DNA of 64,000 nt, taken from assembly GCA_002842435.1 (NCBI GenBank), contig PHCX01000006.1, positions 124,001 to 188,000 of the forward strand, read 5' to 3'. Position 1 is the stretch's first letter; every line of letters begins with the position of its first letter. The translations under genes were made by a program, and so were the position numbers. The notes beneath the pieces were generated by a model. It did no database searches. It was not told the DNA's origin and saw only the letters and a program-made list of their open reading frames with translations. This stretch comes from Betaproteobacteria bacterium HGW-Betaproteobacteria-1 (GTDB lineage: Bacteria; Pseudomonadota; Gammaproteobacteria; Burkholderiales; Methylophilaceae). Shown in pieces: positions 1 to 64,000 of the stretch.

Positions 1-345
1 GATACGGTGCGGTCTTTCGAACGAGATGAAGAGCAGGCCGACTTCGCTGTTTTGCGCCAGGTTGCCCATGGACATGTACATGCCGTTGCCGTCGTAGTTG
101 GGGAAGACAAGGGTCTGGTTGTCGATCACCTTGACCAGGCCGACATTGCCGCCCTTGTAGGAGACGGTGGGGCGGCCGTTGTGGTCCACCGAGGCGAGGA
201 AGAACATGTCCTGTGCTTCGATGAAGGCTTTGGTTTCGTCGTCGAATTCGGTGACGCAGGCGATCTCCTCGATGCGGTCGGCCAGTTTGCGGGTGCCGAA
301 GGCGTCCTGCAGTTCGCGGTGTTGTTGTCCGAATAGTCGGCTCAT
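1..345 (-). CDS. Pyridoxamine 5'-phosphate oxidase-family flavin-binding protein (3' end outside window)
   Basis: About 115 N-terminal codons are visible; the C-terminus lies before base 1. The ATG at 345 is chosen because the next upstream ATG (350) runs into a stop at once. The segment FFLASVDHNGRPTVSYKGG and the following VKVIDNQTLVFPNYDGNGMY are typical of the PNPOx-like split-barrel fold that binds FMN. Such proteins are usually small cytosolic flavin oxidoreductases of unknown substrate, so no reaction is assigned. It lies downstream of a terminator that separates it from the TerB-like gene, and is probably transcribed on its own. Confidence 0.8.
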   Translation of the reverse strand, partial: MSRLFGQQHRELQDAFGTRKLADRIEEIACVTEFDDETKAFIEAQDMFFLASVDHNGRPTVSYKGGNVGLVKVIDNQTLVFPNYDGNGMYMSMGNLAQNSEVGLLFISFERPHRI

Positions 346-380
346 GGCATTTACCTCGGTTGGGATAATGTTTGTCTGAT

Positions 381-408
381 AAAAAAAGCGGGCGGTTTTC
401 GCCGCCCG
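381..408 (-). terminator. Rho-independent terminator after the TerB-like gene
   Basis: A 7-bp stem (CGGGCGG at 389-395 with CCGCCCG at 402-408) and a 6-nt loop are followed, on the minus strand, by a run of seven T (A381-387 on the plus strand). It lies 60 bases after the stop of the gene ending at 468. Confidence 0.85.
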
Positions 409-467
409 TGGCCGTTGCAGTATAAGGCAAAAAGGCAGCCTGCGTGGCTCGCCGTCCCCTGAAACCC

Positions 468-1409
468 TTATGCCGGGCCGTTGCGCACCATGTTCATGAT
501 GCTGCCGGCATCCAGCGTGCTTGCCCTTTGCTGAATCTGCGGCAGGTATTGCTGTTGCAGGTTCCTGGCCGGGCCGAGCAGGTTCTGGAAGGTGTCGCGC
601 AGCACGGCGGTATCCATCTGGCGGCCACCGGCGTAATAGCGTTTGGCCAGTTGGCCGAGCGCATAAGTGGTGGCAAAGGAGAAGGCCATACCGGTGGCGG
701 CGCGGCCGATGCCCTTGCCCATGCCGCCGGCGATCTGGCCGAGCAGGCCGCCTATCAGCTTGCGGCCGAACTGTTCCAGATATTGCGAGGTCATGCCGAC
801 GCCGGCCGTGGTGAGGAATTCGGAGATGTGGCCCTTGTCCAGCTGGTAGCCGTGTGCCTTGCCGATCTCGAACACCATCTTGATCTGTAACGGGATGATA
901 GCCATCGAGGCCCACGATTGCGGCAGCAGTTCCAGCGCGCCGTTGAGGATGGAGTAGTTGAGGATGGATTTGTCGAGCTGCGCCTCCGGCACGTTGGGCA
1001 TGCTGGCGACCACCGTGCCTGCTGCTGTCGGTGTGACGGCGGCGATCTCGTGCGCTGCTTCGGCTAATTGCTCGGATTCGACATCATCCAACCCAAGCTG
1101 GTTTTTCAGCGCCTGCAGGAACTGGCGTTCGTCCTCGGTCATGACGCCGTCTGCCTCACAGACGCAGACCGCCATCTCGTAGGCAAGCAGCTTGTGGCTG
1201 TGCTCCTTGATGCGGTTCGCGGCGGCGGCGAGGTCCGTGCGCTTGAGCAGCACGTCCTGATAGAGCTCGGCCATATCGAATTCGTTTTCCTGGCTTTGCA
1301 GGGATTCCATGATCTTGCGTATCTGTTCACGCTCGGCTTCGGCTTTCTTTCCATCGGCGAAGGAGGCGAGCAGGGCGATACTGAGGATGGACTGGTTGAT
1401 ATCTTGCAT
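468..1409 (-). CDS. TerB-like protein with a C-terminal hydrophobic DUF697-like domain
   Basis: 313 aa. The N-terminal ~130 residues look like the helical TerB (tellurite-resistance/Co-chaperone) fold, with the acidic stretch CEADGVMTEDERQFLQAL. The C-terminal half (about 155-300) is glycine-rich and hydrophobic (GGLLGQIAGGMGKGIGRAA) and resembles DUF697 proteins that associate with membranes. TerB-type domains are thought to bind metal or act at the inner membrane; the actual role here is not known. It stands alone between a terminator (381-408) and the divergent nuclease gene at 1549. The domain assignment is by eye and the C-terminal one is tentative. Confidence 0.7.
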   Translation of the reverse strand: MQDINQSILSIALLASFADGKKAEAEREQIRKIMESLQSQENEFDMAELYQDVLLKRTDLAAAANRIKEHSHKLLAYEMAVCVCEADGVMTEDERQFLQALKNQLGLDDVESEQLAEAAHEIAAVTPTAAGTVVASMPNVPEAQLDKSILNYSILNGALELLPQSWASMAIIPLQIKMVFEIGKAHGYQLDKGHISEFLTTAGVGMTSQYLEQFGRKLIGGLLGQIAGGMGKGIGRAATGMAFSFATTYALGQLAKRYYAGGRQMDTAVLRDTFQNLLGPARNLQQQYLPQIQQRASTLDAGSIMNMVRNGPA

Positions 1410-1548
1410 GGTGGTTTCCTGAGATGGCTGTTGTGTGATTGTAGCTGCTTCGATTGGTTGCCTGTCATGGAGTTCCGTGGCCGGCTGACGACAACCGGCC
1501 GTGAAAGCAGGTTAGAATGAAGGCTGTTTCCAACTCTCTGGATGATGC

Positions 1549-2904
1549 ATGAAAATCACGTTTCTCGGAGCCACCGGCACGGTCACCGGTTCCAAATATC
1601 TGGTCACTACGGAAAAGAGCAAGGTGTTGGTGGATTGCGGCCTGTTTCAGGGTTTGAAGCAGCTGCGCCTGAAAAACTGGAAGCCCTTGCCGGTCGATCC
1701 GGCGACGATCGATGTGGTGGTGCTGACCCATGCGCATATCGACCACACGGGTTATCTACCATTGCTGGTGAAGAACGGTTTTAGCGGCAAGGTCTATTGC
1801 AGCGAGGCAACGCAGGCCTTGTGCGAGATTCTGCTGCCGGATTCGGCCTATCTGCAGGAAGAAGAAGCGCGCTATGCCAACATGCGCGGTTTTTCCAAGC
1901 ACAATCCGGCCTTGCCGCTCTACACGCAGGAGGATGCCGAGCGTGCGTTGGAATTGCTGGTGCCTGTGCCGTTCGAACAGGAAATTGAGATCGCAGAAGG
2001 TGTCACTGCAAAGCTTTCGCCTGCCGGTCATATTCTCGGTGCCTCGCTGGTCATGATGCGCAGCGAAGGCAAATCCATCCTGTTCTCCGGCGATATCGGC
2101 CGCCCGAACGACCCTTTGATGCTGGCACCCGCTATCATCAGGCAGGCTGATTACCTGGTGCTGGAGTCGACTTATGGCGACCGCCTGCATGAGAAGGAGG
2201 ACCCGGAGATCAAGCTGGCCGAGATCATCAACCGCACTTATCAGCGCGGTGGCGTGCTGGTGGTGCCTGTGTTTGCCGTTGGACGCGCACAGGAGTTGCT
2301 GTATTACATCCAGTCACTGAAGGACCAGCGGCTGATTCCCGATGTGCCCGTATACCTGAACAGTCCGATGGCGGTCGATGCCACGGCGATCTTCATGCAT
2401 CATCATGACATTCATAAACTGTCAAAAGAGCAGTGCAAGATGGTGGCGAACAGCGCACGCATGGTGAACAGCGTGGAAGAGTCGCGTTCGCTGAACGAGA
2501 TCGGCCATCCGGTCATTATCCTGTCGGCAAGCGGCATGGCTTCCGGCGGTCGTGTGGTGCATCACATCAAGGCCTTTGGCCCGGACCCGCGCAATACCAT
2601 CCTGTTTGCCGGCTATCAGGCGGTAGGCACGCGCGGTGCGGCGATGCTGGATGGTGCCGAGAGCGTGAAGATTCACGGTGAGTATGTGCCGATCAATGCC
2701 GAGGTGGACTTTATCTCCAATCTTTCTGCCCATGCCGATTACAGCGAGATCCTGGAGTGGCTGCATCATTTCGAGAAACCGCCGGTCACTACCTTTATCG
2801 TCCACGGCGAGCCGGTAGCCGCCGATGCCATGCGCCACCACATCGAGGAAAAGTTGCATTGGGAAGTCGTCGTTCCGGACTATCTGGAAACCATTGAGCT
2901 ATAA
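1549..2904 (+). CDS. Beta-CASP metallo-beta-lactamase-fold ribonuclease (CPSF73/YSH1-like)
   Basis: 451 aa. The zinc motif THAHIDHTG is at residues 60-68, with further metal ligands in SPAGHILGA (about 165), FSGDIGRP and the late LSAHAD. The beta-CASP insert (about 200-340) carries VFAVGRAQELL and SASGMASGGR, and a C-terminal RMMBL part ends with FIVHGE. This architecture is that of RNA-processing exo/endonucleases related to eukaryotic CPSF-73; the bacterial members are poorly characterised. Its stop (2904) is 10 bases before the mutL start, so the two are probably cotranscribed. The divergent gene on the left shares the 1410-1548 promoter region. Confidence 0.9.
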   Translation: MKITFLGATGTVTGSKYLVTTEKSKVLVDCGLFQGLKQLRLKNWKPLPVDPATIDVVVLTHAHIDHTGYLPLLVKNGFSGKVYCSEATQALCEILLPDSAYLQEEEARYANMRGFSKHNPALPLYTQEDAERALELLVPVPFEQEIEIAEGVTAKLSPAGHILGASLVMMRSEGKSILFSGDIGRPNDPLMLAPAIIRQADYLVLESTYGDRLHEKEDPEIKLAEIINRTYQRGGVLVVPVFAVGRAQELLYYIQSLKDQRLIPDVPVYLNSPMAVDATAIFMHHHDIHKLSKEQCKMVANSARMVNSVEESRSLNEIGHPVIILSASGMASGGRVVHHIKAFGPDPRNTILFAGYQAVGTRGAAMLDGAESVKIHGEYVPINAEVDFISNLSAHADYSEILEWLHHFEKPPVTTFIVHGEPVAADAMRHHIEEKLHWEVVVPDYLETIEL

Positions 2905-2914
2905 GGCTGGCAGC

Positions 2915-4735
2915 ATGGTATCAATCAGGCTTTTACCGGATCAACTGATCAGCCAGATCGCGGCTGGCGAAGTGGTGGAGCGCCCGGCCTCTGCCTTGAA
3001 GGAGCTGCTGGAGAATAGCCTGGATGCAGGCAGTAGCGAGATCACGGTGGCCTTGCTGCAGGGTGGCGTCAAGCAATTGCGCATCGCGGATAACGGGCTG
3101 GGTATCGCACAGGACGAACTGGCGCTAGCCCTGACGCGCCACGCCACCAGCAAGATCCAGACGCTGGAAGACCTGGAGGCGGTCGCTAGCCTCGGTTTTC
3201 GTGGTGAGGCACTGGCCAGTATCGCCTCGGTGTCGCGCACGCAGATTGTCAGCCGTTCCGCCGTAGACAAACATGCCTGGCGTATCAGTTCGGAAGGCAG
3301 CGCCATCTCCGGCATTGAGCCTGCGGCGCTGGACGCCGGCACCATCGTTGAAGTCTCCGACCTCTATTTCAATACGCCGGCAAGGCGTAAGTTCCTCAAG
3401 ACCGAGGCGACCGAATTCGGCCATTGCGAGGCGGCATTCACGCGCGTGGCCTTGTCGCGGCCGGATGTCACTTTTACGCTGCAGCACAATGGCCGAGTGC
3501 TGAGCCGTTTTGCCGCCGGTGAACCGGAACGGCGTTTCGATGAGGTGCTGGGCAAGGAATTCACCGGCGAATCGTTTAGTGTCGATGAAGCTGCCGCCGG
3601 TCTGCGCTTTTGGGGCGTTGCCGCCAAGCCGACCTACAACCGCAACAGCCGCGATACGCAGTACGTCTATGTCAACGGCCGTTTCGTGCGCGACAAGCTG
3701 ATCGCGCATGCCATCCGCCAGGCTTATCAGGATGTGCTGCATCACGAGCGGCATCCGGCTTTTGCGCTGTTCCTGGAACTCGACCCCAACCTGGTCGATG
3801 TCAATGTGCACCCGAGCAAGACCGAGGTGCGTTTCCGCGACGGGCAGGCCGTGCATCGCTTCATCTTCCATGCACTGCACAAGGCGCTGGCCGTGCCGAC
3901 CGGGCAATCTGCGGCGGTGACGGCGCAACAGGCACCTTTCAACCCGTTCGCAGGGCAACCTGCCGCCTCGCCGGTGAACACAAGCTACCCCAGTTATCAG
4001 ACCGGTATGGATTTGCGCGCCGCTGAACCCGGCAGTTTTTACGAAACCCTTTACAGCGGTATTCGACCATCGGTCGATGCGCCCAGCGTTCAAACGCAAA
4101 CGCAGAGCCAAGGCGCTGCAGCCGAAGCGCCAGCCGAGGATTATCCGCTTGGCTTCGCGCTCGGCCAGCTGCACGGTATCTACATCCTGGCGCAGAACCG
4201 GCAGGGCATGGTGGTGGTGGACATGCACGCCGCGCACGAGCGCATCATGTACGAGCGCCTGAAGACCGCGCTCGACAAGGACACCGTGCCCATGCAGCCC
4301 TTGCTGCTGCCAGTCAGCTTCAATGCCGACAGGCTGGAAGTGGCTGCCGTGCAAGAACAGTTGGCGCAGGCGGATAACAGCCTGCAACAGCTGGGTTTCG
4401 ATATCGCCATCCTGTCGCCCACCACGCTGGCGGTGCGCGGCATTCCCGCCATGCTGCAGAACGCCGATGCCGTGGCACTGGCGCGCGACGTGCTGCGCGA
4501 TCTGCGTGAATACGGTGCCAGCCGCGCATTGCAGGAGCGCCGCAACGAACTGCTGGGCACCATGGCCTGCCACGCCGCCGTGCGCGCCAACCGCATCCTG
4601 ACTATTCCGGAAATGAACGCGCTGCTGCGCGACATGGAAGCCACCGAGCGCTCCGGCCAATGCAACCACGGCCGCCCGACCTGGTTTCAGGTGACGATGG
4701 CTGAGCTGGACAAGATGTTCATGCGGGGGCAATAA
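2915..4735 (+). CDS. mutL: DNA mismatch repair protein MutL (endonuclease-type)
   Basis: 606 aa from the ATG at 2915; an in-frame ATG at 2825 lies inside the previous gene and is rejected. The GHKL ATPase motifs are all present: LLENSLDAG (31-39), ADNGLGI, TRHATSKI and LGFRGEALASI. A proline/glutamine-rich linker (about 330-410) leads to the dimerisation domain. That domain has DMHAAHERIMYE (about 434-445), which fits the DQHA(X)2E(X)4E metal-binding endonuclease motif with Q replaced by M, and CNHGRP near 581. This is the nicking type of MutL used where MutH is absent, which fits betaproteobacteria. miaA usually follows mutL; here a toxin-antitoxin pair lies between. Confidence 0.97.
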   Translation: MVSIRLLPDQLISQIAAGEVVERPASALKELLENSLDAGSSEITVALLQGGVKQLRIADNGLGIAQDELALALTRHATSKIQTLEDLEAVASLGFRGEALASIASVSRTQIVSRSAVDKHAWRISSEGSAISGIEPAALDAGTIVEVSDLYFNTPARRKFLKTEATEFGHCEAAFTRVALSRPDVTFTLQHNGRVLSRFAAGEPERRFDEVLGKEFTGESFSVDEAAAGLRFWGVAAKPTYNRNSRDTQYVYVNGRFVRDKLIAHAIRQAYQDVLHHERHPAFALFLELDPNLVDVNVHPSKTEVRFRDGQAVHRFIFHALHKALAVPTGQSAAVTAQQAPFNPFAGQPAASPVNTSYPSYQTGMDLRAAEPGSFYETLYSGIRPSVDAPSVQTQTQSQGAAAEAPAEDYPLGFALGQLHGIYILAQNRQGMVVVDMHAAHERIMYERLKTALDKDTVPMQPLLLPVSFNADRLEVAAVQEQLAQADNSLQQLGFDIAILSPTTLAVRGIPAMLQNADAVALARDVLRDLREYGASRALQERRNELLGTMACHAAVRANRILTIPEMNALLRDMEATERSGQCNHGRPTWFQVTMAELDKMFMRGQ

Positions 4736-4775
4736 GTCTGGTACTAATAAGCCTGACAATAGCTGGCTTGATAAG

Positions 4776-4795
4776 TGGTACGTGAAAGCGTACCA
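4776..4795. promoter_or_regulatory. Candidate operator of yefM-yoeB
   Basis: A perfect 7-bp inverted repeat, TGGTACG at 4776-4782 and CGTACCA at 4789-4795 with a 6-bp spacer, sits 24 bases before the antitoxin start. YefM-type antitoxins autorepress by binding palindromes with GTAC/TGTACA cores. A further GGTAC lies just upstream at about 4740. The function is inferred from position and symmetry. Confidence 0.55.
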
Positions 4796-4819
4796 TTTGC
4801 CGGTCTTACGGAGAAAAAC

Positions 4820-5062
4820 ATGCAAACACTTTCTGCCAGCAATGCCCGTTCCAACCTCTATCGCCTGATCGACGAGGCGGCTGCTTCGCATCAGCCGCTG
4901 GTGATCACCGGCAAGCGTAATAATGCGGTGCTGGTGTCTGAGCAGGACTGGGCGGCGATCCAGGAAACCCTGTTCCTGCTTTCCGTGCCCGGTATGCGCG
5001 AATCCCTGCGCGAAGGCATGGCGACGCCTGCTGATGAGCTGGCCGACAAGCTGGACTGGTAA
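4820..5062 (+). CDS. yefM: Antitoxin of the YefM/Phd family
   Basis: 80 aa, start ATG at 4820 preceded by ACGGAGAAA as a ribosome-binding site. The N-terminal part (MQTLSASNARSNLYRLIDEA) is the Phd/YefM DNA-binding fold, and the middle (PLVITGKRNNAVLVSEQDW) is the family signature; the C-terminus is acidic and would wrap the toxin. It neutralises the downstream YoeB-like RNase, whose gene begins two bases after its stop, and probably represses its own promoter through the palindrome at 4776-4795. Confidence 0.92.
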   Translation: MQTLSASNARSNLYRLIDEAAASHQPLVITGKRNNAVLVSEQDWAAIQETLFLLSVPGMRESLREGMATPADELADKLDW

Positions 5063-5064
5063 CC

Positions 5065-5331
5065 GTGCCTGAATGGCAGTTGCGCTACACCAAGGCAGCG
5101 CAGAAGGACGCGAAAAACCTCGCTGCAGCAGGCCTCAAGGACAAGGCATTGGCCTTGCTCGCCATCCTCGAATCCAATCCCTTTCAGAACCCACCGCCTT
5201 ACGAGCGGCTGGTCGGTGATCTTGCCGGCAGTTGCTCGCGCCGCATCAATATCCAGCACCGCCTGGTGTATCAGGTGCTGGAGCAGGAAAGAGTCGTGAA
5301 GGTGCTGCGCATGTGGTCGCATTATGAATAA
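5065..5331 (+). CDS. yoeB: Toxin of the YoeB/Txe family (ribosome-dependent mRNA interferase)
   Basis: 88 aa with a GTG start at 5065, two bases after the antitoxin stop. The conserved YoeB block is complete: [20 protein letters not shown], then LVYQVLE and the C-terminal MWSHYE. These contain the usual catalytic Glu, Arg and His-Tyr. YoeB binds the ribosomal A site and cuts mRNA. Its end overlaps the miaA start by 8 bp, so expression of miaA may be coupled to this operon. The product seems intact. Confidence 0.92.
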
Positions 5332-6286
5332 GCCCGCAGACAATCATTTACCGCCCGCCATCTTCCTCATGGGCCCCACAGCCAGCGGCAAGACCAACGC
5401 GGCGGTGGAGTTGCTGCAGCGCCTGCCAGTAGAGCTCATCAGCGTCGATTCGGCGCTGGTCTACCGCGACATGGATATCGGCACCGCCAAGCCGGATGCC
5501 GCCACGCTCGAACAGGCACCGCATCACCTGATCGACGTCATAGACCCGACCGAAGCCTATTCCGCCGCGCAATTCCGTGCCGACGCCTTGCGTTTGATGG
5601 CGGACATCACGGCGCGCGGCAAGATTCCGCTGTTGGTGGGCGGCACCATGCTCTATTTCAAGGCCTTGCAGGGCGGCTTGGGCGAGTTGCCGCAAGCTGA
5701 CCCGGCCGTGCGCGCCCGGCTCGATGCCGAGGCGCTGCTGATCGGCTGGCCTGGCATGCATGCCAAACTGGCAGAGATCGACCCTGAAACGGCAGCGCGC
5801 CTGATGACCACGGATTCGCAGCGCATCCAGCGTGCGCTGGAGGTGTGCGAGCTTTCCGGCAAGACCATGACGCAGCTATTCGCCGAGCAGGCCGCTACGG
5901 CCTTGCCTTATCGCTTGCTGAAGCTGGCGTTGGTGCCGTCGGACCGTAGCGTGCTGCATGACCGCATTGCATTGCGCTTTGAGCAGATGCTTGAAGCTGG
6001 CTTGATCGATGAAGTGAAAGCCTTGCGTGCGAAATATCCCGAATTGACTGCCGAACTGCCCAGCATGCGTTGCGTCGGTTATCGCCAGGCCTGGCAGTAT
6101 CTGGATGGCGAATTCGGGCTGGATGAACTGCGTGAGAAGGGGATTGCCGCCACCCGGCAACTGGCGAAACGCCAGCTGACCTGGTTGCGCGGCATGGATG
6201 ATACGGTGGAATTTGACTGCCTCGATGCGGCAGTCAATGAGAAGCTATTTCATTATATAAATCAGTTTATTAATAAAATTTCTTAA
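5324..6286 (+). CDS. miaA: tRNA dimethylallyltransferase MiaA
   Basis: 320 aa. The P-loop GPTASGKT lies at 17-24, followed by [19 protein letters not shown], the substrate-binding [14 protein letters not shown] and [14 protein letters not shown], and later [13 protein letters not shown] and [12 protein letters not shown]. MiaA adds a dimethylallyl group to A37 of tRNAs reading UNN codons. It begins inside the last codons of yoeB. In most proteobacteria miaA follows mutL directly and is followed by hfq; here hfq is not next and the operon appears to end at an AT-rich inverted repeat overlapping the stop codon. Confidence 0.97.
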
Positions 6287-6297
6287 TAAACTGATTT
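6259..6297. repeat. AT-rich 15-bp inverted repeat spanning the miaA stop codon
   Basis: Perfect arms at 6259-6273 (AAATCAGTTTATTAA) and 6283-6297, with a 9-nt spacer. The miaA stop (6284-6286) lies in the right arm, and AATTTTAG follows. It may act as a weak bidirectional terminator between miaA and the convergent fae-like gene, but the stem is almost all A-T. Confidence 0.6.
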
Positions 6298-6335
6298 AAT
6301 TTTAGTCAAGCTCAAATCTCGACTTATATTTTGAC

Positions 6336-6884
6336 TCAGATCTTGCCGTCCAGACCCATCTGGAAGTACTTGTGCACGATCTTTTCCTGATTCTCCAGTA
6401 GCCAGTCGATGCTCGGCTCGTTGTTCATCGCCTTCTTGATGGCGAGCGCGGTGGCCTTGCGATGGATGTCGAACAGGATCTGGTGATCGAGGTCGTCCTG
6501 CTCGGCCACAATCGGGTTGAGCCAGACCGAGACGATGATGCCGAGGTCGTTGGCTTTTTCCTTGGGGATGTCACCGGCACGCACGGCATCCAGTACGCCG
6601 TTGGCGATGGCGCCTTGCACGGTGCCCATCAGGATGTTGGTGTAGCGCGTATCCTTGACCGTGACCTTGCTGACCATGATGGTGGCGGGGCGCACCATGA
6701 TGTCGGTGTTCATGATGGCCAGCACGCGGGTGTGGCCCTTGACCTGATCGCCCAGCAGATTGGCGAAGGCAGTGCCCATGGGTCCATTCATTTCGCCGAT
6801 GACGACTTCCGGTTCGGCCGCGGTACCGGCAGGGCCGCCTGCGACCAAAGCTTCGCCTACGCGCATGATGATGCGTTCACTCAT
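6336..6884 (-). CDS. Formaldehyde-activating enzyme (Fae) family protein, divergent paralogue
   Basis: 182 aa. The frame VGEALV near the N-terminus, then VVIGEMNGPMGTAFANLL, TIMVSKVTVKD and KATALAIKKAMNNEPS follow the Fae fold, which condenses formaldehyde with tetrahydromethanopterin in methylotrophs. In the Fae sequences I remember, the segment before the IIG motif reads AHIDLIIG and its His is an active-site residue. Here the aligned stretch is AEPEVVIG, so the His is replaced by Glu. This may therefore be a Fae-like paralogue (such as Fae2/Fae3) with a changed or sensory role. It is monocistronic, with GGAGTAGCAAC before the ATG at 6884. Confidence 0.8.
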   Translation of the reverse strand: MSERIIMRVGEALVAGGPAGTAAEPEVVIGEMNGPMGTAFANLLGDQVKGHTRVLAIMNTDIMVRPATIMVSKVTVKDTRYTNILMGTVQGAIANGVLDAVRAGDIPKEKANDLGIIVSVWLNPIVAEQDDLDHQILFDIHRKATALAIKKAMNNEPSIDWLLENQEKIVHKYFQMGLDGKI

Positions 6885-6950
6885 GTTGCTACTCCTTTTG
6901 CGGATTGAAAAACTGGGTTTGAAACACTAACTGAAAAACATTGATTGAAA

Positions 6951-6982
6951 TATAAAGCGCCGTGTCATCTGGCGACACGGCG
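6951..6982 (-). terminator. Terminator of dapC
   Basis: A 9-bp stem (CGCCGTGTC at 6958-6966 with GACACGGCG at 6974-6982) with a 7-nt loop is followed on the minus strand by GCGCTTTATATTT. It lies 14 bases after the dapC stop. Confidence 0.75.
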
Positions 6983-6995
6983 AAGAAAACATCGA

Positions 6996-8174
6996 TTACA
7001 GGCTGAGAATGCGTTCAGCCGCTTCCTTGCATTCTTCCAGGGAAGCGACCAGCGCCAGCCGGACAAAGTTCTGACCCGGGTTGATGCCATGCGCCTCGCG
7101 GGCAAGATAGCTGCCCGGCAGCACGGTAACATGCTTTTCGCGGTAGAGCCTGAGTGCAAACTCAGTATCCGGCATGTCGGTGCGCGCCCATAGATAGAAG
7201 GCGCCGTCCGGCAGTTCGACATCGAGCCGCTGCTTGATGAGCGGTGTCACCGCCTTGAATTTCGCATCGTAGAGCCGGCGGTTCTCGATGACGTGTGCCT
7301 CGTCGTTCCATGCGGCGATACTGGCATGCTGCACGGCCGGGTTCATGACGCAGCCGTGGTAGGTGCGGTAAAGCAGGAATTTCTCGAGAATTTTTGCATC
7401 GCCAGCAACGAAGCCCGAGCGCATGCCCGGCACGTTGGAACGTTTGGACAGCGAGCTGAATACCACCAGCCGCGTGTAGTCGCGGCCCAGCTTGTTTGCG
7501 GCTTCCAGTGCACCCAGAGGCGGCTGTGCTTCATCGAAGTAGATCTCTGAATAGCATTCGTCGGCGGCAATGACAAAGCCATAGCGGTCAGAGAGTTCAA
7601 AGACCTGTTTCCACTGTTCCAGCGACATGATCTTGCCGGTCGGGTTGCCGGGCGAACACAGGTAGACTAGTTGCGTGCGCTGCAAGACGGATTCCGGCAC
7701 GCTGTCGAAATCCATGTGGAAGTCGTTTTCCGGCAGGTTGTTGAGGAAATAAGGCTCGGCCCCGGCCAGCAGGGCCGCGCCTTCGTAGATCTGGTAGAAC
7801 GGGTTGGGCGAGATGATGACAGGGGCAGGGCGGCTGTCGTCGATCACGGCCTGGGCAAAGGCGAATAGCGCTTCGCGGCTGCCGTTGACCGGCACGATCT
7901 CTTTTTCTGCATTCAATGCCGGAATGTTGTAGCGACGTGCCAGCCAGGCAGAAATCGCCTCGCGCAGCGCGGGAATGCCGGCAGTCGTGGGATAATTCGC
8001 CAGCCCGGTCAAATTGCTGACGAGGGCGTCCTTGATCAGGGCCGGTGTCGCATGCTTGGGTTCACCGATCGACAGGTTGATCGGCTTGTAGTCCGGGTTG
8101 GGTGTGGTGCCCGCAAACAGGTCGCGCAGACGTTGAAACGGGTAGGGTTGCAGCTTGTTCAGATTAGGGTTCAT
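6996..8174 (-). CDS. dapC: Succinyldiaminopimelate transaminase DapC
   Basis: 392 aa, a fold-type I PLP aminotransferase. Visible motifs are INLSIGEPKH (33-42), SPGNPTGK (174-181), AADECYSE, and the PLP lysine K244 in SSLSKRSNVPGMRSGF; the C-terminus has the substrate arginine in NFVRLALV. Length and the SIGEP start match the betaproteobacterial DapC group, which converts N-succinyl-2-amino-6-ketopimelate to N-succinyl-LL-diaminopimelate for lysine and peptidoglycan. It is divergent from the transporter at 8216 and has its own terminator. A related AlaA/AspC-type specificity cannot be ruled out from sequence alone. Confidence 0.9.
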   Translation of the reverse strand: MNPNLNKLQPYPFQRLRDLFAGTTPNPDYKPINLSIGEPKHATPALIKDALVSNLTGLANYPTTAGIPALREAISAWLARRYNIPALNAEKEIVPVNGSREALFAFAQAVIDDSRPAPVIISPNPFYQIYEGAALLAGAEPYFLNNLPENDFHMDFDSVPESVLQRTQLVYLCSPGNPTGKIMSLEQWKQVFELSDRYGFVIAADECYSEIYFDEAQPPLGALEAANKLGRDYTRLVVFSSLSKRSNVPGMRSGFVAGDAKILEKFLLYRTYHGCVMNPAVQHASIAAWNDEAHVIENRRLYDAKFKAVTPLIKQRLDVELPDGAFYLWARTDMPDTEFALRLYREKHVTVLPGSYLAREAHGINPGQNFVRLALVASLEECKEAAERILSL

Positions 8175-8215
8175 GCAGACATTATAAATTGAGCGTCAAG
8201 AGTACAAAACCATAA

Positions 8216-9097
8216 ATGCAACATCATAGACATCAAATCGCTGTATCCGGCCTGCTTTTCGGTGCCGCCTGCTGGGGCGTCATCTGGTATCCCTACCGGC
8301 TGATGCAGGAAGCAGGCGTCTCCGGTGTATCTTCCAGCTTCTATACCTACTTGATAGCAGCCCTCATCGGCGCGCTGATCTTTGCCCGACACTGGCGCGG
8401 GATTTTCAGATTGCCGCAGAGCGCGTACTGGCTGGCGCTGGCTGCCGGCTGGACCAATCTCAGCTACGTCATCGCCATCATCGACGGCGAGGTCATGCGC
8501 GTCATGCTGCTGTTCTATCTTTCGCCGCTGTGGACACTGATATTGGCCCATTTCTGGCTAAAGGAGCGGGTAGGGCTCAATGGCCTGCTGGTCATCGTCA
8601 CCTCGCTGGTCGGTGCCTACATTATGCTGTGGCAACCCGGTGCGCTACCCATGCCACGCAACGATGCGGAATGGATGGCGCTGTCTTCCGGCGTGGCATT
8701 CGCGCTGACCAACGTCATCACGCGCCGTTCCAGTCATTTGAGTCTGCGTGTGAAGTCGATGGCGGTCTGGCTTGGCGTCATTGTGGTGGCTGGCGTCATG
8801 CTGTCGTTCCAGAGCATGCCCTTGCCGGCACTGGAGGTGCTGACGCTGCAGCATTGGTTGTTAATGGGGTTGATTGCGCTGATATTGATGGCGGCGACCC
8901 TGCTCGTGCAGTTCGGTCTGACCGTGATTCCGGTGACGCGCGCGGCGGTGATTTTTCTGTTCGAGCTGGTGGTGGCTGCCGTCGCATCCTATTATTGGGC
9001 GAATGAGGCTTTGTCTTTGCGTGAATGGTTCGGCGGAGCCCTGATTATTGTTGCCGCAGTCGTGGCTTCGAGGATGAGCGATCAGCATCAGGTTTGA
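8216..9097 (+). CDS. EamA/DMT-superfamily transporter
   Basis: 293 aa with about ten hydrophobic helices arranged as two repeated EamA halves (roughly 10-135 and 150-288). Typical pieces are GAACWGVIWYPYRLM at the start, YLSPLWTLILAHFWLKERV at the end of the first half, and FLFELVVAAVASYYWANEAL near the end of the second. Inner-membrane permeases of this family export metabolites or amino acids; the substrate is unknown. It is divergent from dapC, with a 41-bp gap. Confidence 0.88.
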   Translation: MQHHRHQIAVSGLLFGAACWGVIWYPYRLMQEAGVSGVSSSFYTYLIAALIGALIFARHWRGIFRLPQSAYWLALAAGWTNLSYVIAIIDGEVMRVMLLFYLSPLWTLILAHFWLKERVGLNGLLVIVTSLVGAYIMLWQPGALPMPRNDAEWMALSSGVAFALTNVITRRSSHLSLRVKSMAVWLGVIVVAGVMLSFQSMPLPALEVLTLQHWLLMGLIALILMAATLLVQFGLTVIPVTRAAVIFLFELVVAAVASYYWANEALSLREWFGGALIIVAAVVASRMSDQHQV

Positions 9098-9113
9098 ACG
9101 ATCTGCAGATAAT

Positions 9114-9142
9114 AAAAAAGCCGACCATGTGTCGGCTTTTTT
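9114..9142. terminator. Bidirectional terminator between the EamA and OmpA-like genes
   Basis: A 12-bp stem, AAAAAAGCCGAC (9114-9125) with GTCGGCTTTTTT (9131-9142), and a 5-nt loop CATGT. It has T-runs in both directions and serves the convergent genes ending at 9097 and 9169. Confidence 0.93.
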
Positions 9143-9168
9143 ATTTGTTGCGTGTTTACGCCCGACGA

Positions 9169-9825
9169 TTAATTGGCGGGAGCAGGTTCTGCCACGTAAA
9201 TCTCGACACGACGGTTCATGGCTCGGCCTTGCACGGTATCATTGCTGGCGACCGGCTCGCGCGAACCGCGGCCATCGATGCTGATGCGGCTGACCGCAAC
9301 GCCACGTGCCGTGATGTAATCACGTGTGCTGGCGGCACGATTGATCGACAGCGGGTTATTGATGGCATCGGTGCCGGTGCTGTCGGTGTGACCGATGATG
9401 GTCACTGTGGTGGCCGGATTCTGCGCCAGGCTGGTCGCGAACTTGTCAAGAATCGGCCGGAAGTTGGACTTGATGTCGGCACGGCCGGTATCGAAGGAGA
9501 TGTCGCTCGGGATTTCCAGTTTCAGACGGTTGTCCTCGGTCTGGGTCACGGCTACGCCAGTGCCTGCAGTAGCTTGCTCCATTTCCTGTTTCTGCGCTTC
9601 CATACGCTTGGACCAGACGTTGCCGGCAATCGCACCGCCAACGGCACCTACACCAGCGCCAATGGCAGCACCCTTGCCACCGCCTGCGACTGCACCGACA
9701 ACGGCACCTGCGCCGGCGCCGATGGCGGCACCCTTGGCGGTGCCTTTCTGGGTTTCCGTCATGTTGGCGCAGCCGCCCAGTGCCAATGCGAGGGCGATGG
9801 CGCTTACTTTAAGTTTTGTGTTCAT
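9169..9825 (-). CDS. OmpA-family outer-membrane lipoprotein with glycine-zipper segment
   Basis: 218 aa. The signal peptide ends in a lipobox LALGGC with Cys19. Residues ~30-85 are rich in GxxxG and alternating Gly/Ala (GAAIGAGAGAVVGAVAGGG), a glycine-zipper that probably inserts in the membrane. The C-terminal OmpA-like domain (about 110-212) has TIIGHTDSTGTD and RGSREPVASN and should bind peptidoglycan through the usual Asp and Arg. It resembles YiaD/Pal-type lipoproteins. The gene stands alone with a strong terminator after it. Confidence 0.93.
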   Translation of the reverse strand: MNTKLKVSAIALALALGGCANMTETQKGTAKGAAIGAGAGAVVGAVAGGGKGAAIGAGVGAVGGAIAGNVWSKRMEAQKQEMEQATAGTGVAVTQTEDNRLKLEIPSDISFDTGRADIKSNFRPILDKFATSLAQNPATTVTIIGHTDSTGTDAINNPLSINRAASTRDYITARGVAVSRISIDGRGSREPVASNDTVQGRAMNRRVEIYVAEPAPAN

Positions 9826-9847
9826 GATAAAACCTTTCTTGATCTAG

Positions 9848-10645
9848 TTAGTAGTTTATCCGTATTAGACTGGCACGGACGTTTGATGTTCCCCGATAGC
9901 TGATATCAGCTTGCAAGTTGCTTGTGATACCTGTGTTGTTTTTCTGTTGGTTCTTTATGGGCAGTTTGATTGTTGATTTCTTCTGTTCCGGCCTGCCGGG
10001 CTCTTTTGTGACTGGCTCTTTGTAATCCGGTTTGTTTGTGTATGGCCCGCGTTTTCTCTCCGGGTGTCGTTGGTGCTGCTGGTCCCAGTAAGGGGGGCGC
10101 GGACGATAAGGGTAATTATAGAGCATGGTGGCTGGTGTCTGCCGCTCGATAATAACCGGCTCTACAATACCACAGGCGGCATACATCAGACTTTTTCTGG
10201 CGCTCAATACTTCGGGGTTGCTGGCTCGGGCATTGGCTTCGGCCTCCAGATTGCGTTTGGCTGTCGCGCACTCGGATGAGGATGCTTTTTGCGCTTGCAG
10301 TTCAGCCGGTGATTTTCCCGGCTGCTGAGCCTGTTCCCTGATCGCTGCTGTAATCCATTCCCGGTGTTTTTCTGTCGTCGCCAGAGCGTTTGCCCGTGTC
10401 ATGTCGTTGGCGGCAATCGCCGATTTAACGGCAGCATCCAGCTGGCGCATGATGCCTGCCGCGGCATCCGGATCTGCGTTTCCCGGTTGCAGAGTGCCGA
10501 TGTCAGTCGCGATCTCCTGACTGCCCGGCAAGCAAGGGGTGTCTGAATAGATGATCTGATTCTCGGCGTTTTTGCACTTGTAGACCTGCGCATGCGCTGC
10601 CGTGCTGAAAATGATCAGTAGTGATGCCAGTAGAAGCGCAGGCAT
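9848..10645 (-). CDS. Secreted DUF4124-domain protein
   Basis: 265 aa. The signal peptide cleaves about after AAHA (residue 19), then the short DUF4124 motif VYKCKNAENQIIYSDTPC follows, with paired cysteines. The middle is helical and charged; residues ~190-230 are Pro/Lys/Arg-rich and low in complexity. DUF4124 proteins are periplasmic and of unknown function. The ATG is at 10645; it ends 22 bases before the OmpA-like lipoprotein start and could be cotranscribed with it. Confidence 0.8.
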   Translation of the reverse strand: MPALLLASLLIIFSTAAHAQVYKCKNAENQIIYSDTPCLPGSQEIATDIGTLQPGNADPDAAAGIMRQLDAAVKSAIAANDMTRANALATTEKHREWITAAIREQAQQPGKSPAELQAQKASSSECATAKRNLEAEANARASNPEVLSARKSLMYAACGIVEPVIIERQTPATMLYNYPYRPRPPYWDQQHQRHPERKRGPYTNKPDYKEPVTKEPGRPEQKKSTIKLPIKNQQKNNTGITSNLQADISYRGTSNVRASLIRINY

Positions 10646-10726
10646 GAGTGACTCCCGATGTAGTGAGCAACCTCAGAGAGACCACTGATCGCGGCGAAAA
10701 TTCCGGCGGTCCCGGCACGTGCGGGA

Positions 10727-11796
10727 TCAGCCGATGATCGTGCCGAATCCGCCGCTACCGCCGTCGCTGGTGGTTTTTGAGCCTTCTGCTGCCAGCCGCA
10801 TTTTCAAAGAGAGATCGTTACGGGAGTCCGCATAACTCAAGGCGTTTTCCTGGTCGATCTTGCCGGCGCTGAAGAGCTTGAACAGGGACTGGTCAAAGGT
10901 GTTCATGCCGATGTCGTTGTTGTCGGCCATGATCTCCTTGATTTCCTCGATCTTCTGCTTCTGGATCAGTTCTGCGATGTAAGGTGTGTTGATCATGACC
11001 TCCATGGCAGCGACCCGCTTGGCCTTCGTGCCGGGAATCAGGCGTTGCGAGATGATGCCGACCATATTGAGCGACAGGCCCAGCAGCAGGCCTGCCTTTG
11101 CATCCTGCGGGAAGAAGGAGATGATGCGTTCCAGCGCCTGGTTGGCGTTGTTCGCATGCAGTGTCGCCAGGCACAGGTGGCCGGTTTCGGCATAGGCCAT
11201 GGCCTGTTTCATGCCGTCCATGTCGCGCACTTCGCCGATCAGGATCACGTCCGGCGCCTGACGCATGGCGTTCTTCAGCGCGTTGTCGAAAGACAAGGTG
11301 TCGATGCCGACTTCGCGCTGGTCGACGACGGATTTCTTGTGGGGGTGAACGAACTCGATCGGGTCCTCGATGGTGACGATATGACCGGTGCTGTTGGTGT
11401 TGCGGTAGTCGATCATGGAGGCCAGCGTGGTGGATTTGCCTGAGCCGGTGGCAGCAGACCCAGGGTTTCAAACGAAGGGATATCGGTCTTGATGTGGCGG
11501 ATGACCATGCCGACCTCGCCACGCTGGCGGAAGACGTTGACACGGAAACGGCCGATATCCTTGCGGCTGACAGCAAAATTCATCTCGTATTCGCGCTCGA
11601 ATTCCTTGATCTGGTCCTCGCTCATCAGGCTGTAGGCGATCTCTTTCACCATGTTGGGGGCCATTGCCTGATTATTGATGGGGGTGGTTTCACCCTCGAT
11701 CTCCATGTGGATGGAAGTGCCGGTACTGAAAAAGAGGTCTGATCCTCCCTTTTCCACCATGAATTTGAGTACCGGGGTAATGTCGATTGCAGCCAT
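10727..11796 (-). pseudogene. pilU: Type IV pilus retraction ATPase PilU, broken by a deletion/frameshift in the Walker A region
   Basis: Two adjacent reading frames together cover PilU. The N-terminal part (11796 down to about 11455) has VEKGGSDLFFSTG and FRVNVFRQRGEVGMVIRHI and reaches ETLGL. The C-terminal part resumes with ATGSGKSTTLASMIDYRN and runs through IEDPIEFVH, APDVILIGEVRD and TLHANNANQAL to the end at 10727. About 19-20 residues that normally join these (PPVLK...KRGLV..VG) are missing and the frame changes at about 11450-11463. The protein as written would stop after 127 aa. PilU assists PilT in pilus retraction. A real inactivating deletion or an assembly error are both possible. 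Confidence 0.85.
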
Positions 11797-11873
11797 ATTG
11801 ATCTCTTAGGTAATTGTTTTAATTGTGTTGTTGTTCTAATAGCTCTAATGGGAAATTACTTTAACACAAGCGT

Positions 11874-13985
11874 TTAAGGCTGTGTTTGGCCTTCTTGCAG
11901 ATAACGCTGCCAGACCGTTTGATAGCAATGTTCCAGGTCTTGCGCGAAGCGTCCGGTTTCAAACAGTGGTGCGCTGTCACGGCTTTGCAGCAGGCGCTGT
12001 TTGATGGATGCAAGCAAGTCCGCATCCGATGACAGTTGCAGGGCCTTCTGCCGGTAGTCGTCCAGGTTGTCGGTAATCAAGTCATCCATGCCCAATGCAT
12101 GCAGCAGGCTGCCTGCCACGCGGCTGGCAAAGGTCTGGCCGGTACAGGTCAGCAATGGCAGGCCCATCCATAAGGCATCGCTGGCCGTGGTGTGGGCGTT
12201 GTAGGGCAGGGTGTCGAGGAACAGGTCGGCCAGCTGGTGACGCGCCAGGTGGTCGGCGATCGGCACCCTTGGCGCAAAGATCAGGCGGTCGGCAGCCACG
12301 CCGCGCGTTTCTGCCTCGCGTTGCAGGTTCTCTTTGGCTACCGCATTGCATTCAAGCAACCAGAGCACACTGGCAGGTCTTTCTTTCAGGATATTCATCC
12401 AAATATCAAATACTTGCGGAAGTATCTTGAAAGTCTGGTTGAAGCTGCAGAAGACAAAGGCGTCGTCCGGCAGGCCGTTTTCTGCGCGGGTCGTCGGCTT
12501 GCCTATCGGTCGCTTGCGGTCGTTCGGTTGGTAACAGACCGGCAGGCGCAACGGGGTTTCGGCGAAGTTAACATCCTTGCTGATTGGCATGACGAAGTCA
12601 TCGGTCAGGATGTAGTCGAACAGGGGTTTGCCTTTGTAGGCTCCCATGGTGCCGGGAAAGCCCAGCCAGTTGATACTGACCGGCGCCGGCTTCAGTGCTA
12701 CCAGCGCGGTACGGCTGGCCTGGGTGAAGCCGGTAAGGTCGACCAGGATATCGATCTGGTCTTGTTTGATGCGCTCGGCGGCTTGCGGAATCGACAGCTT
12801 GCGGATGTCGATGAAATGGTCGAAGGCCTTTTCCAGACGCTTGCGCTCCGGCGTTTTGTCGTCGGCAGCATTGGAATAGGCGTAGATCTCGAATTGTGTG
12901 CGGTCATGGCATTCGATCAGCTCGCTGATGAGAAAGGCCAGCGGGTGCAGGCGGAAGTCGCTGGAGAGATAACCGATGCGCAGTTTGCGATGTTTGCGGT
13001 TGGCGCTGAAATCATCTGATTGTGCGATGGCAAAAAGCTGCGAGAAACGGTTGCTGACCCAGTTGTCGGCACATATTCTTTGCTCATCTGCCGTGGTACC
13101 CGGCATGGCCAGGAAGGCAAAAGGCGATATTTGCGCTTGCGGCACGGTTTTCACCCAGTCGCGAATCATGGCGACTTCCTGCTCCAGTCCAGTCCATTCG
13201 CAAAAATGCTGTTTTTGGTGCACCAGATGTACGCGGGCATGGTAAAGCTGCGGGTTCAGCTGCAGCGCCTGCTGGTAGGCGGCGACGGCCTCCTTCAACT
13301 GGCCGGTTTCGCGCAGTACGTTACCGAGATTGTTGTAGACATCGGCATCGTGCGGCAGCAGCTTTTGCGCCTGCCGGTAACTTTTCAGTGCCTCCTCGGC
13401 CTTGCCCAGTTCGCGCTGGGCATTGCCAAGATTGTAGTAACTGGCACCGTCCGCAGGGTTCAGGCCGATGGCTTCTTCATAGGCCGCTTCGGCCTGCAGG
13501 TACATGCCCTTGTCATGGCACTGGAAGCCGTAGGACTGCAGCGCATTGCAGAGCGAGCTGCGCACATCCGGATTGTCCGGCAAGGCACGCAGCACGCGGC
13601 GGTAGCAGCCTGCTGCCTCCTCAAAGCGCTGCAGTTCCAGATAGGCATTGCCCAGATTGTTCTGCAGATCGATATCTCGCGGGTTCAGCTGCAAAGCCTT
13701 GCGATAGCAGTTGATGGCCAGTTCGGTCTGGCTGTTGGCGCGTAGTGCGGCGCCGTAGTTGTTGAGATAGTCCGGATTGTTCGGCTCGGTTTTCACTGCG
13801 CGGGCGATCTGTTCGACTGCCAGCGCGGCGCGTCCGGATTGCAGGTAGAGCAGGCCGAGCAGGTGCTGGGCGCCGGCATGGGCCGGCTGGCAGGCGATGA
13901 ACTGCAGGTAGGCGGATTCCGCTTGCGCCAGTCGGCCGTTGCGATGATGCTCGAACGCGGTTTGCAGCAGGGAAGTGGAGGTCAT
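11874..13985 (-). CDS. TPR-containing O-linked N-acetylglucosamine transferase-like glycosyltransferase (GT41)
   Basis: 703 aa. About seven TPR repeats occupy residues 1-270 (for example NNPDYLNNYGAALRANSQ and DADVYNNLGNVLRETGQ). The catalytic region (about 325-700) shows RIGYLSSDFRLHP, ILVDLTGFTQASR, INWLGFPGTMG, FCSFNQTFKILP and LDTLPYNAHTTASDALWMG, all hallmarks of the OGT family. Bacterial members glycosylate proteins, often adhesins or flagellins, in the cytoplasm; the target is not evident here. The start overlaps the mnmC stop by 4 bp, so the two are translationally coupled, an odd pairing for a tRNA-modification gene. Confidence 0.92.
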   Translation of the reverse strand: MTSTSLLQTAFEHHRNGRLAQAESAYLQFIACQPAHAGAQHLLGLLYLQSGRAALAVEQIARAVKTEPNNPDYLNNYGAALRANSQTELAINCYRKALQLNPRDIDLQNNLGNAYLELQRFEEAAGCYRRVLRALPDNPDVRSSLCNALQSYGFQCHDKGMYLQAEAAYEEAIGLNPADGASYYNLGNAQRELGKAEEALKSYRQAQKLLPHDADVYNNLGNVLRETGQLKEAVAAYQQALQLNPQLYHARVHLVHQKQHFCEWTGLEQEVAMIRDWVKTVPQAQISPFAFLAMPGTTADEQRICADNWVSNRFSQLFAIAQSDDFSANRKHRKLRIGYLSSDFRLHPLAFLISELIECHDRTQFEIYAYSNAADDKTPERKRLEKAFDHFIDIRKLSIPQAAERIKQDQIDILVDLTGFTQASRTALVALKPAPVSINWLGFPGTMGAYKGKPLFDYILTDDFVMPISKDVNFAETPLRLPVCYQPNDRKRPIGKPTTRAENGLPDDAFVFCSFNQTFKILPQVFDIWMNILKERPASVLWLLECNAVAKENLQREAETRGVAADRLIFAPRVPIADHLARHQLADLFLDTLPYNAHTTASDALWMGLPLLTCTGQTFASRVAGSLLHALGMDDLITDNLDDYRQKALQLSSDADLLASIKQRLLQSRDSAPLFETGRFAQDLEHCYQTVWQRYLQEGQTQP

Positions 13986-15970
13986 GTCGTGCCGGTTTCA
14001 GAAATGTCTGCGTGGCTGGTCAGTCCCCTGACCAGGTTTTTGAGGCCTAACTTTCGCAGTAAAAAGCGGTTGGGGTCAAGTGCGGCCACGGTCTTGCTGT
14101 CCAGCGGCAGTGGTTCGCCACAGATGGCGGCAGCCAGCAGTTCCGCGCACAAGGGAGCCTGGCTGATACCCTTGGAGCCATGTCCGGTGTTGATATACAA
14201 GCCTTCAAGATACGGCAGCGCGGGCGAGCGGCTGTAGTGCTTGGGCGGATTCGCTGCCAGTTCGCCGGCGTCCATGATGGCGCCGACCAGCGGCAGGTAG
14301 TCGGGTGTCGCCACTCGCAATGCGGCGCGACCTTGCAGTTGGGCCGTTTCCAGGCTTTGTTGCAGTTCTGCCGACATGCGCTTCAGCATGGCCAGGTTGC
14401 TGATGTGGTCCTCGTCACGGATATCCAGCCCGTTGTCATCCGGCGAGAAGGTCGCCCCCATGCAGTGATGGCCGTCGATGGCCGGGCTGATATAGCCGTC
14501 GGTGCAGAGCACGGTTTGCAGTTGCCGGCTGTAGGCCGAAGCCGGGGCGACAGTAATCTGTCCGCGTACCGGTTGTAGCGGCAGATGCGCTGTCGGTTCA
14601 AAGCTCAGGCTGTCGTTCGCGGTGGCCAGGATCAATATCGGCGCTTCATCCAGCAGAGTTTCGCCATCCCATGCCTGCCACAGGCCCTGATGTTTGACGA
14701 TGCGCACGACCTGCTGGCTCAGTTGCAGGCGGATGTTCCGGTGTCGCGAGAATGCAGCGCATAGTGCGCCCGGCTTGACCCAGCCGGCGTGCGGGAAATA
14801 CAGGGCATCCTGTTGCAGAGGGATGCCGGCGATCCGGCTCGCTTCATTTGCATCGACCCGGCGCACGATGTCTGCCGGCAGGCCGCGTTGCGCTACGGCG
14901 CGGCAGCGCTCGGCTTCGCGCTTGTCGTAAGCCAGCTGTAGCAGGCCGCATTGCCGGTGGTCGTCATCTGAAAGTCCCAGATTCTTCAACAAGCGCAAGA
15001 CATGCAGGAAGCTGCCAAGTGCCAGTCTGCTCATGACCGTGTCCTGCATGGCCAGGCGCGGGTACAGCATGCCGGCCGGGTTGCCCGAGGCTTCGGCCGC
15101 GACCTGTGCATGTCGCTCGATCAGCGTGACCCGCCAGCCGCGCATGGCCAGTGCATGGCTGCTGGCACAACCGGCGATGCCGGCACCGATGACCAGGGCC
15201 TTTTGCGGACGTGACTGCATCGGCTCACGTCCCGCTTCAAAGCGCCCGCACAGCATTTCACGTTTGCGGCCGTGGCCGGCGACTTTCTCTACCTTGAATC
15301 CGGCTTCCTGCAGTCCGCGCTTGACCATGCCGGCACTGGTGAAGGTGGCAAAGGTCGTCTGCCGATGCGAGAGTCGCGCCATTTGTCTGAAAAGCGCGGG
15401 TTGCCACATGTCCGGATTCCTGGCCGGGGCAAAACCATCGAGAAACCAGGCATCGACACTGGCATGCAGCTGAGCCAGCATCTCGCTGGCATCGCCGATC
15501 AGCAGTGTCAACGTGACGCGTCCATGTTCGAATATCAGCCTGTGTATGCCGTCGGACAGGCTGTGGTATTGCTCGATCAGTTGTGCGCTGAAGGCATTGA
15601 GTTCCGGCCAGAGGTCCAGTGCCTGCTGCAGATCGGCGGGGCTCAGCGGGTGTTTTTCGCAGCTGACGAAATGCAGTCGGGCATGGCCGGGCGCCTGTTG
15701 CAGCCATCGTTGCCAGGCACAGAGAAAATTGAGTCCGGTGCCGAAGCCGGTTTCGGCGATGGTGAAGTGATCGCCCTGCAAGGCCGGCCAGCGTTCATCC
15801 AGTTGGTTGTGATGGATAAAGACGTGACGCGTCTCTGCCAGGCCGTTGTCACGTGAGAAATAGACGTCGTCGTATTGCTGCGAGAACGGCAGGCCGTCCT
15901 GCCAGCGTATTGCCGCCGGGCTGGAGGGCGTGTCGGGTGAATCCGTGGTGGTGGGAACTGTTTCTGGCAT
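13982..15970 (-). CDS. mnmC: Bifunctional tRNA mnm5s2U biosynthesis protein MnmC
   Basis: 662 aa. The N-terminal methyltransferase domain (MnmD, about 20-250) has IAETGFGTGLNFLCAW and DAWFLDGFAPARNPDMW. The C-terminal FAD oxidoreductase domain starts at about 258 with VIGAGIAGCASSHALAMRG and ends with INTGHGSKGISQAPLCAE. The enzyme removes the carboxymethyl group from cmnm5s2U34 and then methylates nm5s2U34 in tRNA. The start at 15970 is four bases from the divergent methyltransferase frame. It forms a two-gene unit with the OGT-like gene. Confidence 0.96.
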   Translation of the reverse strand: MPETVPTTTDSPDTPSSPAAIRWQDGLPFSQQYDDVYFSRDNGLAETRHVFIHHNQLDERWPALQGDHFTIAETGFGTGLNFLCAWQRWLQQAPGHARLHFVSCEKHPLSPADLQQALDLWPELNAFSAQLIEQYHSLSDGIHRLIFEHGRVTLTLLIGDASEMLAQLHASVDAWFLDGFAPARNPDMWQPALFRQMARLSHRQTTFATFTSAGMVKRGLQEAGFKVEKVAGHGRKREMLCGRFEAGREPMQSRPQKALVIGAGIAGCASSHALAMRGWRVTLIERHAQVAAEASGNPAGMLYPRLAMQDTVMSRLALGSFLHVLRLLKNLGLSDDDHRQCGLLQLAYDKREAERCRAVAQRGLPADIVRRVDANEASRIAGIPLQQDALYFPHAGWVKPGALCAAFSRHRNIRLQLSQQVVRIVKHQGLWQAWDGETLLDEAPILILATANDSLSFEPTAHLPLQPVRGQITVAPASAYSRQLQTVLCTDGYISPAIDGHHCMGATFSPDDNGLDIRDEDHISNLAMLKRMSAELQQSLETAQLQGRAALRVATPDYLPLVGAIMDAGELAANPPKHYSRSPALPYLEGLYINTGHGSKGISQAPLCAELLAAAICGEPLPLDSKTVAALDPNRFLLRKLGLKNLVRGLTSHADISETGTT

Positions 15971-16009
15971 AAAATGTGGTCAGGCCGACTTCAGCCCGCT
16001 ATTGTAACC

Positions 16010-16651
16010 ATGCCGCCTGAAGTCCACAGCATCAATTTTCTGCAGCGCCGTGCCGGCTTTTTAAGCCTGCACGGCGGCAGCTTTCATCCGGGAGATACAG
16101 ACTTGGCGCATTTCACTTTGTTGCGTACCGATCTCGTCGAACCGCCGTCCCTCTGGCTGCAGGCGCATGCCGGGCATATCCGACCGCATGGCCGGGTGCT
16201 CGATGTGGCAGCAGGCAAGGGTCGCAATGCGCGCTGGCTGGCGCAGCAGGGCTTTCAGGTGGAGGCGGTCGACCGCGATGCCGAGGCTTTGCAGGCGCTG
16301 CAGGGTATCGAAGGTATTACGGTGCGGGTGGCTGATATTGAACGTGACGGCTGGCCGTATGCGGACCAGCAGTTCGATGCCATCGTCGTTTGCCGGTATC
16401 TGCACCGGCCTTTATTCGATGCATTCATCGACAGTCTGGCGCCGGATGGCCTGCTGATCTACGAGACCTTCATGCAGGGGCAGGAGATCTATGGCAAGCC
16501 GAACAATCCGGACTTTTTGCTGAAGACCGATGAATTGCTGGAATTGGTTCGCGGCCGTCTGGAAGTCCTGGCTTTCGAGCAGGGGCCGCAGGAGCAGCCG
16601 AAACCCTGCATGTTGCAGCGCATTGTCGCCCGCAAATCCTTGGCAACCTAG
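16010..16651 (+). CDS. Class I SAM-dependent methyltransferase (TehB-like)
   Basis: 213 aa from the ATG at 16010; an in-frame ATG at 15974 would add 12 residues and neither has a clear ribosome-binding site. The SAM-binding motif VLDVAAGKGRNARWLAQQG is followed by VEAVDRDAEAL and FDAIVVCRYLHRPLF, then a C-terminal beta-strand region. It resembles small tellurite-resistance/thiopurine-type methyltransferases; the substrate is unknown. It is divergent from mnmC and its last 4 bases overlap the end of the convergent cfa gene. Confidence 0.8.
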   Translation: MPPEVHSINFLQRRAGFLSLHGGSFHPGDTDLAHFTLLRTDLVEPPSLWLQAHAGHIRPHGRVLDVAAGKGRNARWLAQQGFQVEAVDRDAEALQALQGIEGITVRVADIERDGWPYADQQFDAIVVCRYLHRPLFDAFIDSLAPDGLLIYETFMQGQEIYGKPNNPDFLLKTDELLELVRGRLEVLAFEQGPQEQPKPCMLQRIVARKSLAT

Positions 16652-17937
16652 TCTTGTACCAGTGCCGGCAACAAGGCCGGTGCACGATTCCCCGGCTTGA
16701 CCAGCAGCATGTGAACATCACCCAGCGCGCGTTCCTCGAAACCGCCTTCGCAATAGCACAGGTAGAACTCCCACATGCGGATGAACTCTTCCGAATAGCC
16801 CAGTGCACGTACCTTTTCGATATTCCTGAAGAAATTGATGCGCCATTCGGCCAGCGTTCTCGCATAGTGCGGGCCGATGTCCTCCAGGTTGAACAGGCGC
16901 AGGTCGGACGCACGGGTGATGCTGTTGAGCATGGCGGTGACCGAGGGGATGCAGCTGCCGGGGAAGATATAGCGCTGGATGAAGTCCACGGATTGCTTGG
17001 CCGATTCATAACGCTGGTCGGCGATGGTGATGCCCTGCAACAGCATCATGCCCTCCGGTTTCAGCAGGCTGGCGCATTTGGCAAAGTAGGTATCGAAGTA
17101 CTGATGCCCCACGGCTTCGAACATTTCGATTGAAACCAGTTTGTCAAATTGTCCTTCCAAGTCTCTGTAATCTTTTAATAATATGGTGATTTTATTCTGC
17201 AATCCAGCTGCTTTGACCCGCTCGTTCGCAAGGTCGAACTGCGCCTGCGAGATGGTGGTCGTCGTTACCCGGCAGCCGAATCGGCTGGCGGCATGGATGG
17301 CAAAACCGCCCCAGCCTGTGCCGATCTCCAGCACATGATCATGCGGTTTGATATCCAGCTTGCGGCAGATGCGCTCCAGCTTGCTGTTTGATGCCTGCTC
17401 CAGCGTCATTTCCGGCGTATCGAAAATGGCCGATGAGTACATCATGGTCGGGTCGAGGAACAGCTGAAACATGTCATTGCCGAGGTCGTAATGCGCGGCA
17501 ATGTTGCGGCGGCTGCCATCCTGCGTATTGCGGTTCATCAGGTGCAGCAGCTTCAATACCGGCCTGGCCAGCCATGCCATGCCGCCTTCCAGGCTGTCCA
17601 TGACATTCTGGTTCAACACCATCAGCCGTATCAGCGCCGTCAGGTTGTCGCAGGTCCAGTATCTCAGCATCCAGGCTTCGCCGGCACCGACCGAGCCGCC
17701 AAAGGCGATATCGCCGTAAAAGCGGGAGTCCTCGACATGGATCGTCACATGAATCTCGTCAGCTGTTGCTGCACCAAAGCCATGACGTTGGTCACCTTCG
17801 ATGATCAACAGATGCCCGTGCTGCAAGCTTTGCAGGCGCTTTAATACCATATTGCGAGCAAGGTTCTGCAACCAGCCGGATTGCTTGCGTGGCAAACCAA
17901 AGAGTCCGGTGGCACCGACCAGATTGGGTGACTTCAT
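16648..17937 (-). CDS. cfa: Cyclopropane-fatty-acyl-phospholipid synthase-type methyltransferase
   Basis: 429 aa, last gene of the ten-gene lipid operon. The N-terminal ~140 residues form the CFA lipid-binding domain, and the catalytic domain has [53 protein letters not shown] and [17 protein letters not shown]. These match CFA synthase, which uses SAM to add a methylene or methyl group to double bonds of phospholipid acyl chains. Its start overlaps the DUF1365 stop by 4 bp. A second, more divergent member of the family is at 23462, so at least two acyl methylation steps may be made by this operon. An AT-rich patch lies at about 17160-17200. Confidence 0.93.
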
Positions 17938-18713
17938 GTAGAGCTTCCTTCGTGTTCCTGATGGGTTTTCGGGTGCGGGATAAAGGGTACGCGCTTGAGC
18001 CAGAGCCTCAGGGCCTGCCAGTAGATGGCGGCGATGACCTTGATGGTCATGAACGGATAGCCGAACAGCGTGCGGTTCAATGCTGCCGGGCTGATTTCAT
18101 GCCTTTGCAGCTTTAGCGTCGCATCAAATACCTTGCTCTCGGCCTTCTGCAGGTTGCGCATGTGAACGTTGAGCTGCTGCTCAGGATTGGAAAATGCCCA
18201 GTCGTATTCGATATCCATCGGCATGAACGGCGAGATATGAAAATCCTTGCGCATGTGGAAACGATGGTGGTTCACATCGCTGCTCGTGGCAGTGCAATCC
18301 AGCACATAGCGGTGACGCTCGTTCCACGGTGTGTTGTTGATCTCGGCGACGATGGCCTGCAGGGTACGGTTGTCTGCTTCAAAGCAGTAGTAGAAGGTCA
18401 CCGGATTGAAGCAGTAGCCGAAATAGCGCAGGTTGGTCAGCATGCGAATGGCACCGGCCACCGCACGGCCGGTTTTTTGCTCGACCAGATGGCTGACGGA
18501 TTGCCGGAGCGGCGTTTGCGAGTCGCCCAGATAGTCGGCACGTCTGAACCATGCCAGATTGCGTCGTCCATATGACCAGAACTTGCTGCCGGTAAAGACT
18601 TGCGGCAGCTCGTCCAGATCGAGATACATCATGAACGTCCGGTAGCGGAATGCGTGGCCGACCGGTACGAAGCGGCGATGGCGTACCCAGCCGCTATAGA
18701 TAGCGCTATGCAT
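17934..18713 (-). CDS. DUF1365 family protein
   Basis: 259 aa. Features of the family: [17 protein letters not shown] and [11 protein letters not shown] at the N-terminus, [17 protein letters not shown] near 115, and [17 protein letters not shown] near 170. DUF1365 (COG3496) proteins nearly always lie beside a COG2907 flavoprotein and a CFA-like methyltransferase, as here; this set is linked to light- or singlet-oxygen-induced modification of unsaturated fatty acids. The biochemical role of DUF1365 is not established. It overlaps its neighbours by 8 bp and 4 bp. Confidence 0.9.
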
Positions 18714-19956
18714 CAGCGTTGGCCTTGCGGAAATGTTCCAGCGCAGTCAGCGCGCTGACGACACCATCCTCGTGAAAGCCGTTGCGCCAGTAGGCGCCAC
18801 AATAGGCGGTACGGTTGACGCCGCTGATCTCGGCATGTCTGGCCTGCGCTCTGGTGCCGGCCGTCGTGTAGACCGGATGATGGTAGGTCAGGCGCTTGAT
18901 GACATGGGCCGGATTGATGCCGCGTGTGTGATTCAGTGTCACCAGCAGCGGGTCTGGCGAATCAAGCCCTTGCAGGATGTTCATGTTGTAGGTGACGGCG
19001 ACGCGGTCGATCGGCTCTGCCGTCACGTGGTAGTTCCAGGCCGCCCAGGCCAGTTTGCGCCTGGGCAGCAGATTGCGGTCGGTATGCAGATAGACACTGT
19101 TTTCCTGGTAGGGAATTGCACCTAGGACTTCGCGTTCAGCTGCGCTCGGGTCCTGCAGCATGGCCAGTGCCTGGTCACTATGGCAGGCGAAGAAGACCCA
19201 ATCGAAAGTCTCTTCCGGTCCGTTCAACGGTTTGACGCGTACCGAGCGCTTCAGGCGCCGGACATGTTCGACCGGGGTGTCGAGGCGGATGCGCTCCCTG
19301 AATGAGGCAGTCAGTGCCTCTACATAGCGGGCAGAGCCGCCCTGGATCACACGCCATTGCGGCCGGTCGTTGACCGTGAGCATGCCGTGATGATGAAAGA
19401 AGCGCACGAAGAAGCGGGCAGGGAAGTCCAGCATCTGTCGCGCTTCGGTCGACCAGATGGCAGAGCCCATGGGGATGATGTAGTAATCGATGAAGTGCTG
19501 GCTGTATTTGTTCTGGGCCAGATAATCGCCGAGACGGATTTCCGGGCCTTTGGCCAGCAGTTCCAGCGACGATTTATTGAAGCGCATGATCTCGCCTATC
19601 ATGCGGTAGAAAGATGGCTTGAACAGGTTGCGCCGTTGCGCGAACAGCGTGTTGAGGCTGGTGCCGTTGTATTCGAAGCCGGTTTTTTCGCAATGCACGC
19701 TAAAACTCATGTCGCTGGCCTGCCAGCCGACGCCGAGTTCGTTCAGCAGTGCAATGAAATTGGGATAGGTCCTGTCGTTGAAGACGATGAAACCGGTATC
19801 GACCGAATACCGGCGGCCCTTGTGTTTGATGTCATGTGTGTGGGTATGGCCACCGATATGGCTGCCAGCTTCAAACACGGTGATGTCGTGATGCTTGTGC
19901 AGGTGATGGGCCAGGGTATTGCCGGCAATGCCGCTGCCGATGATGGCAATCTTCAT
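18706..19956 (-). CDS. COG2907-type FAD-dependent oxidoreductase (amine-oxidase fold)
   Basis: 416 aa from the ATG at 19956, which overlaps the desaturase stop by 4 bp; a longer frame is rejected. The dinucleotide motif [19 protein letters not shown] opens the protein, followed by [16 protein letters not shown] and [15 protein letters not shown]. Such proteins resemble amine oxidases/phytoene desaturases but act, by gene context, on membrane lipid chains. In alphaproteobacteria, genes of comparable clusters desaturate or oxygenate methylated fatty acids on the way to furan fatty acids (Ufa proteins). That role here is inference from neighbours. Confidence 0.88.
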
Positions 19957-20894
19957 GAATTCACCTGTTCGCTGATGCGGCGTGCTTCGCGCATGTTCGG
20001 CGGGATGTCCTTCATGTCCCAGATAAGGCCGCAGGCCGCCAGCAGTTTGAGTCCGTACCAGGTCGGGTCGATTTCCCACCAGTAAAAGCCCTGTCTGGCC
20101 GAGCCTGGATAGTGATGATGGTTGTTGTGCCAGCCTTCACCTAGCGTCAGCAGGGCGAGCAGTGGATTATTACGGCTCTGGTCGCGTGTTTCATAGCGGC
20201 GGCTGCCCCAGGTATGGGCGAGGGAATTGACGCTGAAGGTAGCGTGATAGAGCACGACGGTTGAAATGACGAAGCCCCAGACCAGCAGTTGCCAGCCATC
20301 GGTGCCGAGCTGCGGTGCGGCATAAGCCAGCCACTCGCCCAGTCCGAAGATGGCCAGCGCGAAGAAGATGGGCACGACGACATCGAAACGATCGAGAAAG
20401 CGCAACTCCGGATATTGTGCCAGTTCCTTGACGCGCTCATTGCGCGTGGCGAAATGAGCGTCGGACAGGAACCAGCCCATATGACTCCAGAAAATGCCGT
20501 GCTGCACCGGCGAGTGGGCATCCTCAGCCTGCTCGGACGTGGCGTGGTGATGGCGGTGCTGCGAAGCCCACCACAGCGGGCCGCGCTGTACCGCCGTGCT
20601 GCCGGCGACGGCAAACAGGAATTGCAGCAGACGCGAGGTACGGAAAGCCTTGTGCGAGAAATAGCGGTGGTAGAAACCGGTGATGGCGAACATGCGCAGC
20701 ACGTAGAGCAGGATTGCGAACAGCACAGCGAATGGGCTCCAGCCTACCCAGATGACCGTGAAGCAGGCCATGTGCAGTGCGATGAAGGGCATGGCTCGCA
20801 GCCAGTCGATCCGGTGTTCATCGGCCGCACCGTTCCCCGGCACAATGCCGCTGTCCAGCCAGCGCAGCAGTCTTAAACGCAAGGGTTGACTCAT
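19953..20894 (-). CDS. Acyl-CoA/acyl-lipid fatty acid desaturase
   Basis: 313 aa from the ATG at 20894, which overlaps the lipocalin stop (ATGA); an ATG 15 bases upstream is possible. The three histidine boxes are present: HRYFSH, HRHHH (in WWASQHRHHHATSE) and HNNHHH, along with about four membrane helices. This is the membrane di-iron delta-9-type desaturase family (OLE1-like) that introduces a double bond into a saturated acyl chain using O2. It would supply the unsaturated substrate for the CFA-type methyltransferases of the same operon. Confidence 0.93.
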   Translation of the reverse strand: MSQPLRLRLLRWLDSGIVPGNGAADEHRIDWLRAMPFIALHMACFTVIWVGWSPFAVLFAILLYVLRMFAITGFYHRYFSHKAFRTSRLLQFLFAVAGSTAVQRGPLWWASQHRHHHATSEQAEDAHSPVQHGIFWSHMGWFLSDAHFATRNERVKELAQYPELRFLDRFDVVVPIFFALAIFGLGEWLAYAAPQLGTDGWQLLVWGFVISTVVLYHATFSVNSLAHTWGSRRYETRDQSRNNPLLALLTLGEGWHNNHHHYPGSARQGFYWWEIDPTWYGLKLLAACGLIWDMKDIPPNMREARRISEQVNS

Positions 20895-21433
20895 GAAGCC
20901 TGCTCCCATTGCTGCGGTACCTTGCGTAATTTTTTCAGGTCGTAACCCAGGCTTTCAACGAAGGTTGTCAGTTCCTTGTAATGCTCGTCGCTGATGGTCG
21001 GCGTGCGCGCCATGATCCAGACATAGTCGCGCGCATTACGGGCGATGACGGTGCTGGAGTAGTCCGGTGCCAGCCAGGCGATGCGGAAATCGGCCTTGAT
21101 CGGCCAGATGAACTGCATGCCCCATAGCGCATTGCCGCTGTTCTCGACGACGAAGCCGCGCGGGTTGTACTCTTTCTTCGGCCCGTCAAAACCGCCCTTG
21201 CGGAAGGTGAAAGTGGTGTCTATGGTGCCGTCCTCGTCCAGCCGGTAGGATTCGATGGCGTTATAGGCCTGGGTTTCGATGGCTGTCGGGATGCAGGCGA
21301 TGACATACCAGTCGCCCATGAATCGGGGCAGATCGACTTGCGGAACGGTGGCTACCGGCGGCAGGCCGTGGCTGGCGCAACCGCCGAGCAGTGCGCAAAG
21401 ACTGATCAAGGTGCTGTTCAGGAGTTTTTTCAT
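20891..21433 (-). CDS. blc: Outer-membrane lipocalin (Blc family)
   Basis: 180 aa. The lipoprotein signal ends in LLGGCASHG. The lipocalin start motif LPRFMGDWYVIACIP is followed by YNAIESYRLDEDGTIDTTFTF, the Blc-type YSSTVIARNARDYVWIMART, and a helical C-terminus. Blc binds lysophospholipids or fatty acids at the outer membrane and is induced under membrane stress; lipocalin genes recur in CarH/LitR-linked light regulons. It follows the DUF6134 gene by 61 bp. Confidence 0.93.
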   Translation of the reverse strand: MKKLLNSTLISLCALLGGCASHGLPPVATVPQVDLPRFMGDWYVIACIPTAIETQAYNAIESYRLDEDGTIDTTFTFRKGGFDGPKKEYNPRGFVVENSGNALWGMQFIWPIKADFRIAWLAPDYSSTVIARNARDYVWIMARTPTISDEHYKELTTFVESLGYDLKKLRKVPQQWEQAS

Positions 21434-21473
21434 GGTTGCTGTGGTTTCTTCAATTGAATTGGTTTCAATGCGA

Positions 21474-21507
21474 TTTGCATCAACGTAATTTGCATCAACG
21501 TAATTTG
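21474..21507. repeat. Tandem repeat of a 15-bp unit over the end of the DUF6134 gene
   Basis: The unit TTTGCATCAACGTAA occurs twice in a row (21474-21488, 21489-21503) and is followed by TTTG. The gene's stop codon (21495-21497) lies in the second unit. It looks like a simple slippage duplication. Confidence 0.7.
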
Positions 21508-22124
21508 TAGGAAATCAGATAGCCTTCAGGCGTGGTCGATTCGAGCGCCAGCCATTCCTGTTTATCCGAATACCAGAGATCGATCTTCATCTTCGGTGCG
21601 GTTAGCCGGTAGCGTTCTGCCGTGACCGGTTGGCCGCGAACCTCGATGGTTTCCCGGCCGATACGGCGGATGTCGACATCCAGCCACTCACCGGTCTGCG
21701 GATTAAGCAGCTTGTCCTGCTGCAGCATCTTCGGGTTCCAGTAGGCGAAAGTCATGGCGCAATCGGGTAATGCGAGTTGCCCCTTGGGGCCTTCCACCTT
21801 GAAACTGCCGCTCTGCTGCCGGCCGACGACCAGTGAAACATCACGATTTTCCTCGGTGCGGGCCTCCAGTTTTTGCAGGCAGTCGTTCTGCCAGACTTCG
21901 CTGGCGCGATGCTGGTACTGATAGGCATTGATGAAAAGTATCTTGACCTGAAAATCGGCTTCGCTGGTGAGGGTGATTGCATTGTCCGATTCGGTGATGG
22001 CGAACCGGTGATGACCGATCTCCTTACCATCCAGATAGGCGGTGAATGGCCATTCGCTGGCGCTTGCCAGTGAGCTGGTCAGTGACAAGCCAAACAGTGC
22101 GAGCAGTTGCAACGCGGGCTTCAT
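21495..22124 (-). CDS. DUF6134-like secreted protein
   Basis: 209 aa from the ATG at 22124, which overlaps the DUF1295 stop by 4 bp; a longer frame upstream is discarded because it has no signal peptide. The signal peptide ends near SSLASASEW (about 23). The rest is beta-rich (FTAYLDGKEIGHHRF and ERYRLTAPKMKIDLWYSDK) with two cysteines near QNDCLQ and LPDCAM. It is periplasmic, of unknown function, and is regularly found in such lipid operons. Confidence 0.8.
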   Translation of the reverse strand: MKPALQLLALFGLSLTSSLASASEWPFTAYLDGKEIGHHRFAITESDNAITLTSEADFQVKILFINAYQYQHRASEVWQNDCLQKLEARTEENRDVSLVVGRQQSGSFKVEGPKGQLALPDCAMTFAYWNPKMLQQDKLLNPQTGEWLDVDIRRIGRETIEVRGQPVTAERYRLTAPKMKIDLWYSDKQEWLALESTTPEGYLISYKLR

Positions 22125-22906
22125 GATGACTGCTCCAACTTGGGCTTGCCGGGGAAGAACGCGTTGGTGCGCCTGATGTAGTCGGCATAATCCGGACGGC
22201 GTGCACCGATATCCTTTTCCAGCAGCGCTACACCGCTGACTTTCAGCAACAGCAGAGTCATCAGCAGCGGCCCGACGATGCTCCACCAGGCGCCGGCAGC
22301 CAGTGCGATCAGGTAGAAACCCCACCAGATGCAGAATTCACCGAAGTAGTTGGGGTGACGGCTGTAACGCCAGAGCCCGCTATCCAGTACTTTGTGACGA
22401 TTCTCCGCTTTCGCCTTGAATCTGCTCAGTTGCCAGTCGCCGACGGTCTGCCAGGCGAAACCAAGCAGGAACAGCACAAGGCCGATGCCATCGAGCCAGT
22501 TCAGGTCCTTGGGAGAGTTGGCGGCGCCCAGCAATGGCAGCGATACGATCCAGGCCAATACGACCTGCAGCCCGAACACGATATAGAGGCTTTTCAACCA
22601 GAAGTGTGGCTCGTTATTGCGGCGTATGGTCTGGTAGCGATGGTCTTCATGGCCACCGCGATTGCGCCAGGCAAGATAAAAAGTAAGTCTGAATGACCAA
22701 ATAAACAACAATGAAATCAACAGTAAATCTCTAAAAGTTAAACCGTTTTCATGGAAAATGTAGACACAGCCGGCGAGCAGGATGAACAGGCTCCAGAGGC
22801 TGTCGACCAGCGTGACGTTGCGCTTGATGACGCTGACGACCCAGCCCATGACGCCGAGAGCGAGCATGAGGCCAAGCGCGTCGAGATAGAGATTCAGGTC
22901 AAACAT
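22121..22906 (-). CDS. DUF1295 integral membrane protein (steroid 5-alpha-reductase-like)
   Basis: 261 aa from the ATG at 22906, just inside the end of the DUF2878 gene (8-bp overlap). About seven membrane helices; the C-terminal part has GLWRYSRHPNYFGEFCIWWGFYL and YIRRTNAFFPG, the signature of the DUF1295/isoprenylcysteine-methyltransferase-like group. Family members reduce or methylate lipid-like substrates at the membrane; the substrate is unknown. An AT-rich patch lies at about 22675-22740. Confidence 0.9.
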   Translation of the reverse strand: MFDLNLYLDALGLMLALGVMGWVVSVIKRNVTLVDSLWSLFILLAGCVYIFHENGLTFRDLLLISLLFIWSFRLTFYLAWRNRGGHEDHRYQTIRRNNEPHFWLKSLYIVFGLQVVLAWIVSLPLLGAANSPKDLNWLDGIGLVLFLLGFAWQTVGDWQLSRFKAKAENRHKVLDSGLWRYSRHPNYFGEFCIWWGFYLIALAAGAWWSIVGPLLMTLLLLKVSGVALLEKDIGARRPDYADYIRRTNAFFPGKPKLEQSS

Positions 22907-23456
22907 GTTGTATCCCAGTGATGTTCTGTTCGGCTTTTTGTCGAGCAAAGCCGTCGAATGTCGCGGCTAGTCTGAGCATGGCAGGCATCATCAGACCCCA
23001 GAACACGGCGAGGACGATCAGGATGTTGGCTTGGGAGATCAGCTGCATCGCACCCAGCTTCTGACCAGCCAGATAGGCAAGCGGCCCGCCCGACAGACCA
23101 AACATCATGGCCAGCATGTGTCTGGAACGCATCCAGCGCAGGCTGATATTGAGCGTGGTGGCAAACAGCAACCACAGGCAGAGCATCCACAACGGCAGTA
23201 GCCATGCAGGCCACGCGTGCGACGGATATTGGATCCAGCCCAGGCTGAGTAGAAACTGGTCGAAAATACTGCCGCAGATGCCGATGATGGCGATCAGGGT
23301 CAGCTCCATATGCCAATGATCAGCCTGACGCAGATGCAGGCTGATGATGGCCAGCGCTAATAAAGGCCCGAGCCAGGGCAGGGCATGGGCGGCGCCCAGC
23401 ACGCAGGCAAACCAGCCGATCTGAAAACCGATCACGTTCCTGAGAGTGTTGTGCAT
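22899..23456 (-). CDS. DUF2878 membrane protein
   Basis: 185 aa from the ATG at 23456 (5 bases after the preceding methyltransferase stop); a longer frame reaching into that gene is rejected. It has about five or six hydrophobic helices, with LSLGWIQYPSHAWPAWLLPL and GLSGGPLAYLAGQKLGAM as family-like pieces. DUF2878 proteins have no known activity; their genes sit with COG2907, DUF1365 and CFA-like genes, as here. Confidence 0.85.
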   Translation of the reverse strand: MHNTLRNVIGFQIGWFACVLGAAHALPWLGPLLALAIISLHLRQADHWHMELTLIAIIGICGSIFDQFLLSLGWIQYPSHAWPAWLLPLWMLCLWLLFATTLNISLRWMRSRHMLAMMFGLSGGPLAYLAGQKLGAMQLISQANILIVLAVFWGLMMPAMLRLAATFDGFARQKAEQNITGIQHV

Positions 23457-23461
23457 GGATT

Positions 23462-24508
23462 TCAGGCTACCGGTCGCTGGAACAGGTAGTGACTGACCCA
23501 CCATTCCTGGCCGTCCTTGTAGCCGAACAGTTCGGCGCAGGACATGAAGAAGATGCGCCAGCGCATGCGCCACATATCGGCGGCATCAGCACCATAGGTC
23601 TTTTCGAGGATGGGCTGAATCTCGGCGGCCTTGGCATCCATGTTCTGCAGCCAGGCGTTGGCCGTCTTTTCGTAATGCGTGCCATCCCAGCGCCACATGT
23701 CGAGCAGCTTCAGCTTTTCCTGAAAGCGCAAGGGCAGGTCGTCGCTCGGCATCATGCCGCCGGAGAAGAAGAACTGGCTCATCCAGTCGTCATCGTCCTC
23801 CACGACGAAGGCATAGGGCGTCAGGCGATGCACGAAGATGTGCTTGAAGAATTTGCCGCCCGGCACCAGCCAGTCATGCACCTTGCCGTACAGCACCTGA
23901 TAGTTGCGCATGTGCTCAAACATCTCGACCGAAACGATGCGGTCGTATTGTTTTGTAGCCTCGAAGCGGTTCATGTCGCAGGTGATGACTTCGATATTGG
24001 CGAGGCCCTGCACGCTAGCCTGTTGCAGGATGTACTCACGTTGCGAGCTGGAGTTGGAAACGGCGGTGATTCTGCTTTGCGGATAACAGCTTGCCATCCA
24101 CAGCGTGAGGGACCCCCAGCCGCAGCCAAGTTCCAAAATCTGTTGGCCGTTCTGCAGGTCTGCATGCTCACAGGTAAGCCGCAAGGCAAGCGCTTCCGCC
24201 TCTTCCAGCGTACGTGTGCTGTTGTTCCAGTAGCACGAGCTGTATTTGCGGTGCTGACCCAGGCAGTGACGGAAGAAGTCGGCCGGCACTTCGTAATGCT
24301 GCTCGTTGGCAAGTTCCGGCACCAATGCAATCGGCGCCTGACGCATGGCGGCGATGAAGCCGGATTCGATTTCGGCGCTGGTCTCACAGTCGCTTGCTGC
24401 GATTTCCTTCAGGCGTTTTTCCAGCAGGCGGCGGATGCCGGCCCGTAACGCGTAATCCGGCACCAGGCCTCGCTCAGCCCAGTTGATTGCCAAACTTGTC
24501 ACTTGCAT
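23462..24508 (-). CDS. CFA-like SAM-dependent methyltransferase (UfaM-like)
   Basis: 348 aa. The SAM site is ILELGCGWGSLTLWMA at about 125-140, followed by VSNSSSQREYI, VSVEMFEHMRNYQVLYGKV and the C-terminal RWRIFFMSCAELFGYKDGQEW. It is shorter than CFA synthase and lacks its N-terminal lipid-binding domain, matching the branch named UfaM in studies of light-induced genes and furan fatty acid synthesis, where the methylase acts on a cis-monounsaturated acyl chain. The reaction here is inferred. It directly follows the CarH-like gene (21-bp gap). Confidence 0.88.
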   Translation of the reverse strand: MQVTSLAINWAERGLVPDYALRAGIRRLLEKRLKEIAASDCETSAEIESGFIAAMRQAPIALVPELANEQHYEVPADFFRHCLGQHRKYSSCYWNNSTRTLEEAEALALRLTCEHADLQNGQQILELGCGWGSLTLWMASCYPQSRITAVSNSSSQREYILQQASVQGLANIEVITCDMNRFEATKQYDRIVSVEMFEHMRNYQVLYGKVHDWLVPGGKFFKHIFVHRLTPYAFVVEDDDDWMSQFFFSGGMMPSDDLPLRFQEKLKLLDMWRWDGTHYEKTANAWLQNMDAKAAEIQPILEKTYGADAADMWRMRWRIFFMSCAELFGYKDGQEWWVSHYLFQRPVA

Positions 24509-24529
24509 GTTGATTCCGCCATGTATGAG

Positions 24530-25459
24530 TTATGCGTTCTGTTCGATCTGGCCAGCTGGCGCGATGCTTTCGGCAATCAGACGGAAGCTGAGGTCGAAAT
24601 CCGTACCCAGCGCCTTGGCACCGGCTTTTTCGATCGTGTTCTTGTACATCAGCGAGCCCAGGCCGCCGACGAATACCGGAACCTGTGTGCTCTGCACCAG
24701 GCTGGCAAGTTCCTGTTCAAAGGTCTCGAGGTCGCTGATGATGGAGGCAGATAGCACGATGCCGCTGGCAGCTGACTGTTCCACTGCGCGTGGCAGTTCG
24801 GATAACGGGATATCTGCACCTAGCAGGATGCAGCGATAGCCATGGTCATAGGCACTCAGGGCAAATAGCAGCAGGCCGATCTCGTGACGCTCGCCGGGAA
24901 TGCAGGCGGTGACGAAGGCGGGTGCGTTGTCCAGCCGCTTTTTGTGATGGAAGCGGGCGCCCAACTTGTTGCGCAGGTAGACGCCGAAGAAATGTTCCTC
25001 GGCCACCGTGCCATCACCGGATTCCCAGCGCTGTCCGAGTTTTTCCAGCATCGGCAGCAGCAGTTTCTTCGTCACGGTTTCGATCGGGTAAAGCGACATC
25101 GCCTCGCTGTAGGCGCTTTCCACCACTGACTCATCGAATTTGCCGATCGCCTTGATCATGCGGTCGATCATGCGCTGCCAGAACAGCTGTTCGTGCGTCA
25201 CGGCACTGTTGTTATCCTCGGCGATGGCGGCGTAAGTGATGCGGCTGATGGGAATGCCTCGATCCAGCAGCTCAACGACGCGGCTCAGCATCGAAATGTG
25301 CTCTTTGGTATACAAACGATGCCCCTTGGGCGTGCGTACCGGCTCTATCAGGTGATAGCGTCGCTCCCAGGTCCTCAATGTGATCGGATTGATGCCGGTG
25401 AGTGCGGATACAGTACGTATCGGATAGGCGTCTTTGTATTTGGTCACAGAATCATTCAT
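24530..25459 (-). CDS. carH: MerR-family B12-binding transcriptional regulator (CarH/LitR photoreceptor type)
   Basis: 309 aa. The MerR winged-helix (about 12-80) has YPIRTVSALTGINPITLRTW and RRYHLIEPVRTPKGHRLY. The helical bundle carries W-x9-EH (in RWESGDGTVAEEHFF, about 140-155), the motif that cradles adenosylcobalamin in CarH. The cobalamin-binding Rossmann domain has the ExH motif in IPGERHEIGLLL and later LGADIPLSEL and VFVGGLGS. CarH tetramers repress in the dark and are released when light breaks the Co-C bond. It is the first gene of the lipid operon and thus probably its own and the operon's light-responsive repressor. The His next to the Trp in Thermus CarH is Glu here, so the photolysed state may differ. 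Confidence 0.9.
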   Translation of the reverse strand: MNDSVTKYKDAYPIRTVSALTGINPITLRTWERRYHLIEPVRTPKGHRLYTKEHISMLSRVVELLDRGIPISRITYAAIAEDNNSAVTHEQLFWQRMIDRMIKAIGKFDESVVESAYSEAMSLYPIETVTKKLLLPMLEKLGQRWESGDGTVAEEHFFGVYLRNKLGARFHHKKRLDNAPAFVTACIPGERHEIGLLLFALSAYDHGYRCILLGADIPLSELPRAVEQSAASGIVLSASIISDLETFEQELASLVQSTQVPVFVGGLGSLMYKNTIEKAGAKALGTDFDLSFRLIAESIAPAGQIEQNA

Positions 25460-25866
25460 CTTTATTTCCCCTGAAAACGGTGCCGGTATCTGGCATCCCG
25501 ATCATTGCTTGTGGAGTTGATTTCAATTGTTACGCATTACGATGCAAAATCTATTCAATAGTTCTGAATATTGCAATATTTATTTGATTAATAATGATTT
25601 TTGTATAGATAAATACTTATTCAAATATTATTCAGATAAATATTAGGCAATATTCTGTTCATGATTTTCCTGTGTTGCGGCAATGGTTTGCGAGAAACGA
25701 AGGGGCGTATTTGAGGTTTGCCATCAATTTGAAAATTGATGCAGTCCGTATATGTTTTCTGCAGAATGACCATTTTGAAAACGTCGTCATTCGTTTTGCC
25801 TACATTTTGAATATACTAGGCGGTATACTTCATCATTCATTGTCTGAACTGAAAGCCCTGACTGCC
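25460..25866. promoter_or_regulatory. Intergenic control region between carH and the PQQ-dehydrogenase gene, with candidate operators
   Basis: 407 bp without a gene, unusually AT-rich at 25535-25665. A dyad GTAT-6 bp-ATAC lies at 25603-25616 on the carH side, and TATAC-6 bp-GTATA at 25812-25827, 39 bases before the PQQ gene. MerR-type regulators bind such dyads; these are candidates for the CarH-like protein but neither is a proven consensus. GGGGAAATAAAG before the ATG at 25459 is the carH ribosome-binding site. Confidence 0.45.
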
Positions 25867-27660
25867 ATGAACAAATCCATGCTGCGTCGTTACGTATTGA
25901 TCGCAACTGTTGCGGTTCTGCCTGCCTGCTCGTCCGTGAGCACCTCGATCCAGATCGGTGATCAGGTCAGCAGTCAGTGGCCGAGTTACGGACGCGATTA
26001 CACGAATCAGCGTTTTTCGCCCGCAACGCAGATCAATCGCGACAATGTGCAGAATCTGGCCCTCGCCTGGCAATACGACAGTGGGGTCAAGAAGACCTTT
26101 CAGGCAACGCCTATCGTCAGCGATGGGGTGATGTATCTCTCCCTGCCGTTCAACGATGTAGTGGCGCTGGATGCCAGGACAGGAAAGCAGCTCTGGCGCT
26201 ATGAGCATCAGCGCCGTGCTGATTGGAAGCTGTGTTGCGGGCCCGCAAACCGCGGTGTAGCGGTTAGCGACGGCAAGGTATTCATGGGCACGGTCGATGC
26301 CCGTTTGCTGGCGCTGGATGCCAAAAGCGGCAAACTTTTGTGGGATATCAACGTGGTCGAGTCCAATGTCGAGACCGAGACGCAGGATGAACTGAGCAGT
26401 AGCGACCCCAACAGCACCGCCAAAGTGACCGGCGGCACCGGCATCGGCATGGCGATGGCGCCGGTGGTCTACAAGGGCAAGGTCATGATCGGCGTCACCG
26501 GGGTCGGCTATGGCCTGCATATCGATAATCCGAGCAGCGATGCGCCGCTGGGTGCAGTGATAGGCGTGACCGGGCTCTATGGCCGGCCGGGCTTTCTTGC
26601 CGCCTACGATATCAATAACGGCAAAAAGGTCTGGCAGTTTGACAGCATCCCCGAAAAGGGATGGGAGGGCATCTTTGCCGAGACGACCTCCGATGGCATA
26701 TCACTGAACCGTGACATTGCAGCTGAAAAGTCCGCCTTGTCCAAGTATCCGGATGCTGCCCGTTATGGCGGCGGCTCGGTCTGGAGCACCCCCGCCATCG
26801 ATGCCGAGCTGAACCTGCTGTATTTCGGCACCGGCAATCCTTCCCCGCAGATGAATGACATTTCACGGCCGGGCGATAATCTCTACACGGTATCCCTGGT
26901 TGCGCTCGATGTGGATACGGGCAAGTTGCGCTGGTATTACCAGCAGGTCCCGCATGATTTGTGGGGTTACGACGTTGCCAGCCCGCCAGCGCTATTCGAT
27001 GTGACGGTCGGCGGCAAAAGGGTGGCGGCAGTCGGACAGGCCAGCAAGACCGGCTGGTTCTATGTGCATGACCGCAAGACTGGTGAGCTGATATTGAAGT
27101 CCGAGCCATTCGTGCCGCAGGAAAACCTCTTTGCCAAACCCACTTTTGCAGGAACCCGCATTTTCCCTGGCATTCTCGGTGGTTCCAACTGGTCACCGAT
27201 CGCCGTCGATCAAGCTGGTCAGCAGGCTTTTGTTGCCGGTATCCATGCGCCCATCCGCTATACGCTGCATGAAACGCCGGCAAAGGATGGTGTGCCCGCC
27301 ATTCGCTACACGGCTTCGGAGCCGACCGACGATCAACGCTGGGGCCTGTTGAGCGCCATCGGCCTGTCTGACGGCAAGATACGCTGGCAACAGAAGACTG
27401 AGCAACCGTTGCTCGGTGGCGTGCTGGCGACAGCAGGCGGCCTGGTATTTATCGGCGAGGGCAATGGCCATTTCAACGCTTACGACGCCGATAACGGCAA
27501 GCTGCTGTGGCAGGCTACTGCCGATGCCGGCGTCAATGCACCGCCAATCAGTTACGAACTTGATGGCAAGCAGTACGTTGCAGTCGCTGCAGGCGGCAAC
27601 GCCATCTTCGGCTACAAACAGGGTGACAGCCTGCTGGTTTATGCACTGCCGAAGAAATAA
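25867..27660 (+). CDS. PQQ-dependent dehydrogenase-like lipoprotein (eight-bladed propeller)
   Basis: 597 aa from the ATG at 25867; a longer frame starting at 25672 is rejected because this start gives a lipoprotein signal ending in LPAC. The propeller has many W-docking repeats (ALDARTGKQLWRYE, AYDINNGKKVWQFD, AYDADNGKLLWQAT) and the vicinal cysteines of quinoprotein dehydrogenases in KLCCGPANRGVAV. There is no cytochrome c domain. The catalytic Asp usually found in HDLWDYD is replaced by Gly here (HDLWGYDVASPP), though the second Asp remains, so dehydrogenase activity is uncertain. It is divergent from the carH operon. Confidence 0.85.
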   Translation: MNKSMLRRYVLIATVAVLPACSSVSTSIQIGDQVSSQWPSYGRDYTNQRFSPATQINRDNVQNLALAWQYDSGVKKTFQATPIVSDGVMYLSLPFNDVVALDARTGKQLWRYEHQRRADWKLCCGPANRGVAVSDGKVFMGTVDARLLALDAKSGKLLWDINVVESNVETETQDELSSSDPNSTAKVTGGTGIGMAMAPVVYKGKVMIGVTGVGYGLHIDNPSSDAPLGAVIGVTGLYGRPGFLAAYDINNGKKVWQFDSIPEKGWEGIFAETTSDGISLNRDIAAEKSALSKYPDAARYGGGSVWSTPAIDAELNLLYFGTGNPSPQMNDISRPGDNLYTVSLVALDVDTGKLRWYYQQVPHDLWGYDVASPPALFDVTVGGKRVAAVGQASKTGWFYVHDRKTGELILKSEPFVPQENLFAKPTFAGTRIFPGILGGSNWSPIAVDQAGQQAFVAGIHAPIRYTLHETPAKDGVPAIRYTASEPTDDQRWGLLSAIGLSDGKIRWQQKTEQPLLGGVLATAGGLVFIGEGNGHFNAYDADNGKLLWQATADAGVNAPPISYELDGKQYVAVAAGGNAIFGYKQGDSLLVYALPKK

Positions 27661-27766
27661 CACGAAACGCTTCAAGCCCCGTATAGTCCAACGGCTGTAC
27701 TCTATCTGTCGATAAGCTAAAATCAGCTGACGTCTGACAGTCCGAATACGTAGTCTTGTCTCTCAA

Positions 27767-27795
27767 ACCTCCGGTGCTACCGGAGGTCTTTCTAT
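27767..27795 (+). terminator. Hairpin terminator between the PQQ gene and pldA
   Basis: A 9-bp perfect stem (ACCTCCGGT at 27767-27775 with ACCGGAGGT at 27779-27787) and a 3-nt loop are followed by CTTTCTATT. The T-run is imperfect. Its position before the ATG at 27813 supports that start for pldA. Confidence 0.65.
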
Positions 27796-27812
27796 TGCCG
27801 AGAAGCCTGAAA

Positions 27813-29009
27813 ATGAAAAAACCAAGCCTGATTTCCACGTTTTTACTGACAATGACCTTGTCCTTCGGTAGTCGTGCTGCCGAAGAGTGGCTGGTCATCA
27901 GTCACGCCACCGTCATCAACTCGGGGCAGGAGATGACATTGGAAGTCATCAAGCCTGAGCAGGCCGCCTGGCCGCAAGCGCTGAAGTTGCAGCTGAGCGG
28001 TTCAGGTGTCACGGAAGAGCTTGAATTGGTCAGCGAAAACGGGCAGCCAACAACTGCAAATCGTCGCAGCTTTGTACTGGTACCCGCCAGGAAATATGTG
28101 GGTGTGGTCAAGGCCAGTCTGCTTGATGTCGATTCCAACCAGTTCCTGCTGCTGGCCGGGGATGAGGCTGCAGGCCCTGTTGCGACGGTTGTCGAGTCCG
28201 ATGTTGTACACGATGAATACGCGCTTGCTGAAACTGAAGGGGCTGAATCCGGGGCCAGCACGTCACCCAGGATCGTCCTTGCCAAGCCGGGCGACGAGCC
28301 TGCACTTTCCGCCCATGAGCCGATGTATTTTGTTGTCGGTCATGATTCAGATCGCGGTGCCGATGCCAGATTCCAGATCAGCTTCAAATATCGTTTGTTC
28401 GATCCGGAAGGCATCATCGGCGGCTTCTCTCCCTTGCTGAGTAATCTTTATTTCACCTATACGCAGACCTCGCTGTGGGATCTTGGTGAGGATTCCAGCC
28501 CGTTCCGCGATACCAGCTATCGTCCGGGCCTGTTTTATCAATGGGCAGGTAGCGATAAACAGCCGTTGCCGACCGAATGGCGCGCGGGCCTGGAACACGA
28601 GTCGAACGGCCGTAACGACGCCGATTCGAGATCGATCGATATCGCCTATCTGACCCCCGTCTGGCATTTTGATATGCCGCACAGCAAGAGGCTGACCTTT
28701 TCACCCAAGATTTATCACTATCTGGACAAGCATGAAAACCGCGATATCCAGCGTTATCGCGGTTATGTGGACTGGAATCTAAGATATGGTCGTGAGGATG
28801 GCCTGATGTGGCGCGGCCTTTACCGTCAGGGCACGGCAGGCTATGCCAGCGGCCAACTGGATGTGTCCTATCCGATCAGCGAGCGTATCTTCGCGCGCAC
28901 CGGCAGTTTCGTGCACTTGCAGGTGTTCTCCGGTTACGGCGAAACTTTGCTGGAATATGACCGCGACCGTGAAACCCAGATACGCCTGGGCATCTCGATC
29001 GCGCGTTGA
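27813..29009 (+). CDS. pldA: Outer-membrane phospholipase A (PldA)
   Basis: 398 aa from the ATG at 27813, which opens a signal peptide ending near SFGSRAAEE. An N-terminal extension of ~150 residues, absent in the E. coli enzyme, precedes the 12-stranded barrel. The catalytic site is GLEHESNGRND (His-x-Ser, then Asn in the following strand), and the barrel ends in an aromatic-free but Arg-terminated strand. PldA hydrolyses phospholipids that reach the outer leaflet. Its place beside the lipid-modifying operon suggests a shared concern with membrane lipid damage. The N-terminal extension is unassigned. Confidence 0.9.
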   Translation: MKKPSLISTFLLTMTLSFGSRAAEEWLVISHATVINSGQEMTLEVIKPEQAAWPQALKLQLSGSGVTEELELVSENGQPTTANRRSFVLVPARKYVGVVKASLLDVDSNQFLLLAGDEAAGPVATVVESDVVHDEYALAETEGAESGASTSPRIVLAKPGDEPALSAHEPMYFVVGHDSDRGADARFQISFKYRLFDPEGIIGGFSPLLSNLYFTYTQTSLWDLGEDSSPFRDTSYRPGLFYQWAGSDKQPLPTEWRAGLEHESNGRNDADSRSIDIAYLTPVWHFDMPHSKRLTFSPKIYHYLDKHENRDIQRYRGYVDWNLRYGREDGLMWRGLYRQGTAGYASGQLDVSYPISERIFARTGSFVHLQVFSGYGETLLEYDRDRETQIRLGISIAR

Positions 29010-29024
29010 TTTGGCCTGGAAACG

Positions 29025-29504
29025 TCAGTCGGCGTAGCGCTGACCGATTTCAGCCAGCGCCTGTGTCAGTGCAGCCTTGTCCTTCAATGTGTCAGCCGGC
29101 AGGCTGAAAAATGCCTCGATGCGTTTCCGCAAGATCGTATACGCGCCTCTGAACGCCGCATCAATCTCCTGCTCGCTACCAGTGGCCTTAGCCGGGTCGT
29201 CAACGCCCCAGTGTGCGCGCAGCACATTGCCCAAATAAGCCGGGCAGGTCTCACCGGCGGCATTGCCGCAGACCGTGATGACGATATCCGGCGTTACCGG
29301 CAGGTCGTTCCATGATTTGCTGAAATAGCCCTCGGTCGCTATACCTTCCTTTTGCAGCAGCGCAATCGAGCGCGGATGCACATAGCCGGCCGGTTGGCTA
29401 CCGGCACTCATGGCGTGCATGCCGACCGGGGCAAGTGCGTTGAAAGTGGCTTCGGCCAGAATCGAGCGGCAGGAGTTGCCGGTGCAGAGAAACAGGATGT
29501 TCAA
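29025..29504 (-). CDS. arsC: Arsenate reductase ArsC (LMW phosphatase type)
   Basis: 159 aa. The phosphatase-loop CTGNSCRS lies at the N-terminus, followed by MSAGSQPAGYVHP, DIVITVCGNAAGETCP and the WGVDDPA segment. The loop cysteine attacks arsenate, and the later Cys residues of the NAAGETC segment relay the disulfide to thioredoxin or glutathione. It is the last gene of the ars operon; its start overlaps the acr3 stop by 4 bp. Confidence 0.95.
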   Translation of the reverse strand: MNILFLCTGNSCRSILAEATFNALAPVGMHAMSAGSQPAGYVHPRSIALLQKEGIATEGYFSKSWNDLPVTPDIVITVCGNAAGETCPAYLGNVLRAHWGVDDPAKATGSEQEIDAAFRGAYTILRKRIEAFFSLPADTLKDKAALTQALAEIGQRYAD

Positions 29505-30550
29505 GCGGGTTCCTTTCCATTTTCATACCACTTGCGGCTGCGGTTGACGATATTGACGACGGTGAGCATGACCGGCACTTCGATCAGCACGCCGACCACG
29601 GTGGCCAGCGCTGCGCCGGAATTGAAACCGAACAGGGCGATGGCGGTGGCGACTGCCAGCTCGAAGAAGTTGGAGGCGCCGATCAGCGCCGAAGGGCCGG
29701 CGACGCAATGCGCCACGCCCAGTTTTCTGTTGAGCAGGTAAGCCAGCCCCGAATTGAAATAGACCTGGATCAGGATGGGGATGGCCAGCAGCAGGATGAT
29801 CAGCGGCTGGTCCAGTATCTGCTCACCCTGGAAGGCGAACAGCAGCACCAGCGTGACCAGCAGGGCGCTGATGGAGACCGGTTGTATGGTGGTCAGTGTG
29901 CGCTGTAGCCGCTCAGGATCGCCATGCAGCGCCTTGCGCCAGAGCTGGCTGATGACGACCGGCACGACGATGAACAGCACGACCGAGATCGCCAGCGTAT
30001 CCCACGGCACGACGATGCTGGACAGCCCAAGCAGCAGGGCGACGATGGGCGCAAAGGCGAACAGCATGATGACGTCGTTGATCGCGACCTGCGATAGCGT
30101 GAACTTGGGTTCGCCGTTGCACAGGTTGCTCCAGACGAAGACCATGGCCGTGCATGGTGCCGCTGCCAGTAATATGAGTCCGGCGATGTAGCTGTCAATC
30201 TGTTCTGCCGGCAGGTATGGCGCAAACAGGTGGCGGATGAAGATCCAGGCCAGCAACGCCATCGAGAACGGCTTGACCAGCCAGTTGATGGCCAGTGTCA
30301 CGCCAATACCGCGTGCGTGCTGCGCCACCTCGCCCATGCGGGCGAAATCGATCTTCAACAGCATGGGGATGATCATGAGCCAGATCAACACGGCGACCAC
30401 CAGATTCACTTCGGCGATCTGCAGATGGCTGATGGCCTGGAACACGCCGGGCATCAGCTTGCCGAGGCTGATGCCGACGACGATACAGCCCAATACCCAC
30501 CAGGTCAGGTTGCGTTCGAAAAAGCTGATTTTTGCTGCCTGCTCACTCAT
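29501..30550 (-). CDS. acr3: Arsenite efflux permease Acr3
   Basis: 349 aa from the ATG at 30550, which overlaps the arsI stop (4 bp). It has ten hydrophobic helices and the family signatures LTWWVLGCIVVGISLGKL, AAPCTAMVFVWSNLCNGEP (with the essential Cys) and VAHCVAGPSALIGASNFFEL. Acr3 exports As(III) across the inner membrane. Its partners upstream are ArsI and ArsR and downstream ArsC. Confidence 0.95.
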   Translation of the reverse strand: MSEQAAKISFFERNLTWWVLGCIVVGISLGKLMPGVFQAISHLQIAEVNLVVAVLIWLMIIPMLLKIDFARMGEVAQHARGIGVTLAINWLVKPFSMALLAWIFIRHLFAPYLPAEQIDSYIAGLILLAAAPCTAMVFVWSNLCNGEPKFTLSQVAINDVIMLFAFAPIVALLLGLSSIVVPWDTLAISVVLFIVVPVVISQLWRKALHGDPERLQRTLTTIQPVSISALLVTLVLLFAFQGEQILDQPLIILLLAIPILIQVYFNSGLAYLLNRKLGVAHCVAGPSALIGASNFFELAVATAIALFGFNSGAALATVVGVLIEVPVMLTVVNIVNRSRKWYENGKEPA

Positions 30551-31011
30551 TTGCAACTGCCGGCTTTGCGGGAAATGAAGTTGATGGTTTCAGCGCCTGG
30601 CGCGCAGCAGGCACTGTTGGCTGCTGTGTCGTTGGCGTCATTGAAGGTCGGCGCGCTGTCCAGCGTGTGATAGCTTTCCCAGGCGATGCCGGAAGGGTCC
30701 TGCACCCAGTGCTTGTCCGATTTCGCATAGCAGCAGGTCGTGCCTTCCTGCGTCAGCATGCTCATGTCTGCCGCCTGCAGGCGTTGTTCGATCTCGGCCA
30801 GTTCCTCGCCGCTGTCGACCTGGATGCCCAGGTGATCCAGGCCGGGCTTGCTGCCGCGCTGGCTGATGGCAAAATTGACGCGCGGGTCATCCAGCATCCA
30901 CTTGGCATAATCCGGTTTTTCAACGGATGGTATGGAGCCGAACAGTTGGCTGTAGAACTGGATGCTCTGGGCCAGGTTGTCCACTGAGATATGTACATGC
31001 ATACGTTTCAT
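30547..31011 (-). CDS. arsI: ArsI/CadI-family dioxygenase (C-As bond lyase)
   Basis: 154 aa from the ATG at 31011. A vicinal-oxygen-chelate fold with HVHISVDNL (metal His), GLDHLGIQVDS (metal His) and WESYHTL (metal Glu). The Cys pair of ArsI is present in TTCCYAKSDKHW, and a further CCAP lies near the C-terminus. ArsI cleaves the carbon-arsenic bond of trivalent methyl- and aromatic arsenicals. Members without clear substrates are often labelled CadI; the CCYA motif favours ArsI. Confidence 0.9.
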   Translation of the reverse strand: MKRMHVHISVDNLAQSIQFYSQLFGSIPSVEKPDYAKWMLDDPRVNFAISQRGSKPGLDHLGIQVDSGEELAEIEQRLQAADMSMLTQEGTTCCYAKSDKHWVQDPSGIAWESYHTLDSAPTFNDANDTAANSACCAPGAETINFISRKAGSCK

Positions 31012-31043
31012 GATGTGTTCCTTAAGCGGTTCAAATAAGTGGG

Positions 31044-31355
31044 TCAAATAAGTGGGTCGCAACAATTCTTGTCAGTGCCGCAGCAGTTTTCCATGAGGTA
31101 GCCAACCAATGCGTTGATCGCCTGGAAGTCAGTTGAGTAATAGATAAAGCGGCTGGATTGCTCAGACTTGATCAAGCCGGCATGTGATAATTCTTTCAGG
31201 TGAAATGAAAGGGTGCTGGCCGGGATATTGAGGCGCTTGGCAATTTCACCAGCGGCCAGGCCAGCCGGGCTGTTCTGCACCAGAAGGCGGAATATTTCAA
31301 GCCGCGCTTCCTGGGCAAGGCAAGAGAGAATGGAAACTGCATCTTGTGTATTCAT
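31044..31355 (-). CDS. arsR: ArsR-family As(III)-responsive repressor
   Basis: 103 aa. The winged-helix DNA-binding segment is IPASTLSFHLKELSHAGLI, and the C-terminus has four cysteines in ENCCGTDKNCC, the arrangement used by ArsR proteins that sense arsenite with C-terminal Cys residues. It should bind the 22-bp palindrome eight bases upstream and repress arsR-arsI-acr3-arsC until As(III) binds. Confidence 0.94.
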   Translation of the reverse strand: MNTQDAVSILSCLAQEARLEIFRLLVQNSPAGLAAGEIAKRLNIPASTLSFHLKELSHAGLIKSEQSSRFIYYSTDFQAINALVGYLMENCCGTDKNCCDPLI

Positions 31356-31362
31356 GATTCTA

Positions 31363-31384
31363 TATTTCCATAATTATGGAAATA
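31363..31384. promoter_or_regulatory. ArsR operator palindrome
   Basis: A perfect 22-bp palindrome with half-site TATTTCCATAA, starting 8 bases upstream of the arsR ATG. Its location across the likely promoter of the operon fits an autoregulated ArsR-type operator. Confidence 0.8.
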
Positions 31385-31482
31385 ATGTCAAGAAAAAATT
31401 CAATTGGGTAAACAAGTATCTATCTGGCTAATTGGATAAATAGCCAGTTCAGCATAACTTGCCGTTATTGGCTGGGATATTT

Positions 31483-32691
31483 CTACTCATGGCGCAAGGC
31501 TTCTATAGGGTTTAGCTGTGCTGCACGCCTGGCAGGAACGTAGCCAAAAATCACACCGATAGCAGCCGAAAAGCCAAAAGCCAGCAGGTTGATGGCCGGG
31601 TTGAACAGGAAAGGTATATGCATCAGGCTAGAAAGCACGTAACACGCGATTGCAGCAAGAAAGACACCAATCAGTCCGCCCATGGCTGAAAGCGCGACAG
31701 CTTCAGTCAGGAATTGCATCAGCACTTCCTTCTCAAGCGCACCTATTGCCAGCCGAATGCCAATTTCACGCGTGCGCTCCGTGACTGAGACCAGCATGAT
31801 ATTCATGATGCCAATGCCGCCAACCAGCAGGCTGACTGCGGCCACAGCGCCTAGCAGGCCCGTCATGGTGCTGATGGTGCCGGATAGGGTTTGTGCAATT
31901 TCCTTGGTGTCCATGATGCTGAAATTGTCATCTTCATTCTCGGATATATTGCGGCGTTCGCGCATGAGTTCCTTGACTTGCTGGATGACCTTTTCGGTAT
32001 TTGCGCCGTCTTTCATGGAGATGAGGATGGTACCTATATCCTGATTGCCGGTCAGGCGTCTCTGGACTGTTCTGAGCGGCATGACGACCAGGTCGTCCTG
32101 ATCCATACCCATTGCGCCTTGACCTTTGGCGGTAAGCAGGCCTATCACCTCGCAGGAGAATTGTTTGACGCGGATTTCGCTGCCTATGGGATTCTGTTGC
32201 CCGTAAAGCTCCTTGCGTACGGTCGCGCCGATCACACAGACAGCCTTGCCTGCGTGCACTTCCGTATCATTAAAGAATCGGCCTTCGGCAAGCCGCCAGT
32301 TGGCCGCAGAGAAATATGCATTGTTGCTGCCGGTGATAGTTGAGGACCAGTTTTCCGAGCCATAGACCAAAGTGACACTGCTGCTGGTTCTGGGGGCTAC
32401 AGCATTGAGTGAGCTGACCTGAGACTCAATCGCCTCAAGATCCGCTATTTTGAAATTGGGTGAGCCGGCGCTGTCGCGTGCTGGCCCGAGACGCTGACCT
32501 GGCCGCAACATGAGCAGGTTGCTGCCGAGACTGGATATCTGGTCTGAAACCGCCTGTGTTGCACCATTACCAAGGGTAACCATGGTGATTACAGCTGAAA
32601 CGCCGATGACAATGCCGAGAATCGTCAGGAATGAGCGCAGCAGGTTGCGTTTGATTTCACGCAGGGCTAGTAATAATGTGTTCCAACTCAT
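31483..32691 (-). CDS. MacB-type ABC transporter permease
   Basis: 402 aa. The N-terminal helix (LLRSFLTILGIVIGVSAVITM), a periplasmic MacB-core domain (about 45-250), and three C-terminal helices with GGIGIMNIMLVSVTERTREIGIRLAIGAL. The ATPase is a separate gene upstream with a 4-bp overlap. Together with the MacA-like adaptor and the TolC-like channel it forms a tripartite efflux pump; the substrate is unknown (macrolides, peptides and siderophores are known for the family). Confidence 0.93.
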   Translation of the reverse strand: MSWNTLLLALREIKRNLLRSFLTILGIVIGVSAVITMVTLGNGATQAVSDQISSLGSNLLMLRPGQRLGPARDSAGSPNFKIADLEAIESQVSSLNAVAPRTSSSVTLVYGSENWSSTITGSNNAYFSAANWRLAEGRFFNDTEVHAGKAVCVIGATVRKELYGQQNPIGSEIRVKQFSCEVIGLLTAKGQGAMGMDQDDLVVMPLRTVQRRLTGNQDIGTILISMKDGANTEKVIQQVKELMRERRNISENEDDNFSIMDTKEIAQTLSGTISTMTGLLGAVAAVSLLVGGIGIMNIMLVSVTERTREIGIRLAIGALEKEVLMQFLTEAVALSAMGGLIGVFLAAIACYVLSSLMHIPFLFNPAINLLAFGFSAAIGVIFGYVPARRAAQLNPIEALRHE

Positions 32692-33410
32692 GATTTGATC
32701 TCATTTCTTTCATCCGAAACGATGCATCCGTCGCGGAAATGAACGATGCGTTTCGCATAGGCCGCCATGTCGGCTTCATGGGTTACCATCAATACAGTAA
32801 TGCCGCGTTCGCGATTCATTTTGACCAGAAGCTCCATGATTTCGCCACCGCGCTGGGTATCCAGGTTGCCGGTTGGCTCATCCGCCAGCAGCACTTCGGG
32901 ATTGGTCACGATAGCTCGGGCAATGGCAACACGCTGTTGTTGCCCGCCAGAAAGCTCGGCGGGGGTATGGTGTTCCCAGCCGTCCAGCCCAACCGCCTTC
33001 AGGGCCGCCTTGGCTGCCACGTGGCGATCTTCGGCCGATTCGCCGCGGTAGAGCAGGGGCAGCTCCACGTTTTCCTGAGCCGAGGTTCGCGCCAGCAGGT
33101 TGAAGCCCTGGAAGATGAACCCCAGGTAGTGGCGGCGCAGCAGTGCGCGCTGGTTGCGCGTCATGTTTTCCACATGCACGCCCTTGAACAGGTAGGCGCC
33201 GGAGGTCGGGATATCCAGGCAGCCGAGGATATTCATCGCTGTGGATTTGCCGGAGCCGCTGGGGCCCATAATAGCGACGAAATCGCCTTGCTGGACAGAC
33301 AGGTCGACACCTTTCAATGCCTGAAATGCGGCCTGACCTTCACCAAACACCTTGGTGACACCAGAGAGTGTGATGATATCCGGCAAGTTTTCTGTGCTGG
33401 TATCGTTCAT
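32688..33410 (-). CDS. MacB/LolD-type ABC transporter ATPase
   Basis: 240 aa from the ATG at 33410; a longer frame is rejected because it runs into the adaptor gene. Walker A GPSGSGKST, signature LSGGQQQRVAIARA, Walker B VLLADEPTGNLD and the H-loop VTHEAD are intact. It powers the adjacent permease by mechanotransmission. It starts just past the adaptor stop, so the four genes read as one operon. Confidence 0.95.
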   Translation of the reverse strand: MNDTSTENLPDIITLSGVTKVFGEGQAAFQALKGVDLSVQQGDFVAIMGPSGSGKSTAMNILGCLDIPTSGAYLFKGVHVENMTRNQRALLRRHYLGFIFQGFNLLARTSAQENVELPLLYRGESAEDRHVAAKAALKAVGLDGWEHHTPAELSGGQQQRVAIARAIVTNPEVLLADEPTGNLDTQRGGEIMELLVKMNRERGITVLMVTHEADMAAYAKRIVHFRDGCIVSDERNEIKS

Positions 33411-33411
33411 T

Positions 33412-34677
33412 TTATCTAGTCTGCGATTCAGTGATGACTCTAGCCCCGGGTTGCAGATCGCCTGCGACAATTTCCGTGTAGCGGCCATCGCTCAGGCCGG
33501 TTTTAACCTGCACAGCCACGGGAATGTTGTTTTGCAGAACCCAGACCTGTGACGTGCTGCCATTGGCAGTTGATGACTTTTTCTGGTCGTTTCTTGCCCG
33601 TGGCCTTGGTATCAGGCTCTCTACCAAGCCTGGACTCTCAACTTTTGCAGTGGATGCCGGTGTAAAGCGCAATGCAGAATTCGGCACGCGTAACACATTT
33701 TCGCGCGCCGCTGTCGTAATCTCTGCTGTTGCTGTCATGCCTGGGCGCAAGGTCATGTCGTCGTTGGAGACCTGCAGGATAGTCTTGTATGTCACTACAT
33801 TGTCCTTGATCTGAGAGCCAAAGCCGACGCGGGTAATCTCTGCCGGGTAGCGGCGGCTGGGCCATGCATCGACCGTGAAATAGGTGGACTGCCCGATTTC
33901 AACTTTACCCACATCTGCTTCGTCCACGTCGACCTGCAACTCCATCTGCGTCAGGTTCTCCGCAAGTGTGAATAGCACAGGGGTTTGTAAAGAGGCAGCG
34001 ACTGTCTGGCCGGGCTCAACTTGCCTGGTCAGGACAATGCCATCGATTGGTGAACGTATGCTGGCTTTGTTGAGGTTGGTCTGATCCGATTTCAGCGAGG
34101 CAATGGCTTGCTGCACATCGGCCCTGGCACTCGCGACATTGGCCTTTGCCCTGAGTACGGAGGCTTCCGCACTTTCCATTTCAGTCATCGATGGTACTTT
34201 TCCGCCAGATAGCTGATATACGTTTCGCAAGCGAGAGAGGTTGGCTTCGGTCTCGGCCACGGTTGCCTGTGTTTGTGCGACCAAGGCCTCTGCTGCGCGG
34301 ACTGCGGCAGCAGATTTGGTGACTTGGTCAGTGAGTTTTGCGGTATCGAGCCTGGCCAGAAACTGCCCCTGTTTTACCACATCATTCTCATCCACATATA
34401 CGGACTCGATCAGGCCGGAGATCTCGCTACCAACTTCGACTTCATTGGTCGGCTGCAACTGTCCAGTGGCCGAAACCATCACTGTCAGGTTGCCGAGAGT
34501 CGCTTCCTCGGTTACGTAGCTGGTTTTATCAGTATTGCCCTTGATGAAAAATGCGATGGTGGCACTGATTAATATCAGTGCCACGACTCCGATGACGATG
34601 TAGCGGACGACTTTCTTGCCGGTCGAAGGCTTGGCATTGCTGATATTAAGCAGGATTTTGTCCTTTGTTGTGCTCAT
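33412..34677 (-). CDS. MacA-like periplasmic adaptor (HlyD/RND MFP family)
   Basis: 421 aa. One N-terminal membrane helix (VVRYIVIGVVALILISATIA) anchors the protein. The lipoyl halves occur at VSATGQLQPTNEVEVGSEIS and ASIRSPIDGIVLTRQVEPGQ, with a long helical hairpin between (about 105-190) and a beta-barrel domain after. It bridges the MacB-like permease and the outer-membrane channel. Its start overlaps the stop of the NodT-type gene by 4 bp. Confidence 0.94.
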   Translation of the reverse strand: MSTTKDKILLNISNAKPSTGKKVVRYIVIGVVALILISATIAFFIKGNTDKTSYVTEEATLGNLTVMVSATGQLQPTNEVEVGSEISGLIESVYVDENDVVKQGQFLARLDTAKLTDQVTKSAAAVRAAEALVAQTQATVAETEANLSRLRNVYQLSGGKVPSMTEMESAEASVLRAKANVASARADVQQAIASLKSDQTNLNKASIRSPIDGIVLTRQVEPGQTVAASLQTPVLFTLAENLTQMELQVDVDEADVGKVEIGQSTYFTVDAWPSRRYPAEITRVGFGSQIKDNVVTYKTILQVSNDDMTLRPGMTATAEITTAARENVLRVPNSALRFTPASTAKVESPGLVESLIPRPRARNDQKKSSTANGSTSQVWVLQNNIPVAVQVKTGLSDGRYTEIVAGDLQPGARVITESQTR

Positions 34678-36146
34678 GGTTTTGTGCTTTCTACACTTGT
34701 TGTTGTGTCCTGGTTCTGGTTGATGGAGGAATCCTCCGTCCAGCCGCCGCCCAGTGATTTGTAAAGAGTGATCAGGGAAGACAGGCCGTCAGCCTCGCTC
34801 GAGGCGAGGGAATCTTCGACCGTGAGTCGTGTGCGCTCAGTATCCAGCACTGACTGAAAATCGATAAGGCCGCTCTCGAAACGCTGTCTTGCCAGAACAG
34901 CCGCATTTTCAGCTGAAACAGCGGCCCGGCGCAGGGAGTCCTGGCGCTGGCGGTTGTTACCGTAGGAGGCGAGGGCATTCTCGACTTCCTCCAGGGCGGT
35001 AAGGATGGTTTTCTCGTAAGTCACCAGCGCCTGCTCCTGGATAGCGTTCTGGATGTTGATCTGGCTGCGTATGCGCCCGCCGTCGAACACGGTTTGGCTC
35101 ACGCCAGCCAGCAAGGCACTGGCCACCGTGCCTGAATTGCCCAAGGCGCCCAGTGTCAGGGCTTGCCAGCCGAAATTTCCGCCCAGTGTGAAGCTTGGGT
35201 AGAGCTCTGCAGTTTGTTGCCCGACACGCGCTGTTTCCGCAATCAACCGGAATTCGGCCGCCCTGATGTCAGGGCGTTGCCGCAATGTTTCGGCCGGGAT
35301 GCCGGCTGCCACCTGGCCCGGCAATTGCGGCAAGCCGGCTGATTGCTGCAAGCGCTCACGCAATGAGGCAGGTGGTTCGCCGAGCAATATCGCCAGACGG
35401 TTTTCCGCTTCAGCTGCACTGCTATTCAGCAACGGGATGCTGGCGCGTGTCTGCTCCATATTGGTTCGTGCCTGTTCCACTTCAACTGCTGTCGCCAGTC
35501 CTGCCTGTTCACGCCATTCGGTGATTTGCAGGGTTTCAGTTTGCGTTTGCAGGTTGTTCATGGCGATGGCCAGCCTGGATTGGCTGGACCGCAGTAACAC
35601 ATAATTGAGCGCTGTTTCTGCTGCAAGAGAGACATGGGTGTTATAGAGGTCGGCCTGGCTAGCCGCAAGGTCGTTTTCTGCCGCTTCCACGCCGCGCCTG
35701 ATACCACCGAACACGTCGGCTTCCCAGCTGACATCGAACCCGGCCTTGAACAGGTTATTGGTGCTACCACTGCCGATTTCTGCGCTGCCCCGGCTGCGGC
35801 TGGCATCGACAGAGGCGGAAAGAGTCGGTAACAGATTGCCCTTTGTCAGGTCGAGCCGGGCACGTGCCTCCCTCAATTTAGCCTGGGCAAGACGCAGGTC
35901 AGGGCTTGCCTTTAACGTGTCGTCGATCAAGGAGCTCAGCGTGTCATCACCCAGTTGACGCCACCATGCTGAGATATCCTCTTGCGATACGGAGACATTG
36001 GCGTTTTGCGCATAAGCCCACTGGGCAGGAACATTGGTATCGGGTTTGACGTAATCCGGTCCGACCAGGCTGCAGGACACCAGTAATACCGGTAGTGCCA
36101 GCAGCGACAGGCGCGGCAGAATTTCCATGTAAAGACGCTTTGTCAT
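34674..36146 (-). CDS. TolC-like outer-membrane efflux lipoprotein (NodT family)
   Basis: 490 aa. The signal peptide ends in a lipobox VLLVSC followed by SLVGPDYVKPD, the common start of NodT-family channels. Two OEP repeats of long amphipathic helices follow (about 60-260 and 270-470), with PQLPGQVAAGIPAETLRQRPDIRAA... type linker at their border. It is the exit channel for the MacAB-like pump of the same operon and is its first gene. A second in-frame ATG (codon 7) is possible. Confidence 0.93.
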   Translation of the reverse strand: MTKRLYMEILPRLSLLALPVLLVSCSLVGPDYVKPDTNVPAQWAYAQNANVSVSQEDISAWWRQLGDDTLSSLIDDTLKASPDLRLAQAKLREARARLDLTKGNLLPTLSASVDASRSRGSAEIGSGSTNNLFKAGFDVSWEADVFGGIRRGVEAAENDLAASQADLYNTHVSLAAETALNYVLLRSSQSRLAIAMNNLQTQTETLQITEWREQAGLATAVEVEQARTNMEQTRASIPLLNSSAAEAENRLAILLGEPPASLRERLQQSAGLPQLPGQVAAGIPAETLRQRPDIRAAEFRLIAETARVGQQTAELYPSFTLGGNFGWQALTLGALGNSGTVASALLAGVSQTVFDGGRIRSQINIQNAIQEQALVTYEKTILTALEEVENALASYGNNRQRQDSLRRAAVSAENAAVLARQRFESGLIDFQSVLDTERTRLTVEDSLASSEADGLSSLITLYKSLGGGWTEDSSINQNQDTTTSVESTKP

Positions 36147-36464
36147 TTATTTTCTCGATTTTGAATATCGTCGGGTTCCTGCACAACGCCAAACACAAGC
36201 TATTCGGCGACAGCATCAACCAATAAGTTTGATTGTAGTTACCACGCCGGAACCTAAATACTGGCAGTATGCTATCTAACCCTTGCTGAGCAGCATAGGT
36301 TTAAAGCGTGAATTTACATTGTTTTACACTGAGCGCCGAGATTAACGGAATGGGTTCCATGATTCAGAGATCTGACTTGGAAAGATGAGCGCAAGGGGTC
36401 GAAGTAGGGAGGTCAGCGCAAGGGAGATTAGAGTCAATCAGAAGGGGCTGGGATTGCTGGCATA
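36147..36464. other. Intergenic stretch upstream of the efflux operon
   Basis: About 320 bases with no convincing gene on either strand. The part next to 36146 should hold the promoter of the efflux operon; no clear operator was seen. Confidence 0.5.
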
Positions 36465-36491
36465 AAACAAAAAAGCCACCTTGCGGTGGCT
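36465..36491 (-). terminator. Terminator after the tRNA pair
   Basis: A 7-bp stem (AGCCACC at 36474-36480 with GGTGGCT at 36485-36491), loop TTGC, followed on the minus strand by TTTTTTGTTTTA. It lies ten bases past the 3' end of tRNA-Glu. Confidence 0.88.
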
Positions 36492-36500
36492 TCTGTGTTT

Positions 36501-36576
36501 TGGCGTCCCCACGGGGAGTCGAACCCCGGTCGCCTCCGTGAAAGGGAGGTGTCCTAGGCCTCTAGACGATGGGGAC
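36501..36576 (-). tRNA. tRNA-Glu (anticodon TTC)
   Basis: 76 nt including the encoded CCA. The acceptor arm GTCCCC pairs with GGGGAC, the T arm has GGTTCGACTCC, and the anticodon loop CTTTCAC gives UUC. It is cotranscribed with tRNA-Ala upstream and ended by the terminator at 36465-36491. Confidence 0.97.
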
Positions 36577-36671
36577 CTTGAACATTTAACGAGCAGTATT
36601 TTACTACATCTTCGTGCTTAATTTAAGTACCAATCAAGCAAAATTCTTACTTTTCTTTTTAACCAATTTCT

Positions 36672-36747
<76 letters not shown>

Positions 36748-36760
36748 GAAAAGAGGCGCA

Positions 36761-36789
36761 ATCTTAAAGACAGCCGCCGAAGTTGTCAA
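36761..36789 (-). promoter_or_regulatory. Sigma-70 promoter of the tRNA-Ala/tRNA-Glu operon
   Basis: On the minus strand, -35 TTGACA (36784-36789) and -10 TAAGAT (36761-36766) are separated by 17 bp, and the -10 lies 13 bases before the tRNA-Ala 5' end. A GC-rich discriminator (GCGCC) follows, as expected for a stringently controlled stable-RNA promoter. Confidence 0.85.
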
Positions 36790-36878
36790 CGGTATTCTGC
36801 AAAAGATAGCAGCAGTGCAGATTGCGGCCATGTTTGACTATCCTCCAAGTGCATCATTCTTCTTGGATTTTCGCTGTT

Positions 36879-39083
36879 TCAGCGCCGCAAAAATTTTTTG
36901 ATGGGTTTCAGCTTGCGCTTGAACTCCACCTTGGCGTTGTACACATGGAACGGGATCCGCTGCAGGAAACCGAACTTGCGGTTCATGCCTGCCATGTAAA
37001 TCTGCATGAAACGGTCGCGGCCGGCACCGTGCAATTTGTTACAGATACGGGTGAGATCCGAGATGCGCTTGGACAAGGCAGTGCCGCGCAGGTAGAAATA
37101 CGCCCGGCCGGTATCGATTAACGAGAAAGCGAGTTTGTCGTTTGCCAGTCGGTTCACCAGGATGTTGCCGCCGGAAAGGTCGCGGAAGAACGCGCCGCGG
37201 CCATGCATCAGCAGCAGATAGTCGGCCAGTTGTCTGTATATCGCTTCGGGAGCGATGCCCTGATAGTCCGTTGCGCCATCGGCAAAGGCGGAGAAGATAT
37301 CGCGTACCGAAAAATCTGCGGCGATATATTCGCAGATGTAGTAATTTTTCGTCAGCGTGTTGTCGCCAATCTGCTCGAAATAGGCGACAGGTCGTGCGGT
37401 TTCGATGCCGCGGCGCAGCAGTTCGCTGGCACCGTTCCAACTGCGCAGGGCTTTGGACGGCTTGAAGCGGTCGAGTAGCTTTTTGTGTGGGTGCATGCGC
37501 ACCGGTTGCTTGATGACCAGTTTCCTTGCCGGGTCGCGCGGGTCCGGAATGGTCCAGATGGCGTTGCGAGCCTTGCGCAGGATGGTTTCTTTCGGCGGCG
37601 CGCCGATCAGCGCCGGGTCCAGTCTGTCCCGCAGCAACTGGGCTTCCTCAGCGTCGTCGGCCAGTATCGCGCCGCGCCAGCCATCTTTGCGATAAAGAAA
37701 ATGCGTCTTGGCGGCATGCGCATGCGGTGCCAGGTCAGGGATCAGGCTCGCGTCAGGATTGACCGTAACGCTTTGATCCTTGGGCCAGCACAGGTACACC
37801 GGGGACTCGGTGGCGAAATCAACCGGCTGCGGCAGGGTTTCGCCATCGCGGGTGATGCAGGTCGCCTGTGCCAGATCACTCCCGGAATAGATATCCTGCA
37901 GTGCGGCCGCACGGCCATTGATCGTCCAGACGGCATGGATCAGTTGATTCTCATTGCTGAAGGCGTGGACCTCCAGTCCGTTGGCGTCATCCAGACAGGC
38001 TTCATAGAAGCTGCCGGGGATCAGTCTGGCAAAGGTTTTGTAGGCATGGAATGCCGGACGGATACTGAACTCCTTGCCCAGTACGCTCGCATAATGCGTG
38101 ATGCGCTCCAGCTTCGGATAGGCCTCGATACCATCATCGATCAACCCCTCTCGATGGCAGATGAGCGGGCCCCAGCCGGCATGATGCAGTGCGCCGGACG
38201 CAGCGCAGAGCAGCATGTAGCGGGCGAGGTAATCAGCTTGTTTCTGCTCGCCGTTCGCCAGAATGCGGTGGATGCGCGGCAGGGTCCAGAAGGCAGAGGG
38301 GGAATGCAGGATCGGTACATCGAAGTGCTGGCCAATCTCCTGCAGGACGAAGGCTTTTTTGACCAGCCGGAAGCCACCCAAGGGCGCCAGGCGATGGCCA
38401 AGGATCTTGTGGTCATCGCGCTCCGGTTCGGTACAGCGCTCGGAAAACAGGTTGTCCGTGTGGATATCGGGCAACTGGCCTCGGCTTTTCAGGATGGCGA
38501 GGATACCTATGTTGTAGGGCGGCTCGAAATCGGTGACATTGGGGCCGGCGAGCTTGATGCTTACGGCCCTGGCTTCGTTGTATGCAATTTCCCAGGCATT
38601 GAGAAAACCGTCCAGCGTGTATCCGGCCCAGCGTTTACGGTTGATGGTGGAGCCGATCTCGAGCATCTCGATCCGGCTGCCAAAACGTTGCAGGGTGTCG
38701 GCAACGAAATTGCGCCATTCCTCCTGCGCCTCCGTCTCGTGCATGGCTTTTGCTGCGGCGAACGGCTGCACCAGATGCAGCATGATATTAAAATCATGGG
38801 CGATCAGTTTCTCAAGAAAGCGCGCCACGTGATTGGCGGTGTCGCCATAGGTGAAATCGAGCCGGACCTGACGTATGTCAAGCTCCTGCAGAAAGCCGAT
38901 AACCTTATCATCAACGGCCGGGTCTTCAGCCGTCGCCACGCCTATGCCGGCGAAATCCGCGGGCACAAATTGCCCGCCCGGCGGCTGATAGCCCTTTTTC
39001 GAGCGCAATTTGCCACTCAGCATATAGGCAAGATTCGCGCGAACGAATTGCCACATCGGGTTGGGATGGGGGGCGTGTTTCAA
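36879..39083 (-). CDS. Fusion of a glycoside-hydrolase-like domain with an LPS-kinase (InaA/WaaP-like) domain
   Basis: 734 aa. Residues ~40-420 look like a TIM-barrel glycosidase of clan A type (DIRQVRLDFTYGDTANH, EMLEIGSTINRKRW, PILHSPSAFWTLP). Residues ~500-734 are a protein-kinase-like lipopolysaccharide kinase: YYICEYIAADFSV, then the catalytic loop GAFFRDLSGGNILVNRL and the metal motif IDTGRAYF. Kinases of this type phosphorylate Kdo or heptose in the LPS inner core. A combined sugar-recognition and kinase role at the cell envelope is a guess. It follows queF by 39 bp and may be cotranscribed with it. Confidence 0.75.
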   Translation of the reverse strand: MKHAPHPNPMWQFVRANLAYMLSGKLRSKKGYQPPGGQFVPADFAGIGVATAEDPAVDDKVIGFLQELDIRQVRLDFTYGDTANHVARFLEKLIAHDFNIMLHLVQPFAAAKAMHETEAQEEWRNFVADTLQRFGSRIEMLEIGSTINRKRWAGYTLDGFLNAWEIAYNEARAVSIKLAGPNVTDFEPPYNIGILAILKSRGQLPDIHTDNLFSERCTEPERDDHKILGHRLAPLGGFRLVKKAFVLQEIGQHFDVPILHSPSAFWTLPRIHRILANGEQKQADYLARYMLLCAASGALHHAGWGPLICHREGLIDDGIEAYPKLERITHYASVLGKEFSIRPAFHAYKTFARLIPGSFYEACLDDANGLEVHAFSNENQLIHAVWTINGRAAALQDIYSGSDLAQATCITRDGETLPQPVDFATESPVYLCWPKDQSVTVNPDASLIPDLAPHAHAAKTHFLYRKDGWRGAILADDAEEAQLLRDRLDPALIGAPPKETILRKARNAIWTIPDPRDPARKLVIKQPVRMHPHKKLLDRFKPSKALRSWNGASELLRRGIETARPVAYFEQIGDNTLTKNYYICEYIAADFSVRDIFSAFADGATDYQGIAPEAIYRQLADYLLLMHGRGAFFRDLSGGNILVNRLANDKLAFSLIDTGRAYFYLRGTALSKRISDLTRICNKLHGAGRDRFMQIYMAGMNRKFGFLQRIPFHVYNAKVEFKRKLKPIKKFLRR

Positions 39084-39122
39084 ATCGTCAGTTTGCCGGA
39101 TCGAGTGATGGAGGTCTTTGTT

Positions 39123-39542
39123 CTAGCCGCGGGTATTGGATTGCGCGTCAAACTGGGTCAGGTCGACGCGCGGTTGCGGTTGCCAGCCTGCCTTGCGATG
39201 TTCAGCCACGACATTGGTGAAGACGCCGCCGCGTACGTAGAACTTGGCGGTCAGGCGCATGAACTTGGGATCCGTAGCTGCGACCAGGTCGTCCAGGATG
39301 CGGTTGGTGACGGCTTCATGGAAACAGCCTTCATCGCGGAAGGACCACATGTAGAGTTTCAGGCTCTTCAGTTCGACACATTTCTGATCGGGGATGTAAT
39401 CCAGATAGAGCACGGCGAAATCCGGCTGGCCGGTCTTCGGACAAAGGCAGGTGAATTCCGGAATTTCCATGTGGATATGAAAATCGCGCTCCGGTTTCGG
39501 GTTGTCGAAGGTTTCAAGTGTCTTGCTGGGTTGACTGGACAT
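39123..39542 (-). CDS. queF: NADPH-dependent 7-cyano-7-deazaguanine reductase QueF
   Basis: 139 aa, the short unimodular type. The active-site Cys lies in [15 protein letters not shown], the QueF motif is [20 protein letters not shown], and the C-terminal strand has [10 protein letters not shown]. The enzyme reduces preQ0 to preQ1 for queuosine in tRNA. It is divergent from smc, with a 90-bp gap. Confidence 0.96.
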
Positions 39543-39632
39543 AATGGCTACCGTATAAATCTATAAATGGTCGAAAAACGACATTATACAGCCACTAACA
39601 ATAAGCTTGCCGCCCAAAAGCACGACTGAAAA

Positions 39633-42600
39633 TTGCGCCTGACCCATCTCAAACTTGCCGGATTCAAATCCTTCGTTGATGCGACCACTCTGCATTTGCA
39701 CGGCCAGCGAGTCGGTGTCGTCGGCCCCAACGGCTGTGGCAAATCCAATGTCATGGAATCCATTCGCTGGGTATTGGGAGAGTCCAGTGCCAAGGAGATG
39801 CGTGGCGATTCCATGCAGGATGTCATCTTCAATGGCTCATCCAATCGCAAGGCCATTTCCCGTGCCAGTGTGGAACTGATTTTCGATAATAGCTTGGGCG
39901 GTGCCAGCGGCGAGTGGTCGCAGTACGCTGAGATCTCGGTCAAGCGCGTCATCGAGCGCGACAAGGGTTCCAGCTATTACATCAACAATACACCGGTGCG
40001 CCGTCGCGATGTCGCCGACCTGTTCCTCGGCACCGGCCTCGGCGGCCGAGCCTACGCCATCATCGGCCAGAACACCATTTCGCGAATCGTCGAAGCCAAG
40101 CCGGAAGAGCTGCGTGTGTTTCTGGAGGAGGCGGCCGGCATCTCCAAATACAAGGAGCGTCGCCGCGAAACCGAGTTGCGGCTGCGGGATACGCGCGAGA
40201 ACCTGCTGCGGGTTGAGGATATCCGCCAGGAAATCGACAAGCAGATCGTCCGTCTGGAAGCGCAGGCTGTCGTCACCCAGCAATACCACCAGTTGCAGAC
40301 AGCGCTCAAGCGTGCGCATGGCCAGCTTTGGCTATTGAAGAAGCGCGATGCAGGTGCATCCTGGGAAAAGACCAGGCGTCAGGTGGAAAAGCTGGTCAAT
40401 GATCTCGAAGCGCAGATGGCTAACCTGCGCAAGACCGAGAGCCAACTGGAAACCTTGCGTCAGCAGAACTTTGCTGCCAACGAGGCCGTGCAGCAGGCGC
40501 AAACGCAATACTACGAGACCAACGCAGAAGTCTCGAGTCTGGAACAGCAGGTCAAGCATACGCAGGAGGCGCGCGAACGCCTGAATCTGCAATTGCAACA
40601 GATCGCCACCCAATCAGAAAAACTCGAGACGCAGAGAAAAAACCTGGACGCCAGTCTTGCTGAAGAATTGCAGAAGCAGGCGCAGGCGGATGCCGAAGAA
40701 CAACAATCCAGCGAAAGTCTGGCGCAATTGAAGGACGGGCTGCCTGCACTGGAGGCCGCGTTTTCTGCCAGTCAGCGACAGTTGGCCGAGGCGCAGAATG
40801 CGCTGACTGAAATTGAGCAGGCCGTGCGGCTGGAAAACACGCAACTCGGCTATGCCGACCGCAATATCGAGGAACTGCATCATCGTCTGCAAAGGCTGCA
40901 AACAGATATGCAGAATCTGCAGTTGCCGGATATGGCCGGTCTCGAGGATGCCAACCGGACGCTGGCTGCCATGCAGCAGCAACTGGCAAAGACCGAGCAG
41001 GCCATTGCGGAAGCGCGAACCCGTGAACAGGAGCAGACCGAGGTGATCCGCGTGTTGCGTCAGCAGCAGCAGGATGGGCAAGCCCGGGTTGCACAGGTCG
41101 AAGCGCAGATACATTCCTTGCAGAAGATCCAGCAATCCATCGGCCATGAAGCGAAAATCGACGACTGGCTGAAGCAGCACGGCTTGCAGAACGCAGAACG
41201 GCTGTGGCAGAAGATTACCATCGCCAGCGGTTGGGAAACCGCACTGGAAGCGGTGCTGGGTGCCAGACTGAATGCCATTCTCGGTAGGGACAATCTGCAT
41301 GGCGATTTATCGCGCCCGCATGCCACGGTAGTGCTGGCCGAGATCGGGGGTGCCGGGAAAGCCGGTGATGTCGCCTCCGGATTCCAGCCGCTAAGCTCGG
41401 TGATCGAGCAGATGGCGCCGGAGGTCAGCGGTGTGCTGCAGGACTGGCTGCAAGGCATTTATATGCTGGAGGATGCCGTGCAGGCAGCGAAGCTGCGTCA
41501 ACAGCTTGCGCCCGGAGAGTTGCTGGTCAGCCGCAAGGGGGATATCTACAGTCGCCGCAGTCTGACGCTCTACAGCCCGCAGAGTGCATTGCATGGCGTG
41601 CTGGAGAGGCAGCGCGAATTGGAAGCCTTGCAGGCATCACTGCCGCAGGTGCAGGAAACCGTTGCCGGATTGAGTGCTCAGCTGAAACAGGCAGAGGAGG
41701 GCATGCAGCAATTGCGGCAGACGCTGCATGAGCTGCAGCAGAATTTGCGCAACGACGGCCAGCAGGAGCATCAGCTCAAACTCGAAATCCAGCGACAGGA
41801 ACAGCAATTGCAACACGCGCAGGAGCGCTCCAAGGCGATTGCGGAAGAGCAGGCAACACTGCAGGACAGGATCGAGACTGCGGTTCAGCACAAGCAGGAT
41901 CTGCTGACGAAGCTGCAGCAGGCCGAGCAGCAGCAACCTGTGCGCAAGTCGGAGTTCGAGCATGCGCAAAAGCAGCGGGAACAGGCGCAGACGGCATTGA
42001 ACCGCGCCCGGCAGGAGTTGCAGAATGCTGAACATGTGTTTCAGGAAAAGGTGCTCGGTAAAAAATTAATTATTAATAATATCAATCAGATAAAGTTAAA
42101 TATTAATTCTACATATGAAGAAATTCAGGCGCTGGCGCAGCGTCAAAAAGAGTCCAGCGAGCTTCTCGATGCAGCAAAAATGGAAGGGCTAAAGGCCAAT
42201 CTGGATCGTGCGCTTTCACTCAAGCAACAACGTGAAGCGGCCCTGGCGGAAGCCAGAAACAATCTTGTTCAGGCAGAGTCAGCGTTGCAGGATCAGGAAC
42301 GCAATCGCATGCAGAATGAGCAGATGCTGCATCCCTTGCGCGACAAGCTTGAGCAATCACGGTTGCTGGAACAGGAAGCCCGCCTGCATTTTGAGCAGTG
42401 TTTAACCGAATTGGCAGCATTGAACCTGAACGAGGCTGAACTGACGGCGGACCTGCCAGCATCGGCCAAAGTGCCGGGACTGGAGCAGCGGGTCGCTACG
42501 CTGGAAACAGAAATCGAGGCGCTGGGCGCTGTCAATCTGGCAGCGATTCAGGAATTGAATAGCGAACGGGAACGCAAACAGCATCTGGATAATCAGTCGC

Positions 42601-43145
42601 AGGATCTGAATGAGGCGATCGCGACGCTGGAAGATGCCATCCGCCGGATCGACCGCGAAACCCGCAGTCGTATGCAACAAACGTTTGATGAGGCCAACCG
42701 GCATTTTGCCGAGCTGTTCACGTTATTGTTCGGTGGCGGGCAGGCCAGACTGGAGTTGCTGGGTGAGGAGATACTGGATACCGGCATGCAGGTCTTCGCG
42801 CAGCCGCCAGGCAAAAAGAACAGTACTATTCATCTGCTGTCCGGCGGTGAGAAGGCGCTTACGGCACTGGCATTGGTGTTTGCCTTGTTCCGCCTCAATC
42901 CGGCGCCGTTCTGCCTGATGGACGAGGTGGATGCACCGCTGGATGACAGTAATACGGAGCGCTTTTGCAATCTGGTAAAAAAAATGTCCGAGCGCACACA
43001 GTTTTTATTTGTGAGCCATAATAAAATAACCATGGAAATGGCACAGCAACTGATAGGCGTGACAATGCAGGAGTCCGGCGTGTCGCGTATCGTTGAAGTG
43101 GATATTGAAGCCGCCATGCGCATGCATGATCAAGTGATGGCCTGA
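39633..43145 (+). CDS. smc: Chromosome segregation ATPase SMC
   Basis: 1170 aa with a TTG start at 39633, chosen because the protein must open with RLTHLKLAGFKSF. Walker A GPNGCGKSN lies at 31-39, then two long coiled coils flank a hinge at about 500-660 (HATVVLAEIGGAGKAGDV lies in it), and the C-terminal head has the signature LLSGGEKALTAL and Walker B APFCLMDEVDAPLDD. SMC compacts and segregates chromosomes with ScpAB. A 75-base AT-rich patch at about 42056-42130 encodes an Asn/Ile-rich segment of the second coiled coil. It heads the smc-zipA-ligA-cysQ operon. Confidence 0.96.
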   Translation: MRLTHLKLAGFKSFVDATTLHLHGQRVGVVGPNGCGKSNVMESIRWVLGESSAKEMRGDSMQDVIFNGSSNRKAISRASVELIFDNSLGGASGEWSQYAEISVKRVIERDKGSSYYINNTPVRRRDVADLFLGTGLGGRAYAIIGQNTISRIVEAKPEELRVFLEEAAGISKYKERRRETELRLRDTRENLLRVEDIRQEIDKQIVRLEAQAVVTQQYHQLQTALKRAHGQLWLLKKRDAGASWEKTRRQVEKLVNDLEAQMANLRKTESQLETLRQQNFAANEAVQQAQTQYYETNAEVSSLEQQVKHTQEARERLNLQLQQIATQSEKLETQRKNLDASLAEELQKQAQADAEEQQSSESLAQLKDGLPALEAAFSASQRQLAEAQNALTEIEQAVRLENTQLGYADRNIEELHHRLQRLQTDMQNLQLPDMAGLEDANRTLAAMQQQLAKTEQAIAEARTREQEQTEVIRVLRQQQQDGQARVAQVEAQIHSLQKIQQSIGHEAKIDDWLKQHGLQNAERLWQKITIASGWETALEAVLGARLNAILGRDNLHGDLSRPHATVVLAEIGGAGKAGDVASGFQPLSSVIEQMAPEVSGVLQDWLQGIYMLEDAVQAAKLRQQLAPGELLVSRKGDIYSRRSLTLYSPQSALHGVLERQRELEALQASLPQVQETVAGLSAQLKQAEEGMQQLRQTLHELQQNLRNDGQQEHQLKLEIQRQEQQLQHAQERSKAIAEEQATLQDRIETAVQHKQDLLTKLQQAEQQQPVRKSEFEHAQKQREQAQTALNRARQELQNAEHVFQEKVLGKKLIINNINQIKLNINSTYEEIQALAQRQKESSELLDAAKMEGLKANLDRALSLKQQREAALAEARNNLVQAESALQDQERNRMQNEQMLHPLRDKLEQSRLLEQEARLHFEQCLTELAALNLNEAELTADLPASAKVPGLEQRVATLETEIEALGAVNLAAIQELNSERERKQHLDNQSQDLNEAIATLEDAIRRIDRETRSRMQQTFDEANRHFAELFTLLFGGGQARLELLGEEILDTGMQVFAQPPGKKNSTIHLLSGGEKALTALALVFALFRLNPAPFCLMDEVDAPLDDSNTERFCNLVKKMSERTQFLFVSHNKITMEMAQQLIGVTMQESGVSRIVEVDIEAAMRMHDQVMA

Positions 43146-43167
43146 GGCTGGAGAAGAGTGAATAGAC

Positions 43168-47446
<4,279 letters not shown>

Positions 47447-47557
47447 GCAAGTGTAAGGCTGCGGTCATTCTGGCGACCAATGCGCATCAATGACGTTTTG
47501 GGTTCTGGGCCAGCCTGATTTCAGGAACTCAAGAGCCTAACAGAAAGGACAGCCAGC

Positions 47558-48520
<963 letters not shown>

Positions 48521-48525
48521 CGTCC

Positions 48526-49179
48526 ATGACTTTGCGGCAGATCAGCAGGCAGCAATTGTTCCGGCTCAAGGCTTTTCTCTTTTTGCTGGCGTTGTTACCG
48601 CTGGCGAGACTGTTCTGGCTGGGGTTCAATGACAACCTGACGGCCAACCCCATCGAGTTTATCGAACGCTCCACCGGCACCTGGGCACTGATCTGCCTGT
48701 TGGTAGCGCTGGCGCTGACGCCGGTTCGCCTCGTTTCCGGTATCAGCTGGCCGATTCAGCTGCGCAGAATGGCTGGGCTTTTCATGTTCTTTTATGCCTG
48801 CCTGCACTTTGCAACTTATCTCTGGCTTGACCATTGGTTCGATTGGAACGAAATCAGCAAGCACATCATCGAGCATCCCTATGTGCTGGTCGGATTCTCG
48901 GCCTTTGTGTTGTCCATCCCTCTGGCATTAACTTCAAACAACACCCTGATGCGACGCCTTGGCTCGCGCTGGAAGCAGCTGCACTATGCGGTTTACCTGA
49001 TTGCCGCGCTTGGTGTACTGCATTTCTGGTGGCTGGTTAAGAAGGACATACGTGAACCGCTGGTTTACGCGATTATTCTGGCAGTACTGTTAGGTATCCG
49101 TGTTTACTATCGGTACAAGAAATATCATGTCGTGAATGCCGGGCCTAAAGGAGCCATCTCGGAAAAGCCGATTGCCTGA
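48526..49179 (+). CDS. msrQ: MsrQ, haem b membrane subunit of the MsrPQ system
   Basis: 217 aa with about six membrane helices; conserved histidines for haem are in FYACLHFATYLWLDHWF and KQLHYAVYLIAALGVLHFWW. The family (YedZ) passes electrons from the quinone pool and flavin reductase to MsrP. It begins 5 bases after the msrP stop. Confidence 0.95.
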   Translation: MTLRQISRQQLFRLKAFLFLLALLPLARLFWLGFNDNLTANPIEFIERSTGTWALICLLVALALTPVRLVSGISWPIQLRRMAGLFMFFYACLHFATYLWLDHWFDWNEISKHIIEHPYVLVGFSAFVLSIPLALTSNNTLMRRLGSRWKQLHYAVYLIAALGVLHFWWLVKKDIREPLVYAIILAVLLGIRVYYRYKKYHVVNAGPKGAISEKPIA

Positions 49180-49204
49180 TTTATGACTTTGTAATGACTC
49201 CCGT

Positions 49205-49225
49205 GTCTGGACGACTAATCCAGAC
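49205..49225 (+). terminator. Weak hairpin after msrPQ
   Basis: A 7-bp stem, GTCTGGA (49205-49211) with TCCAGAC (49219-49225), is followed by AATTT. It lies between msrQ and the DoxX gene and may be a weak terminator or attenuator. Confidence 0.45.
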
Positions 49226-49244
49226 AATTTCAAAGGGAGGTTAT

Positions 49245-49763
49245 ATGCAATTCGTTTCAGGATATTACTTTCAGGCCGTCTACATTCTCGAGAGATTGGC
49301 GCCTGTCATTCCAGCATTATTTCTCAGGCTGTTTCTGGCGTGGGAGTTCGGCGAGGCAGGGTACGCAAAACTGACCGGCAGCAACTGGTTCGAGCATGTA
49401 ACATTTCCATTTCCGTTCAATTTGTTACCGGCGGAAATCGGCTGGCAGATTGCCACCTGGTTTGAACTGATTGGCGCTGCAGCTTTGGTTCTTGGGCTGG
49501 CTACCAGGTTCTTTTCAGTATCACTCATTATCCTGACAATTGTCGCTATCGCGGCAGTGCACTGGCCCTCCGAGTGGCACTCCCTGGGCCAGTTGCTGGC
49601 CGGCTATCGCATCATCGACGAGCAGGGTGATGGACTGGGCAATTACAAGTTACCGGTTATTTTCCTGGTAATGTTTCTGCCGCTCTTGTTTTCCGGTGCA
49701 GGAAAACTGAGTCTGGATTACTGGATATGCCGCCAGTATTTTGGCAAGCACACAAAATATTAA
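49245..49763 (+). CDS. DoxX-family membrane protein
   Basis: 172 aa from the ATG at 49245 with a good AAAGGGAGG site; an upstream ATG at 49194 is rejected. About four helices: FLRLFLAWEFGEAGYAKLTG, then a helix with ELIGAAALVLGLATRFFSVS, and two more. DoxX proteins are thought to take part in redox or thiol/sulfur stress systems of the membrane; the exact role is unknown. It may belong with msrPQ as an oxidative-stress unit. Confidence 0.85.
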   Translation: MQFVSGYYFQAVYILERLAPVIPALFLRLFLAWEFGEAGYAKLTGSNWFEHVTFPFPFNLLPAEIGWQIATWFELIGAAALVLGLATRFFSVSLIILTIVAIAAVHWPSEWHSLGQLLAGYRIIDEQGDGLGNYKLPVIFLVMFLPLLFSGAGKLSLDYWICRQYFGKHTKY

Positions 49764-49944
49764 AATAAATATAATCATATATATATGGATATTTATTAAT
49801 AATATGAATTAAATATAACGGTCATTTTAATTGCCTCCTTAAGTCATATAAGGGAAAATTGCGCGATTCCTACGAGAGCTGTCGCTACCGACAGCTCCAT
49901 CATTAGTAGTTTCGTCCAGAATATAAAGCCAATAAGGAGGTGCC

Positions 49945-50619
49945 ATGCAAAACCAGATAGATATTTTTCTGATGTCGTTGAATGATTTCTGGGGGCAGGT
50001 GGCTACGTTTTTCCCTAAACTGCTTGCAGTAATTGTCATCCTGTTCTTCGGCTGGCTCTGTGCCAAAGCTTCATGTGTCATAGTCAAGCGCATCCTCGGA
50101 TTCCTGCGTTTCGATCAGTTTGCCGACCGGTCCGGCCTGGAACATTTCCTTAGCCATAGCGGCGTGGATCTTACGCTGAGCGGTGTTATCAGCATGGTTG
50201 TCTACTGGCTGGTGATTCTGCTGTTTGTGATCACAGGGGCCAACTCGTTGGGCCTGACGGAAGTGGCCGGCATGCTGAATTCACTGGCTAATTACTTGCC
50301 CAGGATCATTGTCGCCATCCTGATCCTGATCTTCGGTACCTTGCTGGCCAGATTCGTTAACCGGTTGGTTTTCGCATGGCTACACGGCATCAAGTTTGAA
50401 GGGGCGCTGGCAATCAGCACGACAGCAGAATACGCGATTCAGATATTTGCCTTGTTCGTTGCCTTGGAGCAATTGGGTATCGGTACGCAACTCCTGACAG
50501 CGCTATTCGTCATTGTCTTCGGTGCGGTGTTTCTGGCGCTGGCAATTGCATTCGGTTTAGGAGGCAGGGATCGGGCGGCTCGCATCATTGATCAGCTTGA
50601 TAAATCCAAGAAGTCCTGA
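49945..50619 (+). CDS. Small mechanosensitive-channel-like membrane protein (conserved TM helix family)
   Basis: 224 aa with about five hydrophobic helices and no cytosolic beta domain. LPRIIVAILILIFGTLLARF and the C-terminal LALAIAFGLGGRDRAARIID are typical of the TM-helix-repeat group related to MscS. It may be a partial channel or a regulator; gating is not shown. AAGGAGG precedes the ATG. A 180-bp AT-rich gap lies before it. Confidence 0.85.
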   Translation: MQNQIDIFLMSLNDFWGQVATFFPKLLAVIVILFFGWLCAKASCVIVKRILGFLRFDQFADRSGLEHFLSHSGVDLTLSGVISMVVYWLVILLFVITGANSLGLTEVAGMLNSLANYLPRIIVAILILIFGTLLARFVNRLVFAWLHGIKFEGALAISTTAEYAIQIFALFVALEQLGIGTQLLTALFVIVFGAVFLALAIAFGLGGRDRAARIIDQLDKSKKS

Positions 50620-50642
50620 TAAGTCTCAATAAAATGCCAAAG

Positions 50643-50677
50643 CGCCCATGACGCCTGTATGGCCTTATGGGCGTTTT
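50643..50677 (+). terminator. Terminator after the MscS-like gene
   Basis: CGCCCAT (50643-50649) pairs with ATGGGCG (50667-50673), followed by TTTT. The loop is long (17 nt) but can pair further. It lies 24 bases past the gene end. Confidence 0.7.
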
Positions 50678-50831
50678 AGTATTCACAGCTTAGTTAATCT
50701 TTTGTTGTTGATTCGTATCTGTTTCTAAATAACTCTCTGCTGACTCTATTATTTTTTACGGCAGGAGATATCTACCATGCGTCGTTCAGGCGTCAGCGGT
50801 ACGGTATCGATCCATTCCACGAAGTGTAAGA

Positions 50832-51053
50832 TTATGTATCGGAAGTCGCACAATTAATTTTGATACGGTAATCAACATCATTGGATCTGACGTTTGCATA
50901 TCGAAATTGTCCATGACCTGTTATTGAGTTCTTATCAATGAACATATTCTCACCAAGATTTATATAATTTCCCTTGTTATTTTTGTATGTGAAATCTGCG
51001 TCTGCTGCTGGGCTATATAGCAGGGTTGTTATTGTAATTAGTAGCCATTTCAT
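50832..51053 (-). CDS. Small secreted protein, possibly remnant of a surface-adhesin-E-like gene
   Basis: 73 aa, AT-rich compared with its neighbours. A signal peptide (MKWLLITITTLLYSPAADAD) is followed by NYINLGENMFIDKNSITG, a pattern like the surface-adhesin protein E family. It stops after NCATSDT, shorter than the family. In another minus-strand frame, bases about 50749-50830 encode FVEWIDTVPLTPERRMVDIS with GC-rich codon use, ending in CRKK and stop. The two may be parts of one gene broken by a frameshift or internal deletion. The function is unknown. Confidence 0.4.
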   Translation of the reverse strand: MKWLLITITTLLYSPAADADFTYKNNKGNYINLGENMFIDKNSITGHGQFRYANVRSNDVDYRIKINCATSDT

Positions 51054-51126
51054 AAAATCTTCCTGATATTTAACATTACTGACGAGCCAATATTACCAGT
51101 TGGTAGATGTTATTTGAAGTTACATG

Positions 51127-51154
51127 GTTTTACATAATATACATTATGCGAAGT
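51127..51154 (-). other. Chromosome-dimer resolution site dif
   Basis: On the minus strand the 28 bp read as a XerC arm ACTTCGCATAA, then the 6-bp centre TGTATA, then a XerD arm TTATGTAAAAC. The centre and most arm positions match the E. coli and Neisseria dif sites I remember (about 25 of 28 for Neisseria). XerCD would resolve chromosome dimers here under FtsK control, placing this part of the window at the replication terminus. It is also the left boundary of the element at 51127-52681. Confidence 0.9.
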
Positions 51155-51399
51155 CAAAGGCAGTGCGAAAATACGACAAAAATGTCGCATACTTTACGTG
51201 TAACTGGACACGTAAAGTTTTCTGGAAGCCCTGTCTGACCGCATAAACGAGTCTCACCCCTCGCAAGAAAACCCGCCTGAATCGCGCTCCGGTGAGCGCT
51301 GATTTGGCGGGTTTTATCTCCCCCTTTCCGGAAAAGTTTTCCATCGGTGTTTGATGATGGCGCAAGCAACTCGCGCCCAACCTTTACAACTGATTGGAG
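51155..51399. repeat. Element leader, copy 1 (structured non-coding region)
   Basis: This stretch begins at the dif site and ends at the ribosome-binding site of the 103-aa gene. It is repeated at 52682-52952. Hairpins: CGACA/TGTCG (51174-51187); CTTTACGTGT/ACACGTAAAG (51192-51217) with loop AACTGG; a two-level hairpin at 51268-51315 with outer AAAACCCGCC/GGCGGGTTTT and inner GCGCT/AGCGC; and GGAAAA/TTTTCC at about 51330-51342. The last 60 identical bases (51307-51366) match copy 2 exactly. It may be an origin, a packaging or conversion signal, or a 5' regulatory RNA. Confidence 0.8.
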
Positions 51400-51405
51400 A
51401 ACGAC

Positions 51406-51717
51406 ATGCGATACCGTACCAACGATGCACCCGATAGCAAGAAAGTCCGCATTGAACTGACGATGCGCCAGGTCAAGATGTTGGAAAGACTGGCCCAGAC
51501 CACCTTGCAGGAAGTCATGGACTTTGGCGAATACGATGGATTCACCGCCAAGGCACTGGAAAAGCTCTGTGACCGATTTTGGGATATTACCCATATCCCA
51601 ATGACCCCAGAGGAAGAAGAAGCCGCCACAGGTGATTGGGTGAAGTCGTTCACCCATAAAGACTTTGTCCGCGCGCATGGCTTCGACCCCTACGCAGGAA
51701 AGGAGGTCCAATCATGA
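51406..51717 (+). CDS. Element gene 1: unknown 103-aa protein
   Basis: Start ATG at 51406, six bases after GGAGA. Helical and acidic, with KKVRIELTMRQVKMLERLAQ near the N-terminus and TPEEEEAATGDWVKSF later; it ends GFDPYAGKEVQS. No known family is recognised. Its stop overlaps the next gene by 4 bp, so the three element genes form one operon. As the first gene of a tiny Xer-dependent element it could act in replication or excision control, but nothing in the sequence proves this. Confidence 0.75.
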   Translation: MRYRTNDAPDSKKVRIELTMRQVKMLERLAQTTLQEVMDFGEYDGFTAKALEKLCDRFWDITHIPMTPEEEEAATGDWVKSFTHKDFVRAHGFDPYAGKEVQS

Positions 51718-51974
51718 GACGTTCCGCGCTGCATGATGATGGCATCGGTGATAAAGGCTTGAGTGTGAGCAGCTTCGCCGAGCGTTTCAACCTTCGGATT
51801 GCTCATGTGCAACGGCTCTGCCGTGAAGGGAAAATATTCGGAGCACGCAAACACCCTCTGACCAAGCAATGGTGGATTTACCCGCCTGCAAAGCTGCTAT
51901 GCCAGCCAAGAAAGCGAAACGTCGGTGGATCGACCGTGAGCAGTTCCAGGTCGCCCGCCGTCGTGCTGGTCTAG
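51714..51974 (+). CDS. Element gene 2: excisionase-like helix-turn-helix protein
   Basis: 86 aa. SVSSFAERFNLRIAHVQRLC is a MerR/Xis-type helix-turn-helix, followed by a wing (GKIFGARKHPLTKQWWIYP), as in AlpA/excisionase proteins. The last ~25 residues overlap the start of the next gene in another frame. It probably binds the leader or att region to regulate the element's genes or direct recombination. It starts on the stop codon of gene 1. Confidence 0.75.
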   Translation: MRRSALHDDGIGDKGLSVSSFAERFNLRIAHVQRLCREGKIFGARKHPLTKQWWIYPPAKLLCQPRKRNVGGSTVSSSRSPAVVLV

Positions 51975-52519
51975 ACGTGGTGGATGCAGCCGACATGCTG
52001 GGCGTTACCGAGCGCACCATTCGCAACTGGGAGAACGGCACCTGTGCTATCCCGTACGCCGCCTTTCGCGTCGTCCGGCTGGCTGCTGGTTATCAACTCT
52101 TGGGCGATGAATGGGAAGGCTGGACGCTCTGGCGTGGCAGGCTGTGGACACCGGAGAACCGTAGCTTCATGCCTCACGAACTGCGGTATATCGCCAACTA
52201 CCTGTGGATGGCGCGGGATTGGATACGGGAGAGAAAGGCGGCTAGCGCCGCCGCTGCTGACGCAGCCAACCCCCCTATTTCCGAGGTTTCACCAGTGGCA
52301 GGCGCAAAGGCAAGCACGCCGCCCCCCGCTTCGCGGGTGCCCCCCGTCGTGTCGGGCGTCCGCCCTTTGCGGGTGCCGTCCGGTGGAACTGGAACGGCTG
52401 CCGGTCTACAGGAAAAACCCCTCATTGGTGAGAACGCAGAAAAACCGTCCCATTTTAGGACTATTGACGCGTCGCAGAAAATCGCGGCTAATGATGGCAG
52501 CTATCGGGAGGTGCTTTAG
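51899..52519 (+). CDS. xafT: Element gene 3: VC1465/XafT-family Xer recombination activation factor
   Basis: 206 aa from the ATG at 51899 (an ATG at 51869 would add 10 residues). The helix-turn-helix VVDAADMLGVTERTIRNWEN is followed by CAIPYAAFRVVRLAAGYQLL, WEGWTLWRGRLWTPENRSF and HELRYIANYLWMARDW, the DUF3653 pattern of phage and IMEX proteins. In Vibrio cholerae, XafT activates XerD directly so that recombination at dif needs no FtsK. The C-terminal ~90 residues are Ala/Pro-rich and low in complexity. Overlap with gene 2 is 76 bp. Confidence 0.85.
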   Translation: MPAKKAKRRWIDREQFQVARRRAGLDVVDAADMLGVTERTIRNWENGTCAIPYAAFRVVRLAAGYQLLGDEWEGWTLWRGRLWTPENRSFMPHELRYIANYLWMARDWIRERKAASAAAADAANPPISEVSPVAGAKASTPPPASRVPPVVSGVRPLRVPSGGTGTAAGLQEKPLIGENAEKPSHFRTIDASQKIAANDGSYREVL

Positions 52520-52653
52520 TTCAAATTTGGGCTGAAAACCCTCAAACCCGCATGGAATCTGGCTGCGGGAGCCTGTGGATAACTTTTTAGGGAAATCGGG
52601 TTATCGAAGGTGTGAAAATCGGTATGGCAAATCGGGCTAGAAGCCTTGTCGTT
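52520..52653. other. Element 3' region between xafT and the half-dif
   Basis: 134 bases with no gene. It contains one perfect DnaA-box-like sequence at 52574-52582 (TGTGGATAA, i.e. TTATCCACA on the minus strand) and several AATCGGG/AAATCGG direct motifs at about 52592-52637. This could be an origin or host-factor site, but a single box may be chance. Confidence 0.4.
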
Positions 52654-52681
52654 ATTGGGTTTGCTATACATTATGCGAAGT
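52654..52681 (-). other. Half-dif (attP-type site) at the right end of the element
   Basis: On the minus strand the XerC arm ACTTCGCATAA and centre TGTATA are identical to the dif at 51127-51154 (17 bases). The position of the XerD arm reads GCAAACCCAAT and has no resemblance to it. TLC-phi attachment sites likewise lack a proper XerD site. Confidence 0.85.
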
Positions 52682-52952
52682 CGCAGAATCCGTTTTTTAC
52701 TCCGTCATTGGATGCTAATTATGGACAAAAATGTCCGTTACTTTACGTGTAACTGGACACGTAAAGTTTTTCAGAAGCCCTGTCTGACCGAATAAACGAG
52801 CTTTACCCCTCCCAAGAAAACCCGCCCGAATCGCGCACCGGTGTGCGCACCGGTGTGCGCTGATTTTGCGGGTTTTATCTCCCCCTTTCCGGAAAAGTTT
52901 TCCATCGGTGTTTGATGATGGCGCAAGTAAGTCGCCAACCTTACGATGGAGA
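52682..52952. repeat. Element leader, copy 2 (remnant of an earlier element)
   Basis: Homologous to 51155-51399. The hairpin at 52723-52736 is GGACA/TGTCC against CGACA/TGTCG in copy 1. CTTTACGTGT/ACACGTAAAG at 52741-52766 is unchanged. The large hairpin at 52817-52876 has a duplicated ACCGGTGTGCGC and inner arms GCGCAC/GTGCGC. Similarity fades at GGAGA (about 52948-52952), the equivalent of the gene 1 ribosome-binding site. No element genes follow; the copy runs into the 3' end of the P-type ATPase gene, supplying its last codons and stop. Confidence 0.8.
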
Positions 52953-55775
52953 GGCTTTTTTATTGATTACCAATTTGCGCAATTCGTTAAGCCAGAGTAC
53001 TGAACTGGCAACGATTCCACAGATTAACCAGTCGCCAGCAGTAAGACTGGTTGTGCCGAAAGCTTCTTGCAGGAACGGCAGGTAGATCACCAAAGCTTGC
53101 ATCAAAAGTGAAAGCACGACAGCTCCCCATAACCACGTGTTTGAAAACAGTCCGACGAACGCACTGTGCTCATCTGAGCGTGCGTTGAACACGGTGAACA
53201 ACGAGAAGAAAACCAGTGTGGTAAAAGCCATGGTCTGCGCATAGCGCATGTCGCCGGTGCCTTCGATCAGGCCACCCGGTAGTGAGGCGTCGAGTACGAG
53301 TAGCGTCCCGATGGCTGTAATGATTCCGATGAAGAAGATACCAGCCCACATGCGCCTGGTGATTACGCCTTCATCACGTGGGCGCGGCTGATCTGTCATA
53401 GCATCAGGGTCGGCAGGATCAATCCCCAGTGCGAGCGCAGGTGCTCCATCGGTGACCATGTTGACCCAAAGGATCTGCGTCGCCAGTAGCGGCAATACAA
53501 CACTGCTCGTGCCGACGGGTACCAACCCGATAATATCCGCCAGCAATACGCCAAAGAACATGGTCAGCACCTCACCCATGTTTGACGAAAGCAGGTAACG
53601 CAGGAATTTCCTGATGTTCGAGAAGATGGCGCGCCCTTCTTCAACCGCTGCGACAATTGAGGCGAAGTTGTCGTCCGCCAGCACGATATCTGCAGCTTCC
53701 CTCGACACATCCGTGCCTGTGATGCCCATTGCTACGCCGATATCGGCCGATTTGAGTGCTGGCGCATCGTTCACGCCGTCGCCAGTCATCGCTACGATTG
53801 CGCCATCGTGCTGCAAGGCTTTGACAATACGCAACTTGTGCTCAGGGTTGACCCTGGCAAAAACCGAGACTTTCTGGATAGCGCGTCTGAATACCTCGTC
53901 CGGCATTTTATCGATCTCGGCACCAGTGATAGCGCGTTCCTCATCTGTGATGCCAAGTTCAGCACCGATAATTGCGGCAGTCACCGGGTGGTCGCCGGTG
54001 ATCATGATGGCGCGTATCCCTGCTGCCCTGGCGCGGGCGACTGCTTCCTTTGCTTCCTCACGCGGCGGGTCTATCATGCCGATCAAGCCGGCGAATGCCA
54101 GATCCTGTTCGTAATGTTCCCCTATCTCGCCGGCTTCAAATTCGACGATTGACAAGGTGCGTACAGCAACTCCCAATACACGCAAAGCCTCTCGCGCCAG
54201 ACCATCGTTGAGCCTCAATATCTCAGCACGTCGAGCTTCAGTTAACGGGCGGGAGCCATCGCCTAACAGTTCTCGAGTGCACCGGGCAAGCAGTACGTCA
54301 GGCGCGCCTTTAGTGAAAACAACCACATGCTCCTGTCGTTGTATATCGGTATTAATGGTCGTCATCAGCTTGCGCTCGGAAGAGAAAGGTATCTCGCCGA
54401 TGCGTTGAAAGCGACTGTCGAGCATCTCGTCTTGTAAGCCTGCCTTGCGAGCCGCAACTATCAGTGCGCCTTCGGTCGGGTCACCCTGCACTGTCCACTG
54501 GTCATTGTGTTGCAGCAATACGGCATTGGTAGCGCGGTCTCCCACGGTGAGTGCGCGCTCTAGTTCGATACGCAGAACATCATCTATTTTCTGCACTGTT
54601 TCGTCATGGATATCATCTCGCTGCACAGTGACTTCGCCTTCAGGTGAATATCCAGTGCCACCCAGGTTCACGCGCCCGCTTGCCGTTACGACCGCACGCA
54701 CGGTCATCTCATTTCTGGTCAGTGTGCCGGTCTTGTCTGAGGCAATCACACTGGCTGAGCCTAGTGTCTCAACTGCAGTAAGGTGGCGCACGATTGCATT
54801 TCTCTTTGCCATGCGCTGTACGCCCAGGGCGAGTACGGCAGTCACTACTGCAGGCAGGCCTTCCGGAACTGCGGCCACTGCAAGTGCCACACCAAGTATC
54901 AGGACATCGAACAAGGCCGGGATTCCCTGGACGTCACCTATAATAAGAATCGTCGCGATCATTACCAGCGCAATGGCAATGACGACACCGCCTAGCAGCT
55001 TGCCAACACGGGCCAGTTCTTTCTGCAATGGTGTGGTTTCGGCCGGAGCATCTTTCAGCATCCCGGCGATTTGCCCCATCTGTGTCTGCATGCCGGTGGC
55101 CGTGACCACTGCCCTGCCCCGTCCATAACTTGCCGCCGTGCCACTGAAGATCATGTTCTGGCGGTCACCGATCGAGACTTCTTCCATGATTGGCTCAGGG
55201 TCCTTGGATTCCGGCAGGCTTTCGCCAGTAAGAGTTGCTTCCGAAGTCTGCAGCGCGGCCGACTGTATCAATCGCGCATCGGCCGGGATGGTGTCGCCTT
55301 CTTCAACCAGTATGATGTCGCCAACGACCACCTCTGTAGCAGGAATGGATTTCCTTGCACCATCACGAATGACAACGGCTTGTGCAGCCGCCATCTGTTT
55401 CAGTGCGGCCACCGCCTGCTCTGCTCGTGACTGCTGGATATAACCCATCAAGGCGTTAAGCAGGACAATGGCCAGAATCGCGATGGCTTCATAAGGCAAT
55501 GCGGAATCACGCTCAAACAGCCACAGGCCGGCAGAAATTACCGTTGCGGCCAGTAACAGGATAACCAGCGGTTCCTTGAATTGGGAAATGAGCCTGAGCC
55601 AGGCAGGAACTTTCTTTTCGACGGGGAGTTCATTTCGGCCATGACTTTCAAGCCGCGTCCGTGCCTCTTCCTCGCTCAGGCCAAGCCGCGCATCCGAGCC
55701 GAGGGCTGTCAGCACTTCCTCATGCTGCAATCGATAGGCAGCTATCACTTTACGCTGCAATCTCTCTGCGCCCAC
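52941..55775 (-). CDS. Cation-transporting P-type ATPase (P2A, Ca2+-ATPase-like)
   Basis: 944 aa. Motifs in order: TGESLPESKDPE (actuator domain), PEGLP in the fourth membrane helix, the phosphorylated Asp in SDKTGTLTRNEMT, KGAPDVLLARC, MITGDHPVTA and MTGDGVNDAPALKSADIGVA. Helices at the C-terminus include TQILWVNMVTDGAPALALG. This is the bacterial SERCA/PMR1-type pump for Ca2+ or Mn2+. The final residues (about SPS and stop) are encoded inside leader copy 2, so the C-terminus may have been altered by an old insertion. Length is normal for the family. Confidence 0.93.
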   Translation of the reverse strand: MGAERLQRKVIAAYRLQHEEVLTALGSDARLGLSEEEARTRLESHGRNELPVEKKVPAWLRLISQFKEPLVILLLAATVISAGLWLFERDSALPYEAIAILAIVLLNALMGYIQQSRAEQAVAALKQMAAAQAVVIRDGARKSIPATEVVVGDIILVEEGDTIPADARLIQSAALQTSEATLTGESLPESKDPEPIMEEVSIGDRQNMIFSGTAASYGRGRAVVTATGMQTQMGQIAGMLKDAPAETTPLQKELARVGKLLGGVVIAIALVMIATILIIGDVQGIPALFDVLILGVALAVAAVPEGLPAVVTAVLALGVQRMAKRNAIVRHLTAVETLGSASVIASDKTGTLTRNEMTVRAVVTASGRVNLGGTGYSPEGEVTVQRDDIHDETVQKIDDVLRIELERALTVGDRATNAVLLQHNDQWTVQGDPTEGALIVAARKAGLQDEMLDSRFQRIGEIPFSSERKLMTTINTDIQRQEHVVVFTKGAPDVLLARCTRELLGDGSRPLTEARRAEILRLNDGLAREALRVLGVAVRTLSIVEFEAGEIGEHYEQDLAFAGLIGMIDPPREEAKEAVARARAAGIRAIMITGDHPVTAAIIGAELGITDEERAITGAEIDKMPDEVFRRAIQKVSVFARVNPEHKLRIVKALQHDGAIVAMTGDGVNDAPALKSADIGVAMGITGTDVSREAADIVLADDNFASIVAAVEEGRAIFSNIRKFLRYLLSSNMGEVLTMFFGVLLADIIGLVPVGTSSVVLPLLATQILWVNMVTDGAPALALGIDPADPDAMTDQPRPRDEGVITRRMWAGIFFIGIITAIGTLLVLDASLPGGLIEGTGDMRYAQTMAFTTLVFFSLFTVFNARSDEHSAFVGLFSNTWLWGAVVLSLLMQALVIYLPFLQEAFGTTSLTAGDWLICGIVASSVLWLNELRKLVINKKASPS

Positions 55776-56002
55776 TAACGCTTATCCTCTGCTCACCATG
55801 TTTTGCATGGTTTAAGGCTACTTCCTTAGGGAATCCATGGCAATCCATTGCATAAAATAAAGATATTGATCAATCACGTAGGTATTGCGTGGCTCTAACG
55901 CGTAGCGCCTTGCCAAGCAATAAACTATCATCAGGTTCTGATATAAAGCATCTATACTCGAAAGACTTCACCGGCACCTGAGGATAATCAAAGGTAAGAA
56001 TC
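55776..56002. other. Divergent intergenic region between the ATPase and glucan phosphorylase
   Basis: 227 bases with promoters presumed for both genes; no clear operator or RNA seen. The phosphorylase is preceded by AAAGGTAAGAATC. Confidence 0.4.
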
Positions 56003-57727
56003 ATGGATGGAAAAGACCACATAGCGTATTTCACTATGGAGATCGGGCTGGATGAAGCTATCCCGACCTATGCAGGTGGTCTTGGTATTCTCGCCGGTGA
56101 CACCGTACGTTCTGCTGCAGATCAGGGTATCCCGATGGTGGTTGTCACCCTGCTCCATCGCAAGGGTTACTTTCATCAGCATCTTGATGCCAACGGCTGG
56201 CAGAGCGAGGAGGACGTTTCCTGGCAGGTGGCGGACAAGTTGCAGGAGATGGAGCCGCGTTGTTCGATCGAGATCGAAGGGCGGGAAGTCAAGGTCAGGG
56301 CCTGGCGATATGAAGTCAAAGGCGTTGGCAATGATGTCGTGCCGGTGTATTTTCTCGATACCGACCTTGAAGAGAACAGCCCTGCAGACCGCACGATCAC
56401 TGACCATCTGTATGGCGGAGACATGCGTTACCGGCTATGCCAAGAGGCTGTGTTGGGTATCGCCGGTGTGCGCATGTTGCGGGCGCTGGGCTACAACGAG
56501 GTTCGCCGTTTCCACATGAACGAAGGGCATGCTGCCCTGCTTACGCTGGAGCTGGCCTATGAGCTCGCAGGACAGCTCTGGAATATGGACGACGCCTCAA
56601 CAAGACGCATGATCTCGCCTGAGATCGTGCAGATGGTCAAGCCCAAGTGCATCTTCACAACGCATACACCGGTGCCGGCCGGCCATGACAAATTCCCCAT
56701 GGAGCTGGTGCATCAGGTGATCACGGGCTACAAGGGCGTTTTCGCCGACTGTGAGCATGAGTTCTGCCTGAATGGCGAGCTGAACATGACTTATCTTGCG
56801 CTCGGCAACAGTTACTACATCAATGGCGTGGCCAAGAGTCATAGCCATACGGCGCAGCAGATGTTTGCCAAATACGACATTCGTTCGATTACCAACGGCG
56901 TGCATGCCGCCACTTGGGCGGCTCCAGCCTTTGCAGCGCTATTCGACAAACACATCCCCGGCTGGCGCGCAGACAGCGCCAGCTTGCGTTACGCGCTGAA
57001 TATTTCCAAGCGGGAAGTCATCATTGCGCATAACCAGGTCAAGAAAAACCTGATTGAACTGGTCAACAGGCTTACCGGGGAAAATTTCGATACCGATGTA
57101 TTTACAATCGGCTTCGCCCGCCGCGCTACGGTCTACAAACGTCCTGAATTGCTGTTCCAGGACGTGGAACAGCTGATCAAGATAGCGCAGCGCACCGGGC
57201 CGTTTCAGTTGATCTATGCCGGTAAGGCGCACCCGCAGGATGTTACAGGCAAGGAAGTCATTCGGCGTATCTACGAGATCAAGGAAAAACTCAAGGGCAG
57301 GATCAAGCTGGTTTATCTGGAGGATTACGATATCGGTCTGGCAAAAATGATGACGGCTGGCGTCGATCTCTGGCTTAACACACCACAGCCTCCTCTCGAG
57401 GCATCCGGTACCAGCGGCATGAAGGCAGCCGTCAATGGCGTGCCTTCATTGAGCATATTGGATGGATGGTGGGCTGAAGGGTGTATCGAAGGTGTGACGG
57501 GCTGGGCAATCGGCAATCACAGGGAGGCCAGCATACAAGGTGCGGATAACCGTGATGAAGATGCCGAGGCGCTATACAACAAGCTGGAGATGGTCATTCT
57601 GCCGATGTACTGCAATGAGCAGGACCGCTATGCCGAGGTGATGCGCCACGCCATTGCGCTCAATGCCTCCTTCTTCAATACCGAGCGCATGCTGTCGCAG
57701 TATATTGCCAAGGCCTATTTCAAATAA
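56003..57727 (+). CDS. Alpha-glucan phosphorylase (short form)
   Basis: 574 aa. IAYFTMEIGLDEAIPTYAGG and LGILAGDTVRSAADQGIP at the start, then FHMNEGHAALLTLELAYE, TTHTPVPAGHDKFP, and the PLP-site region GTSGMKAAVNGVPSLSILDG. This is the maltodextrin/glycogen phosphorylase family, which releases glucose-1-phosphate with PLP as cofactor. It is shorter than animal-type GlgP and resembles the thermophile-type forms. With UspA and alcohol dehydrogenase genes nearby it may belong to a stress or low-oxygen group, as seen in other proteobacteria. Confidence 0.9.
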   Translation: MDGKDHIAYFTMEIGLDEAIPTYAGGLGILAGDTVRSAADQGIPMVVVTLLHRKGYFHQHLDANGWQSEEDVSWQVADKLQEMEPRCSIEIEGREVKVRAWRYEVKGVGNDVVPVYFLDTDLEENSPADRTITDHLYGGDMRYRLCQEAVLGIAGVRMLRALGYNEVRRFHMNEGHAALLTLELAYELAGQLWNMDDASTRRMISPEIVQMVKPKCIFTTHTPVPAGHDKFPMELVHQVITGYKGVFADCEHEFCLNGELNMTYLALGNSYYINGVAKSHSHTAQQMFAKYDIRSITNGVHAATWAAPAFAALFDKHIPGWRADSASLRYALNISKREVIIAHNQVKKNLIELVNRLTGENFDTDVFTIGFARRATVYKRPELLFQDVEQLIKIAQRTGPFQLIYAGKAHPQDVTGKEVIRRIYEIKEKLKGRIKLVYLEDYDIGLAKMMTAGVDLWLNTPQPPLEASGTSGMKAAVNGVPSLSILDGWWAEGCIEGVTGWAIGNHREASIQGADNRDEDAEALYNKLEMVILPMYCNEQDRYAEVMRHAIALNASFFNTERMLSQYIAKAYFK

Positions 57728-57762
57728 TGTGTCTGGCTGCCTGATTGTCTGCTGCAGCCAGC

Positions 57763-58182
57763 CTACTTGACCAGTGTCACCGGTAGCTTTGTCAGATGCA
57801 CCACCTGATTCGAGGTGGAACCCATGATTAGACTGCCCAGAGAGCCCATGCCGCGTGTCCCCATGATAATCAGGCCGCATTTTTTTGATTTGGCATAGTC
57901 AACGATGGTAGTGGCTACAGGCCCGATCCTGGTCGCCTTGATGTAATCGATGCCATTCTTATCAAGCAGCTTGCAGGCTGAGCGAATGGCTTTTTCCGCC
58001 TCGTCGTGCTGGGCTTTCTCGATGAGATCGTAATCATAAAAATCACTGAGCGGGACAATGATAGGCTGCACGTTGAGTACGTGTATCTGCGAAGCCAGAC
58101 CTTCCTGCAGAATGGAAATGGCATGTTTCAATGCATTCAGCGCATGCTTGGAACCATCAACCGGAACGAGAATCGAGTGCAT
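57763..58182 (-). CDS. Universal stress protein (UspA family)
   Basis: 139 aa from the ATG at 58182, with AAGGAG six to seven bases upstream; a longer frame is rejected. HSILVPVDGSKHALNALKHA opens the fold and the ATP-binding motif GTRGMGSLGSLIMGSTSNQV is near the C-terminus. These small cytosolic proteins accumulate under stress. It is convergent with the phosphorylase and divergent from the alcohol dehydrogenase. Confidence 0.94.
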   Translation of the reverse strand: MHSILVPVDGSKHALNALKHAISILQEGLASQIHVLNVQPIIVPLSDFYDYDLIEKAQHDEAEKAIRSACKLLDKNGIDYIKATRIGPVATTIVDYAKSKKCGLIIMGTRGMGSLGSLIMGSTSNQVVHLTKLPVTLVK

Positions 58183-58328
58183 GATTTTTCTCCTTGATTT
58201 AATGCCGGATATCAATATCCCGAGTCTATCAACTTTTGTGCTCTTCAGTGACTGCAAATTTCATGTCTTCTATCGTGCACAGGCTTGTAGTAAATTGAAT
58301 GACCATGCATTTAGCTTAAGAGCCTGAT

Positions 58329-59321
58329 ATGAAAGCCATGCTGCTCGAGCATCAGAACCGCCCGCTTCGCTACGCTGACATTCCCGATCCCTCGCACGCC
58401 AGTGATCAGGTTTTGCTGCGTGTACTGGCATGTGGCGTATGTCGTACCGATCTGCATATTCTCGATGGCGATCTGACCCAGCCCAAACTGCCACTGGTAC
58501 TGGGGCATGAGATCGTGGGGGAGGTGATTGATAAAGGTGCCAATGTGGACAGGTTTTTGATTGGTGATCGTGTAGGCGTTCCCTGGCTTGGCTGGACATG
58601 CGGACAATGCCGTTTCTGTCTGAGCGGCAGGGAAAACCTGTGCGATCAGGCCAGGTTTACCGGTTACCAGATTGACGGAGGATTTGCGGAGCTGACTGTG
58701 GCCGATCAGCGCTATTGCTTCCCGATCGATGATTACTACACTGACAGTAGTGCCGCTCCCCTGCTCTGTGCTGGTCTGATTGGCCACCGTGCGCTGAAAC
58801 TTGCAGGGAATGGAAAATATCTGGGCATCTATGGATTCGGTGCAGCTGCCCATCTGGTGACGCAAGTGGCGCTGGCACAGGGCTGGCGCGTATATGCATT
58901 CACGCGCGAGCATGATGTTGAAACCCGGAAGTTCGCTATCAACCTGGGAGTGTCATGGGCCGGGTCATCGGGGGAGATGCCACCCGTACTGCTGGACGCT
59001 GCTTTGATATTTGCGCCGGTAGGCGGACTTGTGCCCAAGGCTCTGAAGGCCAGCGCCAAAGGGGCCACTATCGTTTGCGCAGGTATCCATATGACAGATA
59101 TTCCTGCTTTTCCCTATGCCTTGCTCTGGGGTGAAAGAACGATCAGAAGTGTCGCCAATCTGACGCGTGAGGATGGCAGCGAATTTCTTGCGCTGGCGGC
59201 GGGTATTCCGGTCAATACGCACACCGTGGTTTACCCGCTCAGTCAGGCCAATGAAGCCATGAATGACCTGCGGGCAGGAAACATCAATGGTGCTGCAGTG
59301 CTGGTGCCGTCACTGGGATAG
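58329..59321 (+). CDS. Zinc-dependent alcohol dehydrogenase (MDR family)
   Basis: 330 aa. The catalytic zinc site is GVCRTDLHILDGDL and GHEIVGEVIDKG; the structural zinc site is CGQCRFCLSGRENLC; NAD(P) binds near GIYGFGAAAHLVTQVA. This form is often found beside UspA and phosphorylase genes in stress-linked clusters of betaproteobacteria. The alcohol it oxidises is unknown. Confidence 0.92.
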   Translation: MKAMLLEHQNRPLRYADIPDPSHASDQVLLRVLACGVCRTDLHILDGDLTQPKLPLVLGHEIVGEVIDKGANVDRFLIGDRVGVPWLGWTCGQCRFCLSGRENLCDQARFTGYQIDGGFAELTVADQRYCFPIDDYYTDSSAAPLLCAGLIGHRALKLAGNGKYLGIYGFGAAAHLVTQVALAQGWRVYAFTREHDVETRKFAINLGVSWAGSSGEMPPVLLDAALIFAPVGGLVPKALKASAKGATIVCAGIHMTDIPAFPYALLWGERTIRSVANLTREDGSEFLALAAGIPVNTHTVVYPLSQANEAMNDLRAGNINGAAVLVPSLG

Positions 59322-59327
59322 ATCATC

Positions 59328-59350
59328 ACAGCCTATCCCGGATAGGCTGT
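59328..59350. terminator. Bidirectional hairpin between convergent genes
   Basis: ACAGCCTAT (59328-59336) pairs with ATAGGCTGT (59342-59350), loop CCCGG. No T-run is present, but the place between the ends at 59321 and 59354 suggests a terminator. Confidence 0.6.
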
Positions 59351-59353
59351 CAG

Positions 59354-59764
59354 TTACCGGTTATTGAAGAAAGTGATGTTCATCACCTTGTCGTTTACAA
59401 AGGTCAGTTCGGTCTGCTTGTAAGTGCGTTTGGCGTCATAGCGAACAATGTCAGTGTAGTACCACATTTCAACATTGACCGGTTTGGAAGTGTCGCCTGG
59501 CTTGCCGCCCAGCTGTGTAATCGCGGCGTTGGCGCCGGAAGGCCTGACACCTTGCTCCTTTTTCACAGGCTGGCCCAGTTGCTCAGTAATCGCTTTGCGC
59601 GATTTTCCGCTAAATGCATTCAGAAACTCATCTTCCGTATAGGTCTTTTTTGCTTTGGCCTGAGTGCTGGCTTTGCTGGTTTCCTGTTCTGCGACAACCG
59701 GATTGATCATGAAAACAGAGCCGATAACGGCAAGTGAGATGCAGGTTTTTTTACTGAGTAGCAT
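59354..59764 (-). CDS. Secreted protein of unknown function (BamE/SmpA-like fold possible)
   Basis: 136 aa. The signal peptide ends near NPVVAEQE (about 25). The mature part has FLNAFSGKSRKAITEQLGQP, then VEMWYYTDIVRYDAKRTYKQ and the C-terminal TELTFVNDKVMNITFFNNR. The helix-then-strand order with a Gly-rich turn resembles SmpA/OmlA-type proteins, but no lipobox is present. It is of unknown function and stands alone. Confidence 0.7.
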   Translation of the reverse strand: MLLSKKTCISLAVIGSVFMINPVVAEQETSKASTQAKAKKTYTEDEFLNAFSGKSRKAITEQLGQPVKKEQGVRPSGANAAITQLGGKPGDTSKPVNVEMWYYTDIVRYDAKRTYKQTELTFVNDKVMNITFFNNR

Positions 59765-59847
59765 ATCTTTTCCTGGTTCTAGTCATGCGTTAAAAAATAA
59801 TGTCGGATTATCGCACTTTTGTCCGATGCTTGCATTGTGCAGCAGTT

Positions 59848-60612
59848 CTATCGAGTGTCGATTCTCAGGCCGTCATAAGCCAAACGTACATCAGGCGGCA
59901 AGCGTTGACTGACCGCCGTAAATTCAATTTCATGCGTCATGTGTATCAGGTACGTTTGACCCGCCTTGATACGACCAGCAATCTCCAGACTTTGTTCCAG
60001 ATTGATGTGAGTCGGATGCGATTTAAACCGCAAACAATCCAGCATCAGCACCTCCAGGCCCTCAAGCAAAGCCAGCGAACTTTCCGGAATGGCTGATACA
60101 TCTGTGATATAGCCGATATTGCCGATGCGGTAACCCAGGATGTCGCTATTGCCATGCTTGACCGGGATCGGCGTGACTGAGACGCCAAAAAGCTTCATCG
60201 GCGCAGCCAGTCTTCTGGCAGCCAGCACGGGCAGATCCCAGAAGTCACTTGGTTCTCTCAACACATAGGAGAATTTGTCAGCGATATGCTGCAGGGTGGC
60301 CTGATTGCCGTAGAGCGGGATCTGCTGCCGCTGTAACTGGCAGAATGACCGTAAGTCATCGATGCCGTGCAAATGGTCTGCATGTGTGTGGGTATAGAGC
60401 ACTGCATCGACTCTGCTCAGCCCCTCGCGCAAGGCTTGGTGTCTCAGGTCCGGCCCGGTATCAATCAGAATGGTTTCACCCGTAGACAGGACAATTGCGG
60501 CTGAACACCGGGTTCGTTTGTTTCGTTTATCCGTGGAAATACAGGTCTCGCAACGGCAGCCTATGACAGGGGTGCCAGCGCTGGAACCGGCACCGAGCAC
60601 GATCAGTTGCAT
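59848..60612 (-). CDS. MBL-fold phosphodiesterase (PhnP-like)
   Basis: 254 aa. LGAGSSAGTPVIGCRCETC opens with the Cys residues of PhnP-like proteins; the metal site is YTHTHADHLHGIDDLRSF, with ITDVSA and LIHMTHEI later. PhnP cleaves cyclic ribose phosphates; this branch often follows tatD in beta- and gammaproteobacteria with unproven substrate. It overlaps the tatD stop by 10 bp. Confidence 0.88.
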   Translation of the reverse strand: MQLIVLGAGSSAGTPVIGCRCETCISTDKRNKRTRCSAAIVLSTGETILIDTGPDLRHQALREGLSRVDAVLYTHTHADHLHGIDDLRSFCQLQRQQIPLYGNQATLQHIADKFSYVLREPSDFWDLPVLAARRLAAPMKLFGVSVTPIPVKHGNSDILGYRIGNIGYITDVSAIPESSLALLEGLEVLMLDCLRFKSHPTHINLEQSLEIAGRIKAGQTYLIHMTHEIEFTAVSQRLPPDVRLAYDGLRIDTR

Positions 60613-61379
60613 CGTTTAGCGTGCCGGAACAGGCGGAAGAAGTTTCGGGTCGTGGCTTCTGCCAGAGTTTCATAGTCGATGCCACGCAGGCTGGCGACCT
60701 CTTCGGCCACGTACTTTACATAGGCTGGCTGATTGGTCTTGCCGCGGTAAGGAACCGGTGCCAGATAGGGGGAATCGGTTTCCACCAGAATGCGGTCAAG
60801 CGGAATCTGCCTGGCGACTTCCTTCAAGGCGGCGGCGTTCTTGAAGGTGACGATGCCAGAAAAGGAGATGTAAAAACCCATTTCAATGGCCTGCAATGCC
60901 ACATCCAGGCTTTCGGTGAAGCAATGCATGACACCGCCCACCTGGCTGGCGTTTTCTTCCCGCATGATACGCAAGGTATCGTCAGCCGCAGCCCTGGTAT
61001 GAATGATCAACGGTTTGTCGACGGCTATCGCGGCGCGGATATGCGTACGAAAGCGCTCTCGTTGCCACTCGAGGTCCCCAGTCAGGCGGAAATAATCCAG
61101 ACCGGTCTCCCCTATGCCGATCACCTTCGGGTTCCTGGCCAGCTCCACCAGTTGCTCGACACTCAGCGGCGGTTCGTCTTCATAGTCCGGATGTACGCCA
61201 ACCGTCGCATAAAAATTGTCATAGGCATCGGCAACGGCCAGTACTTGCGGGTATTCGCGCAGATTGACCGAAATGCACAAGGCATGGCCGACCTGATGGG
61301 CGTCCATAGCGGCGCGGATGTCGGTCAGATTGTTGGCAAGCTCAGGGAAATTGAGGTGGCAGTGTGAATCTACAAGCAT
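60603..61379 (-). CDS. tatD: TatD-family metal-dependent DNase
   Basis: 258 aa. LVDSHCHLNFPEL at the N-terminus, IGETGLDYFR, LIIHTRAAADDTL, MHCFTES and VETDSPYLAPVPYRGKTNQP are the TatD metal-binding and signature motifs. It is the common companion of holB and pilZ (mltG-tmk-holB-pilZ-tatD order). Confidence 0.95.
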   Translation of the reverse strand: MLVDSHCHLNFPELANNLTDIRAAMDAHQVGHALCISVNLREYPQVLAVADAYDNFYATVGVHPDYEDEPPLSVEQLVELARNPKVIGIGETGLDYFRLTGDLEWQRERFRTHIRAAIAVDKPLIIHTRAAADDTLRIMREENASQVGGVMHCFTESLDVALQAIEMGFYISFSGIVTFKNAAALKEVARQIPLDRILVETDSPYLAPVPYRGKTNQPAYVKYVAEEVASLRGIDYETLAEATTRNFFRLFRHAKRCN

Positions 61380-61399
61380 GGAACTACTTTAAAGGTTGA

Positions 61400-61780
61400 T
61401 TACATCGTATGAGTGGGTTTGCCGGATTTAAGTGCCCCGCCAAGCAAGGCTTCGATCTTGTTCTTGGCTTCAAGACCGCCATCCTTTTCACTTAGTTGCA
61501 CCCCTATGCCTTGCGGACGATTGCCTTGGGTGACTGGTGTAAGCCAGATTACGTTACCGACGACTTTCAGTTTTGTCGGGTCATCCAGCAAACTTAGCAG
61601 CATGAAGACTTCATCACCGATCTTGAAGCTCTTGTTGGTTGGGATAAAGAGTCCGCCTCCCTTCACGAAAGGCATGTAGGAAGCATAAAGCGCAGCCTTT
61701 TCCTTGATGGCAAGCGAAAGCACACCAGGCTTGGGAGCGGAATTTGCGGCTGACGACTGTTCAGGTGGCAATGCGGACAT
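61400..61780 (-). CDS. pilZ: PilZ-domain protein, type IV pilus type
   Basis: 126 aa. LSLAIKEKAALYASYMPFVK and GGLFIPTNKSFKIGDEVFML, then GNVIWLTPVTQGNRPQGIGV. This matches the pilus-biogenesis PilZ that follows holB and, unlike other PilZ domains, does not bind c-di-GMP strongly (the RxxxR motif is absent). The broken pilU gene at 10727-11796 belongs to the same pilus system. Confidence 0.94.
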   Translation of the reverse strand: MSALPPEQSSAANSAPKPGVLSLAIKEKAALYASYMPFVKGGGLFIPTNKSFKIGDEVFMLLSLLDDPTKLKVVGNVIWLTPVTQGNRPQGIGVQLSEKDGGLEAKNKIEALLGGALKSGKPTHTM

Positions 61781-61789
61781 GGTATTCGA

Positions 61790-62794
61790 TCAATTCTTTT
61801 TCATGAACAATTGCGTGTAATTGAGGAAAATTGCTTCAAGTTGCAATTCATTATTCAACGGGTGCTGAGCGCTTCTCTTTGCCTCGTTCAGCTTGCGTTG
61901 AAATTCCAGCAACAGGCCCAAGTCTACGCCTTTGACCAGCGCTTGCAAAGCATCGGCATGCTGATTGTGGTAGCGCACTTTGCCGGTCAGCAGGCATGAC
62001 AAGAGGTCAAAAGCCCATTTCTGCAAACTATCGATGACCAGCTCCATGCCTTGTGTTACAGCAGCGGATGCAGCATTGAAGGGATCCAGTCTGCGTCCCT
62101 GCAGAAGTAATTCGGAATTGAAGTTGCTAGCACCCTGCTCCAGTGACCGCATGACGCTCAACGGTGCCCCACCGGCATAGTCCAGACGAGCTGCCGCGTC
62201 AGCCAAACCTTGCTGCTGCAACCAGGCCAGCGAGACGGGTCTTTCCGGCATAGGCATGTCGATCTTGTGGCAACGACTGATGATTGTCGGCAGCAAGCGT
62301 TTGAGCTGATGGCTCACCAGAATGAAAATCACCCCGTCAGGCGGTTCTTCCAGCATCTTCAGCAAGGCATTGGCGGAAGATGCATTCAGTGCTTCAGCCG
62401 GATGTATCAGCACGATTCTCAGGCCACTGCTCTGGTGACTCGACAGGGAGAGGAATTCAGCCAGTTCGCGCACCTGTACAACGCTGATCTGCTGGCTTTT
62501 TTTCGTTGTTTTCTTTGAGGTTGAAACCTCGGACTCGGCATCCGTATCCTGCTCCGGTGTCAGCAACCGGAAATCCGGATGGTTGCCCTGCGCATACCAA
62601 CTGCAGCTGGCGCAGGTGCCACAGGGTTCGCCGTCTGATTGTGGCGAAAGGCATAAAAGCGACTGGGCAAGCCTTTGGGCAAAATCGAATTTGCCTATAC
62701 CGCTATTGCCATGCAGCAGCAGCGCATGAGATAAGTGCGCACGCTGACTGGATATTCTGGCCAATATTGCGGATTGCCATGGATATATAGACAT
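61790..62794 (-). CDS. holB: DNA polymerase III subunit delta'
   Basis: 334 aa from the ATG at 62794. Clamp-loader AAA+ fold: LLLHGNSGIGKFDFAQRLAQ (P-loop degenerate, as expected for delta'), zinc-binding Cys in CGTCASCSWYAQGNHPDF with the earlier LLC, then VLIHPAEALNASSANALLKM and SRC near the sensor. It works in the clamp-loader complex with delta and tau/gamma. It begins 4 bases after the tmk stop. Confidence 0.95.
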   Translation of the reverse strand: MSIYPWQSAILARISSQRAHLSHALLLHGNSGIGKFDFAQRLAQSLLCLSPQSDGEPCGTCASCSWYAQGNHPDFRLLTPEQDTDAESEVSTSKKTTKKSQQISVVQVRELAEFLSLSSHQSSGLRIVLIHPAEALNASSANALLKMLEEPPDGVIFILVSHQLKRLLPTIISRCHKIDMPMPERPVSLAWLQQQGLADAAARLDYAGGAPLSVMRSLEQGASNFNSELLLQGRRLDPFNAASAAVTQGMELVIDSLQKWAFDLLSCLLTGKVRYHNQHADALQALVKGVDLGLLLEFQRKLNEAKRSAQHPLNNELQLEAIFLNYTQLFMKKN

Positions 62795-62798
62795 GGAG

Positions 62799-63404
62799 TC
62801 AAAGACTCGCAATGATCTGCATCAGGGCTTGTTCAACCTTTTCGATTGGTTGATTGCCATTGATGACTCGGAAACGTCCAGGAGACGCCTCTGCGCGCTG
62901 CAAATAGGCATTCCTGATGCGGGTAAAGAACGCAGTGTCCTGCTGTTCAAACTTGTCCGGGCTGCGCGCGCCGGCCAGGCGGGCGACGCTCACTTCCACC
63001 GGCACGTCGAACAGTATGGTCAAATCCGGCTGCAAGTCTGCGTGTACCCAGGCTTCAAGCTGCTCGATTTTCACGGCGGGTACGCCACGGCCACCGGACT
63101 GGTAGGCAAAACTCGCATCGGAGAAGCGGTCAGATACGACATACGCCCCACTTGCCAGTGCCGGCGCGATCACTTGCGCGATATGTTCCCTTCGCGCGGC
63201 GAACATGAGCAGGGCTTCCGTTTCCGCGTGCATGGATTGATGCAGCAACAGATCACGCAAACTCTCGCCCAGGGCAGTACCACCAGGCTCACGTGTACTG
63301 ACGACATGCAAACCTTTCGCCTGCAATGCTGCGATGATCGTGGGGATGTGCGTGCTCTTGCCTGCACCGTCCATACCTTCCAGCGTAATGAATTTACCGC
63401 GCAC
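62799..63404 (-). CDS. tmk: Thymidylate kinase
   Basis: 201 aa with a GTG start at 63404, inside the last codons of mltG (11-bp overlap). The P-loop [12 protein letters not shown], the DR(F/Y) motif in [20 protein letters not shown] and the LID region [16 protein letters not shown] are present. It phosphorylates dTMP to dTDP. Confidence 0.96.
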
Positions 63405-64000
63405 CCTGACCTCTTCTTAGCTGATATTTAACGACTGCCCGATTATGTTCTGCCAGCGAATTTGAAAATACGTGGCTTCCATCACCCTTGCCGACAAAAT
63501 ATAGCGCCCGGGTCTTGGCCGGATGCAGCGCGGCCTCAATCGAGGCCAGACCGGGCATGGCGATCGGGGTCGGCGGCAAACCGCTTCTTGTATAGGTATT
63601 GTAAGGCGTATCGATCTGCAAATCCTTTCTGCGGATATTGCCGTCGAAACGCTCGCCCATACCGTAAATGACGGTGGGATCTGTCTGCAACCGCATGCCG
63701 ATACGCATGCGGTTAACGAATACGCCGGCAATGGTCTTGCGCTCATCGGCCCTGCCCGTTTCCTTTTCGATGATGGAGGCCATGATCAGCGCTTCATACG
63801 GTGTCTTGTAGGGCAAGCCAGCTTCTCTTTGCGCCCAGGCCTCGTTCAGCCTGGTTTGCATGGCGTGATAGGCACGCTTGAGGATTTCCAGATCGCTCAT
63901 GCCCTTGCTGAAATAGTAGGTGTCAGGGAAAAACAGCCCCTCGGGATGCGATTCAGTGGCACCGATGCTTTCGAGAATCTGCTGATTCGTGTAAGAAATC
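63394..64000 (-). CDS. mltG: Endolytic murein transglycosylase MltG (5' end outside window)
   Basis: About 200 C-terminal residues are visible; the frame stays open through base 64000. The YceG-domain signature is complete: [48 protein letters not shown] and the end [20 protein letters not shown]. MltG cleaves nascent glycan strands at the inner membrane. It is the first visible gene of the tmk-holB-pilZ-tatD operon. Confidence 0.95.

Follow-up and report, generated by a model that had tools for sequence, protein, structure and literature searches.

Junctions and genes of the element

The window, as the whole stretch analysed is called here, comprises 64,000 nucleotides of the genome of Betaproteobacteria bacterium HGW-Betaproteobacteria-1 (G000). 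It carries a small element between two related sites, followed by part of a second one, with the features listed below.

51127..51154, + strand: left junction and putative dif (XerD arm 51127-51137, centre 51138-51143, XerC arm 51144-51154)
51138..52664, + strand: element, 1527 bp between both centre positions, delimited by the att repeat; an element of equal length lies at dif in contig L015
51174..51187, + strand: hairpin 1 (CGACA-AAAA-TGTCG), the stem of which covaries among elements and phages
51191..51218, + strand: hairpin 2 (11-bp stem, loop AACTGG), the core of which is common to filamentous phages
51268..51315, no strand: inverted repeat 5' of the genes
51406..51717, + strand: orfA, 103 aa, with an alternative TTG start at 51394; low-confidence fold, no family over cut-off
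51714..51974, + strand: small HTH-like protein, 86 aa, with a conserved ..GARKHPLTK.WWIYPPAKL (alignment of four); HTH_17 below cut-off only
51869..52519, + strand: xafT-like gene, 216 aa from the first ATG, HTH and DUF3653
52654..52681, + strand: right junction, a half-site with centre and XerC arm and without a XerD arm
52724..52935, + strand: remnant of another, related element, truncated to its left end (hairpin 2 at 52740-52767)

Read directly, the left site is GTTTTACATAA-TATACA-TTATGCGAAGT (XerD arm, centre and XerC arm) and the right site is ATTGGGTTTGC-TATACA-TTATGCGAAGT, in which the dif centre and XerC arm are present and the XerD arm is missing. The initial annotation had reported a dif-like 28-mer on the left, and its sequence is as described. 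The copy of the XerC arm and centre reported on the right is also present without a XerD arm, but the exact repeat extends over 18 bp (51138-51155 = 52665-52682) and not 17. Repeated 18-mers in the window number 64 and fall on five offsets; three of these derive from the locus of the element, namely 1527 (the att repeat) and, for the truncated second copy, 1549 and 1561.

The 17-base dif core matches without mismatch once in the genome, which comprises 2.50 Mb in 10 contigs and is 99.9% complete; the remaining four matches each have 3 mismatches, one of them being the same site on the opposite strand. Over positions 1-400000 of the 503,943 bases of the contig (C3), cumulative GC skew was maximal at 187.0 kb, approximately 12 kb from dif at 175.1 kb. 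Over the same positions, the orientation of GGGNAGGG, which we take to be the KOPS motif, was 13:0 to the left of dif and 2:16 to the right, pointing to dif from both sides. The host encodes XerD, which scored 395 bits and exceeded the cut-off; another recombinase reached 291 bits with the XerD model and was taken as the presumptive XerC. With no better dif in the genome and the switch of GC skew and KOPS nearby, the 28-mer is very probably the dif of the chromosome, as had been claimed, with the insertion exactly at this site.

The three small genes noted earlier between the junctions were recovered as ORFs of 107, 86 and 216 aa. The third scored 93.1 bits against the NCBIfam model NF040522 (VC1465/XafT; curated cut-off 70), upholding its initial assignment to this family, and 28.7 bits against PF12375 (DUF3653; Pfam cut-off 22.4), while its best PHROG was phrog_1668, labeled "tail assembly protein". 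The structure of orfA predicted from two sequences had a mean pLDDT of 67.5 and no PDB match with an E value of ≤0.001. The element had been described as lacking integrase, replication and capsid genes; its ORFs indeed gave no match to a replication, coat or recombinase family, and its attachment half-site is dif-like. The window XafT had no match in phage and plasmid records.

The segment at 52724-52935 is 89-95% identical to the left end of the window element and, on this identity, is read as the stump of an older insertion. Such a stump on the right is expected if each newcomer inserts at a renewed dif. Two elements in tandem were present in genome G204, and remnants were present in both the window's genome and L015. 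The decayed tandem array, the inovirus hairpin and the wider family to which the element belongs are absent from the initial annotation of this locus; the hairpin suggests a way in which the element spreads.

Related elements and empty sites

A XafT profile built from five proteins gave hits in 32 of the 187 genomes of the host's family at an E value of ≤1e-4, and the 18 with E values of ≤1e-23 were taken as strong; nearby sites were considered for these, the 14 weaker hits being left out. Twelve of the 18 have dif and a half-site on one contig around XafT. Among the others, the contig ends within 50 bases of the XafT match in G199 and G219, G202 lacks a half-site but has dif and XafT, the contigs of G221 and G194 that bear XafT and a half-site lack dif, and in G169 a distance of 70 kb separates XafT from dif, a half-site lying to the right of XafT. 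Searching the order gave 17 genomes at an E value of ≤1e-8, including the window's genome; 8 others were fetched, 8 were left out, and 4 of those fetched had dif and a half-site. G460 had half-sites on both sides and no dif in the fetched stretch, G298 had one half-site, and G247 had none. By eye, G234, from another family, showed a variant dif and two XafT genes with one half-site between them; the XerC arm of this dif is different, and the half-site copies that arm. Across the class, XafT was found in 4 of 369 genomes: besides G000 and G234, these are two that share the class but are not listed under the same order.

In total, 18 elements were delimited at 17 dif loci (12 in host-family genomes, L015, and four in genomes of the same order), with sizes of 1433-2716 bp and a median of 1713 bp. 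At all 17 loci, dif and a half-site bracket XafT, and each element has one DUF3653 (XafT) gene. The right half-sites of the 18 elements, judged by eye, have no XerD arm and are therefore of the TLC-phi attP type; a pdif-like module was rejected for this reason. No second half-site was found in 94 dif neighbourhoods without XafT, 15 of which show less than 2.1 kb to the right of dif. These 94 are stretches (80 plus 14) and not genomes, some genomes having given two; they include three from carriers with XafT elsewhere (G169, G194 and G221), the second dif of G219, and a stretch of G176 that holds an inovirus. Given the single exact core in the genome, the half-sites at XafT loci and their absence from XafT-free dif, an att repeat arising by chance was rejected.

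The element in L015 (JAGXRL010000061, filed under Latescibacterota) follows DNA 89% identical to the left flank of the window locus and lies at dif with its own remnant. This 1527-bp element is 85% identical overall to that of the window, with values by segment from 67% (orfA) to 97% (xafT), indicating a mosaic history. Between genera, XafT identity was 39-42%. The recurrent gene set comprised orfA, the small HTH-like protein (not seen in some elements), XafT and often a second HTH protein, which in L124 scored 28.9 bits against HTH_17 (cut-off 27). In the two largest elements, L119 and L120, a ribbon-helix-helix-like protein (the one in L119 judged by eye) and a gene of 332 or 212 aa, respectively, were additionally present; the 332- and 212-aa products had no Pfam family over the cut-off and no defence model at an E value of ≤0.01.

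We scanned 109 ORFs from the 18 elements (at least 60 aa in sense and at least 110 aa in antisense orientation). At an E value of ≤0.001, Pfam found DUF3653 in 18 of these, every other match being to a helix-turn-helix or sigma-region-4 family and none to a replication, coat, Zot or recombinase family. Among the PHROG labels were regulators; 18 ORFs were labeled "tail assembly protein", 4 "terminase small subunit" and 3 as a Cox-like excisionase, and no replication PHROG was among the 25 of 27 families listed. The tail and terminase labels, together with weak hits of gene 2 and XafT to defence models (mad1, 17.7 bits; RmrA, 20.5 bits), were read as probable HTH similarity. A G2P profile, which has limited reach, gave no hit on the elements. 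Since no replication family was found, and with it no replication initiator of the kind that TLC-phi has, a self-contained replicon was rejected.

Base-exact empty sites were found in close relatives of two family members. The flanks of the element in G031 are 97.5% and 95.3% identical to DNA of G214 and meet there exactly at dif, and those of the element in G137 are 95.6% and 96.6% identical to DNA of G133. For the window locus, the left flank matches three genus-mates at 74-78% to within approximately 35-75 bases of dif, and no right-flank match was found, so that the locus has no base-exact empty partner. Dif was found in 4 genus-mates, and in each the site is without element genes. An orthologous site that always holds these genes, the alternative raised in the initial annotation, was accordingly not seen. 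XafT is patchy, being strong in 18 of the 187 family genomes and in 0 of 5 genus-mates. In G207 and G220 the assembly is interrupted at dif, the overlaps being 141 and 127 bp, respectively; a mixed population may be the cause.

Hairpins and inoviruses at dif

The double hairpin at 51174-51218 directly follows the left site. Perfect hairpins of at least 9 bp numbered 20 in the 18 elements versus 1-2 in five single-base shuffles. A search with the 24-base core of hairpin 2 at ≤3 mismatches, for which the backward control gave one hit (G193), found this core in 6 of the 187 host-family genomes, in 5 of the 6 on a contig with dif. It occurred twice in G000 (element and remnant), close to dif in G163, G176 and G199, approximately 2.7 kb beyond dif in G202 (2 mismatches), and in G194 on a contig without dif. 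In IMG/VR, the exact core was found in five contigs, L376-L380, all of which are filamentous phages. By custom profiles, all five have Zot and a G2P-type replication gene. These profiles were partly built from contigs that they marked (L376, L378, L379, L380 and L243), and the G2P profile missed the Pfam-positive Reps of L390, L398 and L383, in which Phage_CRI and Zot both exceed the cut-off; Pfam was therefore run separately. It found Zot and Phage_CRI in L376, L378, L379 and L380, and the coat protein Gp8 in L380, leaving L377 assigned by profile only. L380 has a 121-bp terminal repeat. There was no XafT match in L376-L380, of which only L380 looks complete.

In the stem of hairpin 1, 69 of 72 cells pair across 12 distinct element and phage sequences, compared with 43.5 on average, and 64 at most, when arms were swapped 2000 times; this count is without L121 (which has a deletion in hairpin 2), and the swaps ignore the kinship of the 12 sequences. 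Elements and filamentous phages thus have the DNA of hairpins 1 and 2 in common. Left-end DNA had no match in plasmid records, nor had element DNA in phage records.

Other elements carry other hairpins. L135, L136 and L145 have a hairpin CCGGGT..GTAACACCCGG, a pattern present in 18 viral contigs (Zot in 7); the loop ends in TATGTAA in 8, of which 7 have Zot. Another pattern, ATGGGG..CCCCAT with GTAGAC or a sequence one base different behind it, occurs in L122a, L122b, L123, L124 and L125; its strict form was found in 19 viral contigs, 16 of them with Zot. In phages L377 and L379, hairpin 2 is accompanied by the ATGGGG..CCCCAT hairpin. Altogether, 12 of the 18 elements have hairpin types also known from inoviruses; no recognised hairpin was found in L119, L120, L127, L144 and L146, and L148 has a near match only. 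The hairpin DNA common to elements and phages may act in cis, and we propose hairpin 2 as a candidate origin and/or packaging signal.

Inoviruses were also found at dif itself. The genome G176, of the host's family, has a prophage after dif that matches L378 at 99.98% identity over 4885 bp. Its XerC arm, hairpin 1 and hairpin 2 follow one another in the same order as in the window element, with 45 bp from the arm to hairpin 2 (window, 36 bp). Contig L432, 7831 bp long and read on the minus strand, has an att core at one end, then an inovirus (Zot, 69.8 bits; REP_ORF2-G2P, 41.4 bits), a half-site, a XafT element and a half-site at the other end; the phage part has a terminal half-site without a XerD arm and no XafT match. 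In L243, dif has an inovirus (Zot and REP_ORF2-G2P) on its left and, on its right, two XafT elements of approximately 1.56 kb in tandem. L261 has dif, an inovirus (Zot and Rep_trans), a half-site and an overlapping XafT-like frame.

Zot was not found in 18 carriers that include the window's genome (the model was also positive in 5 of 14 control genomes), and among the 18 strong carriers of the family it was found in G194 only, on a short contig. In the family as a whole, 18 of the 187 genomes had Zot, 12 with an E value of ≤1e-6 (the model was also positive in 4 of 14 controls). With inoviruses present in the host's family, helpers could arrive by infection. A scan of the viral collection with XafT and orfA, which reaches close relatives only, gave no match and no free circle of an element.

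Interpretation and known systems

The position at dif, the two junctions, the repeated insertion, the gene set, the precise empty sites and the hairpins common to inoviruses are observed. We consider it likely that the element is a further-reduced TLC-phi-like IMEX without Rep that is moved by XafT-activated XerCD and is replicated and packaged by an infecting inovirus. A circular form, its attP consisting of the dif centre and XerC arm without a XerD arm, would recombine with the host dif. By analogy to TLC-phi, the XafT of the element would activate XerD, an activity predicted from its family membership, and the host XerCD would perform the exchange; insertion of a circle with a TLC-phi-type attP would yield the junctions observed. 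It would regenerate a whole dif on the left, so that dimer resolution should be spared and more copies could insert, which would account for the tandem pairs and the truncated second copy. We infer that the element is excised as a circle and that the Rep and assembly machinery of a helper, acting on the hairpin region, replicates and packages it in trans. A filamentous phage is proposed in this role because the left end has kept an inovirus-like arrangement, the XerC arm followed by the double hairpin. The element thus probably rides filamentous phages between cells. The attP centre of L377 and L378, GCGCCC or close to it versus TATACA in the element, counts against this explanation, as do the near-absence of Zot from carriers, the lack of a free circle in the scan, the six elements without a fully recognised hairpin, the 39-42% identity of XafT between genera and the tail label of its best PHROG.

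The absence of Zot from most carriers would be more easily understood if the element were a self-sufficient IMEX, excised by XafT and XerCD and spread without phages by natural transformation or homologous recombination of the dif region. Recombination would also give mosaic elements such as those of the window and L015 beside left flanks 89% identical. However, this leaves the covarying hairpins common to inoviruses unexplained, as well as amplification without a replication gene, and we regard it as unlikely. Even less probable, in our judgement, is that the element is a decaying, immobile remnant of a larger XafT-bearing filamentous prophage. A truncated copy does adjoin it, inoviruses lie beside XafT genes in L243 and L261, and a reading of L432 as a single 7.8-kb XafT-bearing phage is conceivable, but a half-site parts phage from element in that contig. 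Moreover, the small size, gene order, both junctions and open xafT recur across genera, unlike the outcome of random decay, and close relatives have empty sites. The fixed position at dif, and the possibility that XafT acts on XerD in trans, would also fit a regulator of chromosome dimer resolution domesticated by the host and kept at dif. Its patchy occurrence, the existence of tandem copies and the exact empty sites argue against such a regulator so strongly that it was rejected as highly improbable.

Beyond this locus, we tentatively suggest, as a proposal with slightly less than an even chance of being correct, that the elements may form a class of filamentous-phage satellites, widespread in nature, that have neither Rep nor capsid genes and measure 1.4-2.7 kb, in effect natural integrative phagemids. 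They would be reduced to XafT, a few small DNA-binding proteins, half an attP and a hairpin matched to the helper, and the hairpins would fall into three or more classes that follow different groups of inoviruses. Within certain arrays, such as L432, a phage that has a TLC-type half-site and lacks XafT may need the XafT of the satellite to integrate, making the relation mutual. If the helper reading is true, these elements would mark a lower limit for an integrative satellite, with replication, coat and recombinase all borrowed. The XafT of a cholera satellite is here tied to an element family across several bacterial families of one order, and selfish DNA can occupy dif yet leave a whole dif behind. 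Material for further work is available in the variants of XafT, in half-sites together with their matching dif, and in the conserved hairpins of inoviruses, which are candidate origins or packaging signals.

IMEXs and XafT are already known, and XafT-bearing IMEXs were reportedly described as widespread in beta- and gammaproteobacteria by Midonet et al. in 2019. We met no Rep-less elements with helper-type hairpins in the literature searched, which excludes most subscription journals.

Modules flanked by Xer sites in Acinetobacter are located on plasmids and have two-armed sites. They are described as small units with resistance genes (PMC7399989). The elements resemble them as small gene units between Xer sites, the resistance genes being a feature of the Acinetobacter modules.

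Mini-phages of M13/f1 and phagemids are laboratory constructs or variants and are not integrative. They carry short DNA in filamentous particles (PMC10480500, PMC10175506), and the f1 packaging signal is a hairpin (PMC10175506). Short DNA and a hairpin, which in f1 is the packaging signal, are points of likeness, whereas the elements are integrative.

RS2 is the replication region of CTX-phi, and to our knowledge RS1 has no XafT. RS1, a satellite of CTX-phi (PMC11389934, PMC4439123), is described as essentially identical to RS2 and as encoding an anti-repressor (PMC4439123). It shares with the elements the role of filamentous-phage satellite, which is a proposed one here. CTX-phi, VGJ-phi and other dif-integrating inoviruses use the host XerCD at dif (PMC4246890), as the elements would; unlike them, they are complete phages with other attP structures.

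These systems can be set beside TLC-phi, which is approximately 5 kb in size. TLC-phi is a satellite phage of Vibrio cholerae that integrates at dif with an attP degenerate at the XerD site (PMC4246890), and the factor with which a V. cholerae IMEX activates XerD is given as XafT (PMC9765430). Published descriptions of TLC-phi give no structural genes and report multiple copies (PMC4246890, PMC4439123, PMC9765430), along with an autonomous replication module that has an initiator of the pfam05144/pfam05155 type (PMC4439123). The elements differ from TLC-phi in that it has an initiator of its own and none was found in them; they share with it integration at dif, an attP of centre and XerC arm, XafT, the lack of structural genes and the occurrence of multiple copies.

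Two dif sites in one genome, and contig breaks at dif

Two complete dif sites were found in genome G219, on the separate contigs L198 (G219:C37; positions 1-232) and L131 (G219:C27). One of these sites precedes a XafT gene and the other lies close to a contig end, and their left flanks are alike only around dif (L198 1-232 versus L131). The double dif may mean that the population was mixed, that the assembly was contaminated or that the genome has another Xer site. In two further genomes, the assembly contigs were broken at dif, with overlaps of 141 bp (G207, L185/L186) and 127 bp (G220, L200/L201); these breaks look as if two genome forms at dif were present within the sample.

XafT gene distant from dif, and contig assignment

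In genome G169, a XafT gene with a half-site on its right was located at about 1.587 Mb (L133, G169:C1), 70 kb from that genome's dif, consistent with either a rearrangement that moved the gene or an insertion elsewhere. Contig L015, filed under Candidatus Latescibacterota, shares the window's left-flank DNA and dif and was most likely misbinned.

Cargo genes and an inovirus prophage

The two largest elements carry the following cargo genes, neither of which had a Pfam family over the cut-off or a PADLOC match:

L119 element: one gene on the minus strand, 332 aa
L120 element: one gene, 212 aa

At dif in genome G015 (L417), an inovirus prophage was observed with att-like sites about 6.5 kb apart, of which the right has the centre GCGCCC. 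Its hairpin is of another kind, ACTTGCAGTG-GTACTAG-CACTGCAAGT.
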